Shown: positions 1 to 64,000 of the stretch, piece after piece
Numbering within the stretch: position 1 is the first letter of the stretch
Layout of the letters: each line of letters begins with the position of its first letter
Assembly: GCF_003858455.1 (NCBI RefSeq)
Contig: NZ_RQZF01000001.1
Location: 434,001-498,000, forward strand
Direction of reading: 5' to 3'
DNA from: Schaalia canis
Lineage (GTDB): Bacteria; Actinomycetota; Actinomycetes; Actinomycetales; Actinomycetaceae
DNA: 64,000 nt
Program-made: the position numbers and the translations under genes
The notes under the pieces: model-generated
What the model was told of the DNA's origin: nothing
Databases searched by the model: none
What the model saw: only the letters and a program-made list of their open reading frames with translations

Positions 1-305
1 CGACGAGCCTCATCCTCAGGCATATCTGAAAGGTTAACGATCACTGGCAGTCCATCACGGAAGGCTTCACCAATACTCAGAGCATCGTTGTACGAGGTCG
101 GGTGGACGGTGACAATACGGCTCAGATCAGCACGTCGCACCGGAGCGGCCTCGCGGTGGATCGGCGCCAACGGTTCGACAGGCTCCTCGGGCGTCGGAAA
201 GTCCACCAGATCTGCTTCATATTCGTCGATAAAAAACTCAGTGTCGTAATCCTCGGGGGTGTACCATCCAAGGAATTCACGAGCTTTAGCACCAAAACCA
301 GCCAT
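1..305 (-). CDS. sepF: SepF cell-division protein (3' end outside window)
   Basis: Cytoplasmic partner of FtsZ that tethers the Z-ring to the membrane and aligns filaments. Translation of the minus strand gives MAGFGAKAREFLGW at the start, an acidic linker, then the SepF core with IVTVHPTSYNDA and FRDGLPVIVNL, a highly characteristic stretch. The ATG at 303-305 follows GAGGAGA with 5 nt spacing. About 101 residues are visible and the C-terminal half lies beyond position 1. It is the last visible gene of the dcw run, downstream of ftsZ and pgeF as is usual in actinobacteria. Confidence 0.93.
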   Translation of the reverse strand, partial: MAGFGAKAREFLGWYTPEDYDTEFFIDEYEADLVDFPTPEEPVEPLAPIHREAAPVRRADLSRIVTVHPTSYNDALSIGEAFRDGLPVIVNLSDMPEDEAR

Positions 306-407
306 TACATTCTCCTCAAGCCAAAAGACCTCTGTGTCCACACGGTAATGCTCTTTTCCTATCCGCCAGGTAAGACACTCCGCAAAGCGCGAAGTCCTCT
401 GCGTGCC

Positions 408-1217
408 TCAAGCGTTTTCCCAGGTCGGCACAACAAGGGAAACATAACGTCCACTGCGCGGATCCCTGCGATGGGAATGCCATTGCTGATCTTCTAGCGT
501 GCAGCGGGCATCAATGGTCACGTGCTCGCACCCGGCGGCATGGAGCTGCGCAGCGGCAGCTTTCGGAAGATCAAGAGAGGGCGTCCCCCAGCGTGTGGCC
601 CCCGCAATCTTGGGCATCAACTGGGCAAGCTCACGTTGCATCTCAACGGGAACTTCGTAGCATTGCCCGCAGATAGCAGGAGCGATATAGACGCTGATCT
701 CGCGTGCTGAAAGTCCAAGTGAAGCAAAGATTTCGAGCGTGTGCAGGATAATGCCTGTAGTGAACCCAATGCGTCCTGCGTGGATGCCCGCAACTACCCG
801 CCCTTTGTCAGCAGAAAAAATAATCGGCATGCAATCTGCCGTCATCACAGCCACGGCTGGCGCCTGAGGCCAAGAGCGTGCGTCAACAACCACCCCGTCA
901 CAGGGAAGCTGAGGCCAAAGATGAGGATCGCGCTCACTCAGGAAAGAATCCGTCTGGCCAAGGGTCACCTGTACCCTACTTCGCACTGCTGGCGTATTCC
1001 CTCCGTCATGACGCACGAGGGCGACATCAGCAGAGTGGGTTTGATCCATCCATACAATTGGTCGTCCAATATGCTTCGCAAGTGCGTGGCGACGCTCAAG
1101 GACAAGGGTGGCGTCGTCTCCCACATGCAGGCCATAGTTGTCGCGTAAAGGGGAAATGCCCCGCTCCACCTGGGTGAGATAGAGCGAGGCATCCCCGACA
1201 GACAGTTGTTCGATCAT
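408..1217 (-). CDS. pgeF: Peptidoglycan editing factor / multicopper-oxidase-like laccase-domain protein (YfiH/PgeF)
   Basis: 269 residues, the normal family length. The conserved metal-site residues are visible: QTHSADV with His61, TADCMP with Cys129 and GIHAGR with His146, followed by a C-terminal CTLED...SHRRD block. Members have been linked to removing wrongly incorporated residues from peptidoglycan precursors and also to purine nucleoside phosphorylase activity, so the exact substrate is open. The ATG overlaps the ftsZ stop as ATGA, and no Shine-Dalgarno sequence is seen before it, so translation is probably coupled to ftsZ. The ftsZ-pgeF-sepF order is typical of actinobacteria. Confidence 0.9.
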
Positions 1218-2584
1218 CGGAGGAAGTCAGGCAGATCGAGGTCAGGCGTGTGATCGTCCTCGTCGAAGATGCGCGGCACTTCAAGCGACCCGTCCTCAAA
1301 AGCGTTCGGGTCTGCTTGCTGGCGCACGGGTTGCGCCGCTGCAGGGAAGGTCTGTCGGGAAGGCACGTTCACCTCGGCGCGATGCTGAGCAACGGGGGTG
1401 GCCGGAGCTTCGGCAACCGGCAGGGTTCCCAGGCTTCGCACCGGAGCGGGGGTCGGGCTGGCAGGCTGGGCTGAAGCGGCAACCTGAGCCGGGTTTGCAG
1501 ACTGGGCAGTGGCAGCCGGGTAGGGAGGTGCGGGCGGCACCACCGGAGCAGACTGAACGGGTGCCGGAGCAGGAACAGATGGCACTGCAGGAGGAGCGGG
1601 CCGCATTGATGCAGCAGCGTTCGCCTGCGCGGTCTGATCGAGCGGAGCGTCAAAACCAGCAGCAATGACAGTTACTCGGATTTCATCACCAAGAGCATCG
1701 TCAATGACGTTACCGAAAATGATGTTTGCTTCGGGGTGGACAGCCTCGCGCACAAGCAAGGAGGATTGGTAGATCTCCTGCAGGCCCAGGTCAGAACCAC
1801 CCTGGAAGAACATGAGAACACCATGAGCACCATCAATGGAGGCCTCCAGCAGCGGGGAGGAAATAGCCATTTCGACGGCGCGAACGGCGCGGTCTTCACC
1901 CGATGCCGCGCCAATGCCCATGATCGCAGAGCCAGCGTCCTTCATCACTGACTTCACATCATTGAAGTCCACATTGATCAGACCTGGCGTGGTGATCAAT
2001 TCGGTGATGCCTTGGACACCCGAAAGGAGCACCTGGTCTGCGGCCTTGAAGGCGTCAAGGACAGAGATGTTCTTGTCGGAGATATCAAGCAGACGATCGT
2101 TGGGAATGACGATAAGAGTGTCGACCTCCGCACGCAGTGCTTCAACGCCCTGGTCGGCCTGAACGGCGCGGCGGTTACCCTCGAAAGAGAAGGGGCGGGT
2201 GACGACGCCAACGGTTAGCGCACCAGCATGGCGAGCCAGACGAGCGACGACGGGTGCCGCCCCTGTGCCTGTGCCACCGCCTTCACCTGCGGTAACAAAG
2301 ACCATGTCAGCGCCTTCGAGGGCGTCGGCAATCTCGTCAGCGTGGTCTTCGGCAGCCTGACGGCCCACGGAAGGATCAGCCCCCGCACCGAGGCCGTGCG
2401 TGAGGTCGCGGCCGATGTCGAGCTTAGTTTCAGCCTCGGAAAGAATGAGTGCCTGCGCGTCTGTGTTGACGGCTACGAACTCGACTCCTTTGAGGTTGAT
2501 CTCGATCATGCGGTTCACGGCGTTCACACCGCCGCCACCGACACCGACAACCTTGATAACTGCATGTCCCTGATACTGGGCCAT
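1214..2584 (-). CDS. ftsZ: Cell division GTPase FtsZ
   Basis: Tubulin homologue that polymerises into the Z-ring. 456 residues. The N-terminal nucleotide-binding half carries the tubulin signature GGGTGTG at 102-108, and the T7 loop NVDFND follows near residue 206. From about 320 to 430 there is a Pro/Ala-rich, low-complexity linker, longer than in many FtsZ proteins. The C-terminal peptide DLPDFLR is the conserved docking site for SepF and FtsW. The start ATG is preceded by GGGAGG. The 200-bp upstream gap is the largest within this gene run and may hold a dedicated ftsZ promoter. Confidence 0.98.
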
Positions 2585-2600
2585 CGCGCCTCCCTCATTA

Positions 2601-2630
2601 CCTCAACCCTCAACCTCAAGTTGAAGGTTG
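2601..2630. repeat. Tandem and inverted CAACCT/TTGAGG repeat in the ftsZ leader
   Basis: Read on the minus strand, TTGAGG-type hexamers recur just 5' of the ftsZ ribosome binding site, and CAACCT at 2611-2616 is mirrored by AGGTTG at 2624-2629. It lies 17-46 nt upstream of the ftsZ start codon, so it would sit in the leader mRNA or the promoter. Function unknown; a regulatory role in ftsZ expression is an inference. Confidence 0.45.
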
Positions 2631-2767
2631 ACGTTTGCTTGTCTGTCTGCCGCGGCAAAGGTATGCGCCGACACGGGATACAGCAAGGACATTGCTGCGC
2701 GTGTCGCAGCCCCTCAGAGTTTCCCCAGCTAAACAGGTGTCACTGTCAATACTTCACACGAAGCACT

Positions 2768-2784
2768 CCGCCTAAAGTAGGCGG
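2768..2784 (-). terminator. Stem-loop directly after ftsQ
   Basis: CCGCCTA and TAGGCGG form a perfect 7-bp stem with a 3-nt loop, starting 2 nt after the ftsQ stop. No T-run follows on the minus strand, so it is a weak terminator, attenuator or mRNA-processing hairpin separating ftsQ from ftsZ rather than a full terminator. Confidence 0.45.
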
Positions 2785-2786
2785 GA

Positions 2787-4049
2787 TTAGCCAGCGGTCA
2801 CCGGCGAAGTCGGAGAGGACACGTCATACATCTTCGCCTCGCGTTGCGTGACGAGAACCTGAAGAACCCTGGCCTTCAACTCATGGTCAGTCAGTGTTCC
2901 CCACCTCACCTGACGCCCTCCCTGTAAGGCAATCGTTAACTGATGATTGGCCACAGTCAGGGACTCCACACGACTGCGCATATCCTCAGTAAGTGCATTC
3001 CACGCGGCACTGACGCCACGCGCATTCTGCTCACGCGACGGCACACCATCAGGGAAAAGCACGAGTGGAAGTTCTGCTGGGCGCTGCTCGACCCTGGAGA
3101 GTTCAACACCATCCTCATCGAGCGTCAACAAAGCTCCCTCCACCTGAGTAACCAACACTGGCGTGCGCAAGGTGTAGGTCACCTCAACGCCATTTGGCCA
3201 GTGCTTCACAACGGTGGCTTCTTTCACCTGGGGAATCCCCTCGATGCTTTCTTCCACGGCTGCAGAACTCAAGCGAGTAAGAGGCGTCCCGATATAGGGA
3301 GCGACCCGAGCGTGCACTTCCTCGGCCGGCACGCTCGGTTCTGAGGTCACGACCTGAATCTTCTCACCACTCAAAGCAAAGAGAGCGGAGAAAAAGACAG
3401 CCCACACGCCGGCAAGAACGCAAAGAACAGCGCCTACGGCACTCGCAATATGGACTGAGGTCAGGCGCTTGCGCGCGCGTAGCCGCTCCTCAATACGTTC
3501 AACGCTGGCTTCCTGAGGGGATTCCTCCCTGGGGCCAAGAATTTCTGCAGCGTCGTCTGCACCCAACGGGGTTCGCATTCGACGAATTGCTTGGCCCTGC
3601 TCCTTTGTGCGGCTACGAGGCTGTTCCAGCGGCTCGGTGAGTACCGTTGGGGTGGCATCCTGCGCCTGAGGAGTAGTTGGCGTGCGCGGCGTCTGCTCTG
3701 AGTCTCTCATCTGCGAGGCAGGGAGCTTTTGTGAGAGTGCTGCGGCGCTGGTTGACGTACCGCGAGCTTTTCGTTCACGCGCCTGCCGTGCGAGCTGCGC
3801 TCCTTGACCGGCATAGCGCTCACGACGATGGCGTTCACGTGCGCCTGTCGCAGGTGGTGGGGGCGCCGGAGACCTAGACTCCGCTGTGTTTCTCTCTCCC
3901 TGTTTGTTTCCTACTCCGTGCTGGCGGCCAGAGTCAGCGGTACCAGAGTGATCCCGCTGCTCACTTGTTGAGGATCGAGGGCCCACAGGTGCCTGTCCCG
4001 ATGGCATTTCAGGGCGTCGCTGGCGACGCGGGCGAGGCGGATTTTTCAC
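2787..4049 (-). CDS. ftsQ: Divisome protein FtsQ (DivIB)
   Basis: Bitopic membrane protein that links FtsL/FtsB to late division proteins. 420 residues, long for the family: the first ~197 residues are a hydrophilic, Arg/Pro/Gln/Ser-rich cytoplasmic region. A single membrane segment lies at about 199-226, then a POTRA domain begins around 228 (IQVVTSEP... and HWPNGVEVTYTLRTPVLV near 270-300) and the beta domain completes the protein. The ATG overlaps the murC stop as ATGA. The POTRA domain and the position between murC and ftsZ make the call secure; the N-terminal half has no recognisable domain. Confidence 0.92.
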   Translation of the reverse strand: MKNPPRPRRQRRPEMPSGQAPVGPRSSTSEQRDHSGTADSGRQHGVGNKQGERNTAESRSPAPPPPATGARERHRRERYAGQGAQLARQARERKARGTSTSAAALSQKLPASQMRDSEQTPRTPTTPQAQDATPTVLTEPLEQPRSRTKEQGQAIRRMRTPLGADDAAEILGPREESPQEASVERIEERLRARKRLTSVHIASAVGAVLCVLAGVWAVFFSALFALSGEKIQVVTSEPSVPAEEVHARVAPYIGTPLTRLSSAAVEESIEGIPQVKEATVVKHWPNGVEVTYTLRTPVLVTQVEGALLTLDEDGVELSRVEQRPAELPLVLFPDGVPSREQNARGVSAAWNALTEDMRSRVESLTVANHQLTIALQGGRQVRWGTLTDHELKARVLQVLVTQREAKMYDVSSPTSPVTAG

Positions 4050-5503
4050 GAGGCATCGGCGCTTTCGTCTGTCGCAGAGGCTTCAGCGGCATTCCCACAG
4101 CCCCATGCCTCCACAAGGATTGGGGCAACCTGTGTGATAGAGCCTGCGCCCATCGTCATCACAATGCCTCCTTCAGGGGTGTTCTCGGCGGCATAGCGGG
4201 CAGCATCACACATGTCAGGGATGAAGTGTGCTCCAGGCAAATGACGGGTAATCACCCTCGAATCCACGCCCTCAACGGGATCTTCACGAGCGGCATAAAT
4301 ATCGCAAACAATGACGGTGTCTGCCGCACTTAACGCCTGCGCGAAGCGCTCAGCAAAAGAGAGAGTGCGCGAGAACAAATGGGGTTGGAACACAACCGTG
4401 ACATGTCCATCCCCAGCGACGGTGCGCGCCTGGGCAAGCGCGGCAGCAACCTCGGTTGGATGATGAGCGTAGTCGTCAATGACGCGCCTGCCAGCGCACT
4501 GGCCGCGCAGTTCAAACCGGCGCGCAGTGCCTCGGAAGGCAGTGAGTCCTTCCGCCATTGCGACGGGATTCATTCCCAGCCAAACGCCTGTTGTCCATGC
4601 CCCAGCCGCATTGAGGATGTTATGTTCGCCTGGCACCGCAAGACGAAGCTCATGAGAGAGGCGCTCTCCGTCTCGCACCCAACTCAACAGGGCACTCGCG
4701 CTATCAGCGCTGTTCGAGAGCACCTCAATCGTCACCTCAGGCGCGCTCAGACTGAGTTCAGGACGACCATAACGGATGACCTCATAGCCGTTTTGACGAG
4801 CGTAGTCAGCCAAACGCATAGCCCCTGCATCCTCAGTGCAGGTAACAAGAACGCCCCCGGGGATAAGGCGTGCCAGAAAATCCCTAAAGACCTGCTCGAA
4901 AGCCTCTGTTGACCCGTAGCGATCCAGGTGGTCAGGCTCAATATTGGTGACCAACTCGACGCTTGGAGCATAGTTCAAAAAAGAGCCATCTGACTCATCA
5001 GCTTCGGCCACGAAAATATCGCCTGAGCCCACTACCGCACCCGAGCCAATCCCCGGCAGAACAGAACCAACAGCAGCAGACGGATCAGCCCCCACATGGC
5101 GCAATGCCACGGTAAGCATGCCTGAAGTGGTGGTCTTTCCATGCGCCCCCGCTACCGCGACGAAACGCATACCCTCCGATGCCAAAGCCAAGGCTTCAGA
5201 ACGGTGGATCACCTCCTGCCCGCGCTCGACCGCCAATGCATATTCAGGATTATTCGGGCGAATAGCAGAGGAAACCACCACAGTTGCCCCAGAAGCAAGA
5301 TGTTCGGGCGCGTGACCGACAAAAGCCGCCACTCCCAATGAACGCAAATGTTCAAGAGCGGGTGAATCTGCCTGGTCAGAGCCGCTGACCTGGGCCCCCC
5401 GAGCCGCAAGCAGCTCAGCAACTACTGACATTCCAGCGCCACCCATGCCAATAAGATGAAAATGACGCCCGGAAAGATCCCGCACCTGCCCGATATCGCT
5501 CAT
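4046..5503 (-). CDS. murC: UDP-N-acetylmuramate--L-alanine ligase
   Basis: Adds L-Ala to UDP-MurNAc, the first step of the cytoplasmic peptide stem, using ATP. 485 residues. GMGGAG at 19-24 is the UDP-binding loop, AGAHGKTTTSG near 119-128 is the Mur-ligase ATP P-loop, EADESDGS and NIEPDHLDRYGS are the metal and carbamylated-Lys regions, and DDYAHHPTE is the C-terminal domain signature. The start codon overlaps the murG stop (ATGA) and has GAGG upstream. Confidence 0.97.
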   Translation of the reverse strand: MSDIGQVRDLSGRHFHLIGMGGAGMSVVAELLAARGAQVSGSDQADSPALEHLRSLGVAAFVGHAPEHLASGATVVVSSAIRPNNPEYALAVERGQEVIHRSEALALASEGMRFVAVAGAHGKTTTSGMLTVALRHVGADPSAAVGSVLPGIGSGAVVGSGDIFVAEADESDGSFLNYAPSVELVTNIEPDHLDRYGSTEAFEQVFRDFLARLIPGGVLVTCTEDAGAMRLADYARQNGYEVIRYGRPELSLSAPEVTIEVLSNSADSASALLSWVRDGERLSHELRLAVPGEHNILNAAGAWTTGVWLGMNPVAMAEGLTAFRGTARRFELRGQCAGRRVIDDYAHHPTEVAAALAQARTVAGDGHVTVVFQPHLFSRTLSFAERFAQALSAADTVIVCDIYAAREDPVEGVDSRVITRHLPGAHFIPDMCDAARYAAENTPEGGIVMTMGAGSITQVAPILVEAWGCGNAAEASATDESADAS

Positions 5504-6615
5504 TCCTGCACCTCTTCGATAATCGCTTCGGCAAGCCGCTGCGCAGCATCCACAATGCCTAAACCGGCAGTTGCCTCACGCATCTGTCGATACTCCCCAC
5601 TGGTAATGAGAGGGAAGATCGTTGTGCGCACATATGCGCCATCAAGTTGAGCGTCAGCAACCATCAGCGCACCACCAGCCGCCACATGATCCGCGGCGTT
5701 AAGGCGCTGCTCACCATTGCCGATGGGGAGGGGCACATACACGGCAGGAATACCCAGAGCCGTCAGCTCAGCAACTGTGCCCGCACCTGAACGGCAGACC
5801 ACAAGATCAGCAACAGCCAGCGCGTCCTCCATTGTGGTCAGGTAGTCCAACACCACCCAACGATCCTCAACGCCGGTTCCCTTCAATGCCTCACGTACAG
5901 CGGCGTCTTTGCCTTTACCTGTCAAATGCAGCACCTGGACGTCATCAGGAAGAGAAGGAGCCTCCCCCACCATGACTTCGTTGACATGCTGGGCACCCAG
6001 GGAACCTCCCGTAATGACGATGGTCGCCAGATCTGGACGAAGTCCCAGCCGCTCAGCGGCCGCAACCCGAGCAGCGTCGGCGCCTTCGGGAGTTAGGCGC
6101 TTCTGAGCTAAATCGGCCATCACAGGACGCAAAGGTAAACCGGTGACAATCGTTGTGCCATTCTTTGCTGATAGTGGAGTCGAAGCGAAGGTTAAAGCAA
6201 CCACCTTGGCGTTGGCTGCGCCCACCTTATTCGCCAGGCCCGGGCGAGCATTCTGTTCATGAACAACAATCGGCACGCCAAGTTTCTTCGCTGCCCGGTA
6301 GGCAGGCGTAGACACATAACCGCCAAAGCCAACGACAACATCGGCGCCACGAATCTCCTGCTCAGCCTTGCGGGTGGCCTCGTGGAAACGGGCGGGGAAG
6401 GTCAGGAGCGCCGTATTCGGGCGACGAGGGAAGGGCACACGAGGAATGACCGAGAAGGGCAGCCCCGCGTCCGGGACTAACGTGGCTTCCAAGCCCTCTG
6501 CAGTTCCAAGTACGGACACCTCACATCCGCGTTCACGCAGAACATGCGCTGTCGCCAGCAAAGGGTTAACGTGACCAGCGGTTCCTCCGCCTGCCATGAC
6601 AATCCGAGGGGTCAT
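5500..6615 (-). CDS. murG: Lipid II synthase: UDP-GlcNAc transferase MurG
   Basis: Membrane-associated GT28 glycosyltransferase that adds GlcNAc to lipid I, forming lipid II. 371 residues, normal length. The glycine-rich loop GGGTAGHVNP at 9-18 binds lipid I, and TGGSLGAQHVNE and CRSGAGTVAEL mark the nucleotide-sugar half. The ATG is preceded by AAGGAGG, a strong ribosome binding site, consistent with the 103-bp gap after ftsW where translational coupling is lost. Confidence 0.97.
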   Translation of the reverse strand: MTPRIVMAGGGTAGHVNPLLATAHVLRERGCEVSVLGTAEGLEATLVPDAGLPFSVIPRVPFPRRPNTALLTFPARFHEATRKAEQEIRGADVVVGFGGYVSTPAYRAAKKLGVPIVVHEQNARPGLANKVGAANAKVVALTFASTPLSAKNGTTIVTGLPLRPVMADLAQKRLTPEGADAARVAAAERLGLRPDLATIVITGGSLGAQHVNEVMVGEAPSLPDDVQVLHLTGKGKDAAVREALKGTGVEDRWVVLDYLTTMEDALAVADLVVCRSGAGTVAELTALGIPAVYVPLPIGNGEQRLNAADHVAAGGALMVADAQLDGAYVRTTIFPLITSGEYRQMREATAGLGIVDAAQRLAEAIIEEVQE

Positions 6616-6718
6616 TCCGCGGCCTCCTTGTGCATGCGTCTCAACACTTCACTTCTGTCTGAGACAGTACAACACTTCTCACTCGCCTTGGCCGTAATCA
6701 CGACCAACGCTAAGGCTT

Positions 6719-7999
6719 TCAGACGAATTTCACGGCGGTGGCCGAGCGACGCGGACGCGCGACCCGAGGATCACGGCCCGCCGAGGCCTCGTCCGGTCGG
6801 CCAACTTGCCGCATCCCCGCATCATTTCGCGCAATCGACAAAACCACTCCCAGAGCAATACTCGTGAAAAGCAGCGAGGAGCCGCCTGAAGAAACGAAGG
6901 GAAGTGGGACGCCAATAACCGGGCCAATATTGCTCACAGAGGTGATATTGATAAGGGCTTGCACACCGATCCATGTCGCCACCCCACCCACAACAACGCG
7001 GTCAAAAAGCTGCGGGGTGTGGGCACATAAACGCAACAATCCCCACAGGAGCAAACCAATACACAAGAGAACGACGGTGGAACCGAAGAAACCAAACTCT
7101 TCACCAATGATGGCCAAGATGAAGTCCGTATCAGCCTCTTGCAGGTAGTTCCATTTCTCGCGCGAGGCTCCCGGTCCGACGCCAAAAAGTCCCCCCGTTC
7201 CAAACGCCCACATCGCGTGGTCAATCTGTGTTGGCGCCGACAGGCTGCGCTCAGGTTTAGCCCAGGGGAGGATCTCCATGACGCGCTTGATGCGGGTCGG
7301 GTTGCTCAGCACGAGCAGGACGCTGACGGGAATAAGAGCCGCGAACAACACGGCGAACCATTTCTTGGGAAGGTCAGCAACCCACAGTGCACCCACACAG
7401 GCAAGGGCCATCACCATAGCGGTTCCCAAATCTCGACCAAGCATGACGGCCAGCAGTGCCAAGCCAATGGGGACACCGGCCAGCACCATGATCTGGGCAG
7501 GATCCTTCAAGCGCGTACCGGGCCTGCTCAGGACCCACGCAAGAAAAAGAATGATCCCAAGTTTAAGGATTTCGGAAGGCTGCAAAAGAAAGGGAAGGCC
7601 CGGGATGCGGATCCAGTTCGTGTTACCACCCTCGGACGCGCCCAGAGGTGAAAGCACAAGGGTCTGGGCAACGAGGGAGCCCAGGAAAGCAACCCACGCG
7701 AGGGTTCTCCACCAATGCGGTCGAAAAAGCTGAACGATCCCCATTGCCACCAGAGCAGCAAGAACCAGCATGACAGGCTTAAGAAAAGCCTTGTAGGGAT
7801 CCTTTTCGGCAGCAATATTCATGACCGCCTGCGAGGAGAAGGCCATCATCAAACCGATAGCAATCAGGAGCAGTGCAGGCACGACAATGAGGTAGAAGGT
7901 AGTGACCGCCGAGTATTCCCTTTGGGTGTGTCCTGGGCGTTCAAACTCAATACGAGGCAGACGCAGCCGCGCCATCAAAGACTGGATCCTTGCTCCCAT
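6719..7999 (-). CDS. ftsW: SEDS-family peptidoglycan glycosyltransferase FtsW
   Basis: Polytopic membrane enzyme that polymerises lipid II at the septum with its class B PBP partner FtsI. 426 residues with about ten hydrophobic segments. SEDS signatures are clear: GREWNY-like region at REKWNYLQEADTDFI, GEEFGFFGS, and PLPFVSSGGSSLL near the C-terminus. A short basic tail (ARPRRSATAVKFV) ends the protein. The start ATG shares its A with the murD TAA stop (TAATG). Confidence 0.96.
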   Translation of the reverse strand: MGARIQSLMARLRLPRIEFERPGHTQREYSAVTTFYLIVVPALLLIAIGLMMAFSSQAVMNIAAEKDPYKAFLKPVMLVLAALVAMGIVQLFRPHWWRTLAWVAFLGSLVAQTLVLSPLGASEGGNTNWIRIPGLPFLLQPSEILKLGIILFLAWVLSRPGTRLKDPAQIMVLAGVPIGLALLAVMLGRDLGTAMVMALACVGALWVADLPKKWFAVLFAALIPVSVLLVLSNPTRIKRVMEILPWAKPERSLSAPTQIDHAMWAFGTGGLFGVGPGASREKWNYLQEADTDFILAIIGEEFGFFGSTVVLLCIGLLLWGLLRLCAHTPQLFDRVVVGGVATWIGVQALINITSVSNIGPVIGVPLPFVSSGGSSLLFTSIALGVVLSIARNDAGMRQVGRPDEASAGRDPRVARPRRSATAVKFV

Positions 8000-9567
8000 T
8001 AGGAGTCCTGTCCCCCACCTGGCTCACCGTCAGGTAAATCATGCTGGGTGGTCTGCGTCTCCTGCCACTGTTCAGCAAGCCGGCGGACAGCATCAACGAA
8101 AGCCTCACCGCGCTCACTGTAGCTCGCAAACTGATCCCACGAGGCGGCAGCGGGAGCAAGCACCACGGTATCGCCGGGGCGGGAGAGGGCAACGGCCTCG
8201 TTCACGACTGAAAACATCCAGTCCTCGTGTCCGTCGACCTCAACGACAGGGATGTGGGGAGCCTGGGAGGTCAGAGCATCACGGAGGACACTGCGGTCCT
8301 CACCAATGAGGACAACCCCACGCAGGCGGTCGGCCACTTGTGCGACACATTCATTGAGGTCTTGCCCTTTAGTGTCGCCACCGGCAATCCAGATTGCGGT
8401 CCCCTTGGGAATACCAACAAGCGAGGCCACCGCCGCATGAGCGTTAGTCGCCTTCGAATCATTAATCCACGCCATGTCTGCCGCATAGGCGACAAGCGCA
8501 CGCCTGTGTCCTGCCGGCTGATAGTTTCGCAGCCCCTGAGCGACGGCTTCTGCTTCAACGCCATGAGCCCGGGCAAGGGCGGCCGCAGCTAAGGCATCCG
8601 CGACAACAGCCGGTGTCAGTTGTGGGCCAAATCCGACGGTGAGGTCAGTAAGATCAGCGAGGAAAGCCGCTTCCTTCTGACGATTCGGGACAAACGCCCG
8701 ATCCACGAGGGCGCCCTCCACCAGACCGATTTGCGACACCGCAGGGGTTCCCAGGGTGATGCCGATTGCACGCGCACCCTCGATAACGTCTGCGTTGGCA
8801 ACCATGCGTTCTACTGCGCGATCCTCACTGGGATACACGCATGCGATCTGGGTATTTTCATAAATCCGAGCTTTTGCCGCCGCGTAGGCAGACACGCTCC
8901 CGTGCCAATCCACATGATCGGCGTCAACATTGAGGCACACCGACGCCTCAGGGCTCAGTGTCGAGGTCGTGTAGAGCTGGAAGGAGGACAGCTCAACGGC
9001 AAAGACCGTGGCGTCAGAATTAACGGCTTCAACGATCGGGGTTCCAATATTCCCGACCTCAAGGACATTCTCGCCAGCCGCACGCAAAATCGACCCTAAC
9101 ATTCCAACGGTTGTGGTCTTTCCATTCGTGCCCGTGACGCACAGCCACGGGCGCCCGGCGTGTTCGCCCGCCTCTTGCAGGCGCCAAGCCAGCTCAACCT
9201 CACCGATAAGAGGAATGGAGGCGGCGCTTGCAGCCTCGAAAATTGGCGTGTGCTGGGGGATCCCTGGAGAGACAACAATGAGGCCAGGCTCGGCGGCCAT
9301 CACCGAGTCTGCAAGGAGTTGCAGATCTGGTTCAACGGTGAGCTCTACACCGTCGACGATCACGTCGGAGGATTTTTGATCCCAAGCGGCGACGCGCAGA
9401 CCTCGTGCACTCAGGACTCGTGCGCATGCCTGCCCTGACCTTCCCCATCCGATAATGGCGATGACAGACTCAGTTCCCGCACCACCAGGAAGGCCAGTGA
9501 TTTGACGCTCTGGCGGTAGCTCAGAGAGCACATCCGGGGTTTTCTCGCTCACAGCTTCGACACCCAT
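7999..9567 (-). CDS. murD: UDP-N-acetylmuramoylalanine--D-glutamate ligase
   Basis: Adds D-Glu to the nascent stem peptide. 522 residues as drawn. IIGWGRSGQAC near 38 is the UDP-binding loop, TGTNGKTTTVGML is the P-loop, ELSSFQLYT and NVDADHVDWHGS follow, and WINDSKATNAHA is the typical MurD C-domain motif. The drawn ATG overlaps mraY by 19 bp. An in-frame GTG at 9552 would give the 4-bp GTGA overlap seen at other junctions here, and is an equally good start. Neither has a strong Shine-Dalgarno sequence. Confidence 0.95.
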   Translation of the reverse strand: MGVEAVSEKTPDVLSELPPERQITGLPGGAGTESVIAIIGWGRSGQACARVLSARGLRVAAWDQKSSDVIVDGVELTVEPDLQLLADSVMAAEPGLIVVSPGIPQHTPIFEAASAASIPLIGEVELAWRLQEAGEHAGRPWLCVTGTNGKTTTVGMLGSILRAAGENVLEVGNIGTPIVEAVNSDATVFAVELSSFQLYTTSTLSPEASVCLNVDADHVDWHGSVSAYAAAKARIYENTQIACVYPSEDRAVERMVANADVIEGARAIGITLGTPAVSQIGLVEGALVDRAFVPNRQKEAAFLADLTDLTVGFGPQLTPAVVADALAAAALARAHGVEAEAVAQGLRNYQPAGHRRALVAYAADMAWINDSKATNAHAAVASLVGIPKGTAIWIAGGDTKGQDLNECVAQVADRLRGVVLIGEDRSVLRDALTSQAPHIPVVEVDGHEDWMFSVVNEAVALSRPGDTVVLAPAAASWDQFASYSERGEAFVDAVRRLAEQWQETQTTQHDLPDGEPGGGQDS

Positions 9568-10628
9568 TCAGCGTAAAAAACGCCCACGCCAACAGCGGCG
9601 AAAAGGGCGGCAACCAGCCAGAAGCGGACAACAATCGTCACTTCCTTCCAGCCTAAAAGTTCAAAGTGATGGTGCAGCGGCGCCATTCGGAACACGCGCT
9701 TACCCGTTGCTTTGAACACGCCAATCTGGATGACATCCGAAATGGTGACCGCAACGAAAAGACCACCAATAATGACGGCAAGGAACTGGGTATTTGTCAG
9801 GATGGATAGCCCTGCCAGCGCGCCGCCCAACGCCAACGCGCCGGTGTCGCCCATGAAGATCTGCGCCGGGGAGGCATTCCACCACAGGAAGCCCGCAAGA
9901 GCACCCACTAATGCCGCGCAGAATACAGCTAGGGCCAGCGGGTCGCGCGTGTCATAGCAGGCTGACACATTGAGCGTTCCTCCACATGCCTGGATGCGCT
10001 GGAAGTATGAAATGACCATGTAGGCGCCGAAAGCAAAGATGGACGATCCTGTTGCGAGGCCATCAAGGCCATCGGTGAGATTCACGGCATTGGACCATGC
10101 GGCGATCAGGAAGTTCACCCACAACAGGAAGAGGACAACACCGACTCCGACCCCTAAATACATCAGGTCAAGGCTGCTTGGTCGAGCAAAGGAAATCGTT
10201 GTCGATGCGGCACCCGGCCCGTGATCTCCGGGATTATAGAGCGCTCCAATAGCAAAAAGTGAGGCAACAGCAAGCTGTCCAATGACCTTCGCACCAGCGT
10301 GCAATCCGAGTGATCGCTGCTTGCGGATCTTAATGCTGTCATCGAGCAGACCAATGACGCCCAGCCCAACGAAGAGAAAGACCAGCAGGAAGGAGGACCA
10401 ATCAACACCGCCGTTGATGAGCGATCCGACAAACCAGGCAACGACCGTGGCGAAGATGAAGACAACGCCACCCATCGTCGGAGTGCCTCGCTTTGTGAGG
10501 TGCCCGGTTGGTCCATCTTGGCGGATGAATTGCCCAAACTCATTACGAATGAGGAATCGAATGAAGACCGGGGTGAGGGTAATCGACAGTCCGATGCCCA
10601 AAATGAAGGCAACAATCAACCCAATCAC
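9549..10628 (-). CDS. mraY: Phospho-MurNAc-pentapeptide transferase MraY
   Basis: Integral membrane enzyme that moves phospho-MurNAc-pentapeptide onto undecaprenyl phosphate, making lipid I. 359 residues with about ten membrane segments. KRGTPTMGG near 45, the Mg-binding NLTDGLDGLA motif, FMGDTGALALGG and the PLHHHFE histidine motif are all present. The ATG overlaps the murF stop by 4 bp. Confidence 0.97.
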   Translation of the reverse strand: MIGLIVAFILGIGLSITLTPVFIRFLIRNEFGQFIRQDGPTGHLTKRGTPTMGGVVFIFATVVAWFVGSLINGGVDWSSFLLVFLFVGLGVIGLLDDSIKIRKQRSLGLHAGAKVIGQLAVASLFAIGALYNPGDHGPGAASTTISFARPSSLDLMYLGVGVGVVLFLLWVNFLIAAWSNAVNLTDGLDGLATGSSIFAFGAYMVISYFQRIQACGGTLNVSACYDTRDPLALAVFCAALVGALAGFLWWNASPAQIFMGDTGALALGGALAGLSILTNTQFLAVIIGGLFVAVTISDVIQIGVFKATGKRVFRMAPLHHHFELLGWKEVTIVVRFWLVAALFAAVGVGVFYAEWVSKL

Positions 10629-12025
10629 AGGGCCACTCCCCTTTCTTTCAGGGCATCAGCAACACGCCAGGCTCCTGATCCGAAGGAACCCTTCACCACA
10701 ATAACTGCATCTTCGGCTAAGGCCTCTACCACAGCATCGCAGGCTTCCTCAGGAGAGGACACATGTACTACCCGCGTGTCTGAATCATGGCCCTCGCAAT
10801 AGTGGACAGCCTCCTGTCCAAGAGCAACGATGAGCGACGTTCCAACTTCTCGGGCCATGCGCCCAACCTCACGGTGGGTGGCCTCGCTGGCTTCGCCCAG
10901 TTCAAGCATTTCACCCAGCACGGCAATGGTGAGCCGGTCTGACCCCAGTCGTCCCAGTGATGACAGTGCGGCACGCATGGAATCAACATTGGCGTTGTAT
11001 GAGTCATCAATGAGGACGATTCTGTGCCCGTTGAGGGTCATGTCCTGAACGTCCATGCGGTGGGGGGACAAAGGGCGAGCCGTATTCAGCGCTGCGGCAA
11101 CCTCGTCAACGCTCAGTCCCAGCTCGCAACACGCAGCCGCCGCTGCCACAGCATTGTGAGCATGATGCGGTCCCACCAGCTTAAGGGCCACCGAGGCGCG
11201 ACGCTGCCCAGCATAAAGATCGAAGGATGCGCGATCGTGTTCATCAATCGTGATGTTCTCAGCACGGTAATGAGCATCGGGGGCAGTGTGGGTGCTAAAG
11301 AAGCGAACTGCAGCCGGGGCAAGGTCAGCCATTGCCCGCACATGGGGATCATCGGCGTTGAGAATCGCCGTGCCCTGCGGACGCAACCCCTCGACGAGTT
11401 CGGCCTTTGCCTGAGCGATCCCTTCAACTGAGCCGAAGCCACCAAGGTGGGCGTGACCAACCATCAATTCAATTGCGAGGTCGGGGGCGGCAATATCCGT
11501 CAGGTAACGCAGATGCCCTGGGCCTGAAGCCCCCATTTCAAGGACAAGGTAGCGGGTGGCATCGGCAGCCTTCAGCACAGTTAACGGCAGGCCCACTTCG
11601 TTATTGAAAGACAGCTTCGGTGCGACCGTTGGTGCCTTCGAACCCAGAATCTGGGCGAGGAGGTCCTTCGTCGTCGTCTTACCGGCAGAGCCCGTCACGG
11701 CAACAACCTCGATGCTGCCCGTTGCTCGAAGATCCTCCAGATGAGCGTGGGCAAGACGGCCCAACGCCATCGTCGACTCTTCGACAACAATCTGCGGCAC
11801 GGCGCAGCCATCCTGTGGGGCCTCAACCAGCACCGCCACCGCGCCGTTGGCGATCGCAGCATCAATGTAGTCATGGCCATCAGAGTTCTCGCCACGGCGA
11901 GCAACATACAACGCTCCGGGGGAAGCCTCGCGCGAATCTGTGACCACCGCGTTCACCTCGACAGCGGCGCTGCCAATGAGGTGTCCGTCGACAGCAGTGG
12001 CAATCCAATCCACCGATCTACGCAT
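10625..12025 (-). CDS. murF: UDP-MurNAc-tripeptide:D-Ala-D-Ala ligase
   Basis: Adds D-Ala-D-Ala to complete the pentapeptide. 466 residues from the chosen start. VTGSAGKTTTKD near 110-121 is the P-loop, EMGASGPGHLRYLT and GHAHLGGFGS follow, and LIDDSYNAN is the MurF signature. An upstream in-frame ATG at 12058 exists, but the ATG at 12025 has AAGGA 6 nt before it and begins MRRSVDWIA, the usual MurF N-terminus. The preceding gene is ftsI, not murE, which breaks the standard dcw order. Confidence 0.96.
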   Translation of the reverse strand: MRRSVDWIATAVDGHLIGSAAVEVNAVVTDSREASPGALYVARRGENSDGHDYIDAAIANGAVAVLVEAPQDGCAVPQIVVEESTMALGRLAHAHLEDLRATGSIEVVAVTGSAGKTTTKDLLAQILGSKAPTVAPKLSFNNEVGLPLTVLKAADATRYLVLEMGASGPGHLRYLTDIAAPDLAIELMVGHAHLGGFGSVEGIAQAKAELVEGLRPQGTAILNADDPHVRAMADLAPAAVRFFSTHTAPDAHYRAENITIDEHDRASFDLYAGQRRASVALKLVGPHHAHNAVAAAAACCELGLSVDEVAAALNTARPLSPHRMDVQDMTLNGHRIVLIDDSYNANVDSMRAALSSLGRLGSDRLTIAVLGEMLELGEASEATHREVGRMAREVGTSLIVALGQEAVHYCEGHDSDTRVVHVSSPEEACDAVVEALAEDAVIVVKGSFGSGAWRVADALKERGVAL

Positions 12026-12070
12026 CGTATGTCCTTCCTGGAGCGAAGCCATGACCAAGCAGGCGCATGA

Positions 12071-13846
12071 CTACCTCGGGTAGCTGTCGTACAGAGTCGG
12101 CGGCGTGGCCGAGGCGGGAATCGAAAGATTCCTGACCGCCTGGGTGACGACCTCACTAAAGAGCGGTGCAGCCGACTCCGATGACAAAAGTCCAACCTTC
12201 GGATTGTAGAGCACAACAGCCACTGCCAACCTGGGAGCCTCTGCGGGAACCACTCCTGCCGTTGTCGAAACGACGGCGGGAACCCCATCAACAAAGATAT
12301 CTGCAGTACCGGTCTTCACCGCCACGCGGTAGCCTTCAACCTTCGCCGGCTGGCCCGTACCAAGAGGCTCATGCACGGAGGACTCCATCATGGTAATCAG
12401 GGTGCGTGCAGTCTCAGGTTTCATCACCTCAACAGGCTTGACCGGCTCAGGCGTATGAACCGTCTGATCCGGCATGGTCCACGAGTCAACGATCCGTGGG
12501 GGCATTCGTACCCCGCCATTGCCAATAGTGGCCATCAGCGATGCTTCCTGCAAAACCGTCACGGAATAGGCCTGCCCGAACATCGTGACGTAGCGGTCAC
12601 GGCCCACCCACTCGGAGGCAGGACGGACAACGCCCGAAGACTCACCCGGCAGTTCCACTCCGGTTGCCGCACCAAAACCCAGACGCTTCATCATGTCGTA
12701 GCGTTCTTCGTCCGTGACAGTCTCACCCACAGCGACTGTGCCCGTATTGGACGACTCAGCCAGGATGCCCGTCGTTGTCATCGGCATCGTCTCATGGAAG
12801 TGGAAGTCACTGATCGGCCCGCCAGCGTCGGGAGGGTCGATGGAATAGGGAACCGTAAAGACTGTTGTCGGCTCGACTGTTCCCTTATCGAGGGCTGTTG
12901 CGATTGTGACAACCTTGCCAACTGAACCCGGTTCGACCGCGTATTGGACAGAAGCGACCGGCTGAACGTCATTCGACGCAGGCGCCTTCGACTGTGAATC
13001 AGCCATGACCAAGATTCTGCCGGTTGACACCTCCTGCACGACAACAGCTCCCCAGTCAGCCTGGTGCTTAGCCACACGCGCATTAAGTGCGTCTTGGATG
13101 AGGTGCTGTAAGTCGCCGTGAAGAGTCGTTGTCAGCGTCGCCCCGTCTAAAGGTTCCTCGCTCACTTGCTTTCCGCCGGGCATAATCGCCCCATTAGGAG
13201 CGATCTCGTAGGCTTCCTTGCCCGGCGTGCCGCGCAGCAGCTCCTCGAAAGTAAGCTCCAAGCCCGACACTCCCTCAGGCTTGACCGACTTCTCGTCACG
13301 GTTACCCAACTTGCCCAGCAGCGGGGCAGCCGTCGCACCATTGGGATAGATCCGTTCAAACACTGACTCCCACTCGATACCGTGAATATCGAGGGCGCGA
13401 ATCTTCCTATAGGTGACAGCATCAACATTCTTCTTGAGATAGGAATACGGCGATGTCCCCACCATCTTGCCGCCAAGCTCTGCCTCGTCCATTCCCAATA
13501 GTGGTGACAACTGACGGGCAGCCTCCGCCGGACCACGGCCTCGGACAACCCAGTCTTCCTTGCCGTCAGGACCAGTGATCTTCTCCCAGTGCACGTAGTT
13601 GAGAATGTTCTTTTGATTAACGGCAATGTGGTACGTCTGCACCGAGTCGGCAAGAATCATCCCCTTGGCGTCAACGATTGCCCCTCGACGAGGTGGGATC
13701 TCACTTGCGGAAGTGCGTAACTCCTGCCCTTCAGCAGCCAGTACCGGGCCTTGAATGACCTGAATCCAAAAGAGATTCGCCGCACACAGACACAAGGCCA
13801 CGCTGAATCCGATGTGGAGCCAGCGTGGCCTTGAGCGTGACAACAT
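12071..13846 (-). CDS. ftsI: Septal class B penicillin-binding protein FtsI (PBP3)
   Basis: Septal transpeptidase, partner of FtsW. 591 residues: an N-terminal membrane anchor at about 11-30, a dimerisation region from RRGAIVDAKG, and a transpeptidase domain with SVGK at 308-311 (nucleophile Ser308), SSN at 365-367 and KTG at 511-513. The full beta-lactam-binding triad is therefore intact. GAAGGGAAG precedes the ATG. Confidence 0.96.
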   Translation of the reverse strand: MLSRSRPRWLHIGFSVALCLCAANLFWIQVIQGPVLAAEGQELRTSASEIPPRRGAIVDAKGMILADSVQTYHIAVNQKNILNYVHWEKITGPDGKEDWVVRGRGPAEAARQLSPLLGMDEAELGGKMVGTSPYSYLKKNVDAVTYRKIRALDIHGIEWESVFERIYPNGATAAPLLGKLGNRDEKSVKPEGVSGLELTFEELLRGTPGKEAYEIAPNGAIMPGGKQVSEEPLDGATLTTTLHGDLQHLIQDALNARVAKHQADWGAVVVQEVSTGRILVMADSQSKAPASNDVQPVASVQYAVEPGSVGKVVTIATALDKGTVEPTTVFTVPYSIDPPDAGGPISDFHFHETMPMTTTGILAESSNTGTVAVGETVTDEERYDMMKRLGFGAATGVELPGESSGVVRPASEWVGRDRYVTMFGQAYSVTVLQEASLMATIGNGGVRMPPRIVDSWTMPDQTVHTPEPVKPVEVMKPETARTLITMMESSVHEPLGTGQPAKVEGYRVAVKTGTADIFVDGVPAVVSTTAGVVPAEAPRLAVAVVLYNPKVGLLSSESAAPLFSEVVTQAVRNLSIPASATPPTLYDSYPR

Positions 13847-13864
13847 GTGGTCTTCCCTTCTCGG

Positions 13865-14263
13865 TTATCGAGCCGTATTACCGCCTTCGATGGTTCCACT
13901 CGACAGGGTAATAATCCCTGTTTTCGCAGCCGGAACCATCCCCATCTTCTTAGCGGCCTGTTCGAGGTTCCCCGGTGAGGATACTTCACGAAGCTTAGTG
14001 TGAGCTGTCCACTCCTCGGCTTGCAGACGATTCAATTCGAGTTGTTGCTCACGAATTGCGAATGCTGTTTGCGCCATCCGAGTATTCAGCACCATCGGCA
14101 CCACAATCGCAGTCACCAGCACCAGCATGATGACAGCAATAATCGGGAAAAGGCGACGACGCTGGCTCACGCCCTCAACAACGCGAAGCTGAGGGGTGGA
14201 AACCTCGTGGAGGAAATCGGGACGGGATGCTGGACGCGTGCGTGCGGCACTTGCTGCGCTCAT
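13865..14263 (-). CDS. ftsL: FtsL-like septum formation protein
   Basis: 132 residues: a basic cytoplasmic head, one membrane segment at about 38-60, then a heptad-like coiled-coil segment (FAIREQQLELNRLQAEE) and a short tail ending in GIITLSSGTIEGG. This is the architecture of FtsL/DivIC-type division proteins, which bridge FtsQ and FtsW/FtsI. Sequence identity is low as usual for this family, so the call rests on topology and position between rsmH and ftsI. The ATG overlaps the rsmH stop and has GGAGGA upstream. Confidence 0.82.
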   Translation of the reverse strand: MSAASAARTRPASRPDFLHEVSTPQLRVVEGVSQRRRLFPIIAVIMLVLVTAIVVPMVLNTRMAQTAFAIREQQLELNRLQAEEWTAHTKLREVSSPGNLEQAAKKMGMVPAAKTGIITLSSGTIEGGNTAR

Positions 14264-15261
14264 GCTCTATTCCTCCATGGTTCTATCAGTTCGGCCCCCC
14301 GCAAACGCACGGGAGCAGATCGGGGGTTGCGGGCAAGTTCGGCCTCGTCAGCCCGCCCCGCACCGCGGGTGAGCAAACGAAGGCTAGGTTTCAAGTCGGG
14401 CGGCACGAAAGGCAAGCCCGGCGGAGTGCGATCTTCACTTCCTTCACGGAAGATCGTTTTGACAATGCGATCCTCAAGGGATTGGTAGGACTCCACCACC
14501 AGGCGCCCACCCACACGCAGATGCGACAACGCGCGAGGCAGAGCATCTTCGAGGATTGTCAGTTCGTCATTGACAGCGATACGCAAAGCCTGGAAGGTCC
14601 GCTTCGCGGGATTTCCTCCCGTGCGTCTAGCGGGTGCCGGGATGGCATCACGGACAAGATCAGCGAGTTCTCCCGTGCGCTGTAGTGGCGCATTCTGGCG
14701 ACGTTCGACAATCATCCGGGCAATACGGGAAGCAAACTTTTCTTCCCCGTAGACCTTGAGGATGCGCGCCAACTCGCGCTCCGTCGCAGTCGCGAGCAGT
14801 TCAGCGGCGCTAACACCCTTCGACGGGTTCATCCGCATGTCAAGGGGCGCATCTTTGGAGTAGGAGAAGCCGCGTTCTACCTCGTCAAGTTGCAAGCTAG
14901 AGACGCCCAAATCCATAAGGATTCCGTCTACTTTTTCGTCAATACCGTATTCCTTAGCGACCTCATCAACATGGTCGTAGGTGGTGTTGACCGCCTGGAA
15001 TCTCTCGCCGAAGGGTTCGAGGCGACGGGAGGCAAGGGCGATTGCTTCCGGGTCACGATCAATGCCGATGACCGTGAGTTCCGGGAAACGTTGTAGCGCA
15101 CCTTCAGTGTGTCCGCCCATTCCCAGGGTGCAGTCGATGAGAATTGCGCCGGGGTGAGCAATGGCAGGCTCAAGCATGTCCAAACACTCATTGAGCAGCA
15201 CAGGAATATGTAGTTGTGCGGCGTCGCGCTCGGGCAGGCCAGCGTGTGATTCTTCTGCCAT
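14260..15261 (-). CDS. rsmH: 16S rRNA m4C1402 N4-methyltransferase
   Basis: SAM-dependent enzyme (formerly MraW) that methylates C1402 of 16S rRNA. 333 residues. HIPVLLNECLD near 18, the SAM-binding CTLGMGGHTEGAL near 44-56, MDLGVSSLQLD, and the C-terminal NDELTILEDALPRALSHL and SLEDRIVK blocks are the family signatures. GAAGGGGGTGACCC precedes the ATG. It follows mraZ after a 139-bp gap that contains a hairpin. Confidence 0.96.
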   Translation of the reverse strand: MAEESHAGLPERDAAQLHIPVLLNECLDMLEPAIAHPGAILIDCTLGMGGHTEGALQRFPELTVIGIDRDPEAIALASRRLEPFGERFQAVNTTYDHVDEVAKEYGIDEKVDGILMDLGVSSLQLDEVERGFSYSKDAPLDMRMNPSKGVSAAELLATATERELARILKVYGEEKFASRIARMIVERRQNAPLQRTGELADLVRDAIPAPARRTGGNPAKRTFQALRIAVNDELTILEDALPRALSHLRVGGRLVVESYQSLEDRIVKTIFREGSEDRTPPGLPFVPPDLKPSLRLLTRGAGRADEAELARNPRSAPVRLRGAELIEPWRNRA

Positions 15262-15285
15262 GGGTCACCCCCTTCACAATCGTTA

Positions 15286-15301
15286 CGAGGCAGGTGCCTC
15301 G
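15286..15301. promoter_or_regulatory. Short hairpin in the mraZ-rsmH gap
   Basis: CGAGGCA and TGCCTCG form a perfect 7-bp stem around GG, 25 nt upstream of the rsmH start. No T-run follows. It may modulate read-through from mraZ into the dcw genes; this is an inference from position. Confidence 0.35.
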
Positions 15302-15400
15302 AATGTGGGCCTTGTTCGCTTCGTTGGGCGAGGTCCCCCACCGTGCTCTGTCAAAGGGGAAGAAGAGACAGAACAGCGGGCGGAGACCTCACTCAACGAG

Positions 15401-15832
15401 TCAGAACATGCCCGGGATAATTTCTTCAGCTGTATTAGAGAAGACCTCTTCCTGTACGGACAGGTAGTCCTTCCAGGCGGAGGCATCCCAGATTTCGGCT
15501 CGCGACCCAGCGCCAATGACGGCTAGTTCACGACCAAGACCTGCGTAGGTACGCAAATCTGCGGGGACCGTAATACGACCTTGCTTATCGGGCACTTCCT
15601 TGTAAGCGCCCGAAAGCATGACGCGAATCCAGTCACGCGCTTGCTTTGAGGACAGTGGAGCACGGCGGAGTTCTTGGGTCATGACCTCAAACTCATGCGC
15701 GGGGAAGGCGTAGATGCAGCGCTCTTGTCCTCGGGTGAGGACGATGCCGCCCTCCATGTCATCGCGGAAGCGAGCAGGCAAGATTACGCGGCCTTTGTCA
15801 TCGAGCTTGGGCTCGTACGTACCGAGAAACAT
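15401..15832 (-). CDS. mraZ: Transcriptional regulator MraZ
   Basis: DNA-binding protein of the SpoVT-AbrB fold that regulates the dcw operon by binding repeats upstream of its own gene. 143 residues from the ATG at 15832, the family length. [19 protein letters not shown] at the N-terminus and the second half-repeat [13 protein letters not shown] near residue 85 show the two AbrB-like halves. A longer in-frame reading to 15871 would run into the operator repeats and has no support. Confidence 0.96.
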
Positions 15833-15847
15833 GCGCCACCCCCTTCC

Positions 15848-15890
15848 CCATCGTGTGACATTAGCCCCCACTTTACCCCACCTTCCACCA
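15848..15890 (-). promoter_or_regulatory. MraZ-binding repeat array
   Basis: On the minus strand TGG triplets recur every 10 bp: at 15890, 15880, 15870 and 15850, with TGT at 15860. Three consecutive units read TGGTGGAAGG, TGGGGTAAAG, TGGGGGCTAA. MraZ operators in other bacteria are TGGGN-type direct repeats with a 10-bp period upstream of mraZ, so this is a near-certain autoregulatory site. The first unit lies 16 nt from the mraZ start. Confidence 0.85.
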
Positions 15891-16440
15891 CCTTTAACAC
15901 CCTCAAGCGATTTTTTCAGGCTTTTGGGAGATAAAATTGGCTAAATTTCAGCCCAAAGAGGCAGTGGAGCATAGTGGAGGGATTTTTCTGCGGCGCGTCG
16001 AATTCCATTCCTTCACCACCCGCTGATTAAGAAGGACACCCACCTCACCCCACTGCTTCACTCACCCCTCCCACACTCACCACCCCCGGGAACATTCCCC
16101 ACTTCCCCCAATGTTTTCGCAGGAAAATGCAGGTTTCAGCCTCCACAGCAAGCCACACTAGCTCCAGAGGGACTGTCGCCATAACGGGGCATGGTGGTGG
16201 GAAGTGGGGGAACCCAGGGCGGAGGGTGGGGAGCAAAGTGGTGGAAGGGTATGGAGGGGCATGTACACACCAAGCATCAAGCTCTCCGCCGCGCACGAAG
16301 CATAATGCTCAATGCTGGTGCGGGACGACAGCGGGGAATCCCTAGCAGCAGAGGCTGGGGAGGTGCGCAGCTTGCGGCGCGGTTGGGCATAGGAGCCGGA
16401 GCGACGCGCAGGCGAGTGGGCACACCCCTGAGTGTGCTTG

Positions 16441-16500
16441 TGTACGACTTAGCGCTATATGTACGTGGTGCACCGCGAACTTTTTGCGTTAAGTCGTACA
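16441..16500. repeat. 60-bp hairpin repeat, copy A
   Basis: The segment starts TGTACG and ends CGTACA and folds back on itself: the outer 11 bp pair perfectly, then a partly paired inner stem and a loop containing the palindrome GGTGCACC. A segment of identical length with about 70 percent identity lies at 62822-62881. Both are intergenic and both are preceded by GCTTG. Several paired positions differ between copies while keeping the pairing, for example C-G here against T-A there at columns 13/48. Confidence 0.7.
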
Positions 16501-16525
16501 CAGCCCGTTAAGTCGTACACAGCCC
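16488..16525 (+). repeat. 19-bp tandem repeat at the end of hairpin copy A
   Basis: GTTAAGTCGTACACAGCCC occurs twice head to tail, at 16488-16506 and 16507-16525. The first copy includes the right arm of the 60-bp hairpin, so the arm sequence has been duplicated. Confidence 0.8.
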
Positions 16526-16560
16526 GTGAAGAGCTGGATCAAGCGCGTCAAACAGAGAAG

Positions 16561-16587
16561 AGGGGCTGCGCATAATGCGCAACCCCT
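16561..16587 (-). terminator. Rho-independent terminator of the DUF3040 gene
   Basis: AGGGG-TGCGCA pairs with TGCGCA-CCCCT around a short loop, with one mismatch. On the minus strand it lies 43 nt beyond the DUF3040 stop and is followed by the T-rich TCTTCTCTGTTTG. Confidence 0.7.
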
Positions 16588-16629
16588 ATACTCATACTCT
16601 CGCTGAGAAACAGTCCAAATCAGGAACAC

Positions 16630-17043
16630 TCACCCGTGGCGACGATCATCCCAGCGGCGCTCTTGCCGGTCAATGAATGTCTGCCAGGAACGCCCACGCG
16701 GAGCTTTCCCTCTCTTCGCAGGCTTCTTCCCTGCGGAGGGCTGGGTGTGGAGGGCCAGCATGATGCCGCCCAGCATGGAACCGAATCCGAGGACGCCAAG
16801 CAGGATTGACCACAGACTGTAGCCAAGGGTCACAGCAGCCAAAAGGATTCCCAAACCAATCACAGCAAGGACAGAGCCTGCAGCGACATATCGAGGGATG
16901 AAGTGCCCGCGAGCGCGCTCCGTTTCGGTTTTGCCCATTTGTTCGGCGAGTTTTGATGCCGAGGTTGCAGCTTCCGAGCTATCACGGGAAAACTCTGCCT
17001 CAAGTTCTTGAAGAACTTGCTTCTCGTATTCTGACAGGGCCAT
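16630..17043 (-). CDS. DUF3040 family membrane protein
   Basis: 137 residues. The N-terminus MALSEYEKQVLQELE is the DUF3040 signature (LSEhEqrlLeqlE in other actinobacteria). Two adjacent hydrophobic segments at about 52-97 form a hairpin in the membrane, and the C-terminal ~35 residues are strongly basic. The family is actinobacterial, often near the dcw cluster or dinB, and has no established function. It has its own terminator and a 69-bp gap after dinB. Confidence 0.85.
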   Translation of the reverse strand: MALSEYEKQVLQELEAEFSRDSSEAATSASKLAEQMGKTETERARGHFIPRYVAAGSVLAVIGLGILLAAVTLGYSLWSILLGVLGFGSMLGGIMLALHTQPSAGKKPAKRGKAPRGRSWQTFIDRQERRWDDRRHG

Positions 17044-17112
17044 CTCGCACCTCCTTGCTGCGTGATTCGTCGTGTCATTGCAGTGTACCGGTAAACGCTG
17101 CCAGGGCCTATT

Positions 17113-18372
17113 TCAGTCCTGGAACTCCCCTTGGCTGGGTGTTACCTGAGTGCGAAGTTTTGTTGTTCCTAGCAGTGACGCTGGTGTAAGTGCAGTGCGT
17201 CCAAACCTTTGGGCGATGGTATCCATGGCTTCTTCGGTGGCCCGTGGTCTGCCGTCGTCATCGAGGGCAACAGCCACTCCGTCCTGGCGAGATTGGAGTG
17301 ATTCGGCCCGCACTCCAAGGAGTCTGACTCCTGCGGTTGGGACTCCTTCGGCGTGAAAGAGTATCTGGGCGTGCTCAGCGATAGTGCGTCCCAGATCGGT
17401 GGGGATGCTCAGGGTTGCTGAGCGTGTGATGGTGCGACGGTTGGCGTCTCTGATTTTGATGCTGACAGTCCAGGCAACCATCTGTGCTTTGCGTAGGCGC
17501 CGGGCGCAGTCATGGGCGGCTTCTAGAAGGAAAGCATCAATTTCTTGTGCGTTTCGGATGTCGCGTTCGAAGGTGCGTTCGGTGCCGATGGATTTTTCGA
17601 CGGGTCGGGGGGCGACGTTTCTGGGGTCGATTCCCCAGGCGAGGTTGTGCAGGTGGTGGGCTGAGGCTGCGCCGATCCATCGATGGAGGTCGTTCAGGGG
17701 TGTGTGGGCGAGTTGTGCGACGGTGTCGATGCCGCGCTGGCGCAGGATTTTTTCGGTTTTGGCTCCGACTCCCCAGAGTGCGCCCACGGGTAGGGAGTGG
17801 AGGAAGTCAACTGTTGCGGCTTGAGGGATGAGGAGTAGTCCGTCGGGTTTGGCGTGTGCGGAGGCGATCTTGGCAACGGATTTGACGCTGGAGATGCCAA
17901 CGGAGGCGGGCAGTCCGACCTCGTTGCGGATGCGTTCTCTGAGGCTGCGGGCGATGTGGAGTGATGAGCCGAGCCTGCGGTGGGATCCGGCGACGTCCAT
18001 AAAGGCTTCGTCAATGGAAAGCTGTTCGACGACAGGAGTGTATTCGGCGATGATGCTCATGACTCGGGCCGAGTACGTCCGGTAAAGGCTCATAGGTGAG
18101 TGGACGAAGTGTGCATTGGGGCAGAGGGAGCGGGCCTGCATGGTGGGCATGCCGGCTCGGATGCCAAGGGCTCTGGCCTCGTAGGTGGCGGAAGTAACCA
18201 CCCCGCGAGCGCTGCTGCCAGCCACGATGACGGGGCGGCCTGCGAGTGAGGGATTTTCTTTGAGTTCGACCTGAGCATAGAAAGAATCCATGTCGACGTG
18301 GAGGATGTCTGCTCCGGTGTCGTCCTCGCCCCAGTTGCGTCGTGCGTGGGGAGAGCGTGGCGCATTCGACAT
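17113..18372 (-). CDS. dinB: DNA polymerase IV (Y family)
   Basis: Error-prone translesion polymerase. 419 residues. ILHVDMDSFYAQVE near 23-36 carries the first catalytic Asp pair, VVTSATYEARALGIRAGMP follows, and LSIDEAFMDV holds the second catalytic Asp-Glu. Helix-hairpin-helix and little-finger domains complete the chain. No canonical SOS box is visible upstream, so it may not belong to the LexA regulon here. The upstream gene is divergent with a gap of 108 bp. Confidence 0.95.
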   Translation of the reverse strand: MSNAPRSPHARRNWGEDDTGADILHVDMDSFYAQVELKENPSLAGRPVIVAGSSARGVVTSATYEARALGIRAGMPTMQARSLCPNAHFVHSPMSLYRTYSARVMSIIAEYTPVVEQLSIDEAFMDVAGSHRRLGSSLHIARSLRERIRNEVGLPASVGISSVKSVAKIASAHAKPDGLLLIPQAATVDFLHSLPVGALWGVGAKTEKILRQRGIDTVAQLAHTPLNDLHRWIGAASAHHLHNLAWGIDPRNVAPRPVEKSIGTERTFERDIRNAQEIDAFLLEAAHDCARRLRKAQMVAWTVSIKIRDANRRTITRSATLSIPTDLGRTIAEHAQILFHAEGVPTAGVRLLGVRAESLQSRQDGVAVALDDDGRPRATEEAMDTIAQRFGRTALTPASLLGTTKLRTQVTPSQGEFQD

Positions 18373-18480
18373 GGGTCCTCTCCCCTTTCAGTGTTGGCGT
18401 GGTGTGCGTTCTATCCTACGCAGCGCGACGGTGGGAGCGCCGGGTGCTGCCGTGTGTGGCGGGCCGGTAGGCTGGCTTTC

Positions 18481-19338
18481 ATGGCATCACATCGTTCAGC
18501 ACGCGGCACGCAGCAGCGCCAGGTTGGTTCAGGGCAGGTAACGCTGAGTTGGGATGGATCGCGGGCGACTGTGTTTTTGGGGTCAGTGGAGTCATCCTGT
18601 GTGGATGTGGAGCATCCTGAGCATCTGGAGTTTGAGTACATGCAGCATATTGATGTGCTGGCTCAGGTGTTTTATGGCTCTGATCGTCCTGTGCGGGCTT
18701 TGCATGTGGGTGGCGCGGCGTGTGCTTTGCCGTGGGCGTGGGCGAGGCGTCGTCCGGGTTCTCGACAGACTGCTATCGAGGTGGATGCGCAGTTAGTTGA
18801 GTGTGTGCGTGACTGGTTTGATCTGCCGCGTGCTCCTGAGTTGAAGATTCGTGTCGAGGACGGGCGTCGCGTGCTTGATACGACGCGTGAAGGTAGTTGG
18901 GATGTGATTGTCCGCGATGCTTTTGATCACGGCATTGTTCCTTCGCATTTGGCAACGGTGGAAGCGGCAAAGGCTGCTGCTCGCGCTCTTCGCCCCGGGG
19001 GTTTTTATGCTTTGAATGCCGCACATGGGGGTGGGGCGGATGCGCGCAGGGAGGTTGAAGCGCTCACTGAGGCTTTCGAGGTGGTGTTTGCTATCGCTGA
19101 CCCGAAGGTGGGGCGCAGTGGGAGGCGCGGCAATGTCGTGTTATGCGCTTTTTCTCCTGTGCGCGACGAGGCTGGCCAGTTCGTTGGTTTATCCCCTGAT
19201 GAGCTCTGTGACGAGGTTGATCGGCGCCTTCGTCGTTTGCCCCTGCCCGCGAGGATTATGCGTGGGCAGGAGATGAGTAAATGGCGGGCAGGAGCGAAGT
19301 CTTTGCGAGATGCCCAGGTGGGTTGGGGTTCTCAGTAA
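18481..19338 (+). CDS. Spermidine-synthase-like SAM-fold protein
   Basis: 285 residues from the ATG at 18481; the open frame extends to 18298 but that part lies opposite dinB. A Rossmann SAM-binding core is visible: ALHVGGAACALPWAW, TAIEVDAQLVE and the DVIVRDAFDHGIVPSHL stretch typical of polyamine-synthase folds. Actinobacterial homologues are annotated as spermidine synthase-like or fused methyltransferases and need not make polyamines. It converges with the PAC2 gene with only 11 bp between the stop codons. Confidence 0.8.
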   Translation: MASHRSARGTQQRQVGSGQVTLSWDGSRATVFLGSVESSCVDVEHPEHLEFEYMQHIDVLAQVFYGSDRPVRALHVGGAACALPWAWARRRPGSRQTAIEVDAQLVECVRDWFDLPRAPELKIRVEDGRRVLDTTREGSWDVIVRDAFDHGIVPSHLATVEAAKAAARALRPGGFYALNAAHGGGADARREVEALTEAFEVVFAIADPKVGRSGRRGNVVLCAFSPVRDEAGQFVGLSPDELCDEVDRRLRRLPLPARIMRGQEMSKWRAGAKSLRDAQVGWGSQ

Positions 19339-19349
19339 AGGCTGCGGCT

Positions 19350-21038
19350 TCAGTAGGAGGTGGTCTCGTCGCTGTCGCCCGAGTCTCCGTTATGACGGGG
19401 TTCAGTCGGTAGCGGCGGGAGGCCCTGTTGTTTGCGCGCCTCGCGTTCAGCGATGCGTCGGAGCACTTCTTCAATCTCTGCGGGCACCTGGCGTTGGGGA
19501 GTCGTGGACTCAGTGCTGGCATCAGAGGCGGGCGCCTGCGATTGTTCCTGGGGCTGTTCTTGACGTTGTTCCTGCGGGGGTTCTTCTGCGCCTGCTGCCA
19601 TTGCGCGGTGAGCCAGTGGGGATTGGGTATCAACAGGGAGTTGACCTAACCCTGATATCCGCTGCCAGGGGCGAATGACGGGAATGTCGCGGGTAAGGTC
19701 ATCTTCAGGCTCTGCGAGCGTCTCAGACTCGGGGCTCATTGCAGCGGTGACAGTACTTGCAGTAGCCGCAGTCTCATTGCCCGCAGTGCTTGCAGTGTTG
19801 CTGTCTGCATCCCCGCTGTCGGCGGCATCGTCCGCAGCGTCATGCTCCGCACTGTCATCACCTGCAGTGTCATCACCGCTACGCTCAGTACCGGAATCAG
19901 CATCGGAATCGGCATCGCAATCCTCTGCATCAGTCTCAAACGGCACCGCGTCGGCAGCGGAGTCCTCTGCGTCATGGTTGAGCTCTACTGCGTCCGAAAC
20001 GGGCTCTGGCAGGTCGACCTCGCTCTTTGGAGCAAGCTCTACTGCCTCACTCAGCAAAGACACCACCCGCATGACGTCTTCAACGCTCTTCGCTTTCTTT
20101 TGCTCGAAGCGCTCAACGGTAGCAAGGAATGCCTCAACAGAGGCTGTCACATCCTCACCCAAAGCGGCATCAAAATCCGCGGAGGACGTAGCCGCAATGG
20201 CCTCGTCCAATGACAAGTCCGCAGCACGGGAGGTCAAATCCACAGCATCAAAAGTCTTTTCAAGAGAGCGCACCGTCTGAGCAATCTCAGGATTAGACTC
20301 CACCAACGCACTAATCGCAGCCATGTCGTCAGCAGCGCCGCGTTCCAAATCACCCACCGGCAAGGCCAGCCCGGTCATCTCCGCCAGGTGTTTGAGCATG
20401 GCCGACGACGCCGCAGGGAAAGCGTTATCGGTCATGTAGTACGGCACTGACGCCAGCAATGCAACACCGTCGATGCCCACGGTACTCAGGCGTGTCTGCA
20501 GGAAGATCGATAGCGGTGACGGGAACTGCAAAGGCGTGACCATTTGGGCCTGATCAGGAACCAAGGAGCCGTCAGTGGCGTGCACATGCACCTGAACGGG
20601 GCGAGTGTGTGGCACGCCGGAGGGCAGCCCGTGTAGCGACACGGTCAGTTCAACCCCGGCCTCGCGTGCAAGATCAGCAACAGCTTGGGAGAAAGCTTCC
20701 CAGCGCAAATCAGGCTCCGGCCCGTGCAGGAGCAAAATAGGTGCGCCCGTATCGTCGTGCAGAAGATCCAAGGCGATCGTTGGCACATCCATGCCGGTTG
20801 TCACCCAATCGTCGACAGTAACAATCGGACGATGCGCACGGTAATCAATGAGCTGGTCAGAGTCGAAAGTTGCCAGGCGCTCAGCAGGGAGGGATCGCAA
20901 CATTTGGACGACAGCTAGACGTCCAGCCATGCCTGAATCCATTGCACCATCAAAATGCGTGAGCAGGATCGGCGATTGACTTCCCATGGCAGGTCCGAAG
21001 GAAAAGAGGTCAGTGCTGGGGCTCGGTGAATCAGTCAT
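19350..21038 (-). CDS. PAC2 family (proteasome-assembly-chaperone-like) protein with acidic tail
   Basis: 562 residues from the ATG at 21038, which has AAAGGAGG before it; an upstream in-frame start at 21104 lacks support. Residues ~1-280 form a PAC2-type domain (ILLTHFDGAMDSGMAG, VDDWVTTG, ILLLHGPEPDLRWEAF). The C-terminal half is low-complexity, rich in Asp, Ala, Ser and Glu at about 355-440, then Gln/Glu/Pro-rich, ending with EEVLRRIAEREARKQQGLPP. PAC2 proteins are common next to proteasome or cell-division genes in actinobacteria; the role here is unknown. Confidence 0.85.
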   Translation of the reverse strand: MTDSPSPSTDLFSFGPAMGSQSPILLTHFDGAMDSGMAGRLAVVQMLRSLPAERLATFDSDQLIDYRAHRPIVTVDDWVTTGMDVPTIALDLLHDDTGAPILLLHGPEPDLRWEAFSQAVADLAREAGVELTVSLHGLPSGVPHTRPVQVHVHATDGSLVPDQAQMVTPLQFPSPLSIFLQTRLSTVGIDGVALLASVPYYMTDNAFPAASSAMLKHLAEMTGLALPVGDLERGAADDMAAISALVESNPEIAQTVRSLEKTFDAVDLTSRAADLSLDEAIAATSSADFDAALGEDVTASVEAFLATVERFEQKKAKSVEDVMRVVSLLSEAVELAPKSEVDLPEPVSDAVELNHDAEDSAADAVPFETDAEDCDADSDADSGTERSGDDTAGDDSAEHDAADDAADSGDADSNTASTAGNETAATASTVTAAMSPESETLAEPEDDLTRDIPVIRPWQRISGLGQLPVDTQSPLAHRAMAAGAEEPPQEQRQEQPQEQSQAPASDASTESTTPQRQVPAEIEEVLRRIAEREARKQQGLPPLPTEPRHNGDSGDSDETTSY

Positions 21039-21287
21039 GACGCCTCCTTTCATCCTACTGGCGGTCATGGAGAGAGTCGAGATGGGGCACTCCCCTACCT
21101 CCAAACTACCTGCTTAGCGTGTTGTCCACACTTTAGCGGGCCAACACCACATTGCCGAAGGAACACCACATGACAGACGACGTGAGGAGTTGCACGCGGC
21201 GCGCACGCCTCAGATAAGGAAAAATAGACAGTCGGCCTTTTGAGCGCACACACGAAGCCCACCACGGTGGACTAGGGAAGGACGAAT

Positions 21288-23573
21288 ATGGCACCTCACG
21301 AATCTGCCGACGCTACGCAGGCAGAGTTCGCCATTGAACAGGGATTCGTTGACCGCGCCTATGCGCGACTCGATGCCCTGCGTGCCGCCTATCGCTCCAC
21401 CCAGAAGTCAGTCCACGCTAACCACGGTGTCGGCAACGCCCAGGGATGGACCGAACGTGATGCGATTGCCGCCCACTTGGGCGATGTTGCCGCCCGTTTA
21501 GAGCATGTCGAAGACCGTCTTGTCTTCGGACGCCTCGATACCGACGAGGGAGAGGCCCGCTACATCGGCCGTACAGCGCTGTCGAATGAGGACGCAACCA
21601 CGCTTCTTGTGGACTGGCGCGCGCCTGCTGCTCGGCCTTTCTATCAGGCAACCGGGAAAGACCCGCTGGGAATTGTGCGCCGTCGCCATATTCAAACTCG
21701 CGCCCGGCGCGTGATCTCCCTTGAAGATGATCTCCTTGTATCTGATTCCTCAGCCCTTGATGCTTCTTCCCTTCAAGGGGAAGGCGCCCTCATGTCTGCA
21801 CTAGGCAAGGCTCGCGACGGACGCATGGGCGACATCGTCGCGACAATCCAAGCCGAGCAGGACGCCGTTATTCGCGCTGACGATGATGGCCTATTGGTCC
21901 TTCAAGGTGGCCCTGGTACAGGCAAGACCGCTGTTGCCCTCCACCGCGCCGCCTATCTGCTCTACGCCCAGCGCGAGCGCCTGGAACGTTCGGGTGTCCT
22001 CATCATTGGCCCGTCCCGAGTTTTCTTACGCTACATCGAACAGGTCCTCCCCTCACTCGGTGAATCTGGAGTGGTATCCCTCACGATGGGCGATTTGATT
22101 CCGGGCGTGAAAGCTCGCACTTTTGATAACGAGGCCACCGCCGAGGTCAAGGGCCGCGAGGTGTGGGCCGAACTCGCCCGCCTCGCGGTACGCGCTATTG
22201 AACGCGTTCCTGATACCGACCAGCAGCTCACGGTGTGGAGCCGAACTGTCACGCTGAAGAAGTCGGATATTGCTGCCGCTCGCACCCGGGCACGCCGTAG
22301 CGGGAAACCTCATAACGTCGCGCGCGAGGGATTCGCCCTTGAGCTTATTGACGTCCTCGCCACCCGCATCATCCTCGAAGCCAAAGAAGCTCGCGATGAG
22401 GACAGTATCGACCCCGATGACCTTCGCATGTGGCGCAACGAGGTGCGCGCCAGTATGGATGCGCGCCGCGCCATCAACCTCGCATGGATGCCGACCTCGT
22501 CAGTAACGCTCCTGGAGCGCTTATGGGCACGACCTGATTTCCTTGCCGAGGTGAACCGCCGCGCAGGTTCGCCCCTGAGCGCCCACGATTGTGCGCTCCT
22601 ACGCCGCGACAAGGGGGCAGCGCTCACAGTGTCGGATGTGCCGATCCTTGATGAGTTGGAAGAACATCTGGGCACTTTCGCTCCCTTTGAGCATCATTCG
22701 AGCGCTCAACGCGCCGCCGAGGAGGCTGAGGAGCTTGCCCGCGCCCAAGAGGCTTTGAGCGCCCAGGGCTTAGGTGGGGGGATCGTCACTGCCGAAATGC
22801 TTGCCGCCTCCGCCCGAGGCTACACCGAGGTCGCACCTCTCGCAGAAAGGGCCGCCTCGGACCGTTCCTGGACCTACGGTCACATCGTTGTCGATGAAGC
22901 CCAGGATCTTTCTCCCCTTGCGTGGCGTGCCCTGCTCCGTCGCTGCCCCTCACGCTCATTTACCGTGGTGGGCGACCTTGATCAGCGCCGAGGCCACCAC
23001 CGGCCAACCTCCTGGCCTGATGCTCTGGGGCCCGCCGCTCGCGCCTACACGGGGGAACATATCCTCACTGTTTCCTACCGCACCCCCGGCGCCCTCACTC
23101 GTTTAGCGGCTTCCGTTATGGAGAAAGCGGGGGCTCCCTTGCTGCACGAGCTGGTTGCCGTGCGCGAGGTGGACGAAGCCTATCGCGTGACGCGCATCGA
23201 GGGGGCCGCCCTTGCCCCCACGGATGTTGATGCCCTGTGGCCGGCAGTCGAGCAGGCCGTTGCCCAGGTGTGTGCCCGGCTGGACGATCAGGTGGGAGCG
23301 GGGATGGGCCGCGTAGCTGTCGTGGTTGGACAGGAACGTGCTGCCCTGTGGAAAGCCGATGTTGAGGGATACACCGGGCTTGAGCAGCGCGTGAGTCTTC
23401 TTGGCGCTGTGGGCGTCAAGGGCCTTGAGTTCGACCATGTCATCGTTGTTGAGCCCGGTGAAATCCTTGCTGACGGGCCAGGTGATCTTTTCGTGGCTCT
23501 TACACGCGCCACCCAATCCATGCATGTGGTTCACTCCGCGCCACTGCCTGCGGGCATGGAGTGTGCGGGATAG
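21288..23573 (+). CDS. HelD/UvrD-like superfamily 1 ATPase
   Basis: 761 residues. The N-terminal 40 residues form a helical arm as in HelD proteins, followed by a DUF-like segment with LLVDWRAPAARPFY. GGPGTGKT at 207-214 is Walker A, VVDEAQDLSP is motif II and VVGDLDQR motif III; GVKGLEFDHVIVVEP and LFVALTRATQ are the C-terminal helicase motifs. HelD proteins bind RNA polymerase and recycle it, and the actinobacterial branch (HelR) can protect it from rifampicin. Which branch this is cannot be told by eye. AAGGAC precedes the ATG, and a CCACC-AC-GGTGG palindrome lies at 21259-21270 just upstream. Confidence 0.85.
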   Translation: MAPHESADATQAEFAIEQGFVDRAYARLDALRAAYRSTQKSVHANHGVGNAQGWTERDAIAAHLGDVAARLEHVEDRLVFGRLDTDEGEARYIGRTALSNEDATTLLVDWRAPAARPFYQATGKDPLGIVRRRHIQTRARRVISLEDDLLVSDSSALDASSLQGEGALMSALGKARDGRMGDIVATIQAEQDAVIRADDDGLLVLQGGPGTGKTAVALHRAAYLLYAQRERLERSGVLIIGPSRVFLRYIEQVLPSLGESGVVSLTMGDLIPGVKARTFDNEATAEVKGREVWAELARLAVRAIERVPDTDQQLTVWSRTVTLKKSDIAAARTRARRSGKPHNVAREGFALELIDVLATRIILEAKEARDEDSIDPDDLRMWRNEVRASMDARRAINLAWMPTSSVTLLERLWARPDFLAEVNRRAGSPLSAHDCALLRRDKGAALTVSDVPILDELEEHLGTFAPFEHHSSAQRAAEEAEELARAQEALSAQGLGGGIVTAEMLAASARGYTEVAPLAERAASDRSWTYGHIVVDEAQDLSPLAWRALLRRCPSRSFTVVGDLDQRRGHHRPTSWPDALGPAARAYTGEHILTVSYRTPGALTRLAASVMEKAGAPLLHELVAVREVDEAYRVTRIEGAALAPTDVDALWPAVEQAVAQVCARLDDQVGAGMGRVAVVVGQERAALWKADVEGYTGLEQRVSLLGAVGVKGLEFDHVIVVEPGEILADGPGDLFVALTRATQSMHVVHSAPLPAGMECAG

Positions 23574-23587
23574 TGAAGCAAACCGCA

Positions 23588-23605
23588 GTCCACCTAATGG
23601 TGGAC
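23588..23605. promoter_or_regulatory. GTCCACC-TAAT-GGTGGAC palindrome between helD-like and serA
   Basis: Perfect 7-bp arms around TAAT, 14 nt after the helicase stop and 37 nt before the serA start. No T-run follows. It may be an operator for serA or a weak terminator. The half-site GGTGGAC also occurs at 21266-21272 upstream of the helicase gene. Confidence 0.5.
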
Positions 23606-23642
23606 CGGGCGCGAAGAGGTGCGTCTCTGGCATTCTGTTGAC

Positions 23643-24881
23643 ATGACGCGTGTGCTCCTTCTTGAGAATCCTCACTCAGTTGCTGACTCGATCTATGAAG
23701 CCGCAGGGGTGGAGGTCATCCGCTACACCGGTGCCCTCGACGAAGACGAGCTGATCGAGGCCCTCAAGGGCGTTCACTATCTGGGTATCCGCTCCAAAAC
23801 CGATGTCACGCGCCGCGTGCTGGAAGCTCATCCTCAGTTGCGGGCTATCGGCGCTTTCTGCATTGGCACCAATCAGATTGATTTGGCTGCTGCCACGGAG
23901 CTTGGTATCGCCGTGTTCAATGCGCCGTATTCCAACACCCGTTCAGTGGTGGAGCTAGCCGTGGGTGAGATTATTGCGCTCACTCGCCGGATCACCGTGA
24001 AGAACTCCCGTCTACACCGAGGCATTTGGGATAAGTCCGCAGACGGCGCGCACGAGGTTCGCGGGCAGACTCTGGGCATTATTGGCTACGGCAATATCGG
24101 TAAACAGTTGTCTGTGTTGGCTGAAGCTATGGGCCTCAATGTCATCTTCTACGACACCGCTGAACGCCTAGCCCTGGGGAATGCCACCCAGATGCCAACA
24201 ATGGAGGCGGTTTTACGTGAAGCTGACATTGTGTCCATCCATGTTGATGGCGGCGCAGCAAATGCGAATCTCTTTGGTGCCGCCCAGTTTGCTCAGATGA
24301 AGCCCGGCGCATTGTTCATTAACCTGTCGCGCGGTTTCGTGGTGGATCTGGATTCTTTGCGGGAGAATCTCGTGAATAAGCACCTGGCTGGTGCGGCCGT
24401 GGATGTTTTCCCGGAAGAGCCCAAGGCTAATGGCGATCCTTTCGAGTCGCCTTTAGCTGGTCTGGACAATGTCATTTTGACCCCACACGTTGGTGGTTCC
24501 ACAGAAGAAGCCCAGCGTGACATTGGCCGTTTTGTGGCGGCTAAAATGTGCGACTTTATGCGCACGGGTTCAACAGATATGAGCGTGAATCTGCCGAATC
24601 TACAGCTCCAGCCCAGTGCTTCTAGCCGCTACCGTATTCGTCTTGTTCACAACAACACTCCCGGTGTGCTCGCAACGATTAACCGTATTTTTGCGGAGTC
24701 GGGCGCCAATATTGACGGCCAGATCTTGGCAACGGCTGATGCTATCGGCTATGTGCTGACTGATATTTCCTCCGAGATTCCCTGCGAGGCCATTGAAGCC
24801 ATTCGCTTGCTGGAGGACACCGTGCGTCTGGATATTTCCGCTCTGGATGGTTCTGTGCCCACCCCCTGCGGGCAACGCTAA
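23643..24881 (+). CDS. serA: D-3-phosphoglycerate dehydrogenase, ACT-domain type
   Basis: NAD-dependent oxidation of 3-phosphoglycerate, the first step of serine synthesis. 412 residues from the ATG at 23643. GIIGYGNIGKQLS is the nucleotide-binding loop, FINLSRGFVVD carries the catalytic Arg region and LTPHVGGSTEEAQ the catalytic His. A C-terminal ACT domain begins near 338 (RIRLVHNNTPGVLATINRI). The length and layout match the short E. coli-like form, not the ~530-residue mycobacterial form with the extra domain. The ribosome binding site is weak. Confidence 0.93.
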   Translation: MTRVLLLENPHSVADSIYEAAGVEVIRYTGALDEDELIEALKGVHYLGIRSKTDVTRRVLEAHPQLRAIGAFCIGTNQIDLAAATELGIAVFNAPYSNTRSVVELAVGEIIALTRRITVKNSRLHRGIWDKSADGAHEVRGQTLGIIGYGNIGKQLSVLAEAMGLNVIFYDTAERLALGNATQMPTMEAVLREADIVSIHVDGGAANANLFGAAQFAQMKPGALFINLSRGFVVDLDSLRENLVNKHLAGAAVDVFPEEPKANGDPFESPLAGLDNVILTPHVGGSTEEAQRDIGRFVAAKMCDFMRTGSTDMSVNLPNLQLQPSASSRYRIRLVHNNTPGVLATINRIFAESGANIDGQILATADAIGYVLTDISSEIPCEAIEAIRLLEDTVRLDISALDGSVPTPCGQR

Positions 24882-24893
24882 GGCACGTTGAAC

Positions 24894-24940
24894 GCAAGAA
24901 GGGGCGCCCCGGCATGTACCGTAAGAGCGCCCCTTCTTGC
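24894..24940. terminator. Bidirectional terminator between serA and nrdR
   Basis: GCAAGAAGGGGCGC and GCGCCCCTTCTTGC are perfect 14-bp arms around a 19-nt loop. It lies 12 nt after serA and 57 nt after nrdR, between convergent genes. The base of the stem supplies the A- and T-rich flanks for both directions. Confidence 0.8.
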
Positions 24941-24997
24941 TGCAAAGCTGGTCATATCACTGGGCCGACGTGATTGGGCTGGGGCGAGCGAAGGCCT

Positions 24998-25774
24998 CTA
25001 GGAATCAAGCAAACTCGGCATCGAATCCTGGTCTGTTTTCTTACGAGGCGCGCGCCTCTTTCGGGGAGTTTTGGCCGCGCTTGCCTGCGCGTCGCTTTTT
25101 CCTTCTGCAGTTTTCGGCGTAGTTGACTTGCTGCGGCCTTTCGCTGTCCCCTTCGCACCTGCTTTTGTGGTCTTTCTTGCAGAGCGTGTCGCGGGAGCCG
25201 TGCTGGAGGAGGCTTGCGCGTCAGCCAAGGCACCAGAGCCTGCCTGATTAACGCTGTCTACGGGCTTGTGAGCGTTTGTCTGGTTGTTATCGTCTTGGAT
25301 CTCTTTGGAAGCAGATGATCGTGGTGCTTTCGAGGTCTTTCGGAGTTCTGTGATCGCAGCTTCGAAATCATCAAGATCGTTAAAGCTCAGGTAGACGGAA
25401 GCGAAGCGAAGGTAGGCGATCTCATCAAGCTCAGCAAGGAAGGGCAAAATGGCTCTACCAACTTCATCCGAGCTGACGTTAATCACGCCCGATGTGCGGA
25501 GTTTTTCTTCGACTTGCTGGGCAAGGCGTGCAAGGTCATGCTCGTCAACGGGGCGCCCTTGGCAGGCTTTCATGACGCCTTGGACCACCTTATTGCGTGA
25601 GAAGGGCTCAACCACACCCGAACGCTTCACCACTTGGAAAGAGGATGTTTCCAAGGTGGTGAAGCGGTGCTTGCAGGCCGTACATTCACGGCGCCGACGA
25701 ATGGAGGCACCATCATCAGCGATTCGGGTATCCACAACACGCGAATCGGGACTCTGGCAAAACGGGCAATGCAC
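24998..25774 (-). CDS. nrdR: Ribonucleotide-reductase repressor NrdR with a long basic C-terminal tail
   Basis: ATP/dATP-responsive repressor of nrd genes. The GTG start at 25774 has AGGAGG 7 nt upstream and gives [15 protein letters not shown], the usual NrdR N-terminus; the longer frame is not needed. The zinc ribbon has Cys3, Cys6, Cys31 and Cys34, and the ATP-cone follows to about residue 145. NrdR proteins normally end near 150-160, but this one runs to 258. The extra ~100 residues are Lys/Ala/Ser/Thr-rich with [11 protein letters not shown] and [11 protein letters not shown], resembling histone-like tails. Confidence 0.93.
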
Positions 25775-25888
25775 GCGGGGCCTCCTGACACTGTTCAGGA
25801 ATACGCTACGGTTCGCGTGCGCGAGATGCAACATTGCCCACGCACCATTAACAGTGGTGCGCGAGTTTATGGCGCTTTTACGCCCTTT

Positions 25889-26428
25889 TTAGCGTGTGGG
25901 GAGAATCAGCGATTGTCCGGGCACAAGTCCGGCATCGAGATCGTTCATGCGTTCAATATCCAAAACGACCTCTTCGAGGGGACGCTCTGAAGCAACCGCA
26001 GCCGCCAAAGACCACACCGAATCCCCTGCCACAACACTGTGTTCGATGGTGGGACCAGCATAGGGCGCTGGCTGAAGGGAAAGCCCCAAAGCGGCGGCAC
26101 CTACGATGGAAGCAGCGAAGAGAACGCCGTATGTCATGGAGCGCAAGAAAGATGCCGGGCGATGAGCCTGAGCAGTGGCAGGCTGTGCTGCTACGGCCGC
26201 AGAGCGGGCGCGCATGCGAGAAGAAGCGAGCACCGGGCGACGGCGCATTGCCGGATCTTCAGCGAGTAGTCGGGCTCGACGCAGGCGTGCTGAGGGTGCC
26301 TGAGAGATCGGGGTGACGGTGGCAAGTGTTGGGGAGGCGTGTGTACCACCCACGATGCGTAGTGGAGCAACCTGAGACTGTGCCTGCTGACCTTGCATCA
26401 TGTGACGCTGTGCGGTTGCGTTGCTCAT
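25889..26428 (-). CDS. LysM protein divergent from lexA (DivS/ChiZ/YneA-like SOS division inhibitor candidate)
   Basis: 179 residues from the ATG at 26428, preceded by AAAGGGG. A cytoplasmic head with Arg-rich stretches (SARLRRARLLAED, MRRRPVLASSRMRARS) leads to one membrane segment at about 97-117, then a LysM domain outside (HSVVAGDSVWSLAAAVA ... MNDLDAGLVPGQSLILPTR). SOS-induced division suppressors next to lexA have just this layout: YneA in Bacillus, DivS in Corynebacterium, ChiZ (Rv2719c) in Mycobacterium. Three LexA-type boxes upstream support the call. The exact homologue is not established by sequence. Confidence 0.8.
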   Translation of the reverse strand: MSNATAQRHMMQGQQAQSQVAPLRIVGGTHASPTLATVTPISQAPSARLRRARLLAEDPAMRRRPVLASSRMRARSAAVAAQPATAQAHRPASFLRSMTYGVLFAASIVGAAALGLSLQPAPYAGPTIEHSVVAGDSVWSLAAAVASERPLEEVVLDIERMNDLDAGLVPGQSLILPTR

Positions 26429-26449
26429 GACGAGCCCCTTTCCTATCAA

Positions 26450-26480
26450 TCGAACACCTGTTCGTCGAACACATGTACGA
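26450..26480. promoter_or_regulatory. Two overlapping SOS (LexA) boxes
   Basis: TCGAACACCTGTTCGT at 26450-26465 and TCGAACACATGTACGA at 26465-26480 share one base. Both match the actinobacterial consensus TCGAAC-N4-GTTCGA with one or two mismatches. They lie 22-52 nt before the LysM gene start. Confidence 0.85.
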
Positions 26481-26512
26481 TAACATGCGAATGATCCGAT
26501 GTCGAGAACCTC

Positions 26513-26528
26513 TCGAACATATGTTTCA
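26513..26528. promoter_or_regulatory. Third SOS (LexA) box
   Basis: TCGAACATATGTTTCA has a perfect left half and two mismatches in the right half. It lies 160 bp before lexA and 85 bp before the LysM gene, so it could serve either direction of the divergon. Confidence 0.75.
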
Positions 26529-26599
26529 CTTCTCGGCTTTTGTGCCGTAGGCTGTATCTCAAGGACGGAGCCTCGGCGGATGTCTCTACTACACCAAGA

Positions 26600-26619
26600 C
26601 CACCCCGTATTTGCGTGAA
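26600..26619 (+). repeat. 20-bp exact repeat, copy 1 (lexA upstream region)
   Basis: CCACCCCGTATTTGCGTGAA occurs here, 70 nt before lexA, and again at 42152-42171 upstream of the clgR-like gene. Exact identity over 20 bp in two regulatory regions is unlikely by chance in a 64-kb window. Confidence 0.7.
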
Positions 26620-26688
26620 TACCCAGGTCGGAGCACATATACGGACCGACATCAGCAGGCTTGCCTCTCTCACCGTTAAGGAGCGGAT

Positions 26689-27402
26689 ATGACCTCAACA
26701 CCAGAGCTCACACCCCGTCAGCTCTCCATCCTGACGGTCGTCCACGAAGCTGTGTCCTCCCAAGGATTCCCACCCTCCGTACGCGAAATCGCTACCGCTG
26801 TGGGGTTGGCATCTCCTTCGACGGTAAAACACCACCTTGATGCCTTAGAAGAAGGTGGCTACCTGCAACGAGTCCCTGGCCGCCCTCGCGCAATGGAACT
26901 ATCCGAGCAGGCAAAGGCACTGCTCGGCTTTGAAACCCCTCCCCCTCCAAGCGCGCCAGCCCACAACACCGATGCGCCTTTAGCGAAGGTCGTCACTATA
27001 GAGCTTCCTGCGACCCACGCTGACGGTGACGCATCAGCGGTTCCCCTTGTAGGGCGCATCGCAGCAGGCTCACCTATTACCGCAGAACAATACGTCGAAG
27101 ATGTCTTTGAACTCCCCACACGCCTGACCGGCTCGGGCACACTGTTCATGCTTGAAGTCAGCGGCGACTCCATGGTGGATGCGGGCATTCTTGACGGTGA
27201 CTTCGTCGTCGTCCGCTCTCAGGCCACCGCCCATGAAGGGGAAATTGTCGCTGCCATGATCGACGGCGAGGCAACCGTGAAGGTTTTGTCGCGGGCTGAT
27301 GGACACGTCTGGCTGCTGCCTCGTAACGAGGATTACGCGCCGATCCTTGGTGATGAGGCAACCATCCTTGGCCGCGTCGTCACCGTGTTGCGCTCGCTGT
27401 AG
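26689..27402 (+). CDS. lexA: SOS repressor LexA
   Basis: Repressor of the DNA-damage regulon that cleaves itself when RecA is activated. 237 residues. A winged helix-turn-helix fills residues 8-70 (PPSVREIATAVGLASPSTVKHHL). The cleavage bond is Ala126-Gly127 in IAAGSP, the nucleophile is Ser161 in SGDSMVDAG and the general base Lys198 in GEATVKVL. A Pro/Ala linker of about 30 residues separates the domains. AAGGAG precedes the ATG. Confidence 0.97.
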   Translation: MTSTPELTPRQLSILTVVHEAVSSQGFPPSVREIATAVGLASPSTVKHHLDALEEGGYLQRVPGRPRAMELSEQAKALLGFETPPPPSAPAHNTDAPLAKVVTIELPATHADGDASAVPLVGRIAAGSPITAEQYVEDVFELPTRLTGSGTLFMLEVSGDSMVDAGILDGDFVVVRSQATAHEGEIVAAMIDGEATVKVLSRADGHVWLLPRNEDYAPILGDEATILGRVVTVLRSL

Positions 27403-27487
27403 GACCGCCTTTCGCTCCGCCTTATGCCGCTTGCTTGAGTAGCGCGCGAGGTAGCGCTGCAGGCGCTGGGCTTGAAAGAGCACCACA

Positions 27488-27521
27488 GACGCCAATGCCA
27501 ACGCCAACGCCGGCGCCGACG
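27488..27521. repeat. GCCAAC-type hexamer repeat after lexA
   Basis: A run of GCC(A/G)A(T/C)-like hexamers in the 179-bp gap between lexA and the convergent DinG-type helicase gene. No gene or clear terminator is visible in this gap. Confidence 0.4.
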
Positions 27522-27581
27522 TCAAGAAAGCGTCGTAGGCGCTGGTGCTAGAGCTATCCGAACGCCAGGATGACGCTCCCC

Positions 27582-29693
27582 TCAGTCGAGGCCTTCTCTT
27601 AGTCGCGCCAGCGCTCCCAATGCTGTGTCTTTATTCTGTGTTGGCCACATTGGCGGCATAGAGGCGCGGATATAGGAGCCGTATTTCTTTTCAGTGAGAC
27701 GTCGATCCAGTACAGCGACCATTCCCCGGTCCTCGTGAGAGCGCAGGAGACGTCCTGATGCCTGCGCCATCATCAGCGCGGCGTGAGTCAGACTCACGGC
27801 GTAGAAGCCTGACTGACCGCGCCGCTCAGCGTCGCGTGCGCGCGCCTGAGCAACCGGATCATCGGGACGAGGGAAGGGAATACGATCAATAACCACCAGG
27901 CGGCAAGCAGGTCCGACCACGTCCACGCCTTGCCAGAAGGTCATGGTGCCCACCAGACAGGAATCACGGTTGTCGCGGAAACGCTGAACGAGGGCGGCAA
28001 CGCTTTCCTCCCCGTGGACGAGGATCTCAAAGTCGGTGTTCTCCCTCAATGCTGCCGCACCAGCTTCAACCCCTCGCCACGAAGAAAAGAGTGCGAGGAC
28101 GCCACCCCCACTGGCATTGGCCAGATCAACGAGCTCACGTAGGGCAGCCTCGGAGGGCCCCTGTGGGCCGGGCTCTGGCAGATGGGTGGGCAGGTACATA
28201 ATGCCCTGCTTGTCGGGCTCAAAGGGGGTTCCCACGTCAATGCCTCGCCAGGGGCGAGAGGACACCTTTAATCCCGTTTGGTAGGCGATTGTCTCAAAGG
28301 AGTTCCCCAGGGACAGCGTGGCGGAGGTCAGGATTGCTGGCCGATCTCCCAGGGCAACCGTTCCCAGGGGGAAGGCCACATCCAGGGGGGCGATAATGAG
28401 CTGAGGCGCTCCGATCTCGCCATCTCTCCATGGCCGATTCACCCAGGTGATGGAATGCTCAGCGGGCCGTGACCATGCGTCCAGGACGCCCAGGAGTTCT
28501 TCGAGGGCAGCCCGCGCAAGCTGCTTGGCGGCAGCCTCTCCCCCGCCTTTGCTCACCTGCGAGAGGCAGTCCCGTACAGCTCCGTCCAGGGCGTGCATGG
28601 CGGCGTCGAGATTATCGGGACGGTTGAGAATCAGACCATCGTCAAGGGTTTCAAGGATGGCACCGATAGCGGTGGCCGCTTCTTCGAGAGCTTGCACGTC
28701 GGCTTTGACCTGCGTGCGAGCGGTGCGAGCAACCCGCATGAGGGAACCCAAGGAGATTTCCTGGCTGGCCTGGTCGCGCACGCGCTCGGCGAGTTCATGC
28801 GCCTCGTCGACAATCATCAGATCAATCTCAGGGAAAATATCTCCCTCACTGGTGGCGTGGATTCCAAGCAGTGAGTGGTTCGTGATGATGAGATCGGCTT
28901 CTTGGGCATGGTCGCGGGCTGCCTGGGGGAAACATTCATCGAGCATGGGGCATGACTTGCCCAGGCACTCGCGACGTTGCAAGGAGACGTGCCGCCAGGC
29001 CCGATCGGACACGCCTGGGACGAGGTCATCGCGATCGCCTGTTTCGGTGGTTTTCGCCCACTGTCGAATCCGCATGATTTCGCGGCCCAGGGGCGAGGAC
29101 GGCTGATCAAAGATGGCGTCGGCGCCGTCAAAGAGCGTGCCTTCTTCACCGGGGTAGCCACCTGTGAGTTTGTGGAGGCACAGGTAGTTCGCCCAGCCTT
29201 TGAGGAGGGCGACGTCCATCGTTCGCCCGGTGGTGTGAGCAATAGCGTCGACCACCGTGGGGGCATCTTTGACGAGGATCTGGCGTTGCAATGCCAGGGT
29301 CGCTGTCGAGATGAGCGCACGCTTATGATCGAGCGCACTGTAGGTCAGTGCTGGAACGAGGTATCCGAGGGATTTACCTGTTCCTGTTCCTGCCTGAACG
29401 AGCAGATGCTCAGCCTTTTCTATAGCCGCGCAGCTTTGGGTAACCATCTCGATCTGCCCCGCGCGGGTGGAGCCTCCCATCGACTCCACCACCCGGGTGA
29501 GGGTAGCCAGGGCAATGCGCGTCAGCTCAGTGTCGTGGGTTTCCTCGTCTGCATCAGCGATGCTTTCACTCGCAGGCGCGGCTTCGCCACCAGGAGCAGC
29601 CTCCTGTCCTGGAGCACCTGCTTCTGCATCTGCTGTCACAGCATTGTGCGCTGGCGGAGCAGTATCTGATGGCGTGAGTGTGTCCTCAGCCAT
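27582..29693 (-). CDS. dinG: DinG-type ATP-dependent DNA helicase (XPD-like, Fe-S)
   Basis: 703 residues. After a ~50-residue Ala/Glu/Pro-rich leader, AGTGTGKS at 101-108 is Walker A, IVDEAHEL is the DEAH box, and the last motif is QASGRLLRS. Four Cys fit an Fe-S cluster: one in WANYLCLH, then RREC, KSC and DEC in a cluster about 55 residues later. DinG-family helicases unwind D-loops, R-loops or G-quadruplexes with 5'-3' polarity. The ATG lies inside the end of hflX (8-bp overlap). Actinobacterial members differ from E. coli DinG, so the symbol denotes the family. Confidence 0.88.
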   Translation of the reverse strand: MAEDTLTPSDTAPPAHNAVTADAEAGAPGQEAAPGGEAAPASESIADADEETHDTELTRIALATLTRVVESMGGSTRAGQIEMVTQSCAAIEKAEHLLVQAGTGTGKSLGYLVPALTYSALDHKRALISTATLALQRQILVKDAPTVVDAIAHTTGRTMDVALLKGWANYLCLHKLTGGYPGEEGTLFDGADAIFDQPSSPLGREIMRIRQWAKTTETGDRDDLVPGVSDRAWRHVSLQRRECLGKSCPMLDECFPQAARDHAQEADLIITNHSLLGIHATSEGDIFPEIDLMIVDEAHELAERVRDQASQEISLGSLMRVARTARTQVKADVQALEEAATAIGAILETLDDGLILNRPDNLDAAMHALDGAVRDCLSQVSKGGGEAAAKQLARAALEELLGVLDAWSRPAEHSITWVNRPWRDGEIGAPQLIIAPLDVAFPLGTVALGDRPAILTSATLSLGNSFETIAYQTGLKVSSRPWRGIDVGTPFEPDKQGIMYLPTHLPEPGPQGPSEAALRELVDLANASGGGVLALFSSWRGVEAGAAALRENTDFEILVHGEESVAALVQRFRDNRDSCLVGTMTFWQGVDVVGPACRLVVIDRIPFPRPDDPVAQARARDAERRGQSGFYAVSLTHAALMMAQASGRLLRSHEDRGMVAVLDRRLTEKKYGSYIRASMPPMWPTQNKDTALGALARLREGLD

Positions 29694-31245
29694 GCACGGC
29701 AGCTTCCTTCAACCGCGCGGCCAGGGCCTCATCGACGCGGGCGACGATATGCGTGCCCTCTCCCACGTATTCTTCACTGACAATCTCGCCATCTTCGTGC
29801 GCCTCGTGGATGAGTGCACCGTAAGAGTAGGGAATGACAAGGTCAACGGTCACGCGAGGTTGCGGCAGGAGGTCTTGGATGCGTAGCTGCAGTCCCTCGA
29901 TTCCTAGGCCCGTGTATGCCGAGACAGCGACAGATTCTGGGAAGGTGGTGCGCAGTAGTGCCAGTTGTTCAGGTGTTGCCAGGTCAGCTTTGTTGAGCAC
30001 AATGAGCTCAGGAATGTCACGCGCGCCTTCGATCGTGTCAAAGACGAGGTGCACGGCGGCGACCTGACCAACAGGATCAGGGTGAGCGGCGTCCACGACG
30101 TGGAGGATAAGGTCAGCCTCAGCGACCTCTTCCAGGGTGGAGCGGAAAGCCTCGACAAGTTGGGTGGGCAGGTGGCGGACGAAACCGACGGTGTCTGACA
30201 GGGTGTAGACGCGCCCATCAGGGGTAGTGGAGCGACGTACGGTGGGATCAAGGGTGGCAAAGAGTGCATCTTCAACCAGCACTTCAGCGCCGGTAATGCG
30301 GTTAAGCAGGGTGGATTTTCCAGCATTCGTATAGCCGGCGATTGCGACCGAAGGAACGCCTCCCTTCCGACGGGAGGCCCGCTGGGTGCGACGGGAGGGC
30401 TCCATTTCACGAATTTGCTGGCGTAGTTTAGCCATACGGGTGCGGATACGGCGGCGATCAAGTTCGATCTTGGTTTCACCGGGACCACGCGAGCCGATAC
30501 CTTCACCGCCGGCGACTCGGCCACCAGCCTGACGTGACATGGATTCACCCCAACCGCGCAGGCGTGGCAGGAGGTATTCAAGTTGAGCCAGTTCAACCTG
30601 GGCCTTACCTTCACGCGACTTGGCGTGCTGAGCAAAGATGTCCAGGATCAGTGCGGTGCGGTCAACGACCTTGACCTTCACGACGTCTTCTAAACCACGG
30701 CGTTGGGAGGGGGCAAGCTCGCCGTCAACAATGACCGTGTCAGCGCCGGTGTCTTTGACGATATCCGCCAGGTCATGGGCCTTACCTTTGCCCAGGAAGG
30801 TCGCAGGGTCAGGATGAGGGCGGCGTTGGATGAGGGCATCAAGGACTTCCGAGCCTGCGGTTTCAGCCAGGGCTGCGAGCTCACGCAGGGATACCTCGGC
30901 TTCCTCTTGGGTGCCTGTGGTACGCAGGCCCACCAGGACCACGCGTTCAAGTCGGATTTGACGGTATTCGACCTCGGAAATGTCTTCGAGTTCGGTGGAA
31001 CCAGATCGGGTACGTCGCGTGCCGGCGCGGGCCTCGCGTTCGAGAGCGCCAGCGTCTTGTTCGCGATTGTGGTCCACAGTGGAGGCAAGTGCCGTGCCTT
31101 GACGGGCGAGGACGCGGGCGACAACATCCTCAGCGCGTTGGATGTGGTCCACACCGTCGCCACCTGCACCCGCCTGGCGGGCGGACTCGTCGAGGGTGGC
31201 GGCGTTGCGTGCGTCGTCACCGGTGGTGGGGGTGGTGTGGGACAT
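29686..31245 (-). CDS. hflX: Ribosome-associated GTPase HflX
   Basis: Splits stalled ribosomes and is often linked to stress or antibiotic tolerance. 519 residues. The N-terminal HflX domain begins near 100 with VVLVGLRTTGTQEEAEVSL, then GKGKAHDL; the linker has GPGETKIELDRRRI. GYTNAGKSTLLN is G1, DALFATLDPTVRR is the switch-I region and NKADLA is G4. The first ~95 residues are variable and hydrophilic. Confidence 0.95.
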   Translation of the reverse strand: MSHTTPTTGDDARNAATLDESARQAGAGGDGVDHIQRAEDVVARVLARQGTALASTVDHNREQDAGALEREARAGTRRTRSGSTELEDISEVEYRQIRLERVVLVGLRTTGTQEEAEVSLRELAALAETAGSEVLDALIQRRPHPDPATFLGKGKAHDLADIVKDTGADTVIVDGELAPSQRRGLEDVVKVKVVDRTALILDIFAQHAKSREGKAQVELAQLEYLLPRLRGWGESMSRQAGGRVAGGEGIGSRGPGETKIELDRRRIRTRMAKLRQQIREMEPSRRTQRASRRKGGVPSVAIAGYTNAGKSTLLNRITGAEVLVEDALFATLDPTVRRSTTPDGRVYTLSDTVGFVRHLPTQLVEAFRSTLEEVAEADLILHVVDAAHPDPVGQVAAVHLVFDTIEGARDIPELIVLNKADLATPEQLALLRTTFPESVAVSAYTGLGIEGLQLRIQDLLPQPRVTVDLVIPYSYGALIHEAHEDGEIVSEEYVGEGTHIVARVDEALAARLKEAAVHG

Positions 31246-31692
31246 GCATTTCCTCCAATAGTGAGCCGCTCTCCAGGTGCATGCTGGTCAGGTGCCGGAC
31301 ATGTGTGGGCGTGCTCGTCGTGTACAGCGTGTGGTGTGCCCGCGTTGTTGTGTCGCAAACACGTCCTCTAGTGTCGCATGGGTGCCCCGCATTTGAGTGA
31401 TCCACCCGGTGTGAGATCAGCAGAGAAACTGCGCAAAGCGGGTTGATACGCCCCTGGATGCACAGGCGGGAGCGCAAGGCGTGGAGTAGGTAGGCAGAAA
31501 TATGCTGAGTCCTGCATCTTCGGGACGAGGTTGTCCCGCGCTGGCTGGTAGCGACACGTCGAAAGGGAGGCAAGGACAGCGAGAAGGGGTGGTTAGAGAA
31601 AGGAAGGTACAGAAGGCACGGCGAAGGAAAGGGCACGGTCAAGGAAAAACTCCCCGTGAAGGAAAAACTCACAGTGAAGTAGGCTTAGGGAC
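31246..31692. other. Intergenic stretch between hflX and the RsmC-like gene
   Basis: 447 bp of divergent promoter space without a credible gene. It contains a CGGGAC-N6-GTCCCG hairpin at 31521-31538, a strongly purine-rich run from about 31560 to 31680, and an 18-bp direct repeat close to the downstream gene. Confidence 0.6.
31641..31676 (+). repeat. 18-bp direct repeat upstream of the RsmC-like gene
   Basis: AAGGAAAAACTC occurs at 31641-31652 and 31659-31670, each followed by a similar C(A/C)C(A/C)GTG, so the unit repeats with an 18-bp period. It ends 16 nt before the GTG start and could affect translation because each unit carries AAGGA. Confidence 0.6.
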
Positions 31693-32310
31693 GTGGAACA
31701 GCAGTATTTTTCGGATCACACCCCCGCCAACGAGGATGACCTTCGCCTCCTGACCTTTACCGCCCGCGGACATGACCTACAAATGTGGGTGTCCGACAAG
31801 GTTTTTTCAGGCTCGCGTCTGGACTTGGGCACTCGTCAGCTTCTGGCTGAGGCTCCCGAGCCTCCCGCATCTGGCCGTTTCCTTGACCTGGGCTGCGGGT
31901 GGGGTCCGATTGCTGTGACCTTGGCCTGTGAGTCTCCCGATGCTGAAATCTGGGCCGTCGATGTCAATACCCGTGCCATGGATCTGACCATCCGTAATGC
32001 CGCGGTCAACGGCGGTGCGAATATTCACGTGATCCCTGCTCCTGACGCATTGGAGAAGGCTCGTGCTGAGGGCACGCGTTTTGACCTCATCTGGTCAAAC
32101 CCTCCGGTTCGTGTCGGGAAGGAAGCCATGCATGCGATGCTCACCGATTGGCTGAGCCTCTTGGCCGAGGATGGCCGCGCCTACCTGGTTGTCCAGCGCA
32201 ATCTTGGCGCTGATTCGCTCATTGCTTGGCTCAATGAGCAGGGCTTCCCTTCAGCAAAGATTGCCTCCAAGAAGGGGTATCGCATTATCGAGGTCAAGGC
32301 GCGCCGCTAA
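31693..32310 (+). CDS. RsmC-like class I SAM methyltransferase
   Basis: 205 residues, starting at GTG. The SAM loop FLDLGCGWGPIAV, the acidic AVDVNTRA and the catalytic NPPVRVGK motif identify the small rRNA guanine-N2 methyltransferase family (16S rRNA m2G1207 type, short form with only the catalytic domain). NPP(V/F)R is the family hallmark. Target base is inferred. Confidence 0.85.
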   Translation: MEQQYFSDHTPANEDDLRLLTFTARGHDLQMWVSDKVFSGSRLDLGTRQLLAEAPEPPASGRFLDLGCGWGPIAVTLACESPDAEIWAVDVNTRAMDLTIRNAAVNGGANIHVIPAPDALEKARAEGTRFDLIWSNPPVRVGKEAMHAMLTDWLSLLAEDGRAYLVVQRNLGADSLIAWLNEQGFPSAKIASKKGYRIIEVKARR

Positions 32311-32457
32311 ATCGGTAGCCTGGCCTGTGACACGCGCGTCAAACTCGTTGTCCTCCGCCGACGCACTAACGCGCTCTACAGATACAGATCCCTTCACGAT
32401 GCCTGCGGCAGAGCGACCCAGCTCCGGGGAATGACACAGCTCCCGGGACTACTGCAC

Positions 32458-32475
32458 CTGGGGTGGTGGCCCCAG
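32458..32475. terminator. Hairpin between convergent RsmC-like gene and dapF
   Basis: CTGGGG and CCCCAG pair around TGGTGG, 12 nt beyond the dapF stop. No T-run on either side, so termination strength is uncertain. Confidence 0.4.
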
Positions 32476-32486
32476 AATAGGCTGTT

Positions 32487-33506
32487 TCAGAGCGCGCTGA
32501 GGATAATCTCAGCCACCGGTGTGGCCGGGCCCGACAGGTAGACAGGAGTGTCCGGCGAGAGCCGAATATGTCCATCCGCGTCGCGTTCGACAACTCCTTC
32601 ACAGTCCACAACGACTCGCCCACCGGGAATGTCGATGACCCACGAGGTCGGTACGGCATCGGCCTCGTCGCCTGATGCGCTGGCTGCCATGGTGGCGGCC
32701 ACGGCGGCAGCGCAGCACCCCGTGCCACAGGAGGCCGTTTCCCCTACCCCACGCTCAAGGACACGCATGAGCAGGTGCCCGCGCGCAGTCCCGGCCTCGC
32801 CGCCATCCTGCGACAGCACCGAAGGCTGAGAGGCGTCGGCCGGTTCGGGCATATTGGCTTCGCGAACAATCATTTCCAGGTTCACCCCCGCCTCGGGCGC
32901 GGGCGTGTAGGTCGCGCGGATGGGCGCGGGAGCCTCGTCATTGTCAACAGTCGGCAGGATTGCCCCGCGCAGTGTTTCTGCGCTGTCCAGGACGATCACC
33001 GCATGCGGGTTAGGCATGGCAATGCGCGTTGCGCTGAAAGTGCCGGGTACTCCCACTACCTGTACATTCATGTCGCCAAGGCCGCTCAAAACGGCTGGCC
33101 CCATATTCACGCGATACCACACGCCGGACTCTGCATCGTCACCAAAGGCGGGGGCGGAAATCACGTCCACCTTACGCGTGCCACCACGGGTGTCGATCGT
33201 GAGGCTCTCCCCCACCTGCAGGTCAACGAAGCCGCGTCGGCGCAGGTGATCAACAAACACGCGCACCCCATTACCGCACATTTCAGCGATGGAGCCGTCC
33301 GCATTACGGTAATCCATGAACCACACACCCTCGCGCTGCATGACGCGGATAACGCCATCGGCACCGATTCCTGTGCGCACGTCGCAAAGGCGCGCCACCA
33401 TCTGAGCTGTCAGGTCAAGTGCTCCTTCAGGGTCATCAATAAGGATGAAGTGGTTGCCAGTACCGTGGGCCTTCCACATGCGAGGCCGTGCGGGTTCATG
33501 TTCCAT
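32487..33506 (-). CDS. dapF: Diaminopimelate epimerase
   Basis: Converts LL- to meso-diaminopimelate on the way to lysine. 339 residues, longer than the ~275 of E. coli because of an insert near 190-230. The N-terminal KAHGTGNHFILIDD, catalytic Cys in MCGNGVRVF and second catalytic Cys in SCGTGCCAAAVA are all present. With dapA at the far end of the window, it shows that the DAP/lysine route exists, whether or not DAP itself is the cross-linking residue. Confidence 0.95.
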   Translation of the reverse strand: MEHEPARPRMWKAHGTGNHFILIDDPEGALDLTAQMVARLCDVRTGIGADGVIRVMQREGVWFMDYRNADGSIAEMCGNGVRVFVDHLRRRGFVDLQVGESLTIDTRGGTRKVDVISAPAFGDDAESGVWYRVNMGPAVLSGLGDMNVQVVGVPGTFSATRIAMPNPHAVIVLDSAETLRGAILPTVDNDEAPAPIRATYTPAPEAGVNLEMIVREANMPEPADASQPSVLSQDGGEAGTARGHLLMRVLERGVGETASCGTGCCAAAVAATMAASASGDEADAVPTSWVIDIPGGRVVVDCEGVVERDADGHIRLSPDTPVYLSGPATPVAEIILSAL

Positions 33507-33742
33507 GCAACCACGCTAGTGCAGATATGCCGCGGCTGGCGAGGACGTTCGCGCAGTGGCTGGAATGGCGAGCGTGGAGGGATGAGCGGAATGGAGGAAT
33601 AGGGAGCGCAGAGAGTTGGGCGGACGGCGCTGTCGCTTCTGCTCGCACCTATGAGCAGTGACGTATCCTTGGCTATACGACCTTCCGTGCCGTCCTCGAT
33701 ATGGTGGCGCGGTTTTCGTGCCTCGTGATGAAGGATGTCACC

Positions 33743-34447
33743 ATGCCGGTTTTAGCTGAGCTTTCGCCCATTGCGCAGCAGCTCCTTGCCTTAACGGTGT
33801 GCTTCCTGCTGTGCACGCTACTGGGCGTGGAGCGCCAGTTCCACCACAAGAACGCGGGCGTGAAAACGCATGTGCTGGTGGGTATGGGAGCTTGCGTGTT
33901 CACGCTGATTTCCGCCTACGGTTTTGCGCCCCTTCAAGGCGGCGCGATGGCCACTGATCCTGCGCGTATTGCCGCCCAGATTGTCTCAGGTATCGGTTTT
34001 ATTGGCGCTGGCGTGATTTTCGTCAACAATGATGCGGTGCGAGGGTTGACCACCGCCGCTACCGTGTGGCTCTCGGCTGCGCTCGGCATGGCCTGCGGTG
34101 CTGGCATGTTCCACATTGCCTTTTATGCGTTGTTCCTGCACTACCTGGTGGTATTCGCTATTGGTCCGTTGATGAATCGCCTCCCCAGCGCCAACCGGAA
34201 TATGCGCACCGTCATTGAATACGAATCAGGGCATGGTGTCATGCACCGCATTTTGGCGACGGCCTCCGAGCAGGGCTACACCGCGGTTGTCACCTCCACA
34301 GCTCATATTGAGACTGAGGAAGGTCGAGGCATGAGGGTGGTCATGAAGTTTGACGGCCCCCACCCGCAGCGCCAACTCATGTCCTCCCTTGCGGCGATTC
34401 CGAAGGTTCACGCAGTCGATCAGATCGACCGTAATGACCTGGATTGA
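33743..34447 (+). CDS. MgtC/SapB family membrane protein
   Basis: 234 residues from the ATG at 33743, chosen because AAGGAT lies 7 nt before it. Five hydrophobic segments fill the first ~150 residues, with the family signature LLGVERQFHHKNAGVKTHVLVGMGA and GIGFIGAGVIF. The C-terminal ~80 residues form a soluble ACT-like domain. MgtC proteins help survival in low magnesium or in macrophages by modulating other membrane proteins; the role here is unknown. Its end overlaps convergent hipA by 28 bp. Confidence 0.88.
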   Translation: MPVLAELSPIAQQLLALTVCFLLCTLLGVERQFHHKNAGVKTHVLVGMGACVFTLISAYGFAPLQGGAMATDPARIAAQIVSGIGFIGAGVIFVNNDAVRGLTTAATVWLSAALGMACGAGMFHIAFYALFLHYLVVFAIGPLMNRLPSANRNMRTVIEYESGHGVMHRILATASEQGYTAVVTSTAHIETEEGRGMRVVMKFDGPHPQRQLMSSLAAIPKVHAVDQIDRNDLD

Positions 34448-35658
34448 TGGAGTGAGTCCTCACCGTTAAGTAGCCGTTCGAGCTGCCAACGCCGAGAAAC
34501 CAGTTCTCGTTGAACAGCGCGAAGCACGGAGCCGGTGAATGGAAGCTGCTCCCAGTCGACTGACGACGCTGCGCGAAGGGCGCGGGCAAAGATCTTTGGA
34601 AGGGATTTTTCGGGTAGCCCAAGGGTGTCAGCGAAACCTCGCCAATGGTCGAGTTTGAGCTTCTTTCTTCGCCCCTGAATACTTAGTGCCATCTCATCAT
34701 CACCATAGACAAGGGTGCACGGCAGGTCATACATAGGCGCAATCTCCCACCCGCTCCGCCCGTGAAGAATGGAGAGGTTTTTGGCATGCACGTCGCCATT
34801 ACCGGTCAGCCAGGCGTAGAGGAATTGCAGATAGAGGTTACGTCGGGCTGCAGCTTGGCCAGCGCACAGGTGCGATAGCGCCTCACTCACATCCTCACTC
34901 GTCACCTCGTACTTCATCGCTGGTGCAATATCCATGACCTGAGCGGCGTCCTCGCAAGCAATTTTCATTACCTGACCGTCCACGCAGGCACGGTCGAAAC
35001 GCTCAACGAAGAGGGCACTTTCCCCCCGTGAATCGTGCACGATTTCCGCCCGAGCGACAGGTATACCGAGTTTACGTGCGGCCTGGAGATGCTGAAACTC
35101 GTTAGCAGTGAGGGCCATGTAGCGCGGTGGATCGAGCTTAATAATGCCTTCCCGAGGGCACTGCGCTGTCTGAGATGCGTCTTTCCTGCGCACGCGGGCC
35201 GGAACAGAGATCATGGATGCCGATGCCTTCTCTTGCACTCCAGGAAGCGAACGACGATCAACCTGTGTCAGCAGATCATCAAAGACCATCTCGCTCAGGC
35301 TCTCATGCACCAGAGGTTCCACATTGTGCAGGTTGTGGCCATGAGGCACGACCTGCACGTCGCCCGGCACATCTGCGCCAACCTCAAGGAGGAGTCCGAG
35401 TTCATTACTCAGACTCTGTTTGGAATGCTGCTTGAGGCGTTCTAGACGCGCTCCTTCAGGGAGGAGTCCTGTGAAGAAGACGGGGAGGGCTCCATGAGGC
35501 GAGAGGATGTCGCTGTCATTTACTGGAAGAGTGGTTGCAATAGGAGGACCGTCATAGTCGCGTACGTAGCGAAAGATCGTATCCCCTGCAACAGTACGGG
35601 TGATGTGGGCAGCAAGCTGTCCTGCCTTGTAGACATCGGCTGCGGGTGTGATGCTCAT
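34420..35658 (-). CDS. hipA: HipA-family serine/threonine kinase toxin
   Basis: 412 residues from the ATG at 35658, which overlaps the antitoxin stop as ATGA. PVFFTGLLPEGARLERL is the HipA N-terminal subdomain, LPGVQEKASAS corresponds to the flexible P-loop that carries the regulatory autophosphorylation Ser in E. coli, and GNGDVHAKNLS holds the catalytic Asp and metal-binding Asn, followed by PMYDLPCT. In E. coli HipA phosphorylates glutamyl-tRNA synthetase and induces dormancy. All core motifs are intact, so the toxin looks functional. Confidence 0.9.
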   Translation of the reverse strand: MSITPAADVYKAGQLAAHITRTVAGDTIFRYVRDYDGPPIATTLPVNDSDILSPHGALPVFFTGLLPEGARLERLKQHSKQSLSNELGLLLEVGADVPGDVQVVPHGHNLHNVEPLVHESLSEMVFDDLLTQVDRRSLPGVQEKASASMISVPARVRRKDASQTAQCPREGIIKLDPPRYMALTANEFQHLQAARKLGIPVARAEIVHDSRGESALFVERFDRACVDGQVMKIACEDAAQVMDIAPAMKYEVTSEDVSEALSHLCAGQAAARRNLYLQFLYAWLTGNGDVHAKNLSILHGRSGWEIAPMYDLPCTLVYGDDEMALSIQGRRKKLKLDHWRGFADTLGLPEKSLPKIFARALRAASSVDWEQLPFTGSVLRAVQRELVSRRWQLERLLNGEDSLHQSRSLRSI

Positions 35659-35882
35659 GGTGTATGCACTTCCCAACGCACCCCTACTGCTTGGGCAGAG
35701 CGAAGAACAGAGTCAAAGGAAACCCCTGTTTTCCCCTGCTCAATGCTGCGCATCGTGCGGTCTGAAACGCCAATGAGTTCGGCGAGTTCCTCCTGTGTCA
35801 TCCCCAGGTGGCGGCGGGCAGCACGGATTGCCGAACCAACGTGCTGGGCGAATGCCTCATGCTGAGCGGGTTTTACAGTCAC
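35655..35882 (-). CDS. hipB: HipB-like XRE antitoxin and autorepressor
   Basis: 75 residues with a helix-turn-helix over residues ~15-65 (MTQEELAELIGVSDRTMRSIEQGKTGVSFDSVL). The tail RWEVHTP is short. It precedes hipA by the usual antitoxin-first order and 4-bp overlap. Three identical-format palindromes lie upstream, the expected autorepression sites. Confidence 0.9.
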   Translation of the reverse strand: MTVKPAQHEAFAQHVGSAIRAARRHLGMTQEELAELIGVSDRTMRSIEQGKTGVSFDSVLRSAQAVGVRWEVHTP

Positions 35883-35910
35883 GATTCCCCTCCCTCCTGA
35901 AGAAAGTCTT

Positions 35911-36046
35911 CGGAAAAATACTTCCGCTACATGGAGAATAGCGGACTTAGCTAGTCAGAAACAAGAGTTTCGGAATTATTATTCCGAAAGCAGTCGTCAA
36001 ATGCCCCCTAGAGCCAAGAAAGAAAGAAAACGGAAAAATTATTCCG
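35911..36046. promoter_or_regulatory. Three HipB operator palindromes, CGGAA-N6-TTCCG
   Basis: Sites at 35911-35926, 35971-35986 and 36031-36046 each have perfect 5-bp arms CGGAA/TTCCG and an AT-only or nearly AT-only 6-bp spacer. Their starts are exactly 60 bp apart. They fill the 184-bp gap between miaA and hipB, an AT-rich island. Multiple spaced palindromes with a short spacer are the known style of hipBA control in E. coli, though the sequence differs. Confidence 0.85.
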
Positions 36047-36066
36047 CCACCATTGAAGTTTTGCGA

Positions 36067-37080
36067 CTACTCCCACCCCAGGCGGGCGAGCTCGGCCTCG
36101 ACAATCCCCTCGGCCGCCCGACGCAAACGCTCCCCATCACAGGTGGGGAAGGGCGCTCCCCCACCTCGGACAGCATCGGCGTCAATCCACACGACGCGCG
36201 GATCAGGGCGCAGCCACTTCACCTGGCGTCGAGCCAACTGGCGCGTCGCCAACGCCACCGACTCGATCGCCTCGGGAACACTCATCTCACCATCAATGAC
36301 GGCGATCGCCTGAGCATAACCTGTGGCGCGAGAAGCCGTCTTTGCCTCGCGCAACCCCTCATCAAGCAGGGCACGGGTTTCCTCAATCAACCCCTGCTCA
36401 AACATTAGCCGCGTACGCACAGCAATACGCGCATCCAGATCCGCCATATCCCAGCGGATAGCGACCATAACCGCCGGGTGAATGAACTCATGGCGCGGCA
36501 TATTGGCCGAAAAGGGCTTTCCGGTCAGCTCGATTACCTCAAGAGCGCGCACAATCCTGCGGGCATTGTGCGGATCAATCCGCTCGGCAGCAACGGGATC
36601 ACGTTCACGTAGGCGCTCATGCAAACCACGCGACCCTAATGGCCCCTGCGCTTCGGCCTCCAGTCGAGCGCGCACCGCCGGATCAGTCCCCGGGAAATCA
36701 ATAACATCGAGCAAAGCCCGCTGATACAAGCCAGATCCACCGGCCACAACAGCCACATTCCCACGCGCATGAATAGCCGCAATATCAGCCCTGGCCGCCT
36801 GCTGATAGGCCGCTACCGAGGCCTCCTGGCGCACGTCCAGCACGTCAATCTGGTGATGCGGGATACCGCGGCGTTCCTCCACGGGCGTCTTAGCTGTGCC
36901 AATGTCCATGCCTTGGTAGAACTGCAGCGCATCAGCGCTCACGAGTTCACCTGCCTCTGCTCCCATGATCGCAGGCAGGGATTCGCACAGGTCAAGAGCA
37001 AGGTCGGATTTCCCTGAAGCAGTTGGCCCAACCACGGCCACAATCAGCTCATGCGGGCGGATTTCAGTAGCGGTCATCAT
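36067..37080 (-). CDS. miaA: tRNA dimethylallyltransferase
   Basis: Transfers a dimethylallyl group to A37 of tRNAs reading UNN codons. 337 residues from the first of two adjacent ATGs (37080 and 37077); the longer frame up to 37419 runs inside miaB and is not real. GPTASGKS at 18-25 is the P-loop, SADALQFYQGMDIGTAK follows, and GGSGLYQRAL is typical. It acts before MiaB on the same base, and miaB lies directly upstream with 25 bp between them. Confidence 0.95.
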   Translation of the reverse strand: MMTATEIRPHELIVAVVGPTASGKSDLALDLCESLPAIMGAEAGELVSADALQFYQGMDIGTAKTPVEERRGIPHHQIDVLDVRQEASVAAYQQAARADIAAIHARGNVAVVAGGSGLYQRALLDVIDFPGTDPAVRARLEAEAQGPLGSRGLHERLRERDPVAAERIDPHNARRIVRALEVIELTGKPFSANMPRHEFIHPAVMVAIRWDMADLDARIAVRTRLMFEQGLIEETRALLDEGLREAKTASRATGYAQAIAVIDGEMSVPEAIESVALATRQLARRQVKWLRPDPRVVWIDADAVRGGGAPFPTCDGERLRRAAEGIVEAELARLGWE

Positions 37081-37105
37081 CTTCTCAACGCGCGCAACAC
37101 GCAGC

Positions 37106-38638
37106 TCAGGCGCTCGGCGGCCCAACACGCAGGGTGGGAATCCCCAGGCCCACGCGGTTGTCCTCTTCCTTCTTCTGACGCGCCTGCCAGGCATCCCCCG
37201 CGCGAGTACGACGCAGCTCGAAAAGGCCACCCTCCAACGCAGAATCAGCCAGCAGGTGGTGGGGAGCGCCGTAAGTGACGGTCGCACGCACCATGTCACC
37301 AGGACGAGGGCGGTCCTCCTCGGCCATACCCTCTGGCAGGGCCACGTGAACCAGGCGGTTATCACGGGCGCGGCCCGAGATACGCTGAGTTGCACCGTCC
37401 TTACGGCCTTCACCCTCACCGATCAGGACCTCAACGGTGGTACCAGCCAAAGCGGCGTTATCCTCGGCGCAGATGCGCTCTTGCAGGGCAATCAGACGCT
37501 TATAGCGCTCCAAGGCAACATCATCGGGCACCTGATCTTCACGGTCAGCAGCAGGGGTGCCAGGGCGCGGCGAGTAGAGGAAGGTGAAGGCCGACGAGAA
37601 GCGAACCTCTTCCACAACCTCCAGCGTCTGCTGGAAGTCCTCTTCGGTCTCGCCGGGGAAACCCACAATAATGTCAGTGGTGATAGCCGCGTCGGGGATG
37701 GCGGCACGCACACGCTCCAGGATGCCCATGAAGCGCTCGCGCCGGTAGGAGCGGCGCATCTGGCGCAGCACCGCATCCGAACCTGACTGCAGAGGCATAT
37801 GCAAGCTGGGCATGACAGTGGGCGTTTCGGCCATCGCGGCAATAACATCGTCGGTGAAAGCAGCCGGGTGGGGCGAGGTGAAGCGCACACGTTCCAAGCC
37901 CTCAATCTCACCTACTGCGCGCAGAAGCTTGGCAAAAGCACCACGGTCACCAAAACCCACACCATAGGAGTTCACGTTCTGCCCCAGCAGGGTCACTTCG
38001 ATGGCCCCCTGATCGACGACAGCCTGCACTTCAGAAAGGATGTCGCCGGGACGGCGGTCGCGTTCCTTTCCGCGCAGGTGAGGCACGATGCAGAAGGTGC
38101 AGGTGTTATTGCAGCCCACAGAGATTGACACCCAGGCCGCAAAAGCGGATTCACGGTGGGTGGGCAGTGTGGAGGGGAAGACCTTGAGGGCTTCTTCAAT
38201 CTCCACAGCGGCCTCGCGGTTATGTTCGGCGCGGCGCAGCAGAGCAGGGAGCACGTCAATATTGTGGGTGCCGAACACGGCATCCACCCACGGTGCCTTT
38301 TCGATAATGCCATCGCGCATCTGCTGGGCAAGGCAGCCGCCCACAGCGATCTGCATGCCCGGACGTTCACGCTTGACAGCGGCAAGCTGACCGAGGTTGC
38401 CAAAAAGTCGGGTGGCGGCATTTTCACGCACGGAGCAGGTGTTGATGACGATGACGTCAGCGCCCATGTCGCCAGCGTCGGTGGCGCGCGCGGCGGCCTC
38501 GGGAACCTGGGAGACGGGAACGAGGCCTTCTGCTTCAAGCAGGCCAGCCATGCGTTCGGAGTCATGCTCGTTCATCTGGCAGCCCAGGGTGCGCACAGCG
38601 TAGGTGCGGGGCGTGGAAGAAGTTGGTGTAGTGCTCAT
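37106..38638 (-). CDS. miaB: tRNA-i6A37 methylthiotransferase
   Basis: Radical-SAM enzyme adding a methylthio group to i6A37. 510 residues. The N-terminal methylthiotransferase domain has Cys20, Cys68 and Cys102 for the auxiliary 4Fe-4S cluster; the radical-SAM Cys are 176, 180 and 183 in [14 protein letters not shown] domain follows near 375-450. A ~50-residue variable tail ends the protein. Confidence 0.96.
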
Positions 38639-38659
38639 CGTCTGGACAGTGTAGCGGGG

Positions 38660-39211
38660 TCAGCGCGCACCTGGGTTTTCGCCCTCGCCTGTGAACGAGG
38701 CCAAAGCCGAGAGGTCCTTTCCGCTGAGCGCCTGGCCAAGGAGGGCGATTGCTTGAGAAATAGCCTGTTCTCGCACTTCGTTACGACCACCCGCAAAAGA
38801 ATAGCGGTGGATCGAGGTGCCTGCGGGCATGGCGAGAGCCATATAAACAGTGCCAGCGGGGTGCTCATCCGCGGGGCCAGGGCCAGCGACGCCGGTAGTA
38901 GAAATCGCATAGTCGGCGTTGAATAATTGACGCGCCCCCTGAGCCATTTGGGCGGCGACCTCACCGTCAACGGGGCCTCGTTCGCTGAGGATTTCCCCGT
39001 CAACGCCAAGGATGTGCCGCTTCAGGTCACAGGTGTAGGTGCATACGCCGCCTTGAACAACGTCAGAGGCGCCCGGAATATTCACGAGGCGGGCGCACAC
39101 TCCCCCACCTGTGAGAGATTCAGCGGTTGCAACGTGCAGGCCTGCCTCACGCAGAGCATCAATGACAAACGCTACGGCATGTGTAGAAGTGGTGGTGTCT
39201 GACGCTGTCAC
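38660..39211 (-). CDS. CinA C-terminal domain protein (nicotinamide-nucleotide amidase, PncC)
   Basis: 183 residues covering only the C-terminal half of CinA. ATAESLTGGGVCARLVNIPGAS is the family signature, and GVAGPGPADEHPAGTVYMA follows. Such stand-alone proteins hydrolyse nicotinamide mononucleotide to nicotinate mononucleotide in NAD recycling. The GTG start overlaps the recX stop (GTGA) and has GGAGGA upstream. Its place next to recX-recA is common in actinobacteria. Confidence 0.9.
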   Translation of the reverse strand: MTASDTTTSTHAVAFVIDALREAGLHVATAESLTGGGVCARLVNIPGASDVVQGGVCTYTCDLKRHILGVDGEILSERGPVDGEVAAQMAQGARQLFNADYAISTTGVAGPGPADEHPAGTVYMALAMPAGTSIHRYSFAGGRNEVREQAISQAIALLGQALSGKDLSALASFTGEGENPGAR

Positions 39212-39936
39212 AATTCCTCCTCTTGCCCGTCCTCACCCCAGTGTTCCAGCACTTCGGCAATGACGCGCTGGCAGGTAGAAGGCGAGTAGCCTTTTCGGGC
39301 CAACATGCCCGAAAGACGTCCCCAGGCTTTACGCCGGTCAACACCACGCATACTCCGCGCTTTGCGCTGGGCAAGTTCACGCGCACGCTCATACGCGTCA
39401 TCATCACTGATTTGACTCATAGCTTGGGCAATAAGGGCGCTATCAATGCCCTTGCGTTTGAGTTCTTCCCGCAGAGCACGCCCAGTCGCCCCTCGCAAAG
39501 CAAAGCGTTCACGCACAATCATGGCAGCAAAAGCCGCGTCATCAATGAGGCCAACAGCGCTCAAACGATCAAGAACCTCTTGAGCAATTTCCTCACTAAA
39601 ACCACGGTGAGTGATTGCTGCATGTAGTTCAGCTCGGGAACGAGACCGCGTGTCAAGCTGGCGTAGGGCAACCTCACGAGCAGCCTCGATAGCTTCGACA
39701 CCGGTCAGAGCAGCATTCTTTTCCCGCATAGCGGCCATACGTTCTGCAGGAGAGAGCTGTTTCGTGGAACGGGTCTTTTTCCCCTGACGCCTGGAGGCAG
39801 TGATGGCACCCTCTGTGGCATCCGCATCACTGACATCTGCGTCACAAGCCTGGGAGGCTCCAAAAACTGGGATATCGACGAAATCGTTGTTTTCACCGAG
39901 TTCTGGATAGTGCTCGGGATCGAGATAGCGAACCAT
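39208..39936 (-). CDS. recX: RecA modulator RecX
   Basis: 242 residues. The first ~85 are variable and charged; the RecX helical repeats then begin with AREVALRQLDTRSRSRAELHAAITHRGF and continue through LIDDAAFAAMIVRERF and LRGATGRALREELKRKGI. RecX limits RecA filament growth. It is separated from recA by 69 bp that hold a strong hairpin. Confidence 0.93.
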   Translation of the reverse strand: MVRYLDPEHYPELGENNDFVDIPVFGASQACDADVSDADATEGAITASRRQGKKTRSTKQLSPAERMAAMREKNAALTGVEAIEAAREVALRQLDTRSRSRAELHAAITHRGFSEEIAQEVLDRLSAVGLIDDAAFAAMIVRERFALRGATGRALREELKRKGIDSALIAQAMSQISDDDAYERARELAQRKARSMRGVDRRKAWGRLSGMLARKGYSPSTCQRVIAEVLEHWGEDGQEEEL

Positions 39937-39964
39937 TCTTTACCTCACATGCTCGCCTGATGTA

Positions 39965-39998
39965 CGCCTCGCCCGAACCCAAGGGTTCGGGCGAGGCG
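39965..39998 (-). terminator. Strong hairpin between recA and recX
   Basis: Two perfect 16-bp arms (CGCCTCGCCCGAACCC and its complement) are separated by AA, starting 8 nt after the recA stop. No T-run follows on the minus strand. A partial terminator between recA and recX is known in other bacteria and lowers RecX relative to RecA; the same role is inferred here. Confidence 0.75.
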
Positions 39999-40005
39999 GA
40001 GAGTC

Positions 40006-41094
40006 TTAGAATCCAGCGTCTTCTTCGTCAGATGCGGTGGTCTTGGCGCTGGAAGCGTCATCGGCTGCTACGCCAATCCCTAGTTCAGCGAGGATCTTAT
40101 TCTCGATCTCGGTGGCAAGCTCAGGATTATCTGCCAGGAATTGGCGAACGTTCTCCTTGCCCTGCCCTAACTGGTCATCCCCGTAGGTGAACCACGAGCC
40201 GGACTTTCGGATCACACCGTATTCAACCCCCATGTCAATGATGGAGCCTTCACGGGAGATGCCGCGACCGTAGAGAATGTCGAACTCGGCCTGCTTGAAA
40301 GGCGGGGCCATCTTGTTCTTGACGATCTTGGCGCGTGTGCGGTTGCCGACAGGAGCGCCAGCTTCCTTTAGGGTTTCGATTCGGCGCACATCAATACGAA
40401 CGGAGGCGTAGAACTTCAAAGCCTTACCACCAGTGGTGGTTTCAGGCGAGCCAAAGAACACACCGATCTTTTCACGCAACTGGTTGATGAAGATGGCGGT
40501 GGTGCCGGTGGCTGAGAGCGCACCCGTGATCTTACGCAGGGCCTGGCTCATCAGGCGCGCTTGAAGGCCCACGTGGGAGTCTCCCATTTCGCCTTCGATT
40601 TCCGCTTTGGGAACAAGGGCAGCTACTGAGTCAATGACAATAATGTCGATGCCGCCCGAGCGGATCAGCATGTCAGCAATTTCAAGGGCTTGTTCGCCAG
40701 TGTCTGGCTGGGAGACAAGCAGAGAGTCCGTATCTACGCCAAGAGCTCGCGCGTATACCGGATCAAGGGCGTGTTCGGCGTCAATGAATGCAGCGTTGCC
40801 ACCGGCACGCTGGGCGTTAGCAACCGCATGGAGAGCAACAGTGGTCTTACCGGAGGATTCAGGGCCGTAGACTTCAATGACGCGGCCACGAGGAAGACCG
40901 CCGATACCGAGGGCGACGTCAAGGGCGAGAGAACCTGTGGGGATGACTTGAACCGGAGGACGGGTGTCATCGCCAAGGCGCATGATGGAGCCTTTACCGA
41001 ATTGCTTGTCGATCTGCGCGAGGGCAACTTCTAGTGCCTTGTTGCGGTCGTTACCTGCGGGGGCTGCAGTGGTGGCGCTCTTTCGTGCTGCCAT
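40006..41094 (-). CDS. recA: Recombinase RecA
   Basis: Strand-exchange ATPase and LexA coprotease. 362 residues. GPESSGKT at 77-84 is Walker [21 protein letters not shown] carries the L1 region and [21 protein letters not shown] loop L2. No intein. The C-terminal tail is acidic, as usual. An SOS box lies 176 bp upstream. Confidence 0.98.
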
Positions 41095-41226
41095 GGAATC
41101 ATCCTTCCGGTTGAGGCCTCTCCGGCCATTGATAGGGGCTGGTCTGTCAGTGGTGTTCTCCCCTCTCCGGGGTCACCACACACGTTATGTCCGACCATGA
41201 GACATGAACATGAGGATCGGTTATCA

Positions 41227-41263
41227 CTGTGGATAACACTTTTCATGCCGTGTATATCCACAG
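41227..41263. promoter_or_regulatory. Inverted pair of DnaA-box-like sites upstream of recA
   Basis: CTGTGGATA at 41227-41235 and TATCCACAG at 41255-41263 are perfect inverted copies. The left site reads as a full DnaA box TTATCCACA on the minus strand; the right one, ATATCCACA, differs by one base. They lie 133-169 bp upstream of recA. Binding by DnaA is not shown. Confidence 0.5.
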
Positions 41264-41269
41264 CATAGA

Positions 41270-41285
41270 TGGAACATGTGTTCGA
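41270..41285. promoter_or_regulatory. SOS (LexA) box of recA
   Basis: TGGAACATGTGTTCGA matches TCGAAC-N4-GTTCGA with a single mismatch in the left arm. It lies upstream of recA on the expected side and beside the DnaA-like pair. Confidence 0.85.
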
Positions 41286-41348
41286 TGGTGGCGACACGCA
41301 GGAAATGAAGATGCCCGCTATGTCACATCACTTGTGAAAGGTCGCCCT

Positions 41349-41576
41349 TCAGCGCCGACGTTTCTTCGGATCGATGCGGTGCACCCATCGTGCATCCTCA
41401 CTCTGTCCGGTTTCCTCAATGAGCGCCGCCCACACCTCATCAGGCTCAGCGCCTCGGTCAAGGGCTTCTTGGGCGGTTCCTAGGCAGGAGGGAAGATAGA
41501 GGTCAACAACGAGAGAACGTCCAAGGGAGGGGCCATAGACGGCGTCAACCGCGTCCCAAAACTCTGATCGTTTCAC
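41349..41576 (-). CDS. DUF3046 family protein
   Basis: 75 residues from the GTG at 41576 (VKRSEFWDAVDAVYG), which aligns with the MRLTEFW start of other family members; a further in-frame GTG at 41609 would add 11 residues. The LGTAQEALDRGAEPDEVWAAL segment is the family core. The family is restricted to actinobacteria, sits between recA and the ClgR-like gene, and has no known function. Confidence 0.82.
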   Translation of the reverse strand: MKRSEFWDAVDAVYGPSLGRSLVVDLYLPSCLGTAQEALDRGAEPDEVWAALIEETGQSEDARWVHRIDPKKRRR

Positions 41577-41652
41577 CCTCGTATCACCGATCCCGTGCCG
41601 ACAATTCACAATTACTCGGGCACACTCGGATGCCTTTAACTGTGAGCTTCAC

Positions 41653-41994
41653 TCAGCTAATGAGGGTGACAGGAACAGCCGGTTCGGAAACACGTTCGGG
41701 TGCCACGGTTCCGTCAAGAATCGCCATGCGATCTGACACCTCACGCAGCACAAACCACAGAGGCACACCCAAAGCCTCGCAGATTGCGTTGAGCAGTTCA
41801 GAGGAAGCCTCTTTACGGCCTCGTTCAATCTCTGACAGGTAGCCAAGAGCAACCTGGCTTTCCTGAGCTACCTCGCGCAGCGTCCATCCTCGCGCGTTGC
41901 GAAGCTGACGCAAGACTGCGCCAAGTTCAACTCGCAGTAACGGGGAGGTAGTTGTTGAGATCATGCTCTGACTGTAGCGCGAATCGGTGTACAT
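41653..41994 (-). CDS. clgR: ClgR-like XRE transcriptional regulator
   Basis: 113 residues from the ATG at 41994, which has GAAGG 5 nt before it; 41964 is an alternative. The helix-turn-helix [34 protein letters not shown] is almost diagnostic for ClgR, the activator of clp protease and other stress genes in actinobacteria. ClgR C-terminal sequences end in small hydrophobic residues that ClpP degrades; this one ends VPVTLIS, which would fit, but that is inference. Confidence 0.88.
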
Positions 41995-42151
41995 GCGCAC
42001 CTTCGTTTCGGATTATTGGCACCATTCAGGGATCTTTCGGGGGTGATTTCAGGGGAACATCCAACGGGCGGGGGCCGTTGCTCACATGTCTCCACGGCGT
42101 CTCCTTTCCTCCTATTTCAGCGCTGGTGTGGCATTTCTGAGTGTGTCAGTG

Positions 42152-42171
42152 CCACCCCGTATTTGCGTGAA
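42152..42171 (+). repeat. 20-bp exact repeat, copy 2 (clgR upstream region)
   Basis: Identical to 26600-26619. It lies 158 bp upstream of the clgR-like start, on the strand opposite to that gene, in the 315-bp gap between clgR and pgsA. Confidence 0.7.
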
Positions 42172-42221
42172 CGACCACCGGTGTCAGGAAAAAAGGATGT
42201 CCACACGCCCTTCCAGGCAAG

Positions 42222-42254
42222 AAAAAGGGAGCTTCCCGTCCTGGGGAAGCTCCC
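42222..42254 (-). terminator. Intrinsic terminator after pgsA
   Basis: GGGAGCTTCCC and GGGAAGCTCCC form a perfect 11-bp stem, followed on the minus strand by TTTTTC. It lies 55 nt beyond the pgsA stop and is the best-formed Rho-independent terminator in the window. Confidence 0.9.
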
Positions 42255-42309
42255 GCCCTGTCAGATAGGGTTAGCGCTCTTTCACTGCAGGGAACGTCGC
42301 CTTCGAGAC

Positions 42310-42933
42310 CTACACACCTTCTTGAGCGAGTTCCTTTGCCATGCGACGTCCATCAAGGATGTAATCAACACCAGACCAGACTGTGACAATTAACGCAGCC
42401 CACATGGTTACCACCACAGAGTAGGCAGCAATAGTCATTGCCACAGAATCTGGATTCAACATGCTCTCCCAGGGAAGAATCATGAGGAAGATCAGCAGCA
42501 ACTGAAGAACTGTTTTGAGTTTCCCTCCCATATTGGCCGCAACCACGATGCCCTGACGTAAAAGCACGCTACGCCACCAGGTAATGCCCAGCTCGCGGAT
42601 AGCCACCAGAATCGTGAAAAACCACGGCAGGCTTCCCATCCACGACAGCGCAACAAAAGCACCTAACGTCAATGCTTTGTCGGCAATCGGATCAGCGATC
42701 CGGCCAAAGTCCGTAATCCACCCGTTTCGTCGCGCGATTTCGCCATCAAGATGATCCGACAGAGAGGCAATCACAAATACTGCGACCGCCCACCACTGAG
42801 CTGTCAGGGTCTGTTGGAACAGAAGGGCGATAAAGATAGGAACAAGAACAATACGCAGCACCGTCAACGTGTTCGGCACGTTGAGCACGGGCACCTTTTT
42901 CGATCGATCGATCGTCGAGACGTTCTGTTCCAT
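42310..42933 (-). CDS. pgsA: CDP-diacylglycerol--glycerol-3-phosphate 3-phosphatidyltransferase
   Basis: Membrane enzyme making phosphatidylglycerophosphate, the precursor of phosphatidylglycerol and cardiolipin. 207 residues with about five membrane segments. The CDP-alcohol phosphotransferase motif D-x2-DG-x2-AR-x8-G-x3-D-x3-D is complete in DHLDGEIARR...FGRIADPIADK. It lies 20 bp after ftsK. Confidence 0.95.
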   Translation of the reverse strand: MEQNVSTIDRSKKVPVLNVPNTLTVLRIVLVPIFIALLFQQTLTAQWWAVAVFVIASLSDHLDGEIARRNGWITDFGRIADPIADKALTLGAFVALSWMGSLPWFFTILVAIRELGITWWRSVLLRQGIVVAANMGGKLKTVLQLLLIFLMILPWESMLNPDSVAMTIAAYSVVVTMWAALIVTVWSGVDYILDGRRMAKELAQEGV

Positions 42934-42953
42934 ACCTCAAATATTACCCTCTC

Positions 42954-45884
42954 TTATCTGCCTGTCAGTTGCCAGGCATCCTCATTCTCATCAGGTTCTT
43001 CATCCTCCCAGTCCACGCGTCCTCCAAAATCGTGCCCCGCGTAGGGATCAGCACTGGCCTGAGGGGCGAAGGAAGGCGGCGTCACAGCCTGTGGCGAGGG
43101 TACTTCCTCGACTGTGGTTTCAGAGGTGACGGTCGCGTGCGTGCCACCCGCCCCCGGCGGCACCTGGACCGCGTAGAAGGTACTTTCTTCCGCCTCAGCC
43201 TCGTCCTCAGAGTGCCCCAGCTCATCTTCAACGAGGGAGGCAGCGGCAACGGCGGGGCTCACAGGCGCAGGAGCGGCGAGGGCGGGCACCTCCGGTTCAG
43301 GGGTGGCGCTAGTCTCTCCACGCAGCATGGCCAGGATTTCAGGAAGCTGCTCAGGCTCAACAAGAACCTCGCGAGCCTTTGACCCTTCCGAGGGACCAAC
43401 GATCTCGCGGGACTCCAGCAAATCCATCAGACGGCCAGCGCGGGCAAAGCCTACGCGGAGCTTACGCTGCAGCATTGAGGTTGAGCCCAGACGGGTGGAG
43501 ATCACCAGTTCAGCCGCTTGGAGCAGGTCATCAAGATCATCACCAATATCCTCGGCTACCTTCGCGGTCTTGGCAGGTGCGACAACGTCTGGTCGGTACT
43601 GGGCCTGCATCTGAGACTTCACATGAGCAACCACAGAGTGAATCTCGGACTCTGTCACCCACGCGCCCTGCACGCGCATAGGCTTGGGCGCGCCGGCTGG
43701 CAGGTAGAGCGCATCACCTTGGCCAATCAGCTTTTCAGCGCCGGGCTGGTCAAGGATCACGCGAGAATCCACCAGTGAGGAGGTCGCAAAGGCCAAGCGG
43801 GAAGGCACATTGGCTTTAATCAGACCCGTGACCACATCTGCTGATGGGCGTTGGGTGGCAAGCACCAGGTGAATACCCGCAGCACGTGCAAGCTGAGTAA
43901 TACGTTGAACAGAGGCTTCCACGTCACGCGGCGCCACCATCATGAGGTCAGCGAGCTCGTCAACGACGACCAAGAGATAGGGGTAGGGCTGAAGTTTGCG
44001 TTCCAGCCCAAGAGGTACTTGCACCTGTCCAGCGCGAACAGCTTGATTGAAGTCATCAACGTGCTTGAAGCCGAAGGCAGCCAAGTCGTCGTAACGGGCG
44101 TCCATCTCTCGGACCACCCATTCAAGTGCTTCAGCGGCCTTCTTCGGATCGGTGATAATCGGAGAAATCAGGTGCGGGATGCCCTCGTAGATCGTCAGCT
44201 CCACGCGCTTGGGATCGACGAGGATCATACGTACCTGCTCGGGGGTAGCGCGCATCATGATGGAGGTAATCATGGAGTTGACGAAACTGGACTTACCCGA
44301 GCCGGTCTGGCCTGCCACCAGCAGGTGGGGAGTCTTGGCCAGATTCGTCACGACGTAGCCGCCCTCGACGTCCTTACCTACACCGACAACCAGCGGGTGC
44401 TGGTTGCGTTTGGCCGCCCCTGAACGAAGCACGTCGCCGAGGGCAACCGTCTCTCGGTCAGCGTTGGGAATTTCCACGCCGATAGCGCTCTTACCCGGAA
44501 TTGGCGACAGGATGCGCACATCCGCGCTGGCCACAGCGTAGGCAATATTCTTCGACAGGTTCGTAATGCGATCGACCTTCACACCCGGCCCAAGCGTCAC
44601 TTCATAACGGGTCACTGTCGGGCCTCGAGAAAAGCCTGTGACAGTAGCGTCAACCTTGAACTCAGCCAACACCTGCTGCAACGCCTGAACGACCTGATCG
44701 TTGACCGCAGATCGCGTTTTATGCGGGGTACCACGGATGAGCAAGTCTTCGGTGGGCAGATGGTACTCGACAGGGGCAGCAGCCTGTGGAGTAAACCCAG
44801 CGTCGGTGCCACTCTCTTCTGTGGTAGCGCCCGCACTATCTACGGTCTGCCCCGCCTGCTGCGAATCCGCAGGGATCGCAAACACTTCCGTAGGAGCATC
44901 AGCATCGACTGGCTCCCCAGCATGCGGCGAGGTCGGCATCACCATGGTGGCATCAATCGGAGCAAGCTCAGAGGGGTCATACTCCCCTTCACCGGCAGCG
45001 TAGTAGTCTCCGCCCTGCTCGTAGTCCGCGTCACCGTACGCGGGATCATAGCCACCTTCAACAAGATCCACATGGGGTGGCGCGTCAGCCTCAGCAGCGC
45101 GGCGGAAAGCCTCGTCAGCATCGTATTGGTCAAGGAAAGGATCATCCCCGGCGGCCAAGTGGTCACGCGAGCGACGGCGCGCAGCACTGACCTCGTCCTC
45201 CCCTTCAACCGAAGACTCACCGGCTCCCTTTGCGGAACGGAGAATGAAACGGTCGCGGAAGTCACGCAGGCGCTGAGGAACGTCGGCAACTCGGGTGCGG
45301 GTCGCCAGAAGAATCGAATACACCAGCAGTAAAAACAGCAAAGCGCCCGCACCCCAGGCTGACAGGAGGGTTACAAGAGGGCTAGCAACGAACCAGCCAA
45401 TAATGCCTCCAGCCGCTTCAATCCCCTCAATAGGCGATGCGGAAGGATTGCCACTGGTGACGTGTACAAGACCCGTCAACGCAAAGACAACTCCCATACC
45501 GCCAGCAAGATGGTGCGGCAGCGCTGAGTTCAAAGAACGTGCCTTAAAAAGGTCAATGGCAACAGCAACGAACACCACGGGAAGGACAACGGAGAAAATC
45601 CCTACCAGCCCCGCTGAACCATGATGGATAAAATCCCCCGCCTGGCCTGAGACTTTAAACCACTCACGCAAAGCAACGACAACGGCCAGCGCGAGCATGA
45701 CGAAAGCCAAGGCATCGCGTTTAACCTGAGCGTCCGTGGCCCGCCACAGCGCGAAAGCCCCAGCGATACCACGCCCGCATGCAGAAAAGAAGCGCGAAAG
45801 GGCACCCTGGGAGCGCGGCGCAGGCGTATTCCTTGCTGACGTGCGCTGTCGTGAACTCTTCGAAGACGATGATGTGTTTGCCAT
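42954..45884 (-). CDS. ftsK: DNA translocase FtsK/SpoIIIE
   Basis: Septal motor that pumps chromosome DNA and activates XerCD. About 976 residues from the ATG at 45884; a start at 45926 is also open and neither has a clear ribosome binding site. Four or five membrane segments occupy roughly 55-200, then an acidic Pro/Ala-rich linker, the motor with GQTGSGKSS and DELADLMM, and the gamma winged-helix (LQRKLRVGFARAGRLMDLLE). Another ~110-residue acidic, low-complexity tail extends beyond the gamma domain, where most FtsK proteins end. Confidence 0.95.
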   Translation of the reverse strand: MANTSSSSKSSRQRTSARNTPAPRSQGALSRFFSACGRGIAGAFALWRATDAQVKRDALAFVMLALAVVVALREWFKVSGQAGDFIHHGSAGLVGIFSVVLPVVFVAVAIDLFKARSLNSALPHHLAGGMGVVFALTGLVHVTSGNPSASPIEGIEAAGGIIGWFVASPLVTLLSAWGAGALLFLLLVYSILLATRTRVADVPQRLRDFRDRFILRSAKGAGESSVEGEDEVSAARRRSRDHLAAGDDPFLDQYDADEAFRRAAEADAPPHVDLVEGGYDPAYGDADYEQGGDYYAAGEGEYDPSELAPIDATMVMPTSPHAGEPVDADAPTEVFAIPADSQQAGQTVDSAGATTEESGTDAGFTPQAAAPVEYHLPTEDLLIRGTPHKTRSAVNDQVVQALQQVLAEFKVDATVTGFSRGPTVTRYEVTLGPGVKVDRITNLSKNIAYAVASADVRILSPIPGKSAIGVEIPNADRETVALGDVLRSGAAKRNQHPLVVGVGKDVEGGYVVTNLAKTPHLLVAGQTGSGKSSFVNSMITSIMMRATPEQVRMILVDPKRVELTIYEGIPHLISPIITDPKKAAEALEWVVREMDARYDDLAAFGFKHVDDFNQAVRAGQVQVPLGLERKLQPYPYLLVVVDELADLMMVAPRDVEASVQRITQLARAAGIHLVLATQRPSADVVTGLIKANVPSRLAFATSSLVDSRVILDQPGAEKLIGQGDALYLPAGAPKPMRVQGAWVTESEIHSVVAHVKSQMQAQYRPDVVAPAKTAKVAEDIGDDLDDLLQAAELVISTRLGSTSMLQRKLRVGFARAGRLMDLLESREIVGPSEGSKAREVLVEPEQLPEILAMLRGETSATPEPEVPALAAPAPVSPAVAAASLVEDELGHSEDEAEAEESTFYAVQVPPGAGGTHATVTSETTVEEVPSPQAVTPPSFAPQASADPYAGHDFGGRVDWEDEEPDENEDAWQLTGR

Positions 45885-46044
45885 GGTGCTACAGACGCTA
45901 CCGGCCCCCAGAGCCTCGCGCATCATCGGCGCGCCGCATGGCCCTATTAGCGGCCAAACATCACCACTTTTTCAGGGTTGAGGGAAGAAGATCGCGCCAT
46001 CTTCACCATGCCAGCAATCCCCACCACTCCCCAAGCGTGCCAGC

Positions 46045-46989
46045 TCAGGAAGAGTAGATCAGGCCGCCCTGCTCAAGAATCTGCTCAATATCGGCCAGAG
46101 TCGGAACCGGCAAAGCCGACTCGTGTGCGATCGTAAAGGCCGCCGCCGCGTTAGCAGCGCGACAAGCGTCCTCCAGGGAGGCACCCTTGAGAAGCGAAGC
46201 ACACATTGTCGCAATATGCGTGTCCCCAACGCCCGCAGTGTCAACCGTGAACGCATCAAAAGCCGGAAGGTGAATACGCGGTGCCGACTCATTGACCTGC
46301 AGCTCGCACCCCATCACACCCAGGCGTCGCACCACCGCAGCATGTGGACGCATAATGTGTCGGATTGAGAGCCCCGGCTCAACGCGAGTGAGAATGGCAT
46401 CCAGAGCGGCTTTCTCACGAATATTCATCGTCACAACGTCAGCACGGCTCAGCAGGCGACGCCACGCGCTAACAGGTACTTCCTCCACCGCTGGCGAAAT
46501 AGACACCACCAGCATGACACTCTCAGGTAGCGAGGCGCCCCATCCGGTGAGCGTCTCAGCACCAATACGATTCGTCAGGTCAACACCAGAAATATGGACC
46601 AGGTCGCCGTCGTGAAGAGTAATCCGATCCAGCGCAGCACGCGAGGGCTCTGACTCCACGCCTGCTGTCACCACTGAGGTTGTTGAACCGTCAGCCTCGA
46701 CAAGCTGGATGGCGATACCAATATCGCCCACCAATTCGGTGGTGAGGATCTCCACATCGGCTTCTTCTAAGTGCTGGCGCACCGTATATGAGTTCGGGCC
46801 AGTTCCCAGAGGGGATGCCATAGAGGCCTTCACCCCCTGTGCTGCTGCGGCAGCCAGGGTGACATAGCCACCGCCAGGTCGGGCAGCGGCAGTTTCAGCT
46901 TCGACAGCAGCTCCCCGTTCGGGCAGATGATCAACGTGGAGGGGAAGCGCCAGCACCATCGAGTGGGTGGAAATAAAACGACCAGGCAT
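46045..46989 (-). CDS. PfkB-family carbohydrate kinase
   Basis: 314 residues. The ribokinase fold is recognised from RPGGGYVTLAAAAAQG near the N-terminus and the C-terminal catalytic motif DTAGVGDTHIA, where the usual GAGD reads GVGD but keeps the catalytic Asp. Substrate cannot be predicted; PfkB members phosphorylate sugars, nucleosides or sugar phosphates. It follows the RNase J gene with 7 bp between, so the two are probably co-transcribed. Confidence 0.85.
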   Translation of the reverse strand: MPGRFISTHSMVLALPLHVDHLPERGAAVEAETAAARPGGGYVTLAAAAAQGVKASMASPLGTGPNSYTVRQHLEEADVEILTTELVGDIGIAIQLVEADGSTTSVVTAGVESEPSRAALDRITLHDGDLVHISGVDLTNRIGAETLTGWGASLPESVMLVVSISPAVEEVPVSAWRRLLSRADVVTMNIREKAALDAILTRVEPGLSIRHIMRPHAAVVRRLGVMGCELQVNESAPRIHLPAFDAFTVDTAGVGDTHIATMCASLLKGASLEDACRAANAAAAFTIAHESALPVPTLADIEQILEQGGLIYSS

Positions 46990-46996
46990 GAAGCTC

Positions 46997-48688
46997 CTAC
47001 TGTTCCACGACCACGGGAACGATCATGGGACGGCGACGCAGGCGACGAGCCACCCAGCGTCCGATAACGCGGCGCATGACCTGCTGCAAAACGTAGGGGT
47101 CAACGCCGCCGGGGGCAGCGGCCTCGCGCAGGGCGGCATCGACCTCGGGCAGGATCTCTTCAAAGACAGCGTCATCTTCGGCCATGCCAATAGCGCGAAT
47201 GGTTGGCGAGGCCAGTACCATGCCTGAGTCTCGTTCAACAACGGCGTAGACGCTGACAAAACCTTCAGCGCCAAGGGTGCGGCGGGCTGCGAGCTCCTCT
47301 TCAGAGATTTCTCCAATGGAGCGTCCATCAACGTAGACGTATTCGCAGGGGACAGCTCCTGCGATTCGAGTCTTTCCGTCCTTGAGGTCAACGACAACGC
47401 CGTCTTCTGCGAGTACGACATTCTCCACCGGGACACCGGTCTTGACCGCGAGCTGACCATTAGCGATGAGATGTCGGATTTCACCGTGGATGGGCATGAC
47501 ATTTGTCGGCTGGATGATGTTGTAGCAGTAGAGCAGCTCGCCAGCAGAGGCATGGCCAGAGACATGGACCTTGGTGTTGGACTGGTGGACAACGCGGGCG
47601 CCTAGGCGCATGAGCCCGTTGATGAGGCGGTAAACGGAGTTTTCGTTACCGGGGATCAGCGACGAGGCGAAGACGACCATATCGTCAGGTTCCAAGGTGA
47701 CGAACTTGTGGGAGCCTGCTGCCATGCGTGACAGGGCGGCCATGGGTTCGCCCTGGGAGCCTGTGGCCATGTAGACGCGCTGGTGCGGAGGAAGATCAGC
47801 GATGGTGGCTGAATCGACAATGACATCCGGTGGGACAGTGAGGTAGCCCTTTTCCTCTGCGATACGCATATTGCGTTCCATTGAGCGTCCCACCAGTGCG
47901 ACGCGGCGCCCATTACGGTGAGCAGCGTTCATGACCTGTTGGACACGGTGGACATGGGAGGCGAAGGAAGCGACGACGATCTGGCCGGTGGCCTCGGCGA
48001 ATACTCGGTCGAGGACGGGGCCGATCTCACATTCAGGGGTGACGAATCCTGGAACCTCAGCGTTGGTGGAATCCACCATGAACAGGTCCACGCCTTCTTC
48101 CCCAAAACGGGCAAAGGCTCGAAGGTCGGTCAGGCGGCCGTCAAGAGGAAGCTGATCCATTTTGAAGTCGCCGGTAATAAGAACCTTACCGGCGTCGGTG
48201 CGGACAAAGACAGCCAGCGCATCTGGGATAGAGTGCGTGACGGCAACGAATTCACAGTTGAAAGGGCCAATGTTGATGCGGTCGCCTTCAGCGACAACGA
48301 CGAGGTCAGGGCTGGGGAGGCGATGCTCGCGGATCTTGGGTTCAACGAAGGCCAAGGTCAAGTCCGAGCCGTAAATGGGGATGTCCGCACGTAGTTTCAG
48401 CAGGTAGGGGACGGCTCCGATGTGGTCTTCATGTCCGTGGGTGAGGATCATTCCCACGACATCATCAAGGCGGTCTTCGATCCAGGAGAAGTCGGGAAGG
48501 ATCAGGTCGACACCGGGTTGGGTTTCTTCAGGGAAGAGAACGCCGCAGTCAACGACGAGGAGTTTGCCTGCGTATTCGAGGACGTTCATATTGCGTCCAA
48601 CTTCGCCCAAACCTCCCAACGGGATAACACGGAGGGCGCCCTCTTCGAGAGGAGCGGGTTCAGCGAGGTTCTCGTACAGAGGCTTCAT
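46997..48688 (-). CDS. rnj: Ribonuclease J
   Basis: 5'-3' exo- and endoribonuclease of the metallo-beta-lactamase/beta-CASP family, central to actinobacterial RNA turnover and rRNA maturation. 563 residues from the ATG at 48688, matching the family; the frame stays open upstream but crosses the fixX terminator. LGGLGEVGRNM opens the fold and HGHEDH at 84-89 is the metal motif. GSQGEPMAAL and HVSGHA lie in the beta-CASP part. Confidence 0.95.
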   Translation of the reverse strand: MKPLYENLAEPAPLEEGALRVIPLGGLGEVGRNMNVLEYAGKLLVVDCGVLFPEETQPGVDLILPDFSWIEDRLDDVVGMILTHGHEDHIGAVPYLLKLRADIPIYGSDLTLAFVEPKIREHRLPSPDLVVVAEGDRINIGPFNCEFVAVTHSIPDALAVFVRTDAGKVLITGDFKMDQLPLDGRLTDLRAFARFGEEGVDLFMVDSTNAEVPGFVTPECEIGPVLDRVFAEATGQIVVASFASHVHRVQQVMNAAHRNGRRVALVGRSMERNMRIAEEKGYLTVPPDVIVDSATIADLPPHQRVYMATGSQGEPMAALSRMAAGSHKFVTLEPDDMVVFASSLIPGNENSVYRLINGLMRLGARVVHQSNTKVHVSGHASAGELLYCYNIIQPTNVMPIHGEIRHLIANGQLAVKTGVPVENVVLAEDGVVVDLKDGKTRIAGAVPCEYVYVDGRSIGEISEEELAARRTLGAEGFVSVYAVVERDSGMVLASPTIRAIGMAEDDAVFEEILPEVDAALREAAAPGGVDPYVLQQVMRRVIGRWVARRLRRRPMIVPVVVEQ

Positions 48689-48744
48689 AGTGCTGATTCT
48701 ACTTGCTCTTTTGTTCCAGGTCTTTGGAGGGTCATGTTCTCCGC

Positions 48745-48790
48745 TATAAAACGCCGGTGGAGGGAACCTTCTGGTTCCCCCCACCGGCGT
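48745..48790 (-). terminator. Intrinsic terminator of the fixABCX operon
   Basis: A 10-bp stem ACGCCGGTGG/CCACCGGCGT continues after one mismatch into GGGAACC/GGTTCCC with a 4-nt loop. On the minus strand TTTTATAG follows. It lies 52 nt after the fixX stop and separates the fix genes from RNase J. Confidence 0.88.
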
Positions 48791-48842
48791 CGCATGTGCC
48801 CAGGAGTTCACATGCAACCATCCCACCAGGGACGACAGTGTC

Positions 48843-49139
48843 CTACCCCTCGCGGAACATAATCCCAAAGCTTCCTCGCGGATAGTGCCACTTGAGCACT
48901 CCCGCAGGAGCCATTGCCAGGCAGGTGCCACACTCCAGGCAAGCGGCATACTCGACGCCCACGCTGCCATCGGCTTCGACCGAATACACATGCGCTGGGC
49001 AGATGCGTTCAAGCAGAGGGCCCACCCCGAGTGTGCGAGCGAGTTCCTGGTTCACCTCAATGTGGGATTCTTCCTCATCGAGGTTGTAGGTATTCCCAGC
49101 CAGTCGGGCCGGAACGCTCTCAATGACGAGTTGTGCCAT
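48843..49139 (-). CDS. fixX: FixX-like ferredoxin
   Basis: 98 residues. Cys47 in ICPAHVY and Cys67/70/73 in CLECGTC match the FixX ferredoxin pattern. In E. coli and rhizobia it joins FixC to pass electrons from the FixAB flavoprotein towards quinone or low-potential acceptors. Last gene of the fix operon, 29 bp after fixC, followed by a strong terminator. Confidence 0.93.
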   Translation of the reverse strand: MAQLVIESVPARLAGNTYNLDEEESHIEVNQELARTLGVGPLLERICPAHVYSVEADGSVGVEYAACLECGTCLAMAPAGVLKWHYPRGSFGIMFREG

Positions 49140-49168
49140 TGCGTGTTCCTCCTTTCAGAAGGTGAGGG

Positions 49169-50473
49169 TTACAGGGCTCGGATGCCGGCAAAGACATCGC
49201 CCATGATCTGCGTCATCTTCACACCTGATGCTTTGAGGGCATCGAGTCCGACTGCCCGCAGGTGACGCCTGGGGGTCAAGTCGTGGTTGAAAACGCCGTA
49301 GAACACGTCGGCGGCGAGCTTGCCGTAGTCGCTGTACATGCGGGGGCGCTCCAGGAAGGCTGGTGCTTTGGCGTAGGTTGCCATGTCTTTGCCAACGAAG
49401 CTGGCATCCAGCAGGCTCCGGTAAACATCCATCGATTCCTGACTGAAATCCATCACCCCGAAGGCCTTCTGGATAGCACCGGCCGCTGCCAACGCTGACC
49501 CTGCAGCCAGGTCCATGCCGCGAATGGTCAACCCTGTGTTCAGGGTGAAGCCCGCGGCATCTCCGATGATGATGAGCCCCGGTCTGGTCAGGTCATGGGA
49601 GCTCATTGCTGAGCCGTCCTCAATGGTGAGGTGGCACCCGTATTCAAGAAGCTGCCCATCTTCGAGTAAGGGGGCGATAGCGGGGTGTTGCAGCAGGTGG
49701 TCGTGAATGTCTGAGGAGGACAGCCCCGAGGCTTCGAGGTCATCGAGCCTCATCACCACACCGATGGAGACGGATTCTTCATTGGTGTAGAGGAAACCAC
49801 CACCAGCCACCCCCTGCGTGCAGTCCCCCACCATGGCGTAGGCGACGCCCTCGTTGCCGCGAACATTGAAGCGGTCCTCAAGAACCTTACGAGGCAGGCC
49901 GATAACGGACTTCACCCCGACGGCGAGGTGCTTCATGGGCTCCTTAGCGCGAATACCGGCGTCTTGGGCAATGAAGGAGTTAACGCCGTCTGCTGCGACC
50001 ACCACATGGCAACGCAGTTCGTCTTCTCCAGCTCGAACGCCAACGATCTGGGTGCCCTCAGTGATGAGGGAATCAACCTTCACGCCAGGCATAACGGTCA
50101 CGCCTGCTTCCTCGCATTGTTCAAGGAGCCACGCGTCAAGTTTGACGCGTAGGACGGTCACGGCGTTTGCCGGTTCGGTCAGGCGCTGATCCCAGTAGTC
50201 GATGTTGACGAAGGAGCTCTGGTTGATCAGGCTCACGCAGTTGCGTGTGATGCGACGTTCAACGGGCGCAATATTGACGAAGTCGGGAAAGACTTTTTCC
50301 ATAATGCGGCAGTAGAACACGCCACCGGAGAGGTTCTTTGAGCCTGGTTCGGCGCCACGCTCAATGAGCAGGACCTCCCGGCCTTGCTGGGCGAGGGTGT
50401 AGGCGCAAACTGCGCCCGCCACTCCGCCGCCGATGACAATGACGTCGAAGTCGACGTCGACTTCTTCAGACAT
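49169..50473 (-). CDS. fixC: FixC-like electron-transfer flavoprotein:quinone oxidoreductase
   Basis: 434 residues. The FAD Rossmann motif GGGVAGA begins at residue 15 (FDVIVIGGGVAGAVCAYTLA), and the second FAD contact GLIIIGDAAGFTLNTGLTIRGMDLA is near 290. The SKNLSGG stretch at about 46 is typical of FixC. It is membrane-associated in related systems. Lies between fixB and fixX in the canonical order A-B-C-X. Confidence 0.95.
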   Translation of the reverse strand: MSEEVDVDFDVIVIGGGVAGAVCAYTLAQQGREVLLIERGAEPGSKNLSGGVFYCRIMEKVFPDFVNIAPVERRITRNCVSLINQSSFVNIDYWDQRLTEPANAVTVLRVKLDAWLLEQCEEAGVTVMPGVKVDSLITEGTQIVGVRAGEDELRCHVVVAADGVNSFIAQDAGIRAKEPMKHLAVGVKSVIGLPRKVLEDRFNVRGNEGVAYAMVGDCTQGVAGGGFLYTNEESVSIGVVMRLDDLEASGLSSSDIHDHLLQHPAIAPLLEDGQLLEYGCHLTIEDGSAMSSHDLTRPGLIIIGDAAGFTLNTGLTIRGMDLAAGSALAAAGAIQKAFGVMDFSQESMDVYRSLLDASFVGKDMATYAKAPAFLERPRMYSDYGKLAADVFYGVFNHDLTPRRHLRAVGLDALKASGVKMTQIMGDVFAGIRAL

Positions 50474-50500
50474 GGTGTTCTCGTTTCAGGACAGCGCTGA

Positions 50501-51373
50501 TCAGGACAGGGCTGCGGTCAGTGCGGGCACGACCTCGTAAATGTCTCCCACAATGCCGTAGTCAGCGATCTGGAAAATGGGGGCATTGGCGTCATTGTTG
50601 ACGGCCACGACGATCTTGGTGTCAGCCATGCCGGAGGTGTGCTGCACCTGGCCGGAAATACCCAGAGCGACGTAGATGTCAGGTGAAACGTGCATACCTG
50701 AGACGCCGATGTAACGGTCCTTGCTCATCCACGCGGTGCCTTCTGCAAGTGGGCGCGAGCAGGCCATCTCAGCGCCGAGGGCATCTGCCAGGCCCTGAGC
50801 GATAGCGAGATCGTCCTCAGTTTTGAAGCCACGTCCGCAGGCGACAATCCTGCGTGCTGCGGCAAGGTTGGCCGGTCCTGAGCTTGCGGGTTGGACGGAG
50901 ACAACGCTGGCACCCATGGGGGTGGCCTCGTGCGTTTCCGCTGCTGGGCCGTCGGCGTCTGCGGGAGCGCCGCCTTCGAGGACGAGTACAGCTCCGTTGA
51001 AGCTGACGGTCTCGTTGGTCAGGCCACCGTAGCGGGCGACCTCGGCACCGGTGGCACTCACGTTGGTGGCACCAACAATGACAGGAAGGGCGAGGGCGGC
51101 TGCCGCAGCTCCAGCAAAGGAGCGCTCAGCAGGACGGTTAGCGGCAAGAATAACGTCGCCAGCAGCCTCAGCGAGTAGCCCTGCAACGACGCCAGCGTAT
51201 GCTTCGGCGGGCACATTATCGGCAGTCGGGACGTGAATGACACGATCAACGCCTGCGATACTGGGCGCGGTGGGGGCAACGGCGATGACAGTGGCGGTGC
51301 CGCCAATGGCTTTGGCGGTGTCAACGAGGTTGGTGACGTGCTCGTTGGTGGTAAGAATCCAGGTGTTCGTCAT
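50501..51373 (-). CDS. fixB: FixB-like electron-transfer flavoprotein alpha subunit
   Basis: 290 residues. The C-terminal FAD domain is clear: CSRPLAEGTAWM, YIGVSGMHVSPDIYVALGISGQVQHTSGM and IFQIADYGIVGDIYEVVP. These are the standard ETF-alpha contacts to FAD. Forms a heterodimer with FixA. Whether it bifurcates electrons cannot be judged by eye. Confidence 0.95.
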   Translation of the reverse strand: MTNTWILTTNEHVTNLVDTAKAIGGTATVIAVAPTAPSIAGVDRVIHVPTADNVPAEAYAGVVAGLLAEAAGDVILAANRPAERSFAGAAAAALALPVIVGATNVSATGAEVARYGGLTNETVSFNGAVLVLEGGAPADADGPAAETHEATPMGASVVSVQPASSGPANLAAARRIVACGRGFKTEDDLAIAQGLADALGAEMACSRPLAEGTAWMSKDRYIGVSGMHVSPDIYVALGISGQVQHTSGMADTKIVVAVNNDANAPIFQIADYGIVGDIYEVVPALTAALS

Positions 51374-51390
51374 TGTTCTGCTGTCCTTTC

Positions 51391-52152
51391 TCAGAGCGCG
51401 CCGGCGTTGCGCAGAGCTGCGACGAGCTGTGCGGCAGCGTCGTCTCCGGTGAACATTTCATTGCGGCGAGCCTTCGCAACGGGCTTGGCTCGGCCGGTGA
51501 CCTCAAGGGTGACGTCTGTGAGCGTCAGGTCGCCTGCGGAGACCTCGTCAAGGGGTTTCTTTCCGGCGGCGAGGATGTCCTTCATGCCGGGAACCTTGAC
51601 GGGCGCAGCGTCAGTGGCGACCGCTGCGACGACGGGGCCGTCCACGGTGATGGTGCGGGTGCCACCAGCGGTGGATTGAGTGAGGGCCCATCCCTGTCCT
51701 GCGGCTTCAATGGCGGTGACTTCCTGGAAGCACGGCCAGCCGAGGAACCCTGCGATGAGGGTGGGGACGATCTTGGCTGATTCGTCGATGGAGGAGTCGC
51801 CTGCAAGGACCAGGGTGGCTCCGTCAATCTTTCCAACAAGGCCCGCGAGCCCGCTGGCGACGGTGGTGGCGTTCCAGGTGGAGGTGGTGTCGTCTGCGAC
51901 GACGAGTGCGCGGTCCATGCCTCGTGAGAGGGCGCCTTTCTTTGCCATGGACGAGGCTACTGCGCTGCTTCCGACTGAGATGCCGACGACGTCGGTTCCG
52001 AGGGAGTCTGCGAGGGTGCGTCCGACCTGCACGGCGACGGGATCGTATTCGGAGATTGCGGCCTTGGCGCGCGACCAGTCGACCACGCCGGAGGCATCAA
52101 CGGTGGTGTCTTGTGGGTTAGCGGCGTACTTGTACGCGACAACGATGCTCAT
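51391..52152 (-). CDS. fixA: FixA-like electron-transfer flavoprotein beta subunit
   Basis: 253 residues from the ATG at 52152 (MSIVVAYKYAANPQDTTV); the longer frame crosses the operator region. ETF-beta features include DWSRAKAAISEYDPVAVQVG and LVLAGDSSIDESAKIVPTLIAGFLGWPCFQEVTAIE. First gene of fixABCX, divergent from the TetR gene, so a promoter and operator in the 91-bp gap probably control it. The ribosome binding site is weak. Confidence 0.93.
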   Translation of the reverse strand: MSIVVAYKYAANPQDTTVDASGVVDWSRAKAAISEYDPVAVQVGRTLADSLGTDVVGISVGSSAVASSMAKKGALSRGMDRALVVADDTTSTWNATTVASGLAGLVGKIDGATLVLAGDSSIDESAKIVPTLIAGFLGWPCFQEVTAIEAAGQGWALTQSTAGGTRTITVDGPVVAAVATDAAPVKVPGMKDILAAGKKPLDEVSAGDLTLTDVTLEVTGRAKPVAKARRNEMFTGDDAAAQLVAALRNAGAL

Positions 52153-52204
52153 CGTCTGCTCTTTCTGTTGAAGGTGCGGTTGGCGGTATATCGGGTGTGG
52201 AAAC

Positions 52205-52220
52205 CCTGAAAGCTTTGAGG
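52205..52220. promoter_or_regulatory. Candidate TetR operator between fixA and tetR
   Basis: CCTGAAAGCTTTGAGG is a 16-bp palindrome with one mismatched pair, centred on AAGCTT. It lies in the divergent gap, 53 bp before fixA and 24 bp before tetR, where a local TetR-type repressor would be expected to bind. Confidence 0.5.
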
Positions 52221-52243
52221 AAGGGTCGTTAAGATAGAGATAT

Positions 52244-52906
52244 GTGACCTCCCTCATGAAAGGTGCGTGTGCGGTGACACAGTCGGCGGTTCTTCACCCT
52301 CCAAAACCGGGACGTCCTCGTGACGCCCAGTTGGAGGAACGTGTGTTTCGCGCTGCCTTGGACCTCTATGGCGAGGCCGGCTGGGCGGGTTTTAATCTGA
52401 CGAAGCTTGCAGCCGAAGCGGGCGTAGGTAAGTCGAGCTTGTATTCGCGGTGGATTGACCGCGATGATTTGCTCCACTGTGCGTTCACCGCGTTGGTGAC
52501 CTGCCCGGGACCGGTTGGGGATTCCCCGCGTGAGATCCTTGTGAACGAGGCCGACTTTCGCTTGAGGGAATACCTGGGGCCCAACCGTTCCGCTGTGCGA
52601 CGTCTTTTTGTTGAAGCAGGCAACGAGGTTGATCCTGTGATCTGCGAGATCTACAGGGATGTGTTCGTCACTCCCCTGTCGGCTATTCACGCTAGGTTGT
52701 GGGATTTCAAGCTCAATGGAGAGTTGCCGCGTAATACCTCGGTGGTGCGTCTGCTGGATGCGATTGAAGGAAGCGTGCTGATGCGCACCTTCTGTTTGCC
52801 TGAAGATGTCATTGAGTGCTTCTTGGAGAAGGTTCCGGCCTACGTTGCCGATCTGGTTGACGATCAACTTCATCACCATGAGCCTTCGCGCCAGTTGGAG
52901 ATCTGA
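52244..52906 (+). CDS. TetR-family regulator of the cai/fix locus (inferred)
   Basis: 220 residues from GTG at 52244; GTG at 52274 is an alternative start with AAAGG upstream. The N-terminal HTH is typical: RVFRAALDLYGEAGWAGFNLTKLAAEAGVGKSSLYSRW. The ligand-binding part is unclassified, and FFC-type acyl-CoA ligand preference cannot be told. Divergent from fixA and convergent, with 34-bp overlap, with the hydrolase gene. It would replace CaiF, the activator used by E. coli. Confidence 0.85.
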   Translation: MTSLMKGACAVTQSAVLHPPKPGRPRDAQLEERVFRAALDLYGEAGWAGFNLTKLAAEAGVGKSSLYSRWIDRDDLLHCAFTALVTCPGPVGDSPREILVNEADFRLREYLGPNRSAVRRLFVEAGNEVDPVICEIYRDVFVTPLSAIHARLWDFKLNGELPRNTSVVRLLDAIEGSVLMRTFCLPEDVIECFLEKVPAYVADLVDDQLHHHEPSRQLEI

Positions 52907-53541
52907 GTGCCACCTCGTTGTGCGGGTCCAGCCATGATCCGCAGCAAGGGCTGTTCGATTCCTAAGTTGGTGGGGCGCCCGTGTCCGGGGTAGACGGTAA
53001 GATCTTTGTCCATCTGTGCCAGGCGTGCGCAGGATTTCATCATGTCAACGGGGTTGCCCATAACGAAGGCAGTGGAACCAATGGCACCGGCAAAGAGCAT
53101 GTCACCTGTGAAAAGGACACGTTGAGCCTCGTTAAGTAGGCAGATGCTGCCGGGGGTGTGACCGGGCGTGTGAAGGACGGTGAGGTGGTCGCCTCCCCAG
53201 GTGATGGTGTCGCCCTCGTGAAGGGGCCGGTCGATGTGGTCAACGGTGTAGTCAATGCCCTCTTCGTCAAAGCCAGACCTGTGTACGTCAGCGACGCCAT
53301 CAACATCGTCGTGGCCGCACCCTACCCAGCATCCGTAGGCGTCGACGAGTTCGTTGACGGCTCCAATGTGGTCACAGTGGCAGTGGGTGAGGATGATCCC
53401 CTCGATGTTTTTGTCTCCCAGCCAACGCAGGAGCACCTCAGGTTGTGCACCAGGATCAATGACGATAGTTCCTGCACTGTTTGTCAGCGCGTAGCACACT
53501 GCTTTCCAGGAGCCGACGGTGATCTGTTCGATGGTGAACAT
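52873..53541 (-). CDS. Metallo-beta-lactamase-fold hydrolase (glyoxalase II-like)
   Basis: 222 residues. THCHCDHIG near 52-60 gives the metal ligands His53, His55, Asp57 and His58; GHTPGSICLL and VYPGHGRPT supply the others. Such proteins hydrolyse thioesters such as S-lactoylglutathione, among other bonds. As the last gene of the cai-like block it could act on a CoA or other thioester; that is inference. AGGGGG precedes the ATG, 2 bp after the MFS stop. Confidence 0.85.
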   Translation of the reverse strand: MFTIEQITVGSWKAVCYALTNSAGTIVIDPGAQPEVLLRWLGDKNIEGIILTHCHCDHIGAVNELVDAYGCWVGCGHDDVDGVADVHRSGFDEEGIDYTVDHIDRPLHEGDTITWGGDHLTVLHTPGHTPGSICLLNEAQRVLFTGDMLFAGAIGSTAFVMGNPVDMMKSCARLAQMDKDLTVYPGHGRPTNLGIEQPLLRIMAGPAQRGGTQISNWREGSW

Positions 53542-53543
53542 TC

Positions 53544-54878
53544 TTAGCGCCCCCTAAAGTCGGGTGATCCGGTTTCAGCAAGGGTGTAGCCGCGCGTCTC
53601 GGGGGCCCAGATGATGGAGACGATAAGACCTAGGGCAGAGATTGCTGCGCCTGCGAGCATTGTCATGCCGATGCCGTGATCGATGATGAATGCGGGCAGG
53701 ATGTAGATGGACACGACGGTGCCGATGCGGCTGAAGGCCATGGCGAAGCCCATGGCGGTTGCCCGGATTTCTGTGGGGAAGAGTTCGTTGGGGTAGAGCC
53801 ATTCGAGGTTGCCGGGCCCACCAGAAAGGATCGCGTAGGCAATGAAGCATCCCATGATCAGGCCGATGCCAGCGCCGGGGAAGAACCCGATAATAGCCAG
53901 GGCAATGGTCATTCCACCGAAGCAGCCAATGATGAGTGGCCTGCGGCCGATCTTTTCGCACAGGTACATGGCGGGGAAGGTGCCCAGCATGAAGAATGTG
54001 CCAATCAACAGTTCCCCAAGGAGGACATTGCGGCCCTCTCCCAGTCCAACGGCGCTGATGATCTGAGGCCCGTAGGTGTAGAGGGCAAACATGGGGATGG
54101 CTTGGCAGAGCCAGATGACGCCCACGAAAATCACGCGCTGCAGGTACACGCCTTGGAGGACTTTACGGACCGAGGTTTTCGCAGCGTCCTCTGCCTCGGG
54201 CAGGCGGACATTGGCTCCCAGAGTCTCGTGCACGATACGTTGAGCTTCTTCTGCGCGCCCCTTGGAGACGAGCCAGCGTGGAGATTCTGGGATATTCCAT
54301 CGGCCTACGAGGATGGCGATGCAGGGAACGGCGGAGGAGGCGAGCATGTAGCGCCAGCCGTGGGATGTGTTGATGAGGACGAAACCCACCAGGGCGGCGA
54401 CGTTAGCGCCCAGGTACCAGGCTGCGGCAATAATGCCCATCGCTGCAGCGCGGTATTTACGAGGCGAGAACTCGGTGATCATGGAGGTGGCGATCGGATA
54501 GTCGGCGCCGACAGCCACACCAATGAGGAAACGCAGGACCACTAGCATCAGGGGGCCGTTGACTAGGGCACACAGGATCGATAGGACGGCGATGACGACA
54601 AGGTCGATGACGAACATTTTGCGTCGCCCGATCAGGTCAGTCACCCATCCGCCAACAGAAGCCCCCAGGAAGAGTCCCACGAGGGCGGCAACGCCAAGCA
54701 GACCATTCCAGTGGGCATCGAGGACGAGATCCGTGCCCATTGCCCCCAAAGCTACGCCAATGATTGAAAGCACATAGCCTTCAAGGAAGGGGCCACCCGA
54801 GGAAAAGACAATGACACGTTTGAGGAGGGGCGTCATTTCTAAGTCTTCGAGGTCAATGATGGGCTCATCGTTGCTCAT
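53544..54878 (-). CDS. MFS transporter, sugar-porter/YaaU-like
   Basis: 444 residues with about 12 membrane segments. DLIGRRKMF is the loop 2-3 motif, and PESPRWLVSKGRAEEAQ before the central loop is the sugar-porter style signature. In E. coli the MFS protein YaaU is encoded directly beside fixX next to the cai operon, and YgcS beside another ETF pair, so this association recurs. It could import the substrate or export the product. Confidence 0.88.
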   Translation of the reverse strand: MSNDEPIIDLEDLEMTPLLKRVIVFSSGGPFLEGYVLSIIGVALGAMGTDLVLDAHWNGLLGVAALVGLFLGASVGGWVTDLIGRRKMFVIDLVVIAVLSILCALVNGPLMLVVLRFLIGVAVGADYPIATSMITEFSPRKYRAAAMGIIAAAWYLGANVAALVGFVLINTSHGWRYMLASSAVPCIAILVGRWNIPESPRWLVSKGRAEEAQRIVHETLGANVRLPEAEDAAKTSVRKVLQGVYLQRVIFVGVIWLCQAIPMFALYTYGPQIISAVGLGEGRNVLLGELLIGTFFMLGTFPAMYLCEKIGRRPLIIGCFGGMTIALAIIGFFPGAGIGLIMGCFIAYAILSGGPGNLEWLYPNELFPTEIRATAMGFAMAFSRIGTVVSIYILPAFIIDHGIGMTMLAGAAISALGLIVSIIWAPETRGYTLAETGSPDFRGR

Positions 54879-54933
54879 GGTGTTCTCCCTTCTATCTGCT
54901 GAGGGGCTGGTCAGTATCGTGTGGGCGTGTGTA

Positions 54934-54971
54934 GCGTGGGAGAGGCGATGGTGGCGTTGCCTCTCCCACGC
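54934..54971. promoter_or_regulatory. Hairpin 1 in the maoC-MFS gap
   Basis: Perfect 13-bp arms GCGTGGGAGAGGC and GCCTCTCCCACGC around a 12-nt loop. No T-run. It divides the cai-like operon between the MaoC gene and the MFS gene and may set their relative expression. Confidence 0.65.
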
Positions 54972-54978
54972 CGCATGC

Positions 54979-55017
54979 GGGAATCAGGGACTGCAGAGTT
55001 TCAGGCGCATGATTCCC
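54979..55017. promoter_or_regulatory. Hairpin 2 in the maoC-MFS gap
   Basis: GGGAATCA and TGATTCCC pair over a 23-nt loop, directly 3' of the MaoC stop on the minus strand. Together with hairpin 1 it fills most of the 150-bp gap. Confidence 0.5.
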
Positions 55018-55028
55018 CTACGCTCGCG

Positions 55029-55904
55029 TCAGCGGTATTCGATGATGCCCCAGTTCAGATGGGGCTTGGCACCGGTTTCCTCCGCGTCAACATCAACGAG
55101 TGCGAAACGCAGTTCGCCCTCGCCCACCTTCCACAGTTGTGTCTTGAGGGTGGATCCTGGGTGAACGGGTGAGGTGATGCGCGTCTTGAAACGCGTGATG
55201 CGCTCGGGCTCGCCCGGAACAAAGGCGTTGATCGCATGGCGCATGACAACACCGGCGTAAGAGATGGCGTGCAGGATGGGGCGCGGTTCGCCGTTTTCTG
55301 CGGCGTAGTCCCAGTCAATGTGCTGGGGATGGTAGTCACCCGAGAGACGGTAGATAAGCGCCTGATTCTCAGGAATGGTCTCGACCACTTCAACGTCTGC
55401 GGGGCGGTCGGGCATGTCGACAATGTCCTTGGGGGGCGTGGGTCCGCCCCAGCCACCGTCGTAGATCAGGCAGTCCCAGGATTCATTGGTGAACAGGAGG
55501 TTGCCGTCAGAATCGTAGGTGTCACCAATGTGTTGGGCGAGGAGGCCCCGTCCTTCACCACGGTCATAGAGGCCTTCCAGGCGCACCATCGTTTCCAGGT
55601 GGTCGCTCATCTTCGTCATGGGGCGATGGAAGGTGATGTCAAAACCCCAGTGCAGGGAGCCGGCGTAGTTGTAGCCGTAGTCGATAGTGCGCGTAACCTC
55701 TGAATCGACGATGAGCATGGCGCCAAACATGGGGAGCACCTTGAGTTTGGGGTCGCGTTCGTCATGCTCGTTGAGGTATTCAAGGCCGTCTTTACCATCA
55801 ATGCCCGCACCGCAGCCGAGGGCGAAAAGCTCCAGGTCGCGGAAGGTGTAGTCACGGACGAAGGGGCCGAAAGTCTGGCCCACCATGTCGGTATTGATCG
55901 CCAT
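55029..55904 (-). CDS. MaoC-like (R)-specific hydratase/dehydratase, double hot-dog
   Basis: 291 residues. The C-terminal hot-dog carries YRLSGDYHPQHID with Asp190 and His195 at the catalytic positions of hydratase 2, then RPILHAISYAGV. The family motif is G-D-x-N-P-x-H; here Asn is replaced by His192. The N-terminal half resembles the second, non-catalytic hot-dog. Its position between caiC-like and transporter genes suggests it hydrates or dehydrates the CoA intermediate, the step done in E. coli by the unrelated crotonase CaiD. Confidence 0.85.
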   Translation of the reverse strand: MAINTDMVGQTFGPFVRDYTFRDLELFALGCGAGIDGKDGLEYLNEHDERDPKLKVLPMFGAMLIVDSEVTRTIDYGYNYAGSLHWGFDITFHRPMTKMSDHLETMVRLEGLYDRGEGRGLLAQHIGDTYDSDGNLLFTNESWDCLIYDGGWGGPTPPKDIVDMPDRPADVEVVETIPENQALIYRLSGDYHPQHIDWDYAAENGEPRPILHAISYAGVVMRHAINAFVPGEPERITRFKTRITSPVHPGSTLKTQLWKVGEGELRFALVDVDAEETGAKPHLNWGIIEYR

Positions 55905-55947
55905 TGGTCAGTGTCCTTTCATGGAAATGGTGTTATTGGAAGTGGTG

Positions 55948-57528
55948 TTACTGGGTGGCAAGAAGATGTTTTTGTACTTTCCCGTAGGTGCCGCGCGGGA
56001 GTTCTTCAACGAACTCCACGAAGCTCGGCACCTTGAAGGCAGCAAGGTGGCGGGCACAGTGGTCGATAATCGCGCAGACATTGAGCTCTACATCCGGGTC
56101 GGGCACGATGAATGCTTTGACAGCTTGACCGCGCACGCTGTCTGGCACGCCAATAACGGCCACCTCACGCACGCCGGGGAAGTCGTCAATAACGCCTTCG
56201 ACCTCAGCCGAGGACACCGATTCGCCCGAACGTTTAATGAGGTCAACGCGCCGATCTACGAAGTAGACCCACCCGTCCTCGACGTAGGCGTAGTCACGGG
56301 TGTAGTACCAGCCGTCCTTATCGAGAACCTCCTCGGTAGCTTCCGGGTTATCCCAGTAGCCCGCCATCAGGCTCACTCCTGGGATACCGTGAAGGGCTAA
56401 TTCCCCCACTTCACCGTCAGGGAGAGCGCGTCCGTCCTCGTCAATGACGCAGACCTGGTATCCGGGCCCTGCCTGGCCGATGGAAGGCCAGCGCCGCTCC
56501 CCGTGGGGTGGGTCTGTTACAGCGCCAATGAGGCACTCGGTTGAGCCATAGTTGTTCAGCAGCGGCACGCCGAAGCGTTCCTCAAAGGCTTCCTTATCCT
56601 GCGTGCTTAGTGGCAGGAAGTAGTGCATTTCGCGCACCTGGTGGTCGCGCTCATGCGGGTCGACGGGTTGGCGCAGCATCGTTGCCACGATCATTGCCAT
56701 CCCCTGAACGAGGGTGGCACGGTGGACACGCGCCTGACGCCAGAAAAAGGTCGCCCGATAGTGGGAGAGCATGATGAGTGTCGCCCCCAGAGTCAGCACC
56801 GGCGCGAGGGCAGAAAGTTGGTAGTTGACTCGGGTGGCCACCATGGAGGTCATGTAGCGATCCTCGGGGGTCATTCCCAGTTCCCAGTTGACGAAATTGC
56901 CGGAGAAGACAACATTCGCGTGCGTAATCATCACGCCTTTGGGTTCGGAAGTGGTGCCCGAGGTGAAAAGGATTTCGCACAGGTCAAAGGGGTCGATACT
57001 CGCTGGAGGAGTGAAGGTGTCTGCCTCATGCCAGGTGAGTTCACGCAGGTGGGGTAGGCCAGCGGCAGCGTCCTCGTCCTCGGCGTCTCCCTGCCCGACC
57101 ACAATAATGTCCTTGACGGTGGTGGGCAGGTGGGAGCGCACTTGGCTGAGGTTACTCATGCAGGCCACGACCGTGCGTGCCTGGCACAGGCGCAAGATGC
57201 GACCCAACTCGAAGGGCGCCGAAGAAGCGTCAACGGGGACGGCCACAGCCCCGATTTTCGCCAAAGCCAGCAGGCATTCGACAAACTCGACACAATTGTC
57301 AAGGTAGAGTGCCACCTGGTCTTTCTCACCAATGCCACGAGCAACGAGGGCGTTGGCGCACTGGTTAACCAGCGCGTCAAACTGACGGTAGGTGAAACGA
57401 CGGGTGTCATGCGTATGCGCATCCTCGAACACGAGGAACTCGTGCTCTCCCCTGTCCTCAACCTGCCGCTGCCACAGTTGGGGCAGTGTGGTGGTCTCCG
57501 GCGCGAACTCCGAGTGGGTCACGATCAA
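55948..57528 (-). CDS. caiC: CaiC-like acyl-CoA ligase
   Basis: 526 residues. ILFTSGTTSEPKGVMITH near 187-204 is the AMP-forming P-loop, NNYGSTECLIG the adenine-binding motif and the C-terminal TYGKVQKHLL holds the adenylation Lys. Long blocks agree with E. coli CaiC, for example VALYLDNCVEF, LAKIGA and YFVDRRVDLIKRSGE. CaiC activates carnitine, crotonobetaine or butyrobetaine with CoA. The start is TTG at 57528 directly after caiB, or GTG at 57522; AAGGA lies upstream of both. Confidence 0.88.
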   Translation of the reverse strand: MIVTHSEFAPETTTLPQLWQRQVEDRGEHEFLVFEDAHTHDTRRFTYRQFDALVNQCANALVARGIGEKDQVALYLDNCVEFVECLLALAKIGAVAVPVDASSAPFELGRILRLCQARTVVACMSNLSQVRSHLPTTVKDIIVVGQGDAEDEDAAAGLPHLRELTWHEADTFTPPASIDPFDLCEILFTSGTTSEPKGVMITHANVVFSGNFVNWELGMTPEDRYMTSMVATRVNYQLSALAPVLTLGATLIMLSHYRATFFWRQARVHRATLVQGMAMIVATMLRQPVDPHERDHQVREMHYFLPLSTQDKEAFEERFGVPLLNNYGSTECLIGAVTDPPHGERRWPSIGQAGPGYQVCVIDEDGRALPDGEVGELALHGIPGVSLMAGYWDNPEATEEVLDKDGWYYTRDYAYVEDGWVYFVDRRVDLIKRSGESVSSAEVEGVIDDFPGVREVAVIGVPDSVRGQAVKAFIVPDPDVELNVCAIIDHCARHLAAFKVPSFVEFVEELPRGTYGKVQKHLLATQ

Positions 57529-58749
57529 TCAGTCCTTATCGGCAGTCTTGACGGTGCCGAGTTCGATCAGGCGGGCGATTTCCTCGTCGGAATATCCCGC
57601 GCGTCGTAGGACATCGCGCGTGTCCTCGCCCAGGGCTGGCATAGGACGCCAGAACGAACCTGGATTGCGTGAGAACTTCGGGAAAGTATTGAGGCCCATG
57701 ACGGTTGCGCCCTCGGCGTTTTCCCATTCGATGAAGCATTCACGCTGTTTAACGTGGTCGGCAGCCAGAATGTCGGGGAATTCGTTCACCACCTGAGCGG
57801 CAATGCGGTGGTCAACGAAGTCGCGCTGCACATCGTATTTGGACTGAGTCTTGAGATAGGCCTCCAGAGTCTCCTGGATGAGATCAGCCTTGGGGCCATT
57901 AAGCCACAGTGCCGAGGTGTCCTCGGGGTATTCCTCGGTGCCCCACAGGTGACCAAGGCCGATGGTTTCCAGCAGATACTTATTCTGCGACACCCCATAC
58001 AGGCACAGGCCAATGTAGCCGTCCTTGCATTCATAGATGCCGATGCCGCAGAGGTTCTGATGGCGAGCGCCAGGACGCGGGTAGGTGATCCCCGCGTTCA
58101 TGAAGTCCATCATGTAGTAGGTGCCGACACGCAGGAGGGTTTCATACATGGCCATGTCGATGCTCTCACCCTCGCCGGTGACGCCCACGCGATGCAGGGC
58201 AGCCAGGGAGGAGGAGATAATCATGAGGGAATTGATGTAATCACCCAGATAAGGGGAGATATTCATCGGCTGGTCGACGGTGCCGTTCTGGGCGACGATA
58301 CCCGCGTAGGCGGCAACCGTCAGATCGTAGGCGGCTGAGTTGACCTGAACGTCATCACCCCACTGGCCAAAGCCCGAGACGTGGACGATAACGAGTTTGG
58401 GGTTGATCTCCCACAAGAACTCGTCAGTGATGCCCTTACGAGCGTACATGGGGCCTTTAGAGGATTCGATGAAGATATCCGCGTCCTTGACGATGGCGCG
58501 CAGGGCTTCCTTGCCTTCATCGGTAAAAGGATTCATCGAGATGGAACGCATATTGCGCCGTTCCATTTCCTTGACCCAGGCGGTGTCGCGCATGGAGTCA
58601 CCCGTCCACACGTTTTCGATCCAGGTGACGTCCGCACCCCATTCGGCCATGATGGCCGCAGCAGTGGGGGCGGCGATTTCAACAGCAGAATAGACAACCT
58701 TGACGCCGTCAAGGACGCCAAATGATGGCTTTTCGGTAGGCAGTGCCAT
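57529..58749 (-). CDS. caiB: CaiB-like class III CoA-transferase
   Basis: 406 residues against 405 in E. coli CaiB, with very similar blocks throughout: AEWGADVTWIENV, DIFIESSKGP, GITDEFLWEINPKLVIVHVSGFGQ and GEGESIDMAMYE. The active-site Asp corresponds to Asp170 in SPYLGDYIN. CaiB exchanges CoA between butyrobetaine, crotonobetaine and carnitine. The strong overall match supports a trimethylammonium-type or closely related substrate, although substrate has not been tested. Confidence 0.92.
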   Translation of the reverse strand: MALPTEKPSFGVLDGVKVVYSAVEIAAPTAAAIMAEWGADVTWIENVWTGDSMRDTAWVKEMERRNMRSISMNPFTDEGKEALRAIVKDADIFIESSKGPMYARKGITDEFLWEINPKLVIVHVSGFGQWGDDVQVNSAAYDLTVAAYAGIVAQNGTVDQPMNISPYLGDYINSLMIISSSLAALHRVGVTGEGESIDMAMYETLLRVGTYYMMDFMNAGITYPRPGARHQNLCGIGIYECKDGYIGLCLYGVSQNKYLLETIGLGHLWGTEEYPEDTSALWLNGPKADLIQETLEAYLKTQSKYDVQRDFVDHRIAAQVVNEFPDILAADHVKQRECFIEWENAEGATVMGLNTFPKFSRNPGSFWRPMPALGEDTRDVLRRAGYSDEEIARLIELGTVKTADKD

Positions 58750-58776
58750 GGTGAAACAGTCCTTTCGTGGTGTCGG

Positions 58777-59910
58777 TCAGCGGTAGTCGTACAGGGCGGA
58801 GCGTCCTGCAGCGAGGATCATCATTTCGTCGGTGCCACCTGAGACGCGGTCGACGCGAAGATCACGGTAGAAGCGCTGGACGCGATGCTCGCCGGTGATG
58901 CCTACGCCTGCGAGAACCTGGAGGGCGTGGTCAACGACCTCGAAGGATGCCTGCGAGCAGTAGTACTTCGCCATTGAGCAATCGCCGCGTGAGAGCAGGC
59001 CCTGGCTGTGCTTCCACGCAATCTCGTAGAGCATGTTGCGCATGTTCGTCAGGCGAATCTTCATCTCAGCGAATTTCAGTTGAATGAGCTGGTGGCGGGC
59101 GATGGCCTGACCGCCCTGGACGCGCTGGTTGGCGTACTTGGCGGCGTCCTCGAAGGCGCAGTAGGCCTGGCCGTAGTTGGTGAGTGCCACAAGGAAACGC
59201 TCAAGATCAAAGTCCGCCACGCCGCGGCGGAAGCCGTTGCCTTCAGTGCCGAAGAGGTCTTTTTCTTCGAGTTCGACATTGTCGAAGTAGACGTCACAGC
59301 ACGAGTCCATGCGCAACCCCAGCTTGTCAAGGGGTTCCTTGGTGATGCCCGGCAGGCTCATGTCAACAAACCATTCGGTGTAGGTGTCCATGTTGTCGCT
59401 GTCGCGGGCCATGACCACCAGGTAGGGGACGTGGAGGGATGAGGTGATGAAGGTCTTGTGTCCGTTGAGGTAGACCTTGCCGTCCTTACGCGTGTAGGTG
59501 GTGCGCATGTCGTCCCAGGATGAGCCTGCCGAGGGCTCAGTCATGGCGTAGTTGATCATCTGCTTGCCGGTTCCGACGAAGGAGAGGATCTTTTCTTGTT
59601 GTTCCTCAGTGCCTTCGCGCAGGACGGTGTCCCAGCAAGGCATCTGGTAGAGGACGTAGGTGGGGCCACCTTCACGGCCAAGTGCTTCGTAAGCTGCGGT
59701 GAGGGTCACCCAGTCGGCACCAAGCCCGTCGTGTTCTTCGGGCAGGAGGATGCGATCAAAGCCGAGTTCGCAGATCGCTTCGGTCCATTCGATGGGGTAT
59801 TCGTGTTTGACGTCGCACTCGTGGAAGTATTTGTCCCAGTTGCGTGAGCGCATGAGTTCGGTGAAGGCATCGACCATGAGTTGTTGGTCTTCAGACAGTG
59901 AAAAATCCAT
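58777..59910 (-). CDS. caiA: CaiA-like acyl-CoA dehydrogenase (enoyl-CoA reductase)
   Basis: 377 residues, close to E. coli CaiA (380). Matching blocks include [82 protein letters not shown] and the [15 protein letters not shown] end. CaiA reduces crotonobetainyl-CoA to butyrobetainyl-CoA with electrons from FixABCX. At the place where MCAD has its catalytic Glu (YEGT), this protein reads SGGT, as E. coli CaiA does. Confidence 0.92.
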
Positions 59911-59958
59911 GTCCAGTCACTTTCTGTGTAGGAGCGCCGTCGCTCGCCAGTCAAAGGG

Positions 59959-60927
59959 TTACGGGTGAAGAGGGTGGTCGGTGTAGAAGTTGGCGGCCTC
60001 GCTGAGAACCTCCATGGTCTGGTCAAGCATCTTTGAGTGGTGCAAGAAGCCATGGATGACGCCATCAACCTCGTGGAAGAGATGAGGAACGCTGCAGAGG
60101 GTGAGGATTTCTGCCAGTGTGCGTGAATCGTCCCGAAGGGGGTCAAGGCCTGCGGCGACGACGTAGCTTGGCGGGATGCCGTGGCTGAAGTCGTTGCGGA
60201 GGATATTGAAGTAGGGATCGTCAACGTCGGCCAGATCGGGAAGATACTGGCCAAGATAGTAGGCGTAGTCCTCCTCGGTCAGACCATCCCAACTTCCGCC
60301 CAGCAGGCGCATTGACATGGAGTCTTTCAGGCCGTAGGCGCCGTAGAAAAGCAGCATGGTCCGAACGCTGCTCAGAGTGCCTTCGTCACGCATCATGAGC
60401 ATGGTTGCTACGGCCATATTTGCTCCGGCGGAGTCTCCTGCAAAGGAGATATCCTCGGGGTCAATACTCCATTTTTCTGCGTTGTCGCGAATGTGCGTCA
60501 CGACGTCGACACATTCGTGAATCTGCCGAGGGAACTGAGCGTCGGGAGCCAGGGTGTAGTCGATACTCACAACCGCTGCTCCTGTGAGGTGGCAGAGGGT
60601 GCGGGCAATGCGGTCGTGAGTATCAACGTCCCCGATGACCCAGCCGCCGCCATGCATGTAGACGATGAGGGGCAGGGTGTCCTCGGCAGTTGGGCGGTAG
60701 TAGCGTACGCGCACCTGCCCGTAGCGAGTAGGAGCGTTGTAGTCGGTGACAACGGCAACGCTGGGGCCGCCCTCGTTCCAGAAGGCGCGCTCTGTCCGAT
60801 AGGCCTGGCGCATGTCTTCCAGGCTTTGGCCGGTGACGTAGGCGTCTTTTGCGAGCTCATTTTGTGTGTCGACCACGCGGCCCATTTGTTCGGTCCACAG
60901 GCGAGGAACGTCGTACTTGTGCCCCAT
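59959..60927 (-). CDS. HSL-family alpha/beta hydrolase (esterase)
   Basis: 322 residues, no signal peptide, so cytoplasmic. HGGGW at 92-96 is the oxyanion-hole motif, GDSAGAN gives nucleophile Ser166, and GLDPLRDD and IHGFLHH supply Asp262 and His292. The triad is complete. Family members hydrolyse short acyl esters. E. coli cai lacks such a gene; here it could free the pathway substrate from an ester such as an acylcarnitine-like compound, which is inference. It lies 10 bp after the MFS gene. Confidence 0.88.
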   Translation of the reverse strand: MGHKYDVPRLWTEQMGRVVDTQNELAKDAYVTGQSLEDMRQAYRTERAFWNEGGPSVAVVTDYNAPTRYGQVRVRYYRPTAEDTLPLIVYMHGGGWVIGDVDTHDRIARTLCHLTGAAVVSIDYTLAPDAQFPRQIHECVDVVTHIRDNAEKWSIDPEDISFAGDSAGANMAVATMLMMRDEGTLSSVRTMLLFYGAYGLKDSMSMRLLGGSWDGLTEEDYAYYLGQYLPDLADVDDPYFNILRNDFSHGIPPSYVVAAGLDPLRDDSRTLAEILTLCSVPHLFHEVDGVIHGFLHHSKMLDQTMEVLSEAANFYTDHPLHP

Positions 60928-60936
60928 GAGTGTTCC

Positions 60937-62274
60937 TTAGGCGTTGGGTTCGGCGTCGATTTCGGCGTTGCGCTTGCGGGCAACAACGACGAGGGCGAAG
61001 GCGCAGACTGCAGCAATGGCGGCGGCTGCTGCCAGGATGAGGAAGATCTGGTTGTATGCCACTGCGGGGTTGTCTTGGTGGGCGTCACGGATGGAGCCGA
61101 ACCAGATGTAGGAGAAAGTGTCGGGCAGGAATCCAATAACTGAGAGCAGGCCTGTGGCGGTGCCAAAGACACTGACAGGAACCTTACCTTCTGTGAGCTG
61201 GCTGGAGCAGATGCCAAAGACACCGTTGGCGATGAAGGCCAGGAGGATAGCCATGGCAACTGCGACGTAGGCCAGGGAGGCTTGCGCGGGCAGGAAGGCG
61301 AAGATAATCAGGCCGATCATGACAACGACGGAGCCTGCGCCGATGACCTTCGAGGGTGAGCCGAGTTTTCCGGCGATTGCACCGAAGAAGGGGGCCGAGA
61401 TCAGGGAGACGCCATAGGTACGGACGGTACCGACCACAAGAACGATGCCGGGGGCAATGTTCATGACGTTATTCATGTAGCCGGTGGTCTGGTTGACGCC
61501 GGTGTAGAAGAAGTAGACGAAGAAGAGGGTGAGTGCGGCCAGCCAGACAACGGGGTTGGAGAGGACTTGGCCGAGCTGTGTGAAGTTGAATCCGCCTTCG
61601 GATGAGCCGATTTCACCTTCGAACTTCGGGATGAAAAGGAAGGAGAGGATGGCGAGGGCCATGATGACGCTGCCCAGGACGATGAGCAGGGTGCGCATGG
61701 GGATAATGTCTCCCTGGTCGGTCAGGTTCGAGACGATGGCGGCGTTGACGAAGCCGAGGATGAGACCTGCCAGGCCGTAGAAGCCGTAGGAGAGGCCAAT
61801 GTTCCGCGAATAGCCTTCTTCTTCGGAGATGAGGCGCACAAGCTTAAAGCGGATGCCCCACCAGATGAGGATGGTGGTGATACCCATGGCGACGAAGAGG
61901 CCGATGAGGGTGGTGTAGGAGGGGAAGAATGCGTACCAGTAGGTGAGCAGTGCGGTGCTGCCAAAGCCTACCCAGGCCAGGGTGCGGACGCGGACGCGGT
62001 CAGCGACGATGCCGGAGGGCAGGTAGCACACCAGTGCCGTCCATGAGTAGGCGGCCAGGAGCGTACCAAGGGTGGTGGCGACGTTTTCTTGGCTGGCTGC
62101 TCCTGATGCGATGAGTGCTTTGCCGAGGGGTTCGTCAAAGACGTATTGGAGGTAGGCGGGCGTATAGATGATGGAGCTGCCGATGGAGACCAGAATGAGC
62201 AAGAAGATGCGGTGGAAGCGTGAGAGGTCATCCGCATGGCGTTCCTGAGTAAGCAGACTCAGCACTGTGGCCAC
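60937..62274 (-). CDS. MFS transporter, first gene of the cai-like operon
   Basis: 445 residues with about 12 membrane segments. The central WWGIRFKLVRLISEEEGYSRNIGLSYGFYGLAGLILGF stretch is seen as short pieces in YihN/OPA-like carriers; this assignment is tentative. The GTG at 62274 overlaps AAAGG, so the GTG at 62265, spaced 5 nt from AGGTGG, may be the true start. A BCCT carrier like CaiT is absent from the window. Confidence 0.82.
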   Translation of the reverse strand: MATVLSLLTQERHADDLSRFHRIFLLILVSIGSSIIYTPAYLQYVFDEPLGKALIASGAASQENVATTLGTLLAAYSWTALVCYLPSGIVADRVRVRTLAWVGFGSTALLTYWYAFFPSYTTLIGLFVAMGITTILIWWGIRFKLVRLISEEEGYSRNIGLSYGFYGLAGLILGFVNAAIVSNLTDQGDIIPMRTLLIVLGSVIMALAILSFLFIPKFEGEIGSSEGGFNFTQLGQVLSNPVVWLAALTLFFVYFFYTGVNQTTGYMNNVMNIAPGIVLVVGTVRTYGVSLISAPFFGAIAGKLGSPSKVIGAGSVVVMIGLIIFAFLPAQASLAYVAVAMAILLAFIANGVFGICSSQLTEGKVPVSVFGTATGLLSVIGFLPDTFSYIWFGSIRDAHQDNPAVAYNQIFLILAAAAAIAAVCAFALVVVARKRNAEIDAEPNA

Positions 62275-62510
62275 CTTTCTTTCAGTGAGGGCAGGGGTAT
62301 TGAGCTTCTTTTAGGCGCCCACTATGCTTCGCTTTTTAACACCATCCCCAAAAAGAGATGAAATACTTTAATAGCGACAAATTGAGGCTTTACTCAGATC
62401 GACATTGATCGTTGAAGCATGATCATTTGTCAGCACCGTGGAACGTCTTGAAGAAAGCCTATCCACCCTTCCTTGGTGGCTCCTAGACCTTGGTCCCGAG
62501 GCTCTTATCA

Positions 62511-62542
62511 GGCATTTTGGACAGTTCGCGTCCAAAAATGCC
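62511..62542. promoter_or_regulatory. Inverted repeat with TTTTGGAC-N7-GTCCA core, site 1
   Basis: GGCATTTTGGAC and GTCCAAAAATGCC pair over a 7-nt spacer with one bulged A. It may be an operator or a terminator. On the plus strand it reads TTTTGGAC-N7-GTCCAAAA, the same format as site 2. Confidence 0.6.
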
Positions 62543-62583
62543 TTCTCCGCACGGCGATGCGGATTACGACACTCGCGTCATCA

Positions 62584-62603
62584 TTTTGGACGATTTAAGT
62601 CCA
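62584..62603. promoter_or_regulatory. Inverted repeat with TTTTGGAC-N7-GTCCA core, site 2
   Basis: TTTTGGAC at 62584-62591 and GTCCA at 62599-62603 with the same 7-nt spacing as site 1, 69 bp away. Repetition of both half-sites and spacer length with a different spacer sequence suggests protein binding rather than a simple terminator. Confidence 0.55.
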
Positions 62604-62821
62604 TTTATCCCAAAATAAAACTCGCCAAAAGTTCTCAAAAAATCGGCCACACAACTTCTCAGATGTCTGACAAAATAGCCCCCACAACTTACTTTTTCTC
62701 CATTACAAAGTGACCAGATGGTCATTATTATGGGCTGAATTAAGAGAAAAAGTGTTCAGCACGCAATATTTCATTCGACTTTTCCTTAGCGCAGGAAAAG
62801 CGCTCTACACTCTGAGGCTTG

Positions 62822-62881
62822 TGTACGCAATAGTGCGCAATGTACGCGGCACACCACGTACATTGCGCACTAAGCCGTACA
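62822..62881. repeat. 60-bp hairpin repeat, copy B
   Basis: Starts TGTACG, ends CGTACA. The inner 16 bp of each arm pair perfectly (GTGCGCAATGTACG core), the outer 6 bp pair perfectly, and three columns between them do not. Loop CGGCACACCA. Same length as copy A at 16441-16500, also intergenic, 27 bp from the dapA stop, so it might also end dapA transcription. Confidence 0.72.
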
Positions 62882-62908
62882 TAACGCACTAAAACGTGCG
62901 ACACACAC

Positions 62909-63805
62909 CTACAGCAGCCCCAATGCCTTCATTGCAGTTGAGAGTCGGTCGATCTCCTCATCATGCGGGGCAACCAAAGGTAGGCGAACAGTGGGCGAGG
63001 CAATAGTCCCCTGCAGGTACACGGCCCACTTGGCCATGACGGCCCCCTGTCCCCCACCCATAATGGCGTCAACAAGAGGCTGAACTTGGCGAACGATGTC
63101 GCGAGCTTCTTCCAGGTCGCCACGATCGAAAGCATCGGTCATGCGTCGGTAGTAGGGAGCGGCAACGTGCCCAACAACGGAGACGGATCCAGAGCCGCCT
63201 GCTTCAAGGAAATCGAGATTGAGGGCGTCATCGCCGGAGTACCATTCAAGTCCTGTGCGGCGCAGGCGTTCGCCACCCTGGGCAACATTACCGGTGGCGT
63301 CCTTCAGGGCGTGGATGCGCGGGTGGTGCGCAAGCAAGTCAATGGTTTCATCGCTGAGCGCCAGGCCTGTGCGTCCGGGGATATCGTAGAGCATGATCGG
63401 CAGGTCAACGGCGTCAGCGATGGCGCGGACGTGGGCTTGGACACCCTCCTGAGAGGGGCGATTGTAGTAGGGGGTGACGACAAGCAGGCCATGAGCACCG
63501 TGTTCTTGGGCTCCTTGGGCGATTCGGACAGCGTGAGCGGTGTCGTTTGATCCGGCTCCGCAGAAAACAAACACCTCACGGCCCACAGCTTCGACAACCG
63601 CTGCAGTGAGTTCGTTCTTTTCCGGCTGGTGCGTGGTGGGTGATTCACCGGTTGTCCCCGACAGGAGGATAGCGTCGCAACCGTCATCGACGAGCTTCCG
63701 GGCGAGACGCACGGCTGATTCAACATCCAGTGCGCCGTCTTCGGTAAATGGGGTGACCATTGCGGGAGCGAAGGAACCAAATGTGCGTGTCGCTTGTGTT
63801 GTCAT
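62909..63805 (-). CDS. dapA: 4-hydroxy-tetrahydrodipicolinate synthase
   Basis: Condenses pyruvate with aspartate semialdehyde, the first committed step of the DAP/lysine pathway. 298 residues. Thr51-Thr52 in SGTTGE, VTPYYNRPS, Tyr140 in LYDIPGRTG and the Schiff-base Lys168 in HALKDATG are all in place. GGTGGGGG precedes the ATG. Confidence 0.95.
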   Translation of the reverse strand: MTTQATRTFGSFAPAMVTPFTEDGALDVESAVRLARKLVDDGCDAILLSGTTGESPTTHQPEKNELTAAVVEAVGREVFVFCGAGSNDTAHAVRIAQGAQEHGAHGLLVVTPYYNRPSQEGVQAHVRAIADAVDLPIMLYDIPGRTGLALSDETIDLLAHHPRIHALKDATGNVAQGGERLRRTGLEWYSGDDALNLDFLEAGGSGSVSVVGHVAAPYYRRMTDAFDRGDLEEARDIVRQVQPLVDAIMGGGQGAVMAKWAVYLQGTIASPTVRLPLVAPHDEEIDRLSTAMKALGLL

Positions 63806-63937
63806 GCCCCCACCCTAGGCCCCCCACATGAGCCGCATCACAGGTGTCCACAATGTAGCCTGCTTCTTCGGCCTCGCTCCCCACCGGCAACGCTCACTCT
63901 GGGACCTATGATCCAGACAACGCTGAACTGGCCCTTC

Positions 63938-64000
63938 TTAGCTCAGCTCAGACTCGTCCACCACAGGTGCTCGTCCGCGACAGCTCCGGGCATCTGCAGG
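63938..64000 (-). CDS. Possible C-terminal end of an unidentified gene (cut by right edge)
   Basis: The minus strand reads 20 codons, ending VVDESELS and TAA at 63938, with no stop before the window edge. Composition looks coding, but 20 residues are too few to identify a family, and the plus strand is open as well. Between this stop and dapA (63806-63937) nothing further is recognised. Confidence 0.3.
   Translation of the reverse strand, partial: PADARSCRGRAPVVDESELS

Follow-up and report, generated by a model that had tools for sequence, protein, structure and literature searches.

The locus at positions 48843..62274 of the window (the whole stretch of 64,000 nucleotides analyzed here, from Schaalia canis contig NZ_RQZF01000001.1, assembly GCF_003858455.1) probably encodes a Gram-positive form of the cai/fix pathway, which would convert carnitine anaerobically to gamma-butyrobetaine. 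Carnitine or crotonobetaine would serve as the electron acceptor, and a hydratase-2 (hot-dog) MaoC protein would act as the carnitinyl-CoA dehydratase; judged from the sequence, we give this reading a probability of about 0.62. Present in dozens of Gram-positive species, the layout appears to represent a second, widespread version of the known cai pathway, and the replacement of caiD by maoC is the swap that matters most.

The cai/fix-type locus of S. canis

As shown in Table 1, CaiA-, CaiB-, and CaiC-like proteins are encoded together with fixABCX, as an earlier note on this DNA had claimed. CaiA and CaiB exceed their NCBIfam cut-offs, and CaiC is the top model for the third protein, at a score below its cut-off. 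The MaoC protein, two MFS carriers, HSL esterase, metallo-beta-lactamase-fold hydrolase (mbl), and TetR regulator that the note had listed are likewise present. mfsB probably opens a putative eight-gene operon, and the caiC-like gene has a TTG start codon of uncertain placement. All four Fix proteins are there as homologs, matching their NCBIfam models below the equivalog cut-offs. Identity to the E. coli K-12 proteins was 62% for CaiA, 45% for CaiB, and 38% for CaiC, and 30%, 41%, and 43% for FixA, FixC, and FixX (FixB is given in Table 1).

Table 1. Genes of the S. canis cai/fix-type locus, with positions in the window
Gene	Position	Strand	Product and model matches
mfsB	60937..62274	-	MFS carrier; Pfam MFS_1, 77 bits
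hsl	59959..60927	-	Aes-like HSL-family esterase; NCBIfam acetyl esterase 389.4 bits (cut-off 389)
caiA	58777..59910	-	Crotonobetainyl-CoA reductase by family; NCBIfam 711.9 bits (cut-off 540)
caiB	57529..58749	-	Betainyl-CoA:carnitine CoA-transferase by family; NCBIfam 669.8 bits (cut-off 413)
caiC-like	55948..57528	-	CoA ligase; top NCBIfam model CaiC, 554 bits (below cut-off 651)
maoC	55029..55904	-	Hydratase-2-type; Pfam MaoC_dehydratas and MFE-2_hydrat-2_N
yaaU ortholog	53544..54878	-	MFS carrier; 51% over 440 aa to E. coli YaaU
mbl	52873..53541	-	GloB-like metallo-beta-lactamase-fold hydrolase; Pfam Lactamase_B; GloB model 93.8 bits (below cut-off 200.8)
tetR	52244..52906	+	TetR-family regulator, divergent from fixA; Pfam TetR_N
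fixA/etfB-like	51391..52155	-	ETF subunit; top NCBIfam ETF/FixA models 119 and 113 bits (below cut-off); start set at 52155
fixB/etfA-like	50501..51373	-	ETF subunit; Pfam ETF_alpha; 38% to E. coli FixB
fixC	49169..50473	-	ETF-quinone oxidoreductase-like flavoprotein; NCBIfam FixC-type models 400 and 366 bits (below cut-offs 466 and 610)
fixX	48843..49139	-	Ferredoxin-like; NCBIfam FixX 73 bits (below cut-off 166)

Phylogenetic trees placed the Cai proteins with their E. coli counterparts and apart from general acyl-CoA metabolism, in line with the earlier note. CaiA and E. coli CaiA fell on the same side of a branch (SH-aLRT 100, and 99 once E. coli YdiO was included), CaiC grouped with E. 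coli CaiC (98), and CaiB was on one side with E. coli CaiB at a value of 90, to which a long-branch warning applies. The top PDB matches of CaiB were the crotonobetainyl-CoA:carnitine CoA-transferase structures 1xa3/1xk6, and those of the esterase were acetyl esterase structures; mfsB had no PDB sequence match at 1e-3. Among 52 loci outside the S. canis genome, an uneven sample in which 35 came from a search with S. canis CaiB that reaches close relatives only, hsl was found at 48 and mbl at 31. We propose hsl as a candidate acylcarnitine esterase, and the mbl hydrolase is a possible thioesterase. No shared TetR operator was found in the fixA-tetR gap or upstream of mfsB in 12 genomes.

A tblastn search of the full 64-kb window with E. 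coli CaiD, CaiE, CaiF, and CaiT gave no match at 1e-3, which agrees with the absence reported earlier. The earlier note had left room for caiT or caiD elsewhere in the genome; neither was found in the S. canis genome, which is 99.88% complete. Two BCCT carriers scored 229 and 225 bits on the CaiT model against a cut-off of 541 and were rejected as CaiT; both are nearest to betaine/choline carrier models, yet fall under those cut-offs too. The sole crotonase-family gene found was menB (532.9 bits; cut-off 378). Furthermore, no CaiD at the 52 other loci passed the curated model. The crotonases of loci L100, L103, and L104 are 40% identical to E. coli CaiD but reach 172 to 179 bits against a cut-off of 500 and were discarded as CaiD candidates; they score higher on the EchA19 model (245 to 255 bits), also below its cut-off of 400.

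Both MFS carriers had been regarded as replacements for CaiT, a view that we abandoned, since the carrier at 53544-54878 is an ortholog of YaaU, whose gene adjoins fixX in E. coli. Of 5,073 matching E. coli records, the 5 listed bear the name yaaU. What has really been exchanged relative to E. coli is caiD, for maoC, and caiT, for mfsB, the other MFS gene. In Bacillota loci L065, L067, and L154, caiT precedes caiA, and mfsB holds the matching position in S. canis.

Conservation and active site of MaoC

The locus had been viewed as rewired. Its layout is no local one-off, since it is conserved in Actinomycetaceae and Cellulomonadaceae, both of Actinomycetota, and in Bacillota, and a gene order repeated in many species is not due to chance. 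Environmental bacteria that carry the locus include Oerskovia and Neobacillus. maoC of the same family lies at 51 of the 52 other loci. The exception, L103, has caiA, caiB, and caiC, with a generic crotonase encoded upstream of mfsB; L100 and L104 carry maoC and a crotonase together. Thus, MaoC is not strictly required or may have a second role. Plasmid locus L153 (mfsB-caiB-caiC-maoC-mbl) lacks caiA. A Bacilli genome carries the operon caiT-caiA-caiB-fixABCX-caiC-maoC-yaaU, with caiD absent from that stretch, and its CaiT (776 bits), CaiA (740), CaiB (719), and CaiC (869, against 554 for S. canis CaiC) all exceed their cut-offs.

Within the family of S. canis, MaoC and CaiB co-occurred in an identical set of 39 of 213 genomes, S. 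canis included, in which the starts of maoC and caiB are 2.4 to 3.2 kb apart and MaoC identity is 72 to 100%, with CaiC more variable. MaoC match scores over 396 genomes of the phylum formed two peaks: seven genomes reached at least 366 bits, and the next scored 129. These seven are the eight CaiA genomes less one. The MaoC domains found in the S. canis genome were those of the locus gene and one within a 3,084-residue frame.

In a comparison with PDB sequences, MaoC matched the MFE-2 hydratase (1s9c, E=6.7e-31). Membership of MaoC in hydratase 2 follows from sequence family and the Asp/His pair; the mean pLDDT of the predicted model was 71.9. D190 and H195, which we take to be equivalent to the catalytic Asp and His of hydratase 2, are kept in all 52 family members. 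Between them, the hydratase-2 motif D-x-N-P-L-H has become D-x-H-P-Q-H, with Q for P in 6 of the 52. Both Asn to His (H192) and Leu to Gln (Q194) are invariant in the family (52/52) and occur in none of 23 other MaoC proteins, all of which keep the Asn of D-x-N-P-x-H. Two aromatics, Y76 and W143, and two acids, D75 and D144, are further conserved residues. Altogether, the earlier note was right that this is a reductive locus of the cai type that includes ETF-type genes but no CaiT or CaiD, while its points on the carriers, the layout, and the key swap have been amended.

Proposed pathway and alternative readings

In the pathway that we propose, the betaine would enter through MfsB, and carnitine may be released from acylcarnitines by the Aes-like esterase. 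By family function, CaiC would make the first CoA ester, priming the cycle, and CaiB would shuttle CoA between product and substrate. MaoC, replacing CaiD, would dehydrate carnitinyl-CoA to crotonobetainyl-CoA, as suggested by its position, its co-inheritance, and its conserved but altered hydratase-2 active site. Electrons from FixABCX would then allow CaiA to reduce crotonobetainyl-CoA to gamma-butyrobetainyl-CoA, again by family function. YaaU, the second conserved carrier, is perhaps the product exporter, the mbl hydrolase may serve to recycle CoA esters, and TetR probably regulates the divergent fix operon.

When CIP priorities are applied, L-carnitine corresponds in space to an (S)-3-hydroxyacyl group, whereas known hydratase-2 enzymes yield (R). 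Stereochemistry of the (R) type, if conserved in MaoC, would therefore lead to D-carnitine, the wrong enantiomer for L-carnitine. We put forward tentatively, at somewhat less than even odds, that the dehydration of L-carnitinyl-CoA has passed to a hydratase-2-fold enzyme in Gram-positive cai operons, with the facial selectivity of that fold reversed by the two invariant active-site substitutions (Asn to His and Leu to Gln), and that E. coli YaaU, for which the annotation gives only a putative transporter, belongs to that pathway as a carrier.

MaoC might instead retain normal hydratase-2 stereochemistry and act on D-carnitinyl-CoA, with the locus reducing crotonobetaine directly and MaoC forming, together with a crotonase, half of a carnitine racemase. 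Its fold family, its catalytic Asp and His, and the crotonase-maoC pairs of L100 and L104 are consistent with this, but we consider it unlikely: both active-site substitutions are present in every family member, and with MenB as the only crotonase found in the S. canis genome there is no racemase pair. Moreover, D-carnitine is stated to be absent from nature (PMC2131755), and so conserved a gene for it would be improbable.

A locus for some other short acid or betaine, served by Cai-like enzymes of shifted specificity, appears decidedly unlikely. Such a shift would fit the sub-threshold CaiC score, an MFS carrier where CaiT is expected, and the esterase and mbl hydrolase, for which the E. coli cai-fix stretch has no equivalent; HMM cut-offs, for their part, do not prove a substrate. 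Against it, CaiA and CaiB clear equivalog cut-offs, the same MaoC family sits beside cut-off-passing CaiT, CaiA, CaiB, and CaiC in the Bacilli genome, and the gbu/bbu route proceeds through the lyase BbuA (PMC8364193), while S. canis CaiA is of the E. coli type. We regard as very improbable that MaoC is an accessory, hydrating, for example, a side product or surplus crotonobetainyl-CoA in an organism that uses crotonobetaine only. L103, which lacks maoC, speaks for such a role, but the retention of maoC at the 51 other loci, its high identity across the 39 family genomes relative to CaiC, and its persistence with caiB and caiC in the caiA-less plasmid module speak against it.

Significance and relation to known systems

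In a literature search with most subscription papers outside its range, we found no report on caiA/caiB carnitine genes in Actinobacteria, none that joins carnitine with crotonobetaine in Eggerthella lenta or with caiB in Eggerthella, and none on crotonobetaine in Actinomyces; no relevant paper combined carnitine and crotonobetaine with MaoC, and none linked YaaU to carnitine. One paper assigns the first step from L-carnitine to trimethylamine in the body to the Enterobacteriaceae cai operon (PMC10653785) and another to "multiple taxa" (PMC10989800), and the abundance of caiA in heart-disease patients has been set against that in controls (PMC8364193). The maoC-type version, found in Actinomycetaceae, another Actinomycetota family, and Bacillota, could go unnoticed where a search relies on caiD, caiT, or strong similarity to E. 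coli. It would also be a neat example of two unrelated folds that apparently serve one reaction, with opposite stereochemistry expected of them, and the locus gives a lead on the role of YaaU. Several of the locus-bearing Actinomycetaceae are named for mouth or animal sources.

Compared to E. coli caiTABCDE-fixABCX, the S. canis locus shares CaiA, CaiB, and CaiC relatives, fixABCX, and a YaaU ortholog, but has maoC, mfsB, an esterase, mbl, and TetR, lacks CaiD, CaiE, CaiF, and CaiT in the window, and has its fix genes sited differently. The Bacilli/Peptococcaceae loci L065, L067, and L154 have caiA, caiB, fixABCX, caiC, maoC, and yaaU as in S. canis, with caiD absent from the stretch; they differ in a CaiT above its cut-off (734 to 776 bits) and in having no esterase, mfsB, mbl, or tetR match there. 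With hydratase 2 of peroxisomal MFE-2, MaoC has the sequence family and catalytic pair in common, whereas its altered motif and extra aromatic and acidic residues set it apart. Finally, the earlier note had offered gamma-butyrobetaine as a substrate, as in gbu clusters. The bbu/gbu system of Emergencia timonensis acts on the CoA ester of gamma-butyrobetaine with the involvement of CoA-transferases, and its lyase BbuA eliminates trimethylamine (PMC8364193). The S. canis locus would likewise handle that CoA ester; however, its acyl-CoA dehydrogenase is a CaiA by curated model, and the gbu/bbu reading is not favored because CaiA passes the E. coli-type cut-off.

Organization and identity of the locus

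The cai/fix locus lies in a 2.58-Mb host genome of 76 contigs, with Schaalia sp. Marseille-Q2122 as the closest named relative by CaiB (98%), and is flanked by genes for RNase J and DapA. Eight minus-strand genes are read in the order mfsB (an MFS carrier), Aes-like esterase, caiA, caiB, caiC, maoC, a second MFS carrier, and mbl (a metallo-beta-lactamase-fold hydrolase). Because the gaps between them span only 0 to 150 bases, this run is probably a single operon. Beyond mbl come tetR, in divergent orientation, and a further run of genes, fixA-fixB-fixC-fixX.

Coordinates of features in the window and of two further regions
Feature	Coordinates	Strand	Remark
cai/fix locus	48843-62274		
Second MFS carrier	53544-54878	minus	
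tetR-mbl overlap	52873-52906		34 bases, tetR with 3' end of mbl, tail to tail
L159 region	G167:C11:46000-64000		Actinomycetaceae-family genome
L158 region	G094:C3		Actinomycetaceae-family genome

Against curated NCBIfam models, CaiA passed the crotonobetainyl-CoA dehydrogenase cut-off (711.9 versus 540 bits) and CaiB that of L-carnitine CoA-transferase (669.8 versus 413); the best model for CaiC was carnitine-CoA ligase, under its cut-off (554 versus 651). Among 46 acyl-CoA dehydrogenases placed in a tree, the 31 CaiA proteins (29 loci, the window, and E. coli) formed one side of a branch with an SH-aLRT of 100, the quick method used flagging long branches outside; E. coli CaiA was nearest to Bacillota CaiA. 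The split remained at 99 after four long rows were dropped and E. coli YdiO, which fell outside, was added. Trees built for the other two proteins from E. coli, the window, and 21 loci, with five and six outside rows, supported the split including E. coli at 98 for CaiC and, with a long-branch warning, at 90 for CaiB. A CaiA search over 398 genomes of the Bacilli, in each of which few candidates were scored, gave one protein at 756 bits and a next match at 252, and closer non-CaiA relatives (413 to 453 bits) are present in other genomes. The earlier note had described a carnitine-type locus, a reading that trees separating these proteins from those of E. coli would have contradicted; the cut-offs passed by CaiA and CaiB bear it out, and the trees group all three proteins with E. 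coli. The window holds a true cai/fix-type locus.

Distribution and gene content of related loci

A CaiB query against a genome collection, which picks up close relatives only, gave 35 named loci and thus an uneven sample. Another 22 regions were taken from whole genomes: 15 from CaiB-positive Actinomycetaceae (five duplicating named loci) and 7 from genomes with CaiA in a single further family of Actinomycetota. At set bit thresholds, and with contig ends cutting some loci and lowering the counts, caiA, caiB, and caiC were each present in 52/52 distinct loci and maoC in 51, along with carriers of the mfsB type (50), the YaaU type (47), and caiT (2). The esterase gene was found in 48, fixC in 41, tetR in 32, and mbl in 31 of the 52, and caiE and caiF in none. 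The same gene set therefore recurs widely, and the local rewiring in one actinobacterium envisaged earlier does not hold.

Of 213 family genomes, the 39 with MaoC (E at most 1e-40) were exactly those with CaiB above its cut-off, and in each the two genes shared a contig, their starts separated by 2.4 to 3.2 kb; the Fisher value for this co-occurrence ignores kinship and is unusable as a probability. Among 396 genomes sampled across the phylum, MaoC scored at least 366 bits in seven, the next match being 129. These seven are also CaiA genomes, and an eighth CaiA genome, G810, is without maoC and carries a generic crotonase gene upstream of mfsB on the same strand. Two other loci, L100 and L104, have both maoC and a crotonase gene. 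For the crotonases of these three loci, CaiD was the best E. coli reference match, yet at 172 to 179 bits against a cut-off of 500, and they were rejected as CaiD.

The strongest single case is G1152, a genome from the order of Neobacillus paridis, in which maoC sits within an otherwise textbook operon, caiT-caiA-caiB-fixABCX-caiC-maoC-yaaU. CaiT, CaiA, CaiB, and CaiC all exceeded their cut-offs (776, 740, 719, and 869 bits), and caiD had no match within the 19.9-kb stretch. N. paridis and a Peptococcaceae genome share this order (CaiT, 734 and 768), as does a Robertmurraya contig with no caiT match and a weak mfsB-like match upstream. CaiA over cut-off is rare among the Bacillota sampled: counting the centre genomes, it occurred in 1/398 genomes of the N. 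paridis class, 2/179 of its order, and 1/189 of the phylum of the Peptococcaceae genome.

Plasmid G07 of Curtobacterium sp. MCLR17_007 carries the module mfsB-caiB-caiC-maoC-mbl, with caiB reading in two frames and an IclR-type regulator nearby. The plasmid gave no caiA match (E at most 1e-110), and neither fix nor esterase genes matched in the 28.9-kb stretch covered. This module supports a partnership of maoC with the genes for CoA activation, and it shows that maoC can persist without a reductase nearby.

As separate observations, L158 and L159 each encode two tandem CaiB-like CoA-transferases under the cut-off (329 to 353 versus 413 bits). The L159 pair is found together with MFS carrier, dienoyl-CoA-reductase-like, and crotonase-like proteins and an AMP ligase that carries a fused metallo-hydrolase-like portion; perhaps this set is another acyl-CoA reductive pathway. 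Actinomyces marseillensis has a tandem duplicate of hsl-caiA (89-90% to window caiA).

MaoC as candidate dehydratase

MaoC is a member of the hydratase-2 family, matching peroxisomal MFE-2 (1s9c) at E 6.7e-31. By the earlier note, caiT and caiD elsewhere in the genome would have refuted its reading; genome searches found neither, yielding MenB (532.9 versus a cut-off of 378) as the one crotonase and two BCCT carriers, neither of them CaiT. Two MaoC domains were found, that of the locus and one within a 3,084-residue open frame, presumably a fatty acid synthase. If carnitine is used, MaoC would therefore be the only stand-alone hydratase available from the crotonase and MaoC families.

Asp190 and His195 were present in all 75 MaoC proteins compared, whereas His192 and Gln194 occurred in 52/52 cai-linked proteins and were Asn and Leu in 23/23 others. 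Further cai-linked-specific aromatic and acidic residues include Y76, W143, D75, and D144, which, we speculate, line a trimethylammonium pocket; in the predicted model, two stretches fall below 50 in pLDDT and the mean is 71.9.

Crotonases, to which E. coli CaiD belongs, yield (S)-3-hydroxyacyl-CoA, whereas hydratase 2 yields the (R) form. By our derivation, nitrogen alters the CIP order, so that L-(R)-carnitine corresponds in space to an (S)-3-hydroxyacyl group; an ordinary hydratase 2 would therefore handle D-carnitine. D-carnitine is reported to be absent from nature (PMC2131755). Either facial selectivity is inverted by the altered active site, or MaoC has another role. This conflict makes the case interesting and keeps our confidence in MaoC as the dehydratase moderate.

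Comparison with the enterobacterial cai locus

The enterobacterial comparison comprised the E. coli K-12 cai locus and the matches listed on E. coli and Proteus plasmid-collection records. The literature searched, with partial coverage, yielded no description of a cai variant with hydratase 2 for caiD. The locus is a widespread variant with a hydratase-2 protein in place of caiD and, in Actinomycetota, an MFS carrier in place of caiT: caiT precedes caiA in the three Bacillota loci that have it, a place taken in Actinomycetota by mfsB or mfsB plus the esterase gene. Both MFS carriers had been proposed as stand-ins, which fails for one of them. The second carrier shares 51% identity over 440 residues with E. 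coli YaaU, whose gene adjoins fixX in E. coli; its DNA had one matching place in each of 5,073/5,426 E. coli genomes, with yaaU named for the five matches listed. Since it resembles YaaU and yaaU lies beside fixX, this carrier is an old partner and no substitute.
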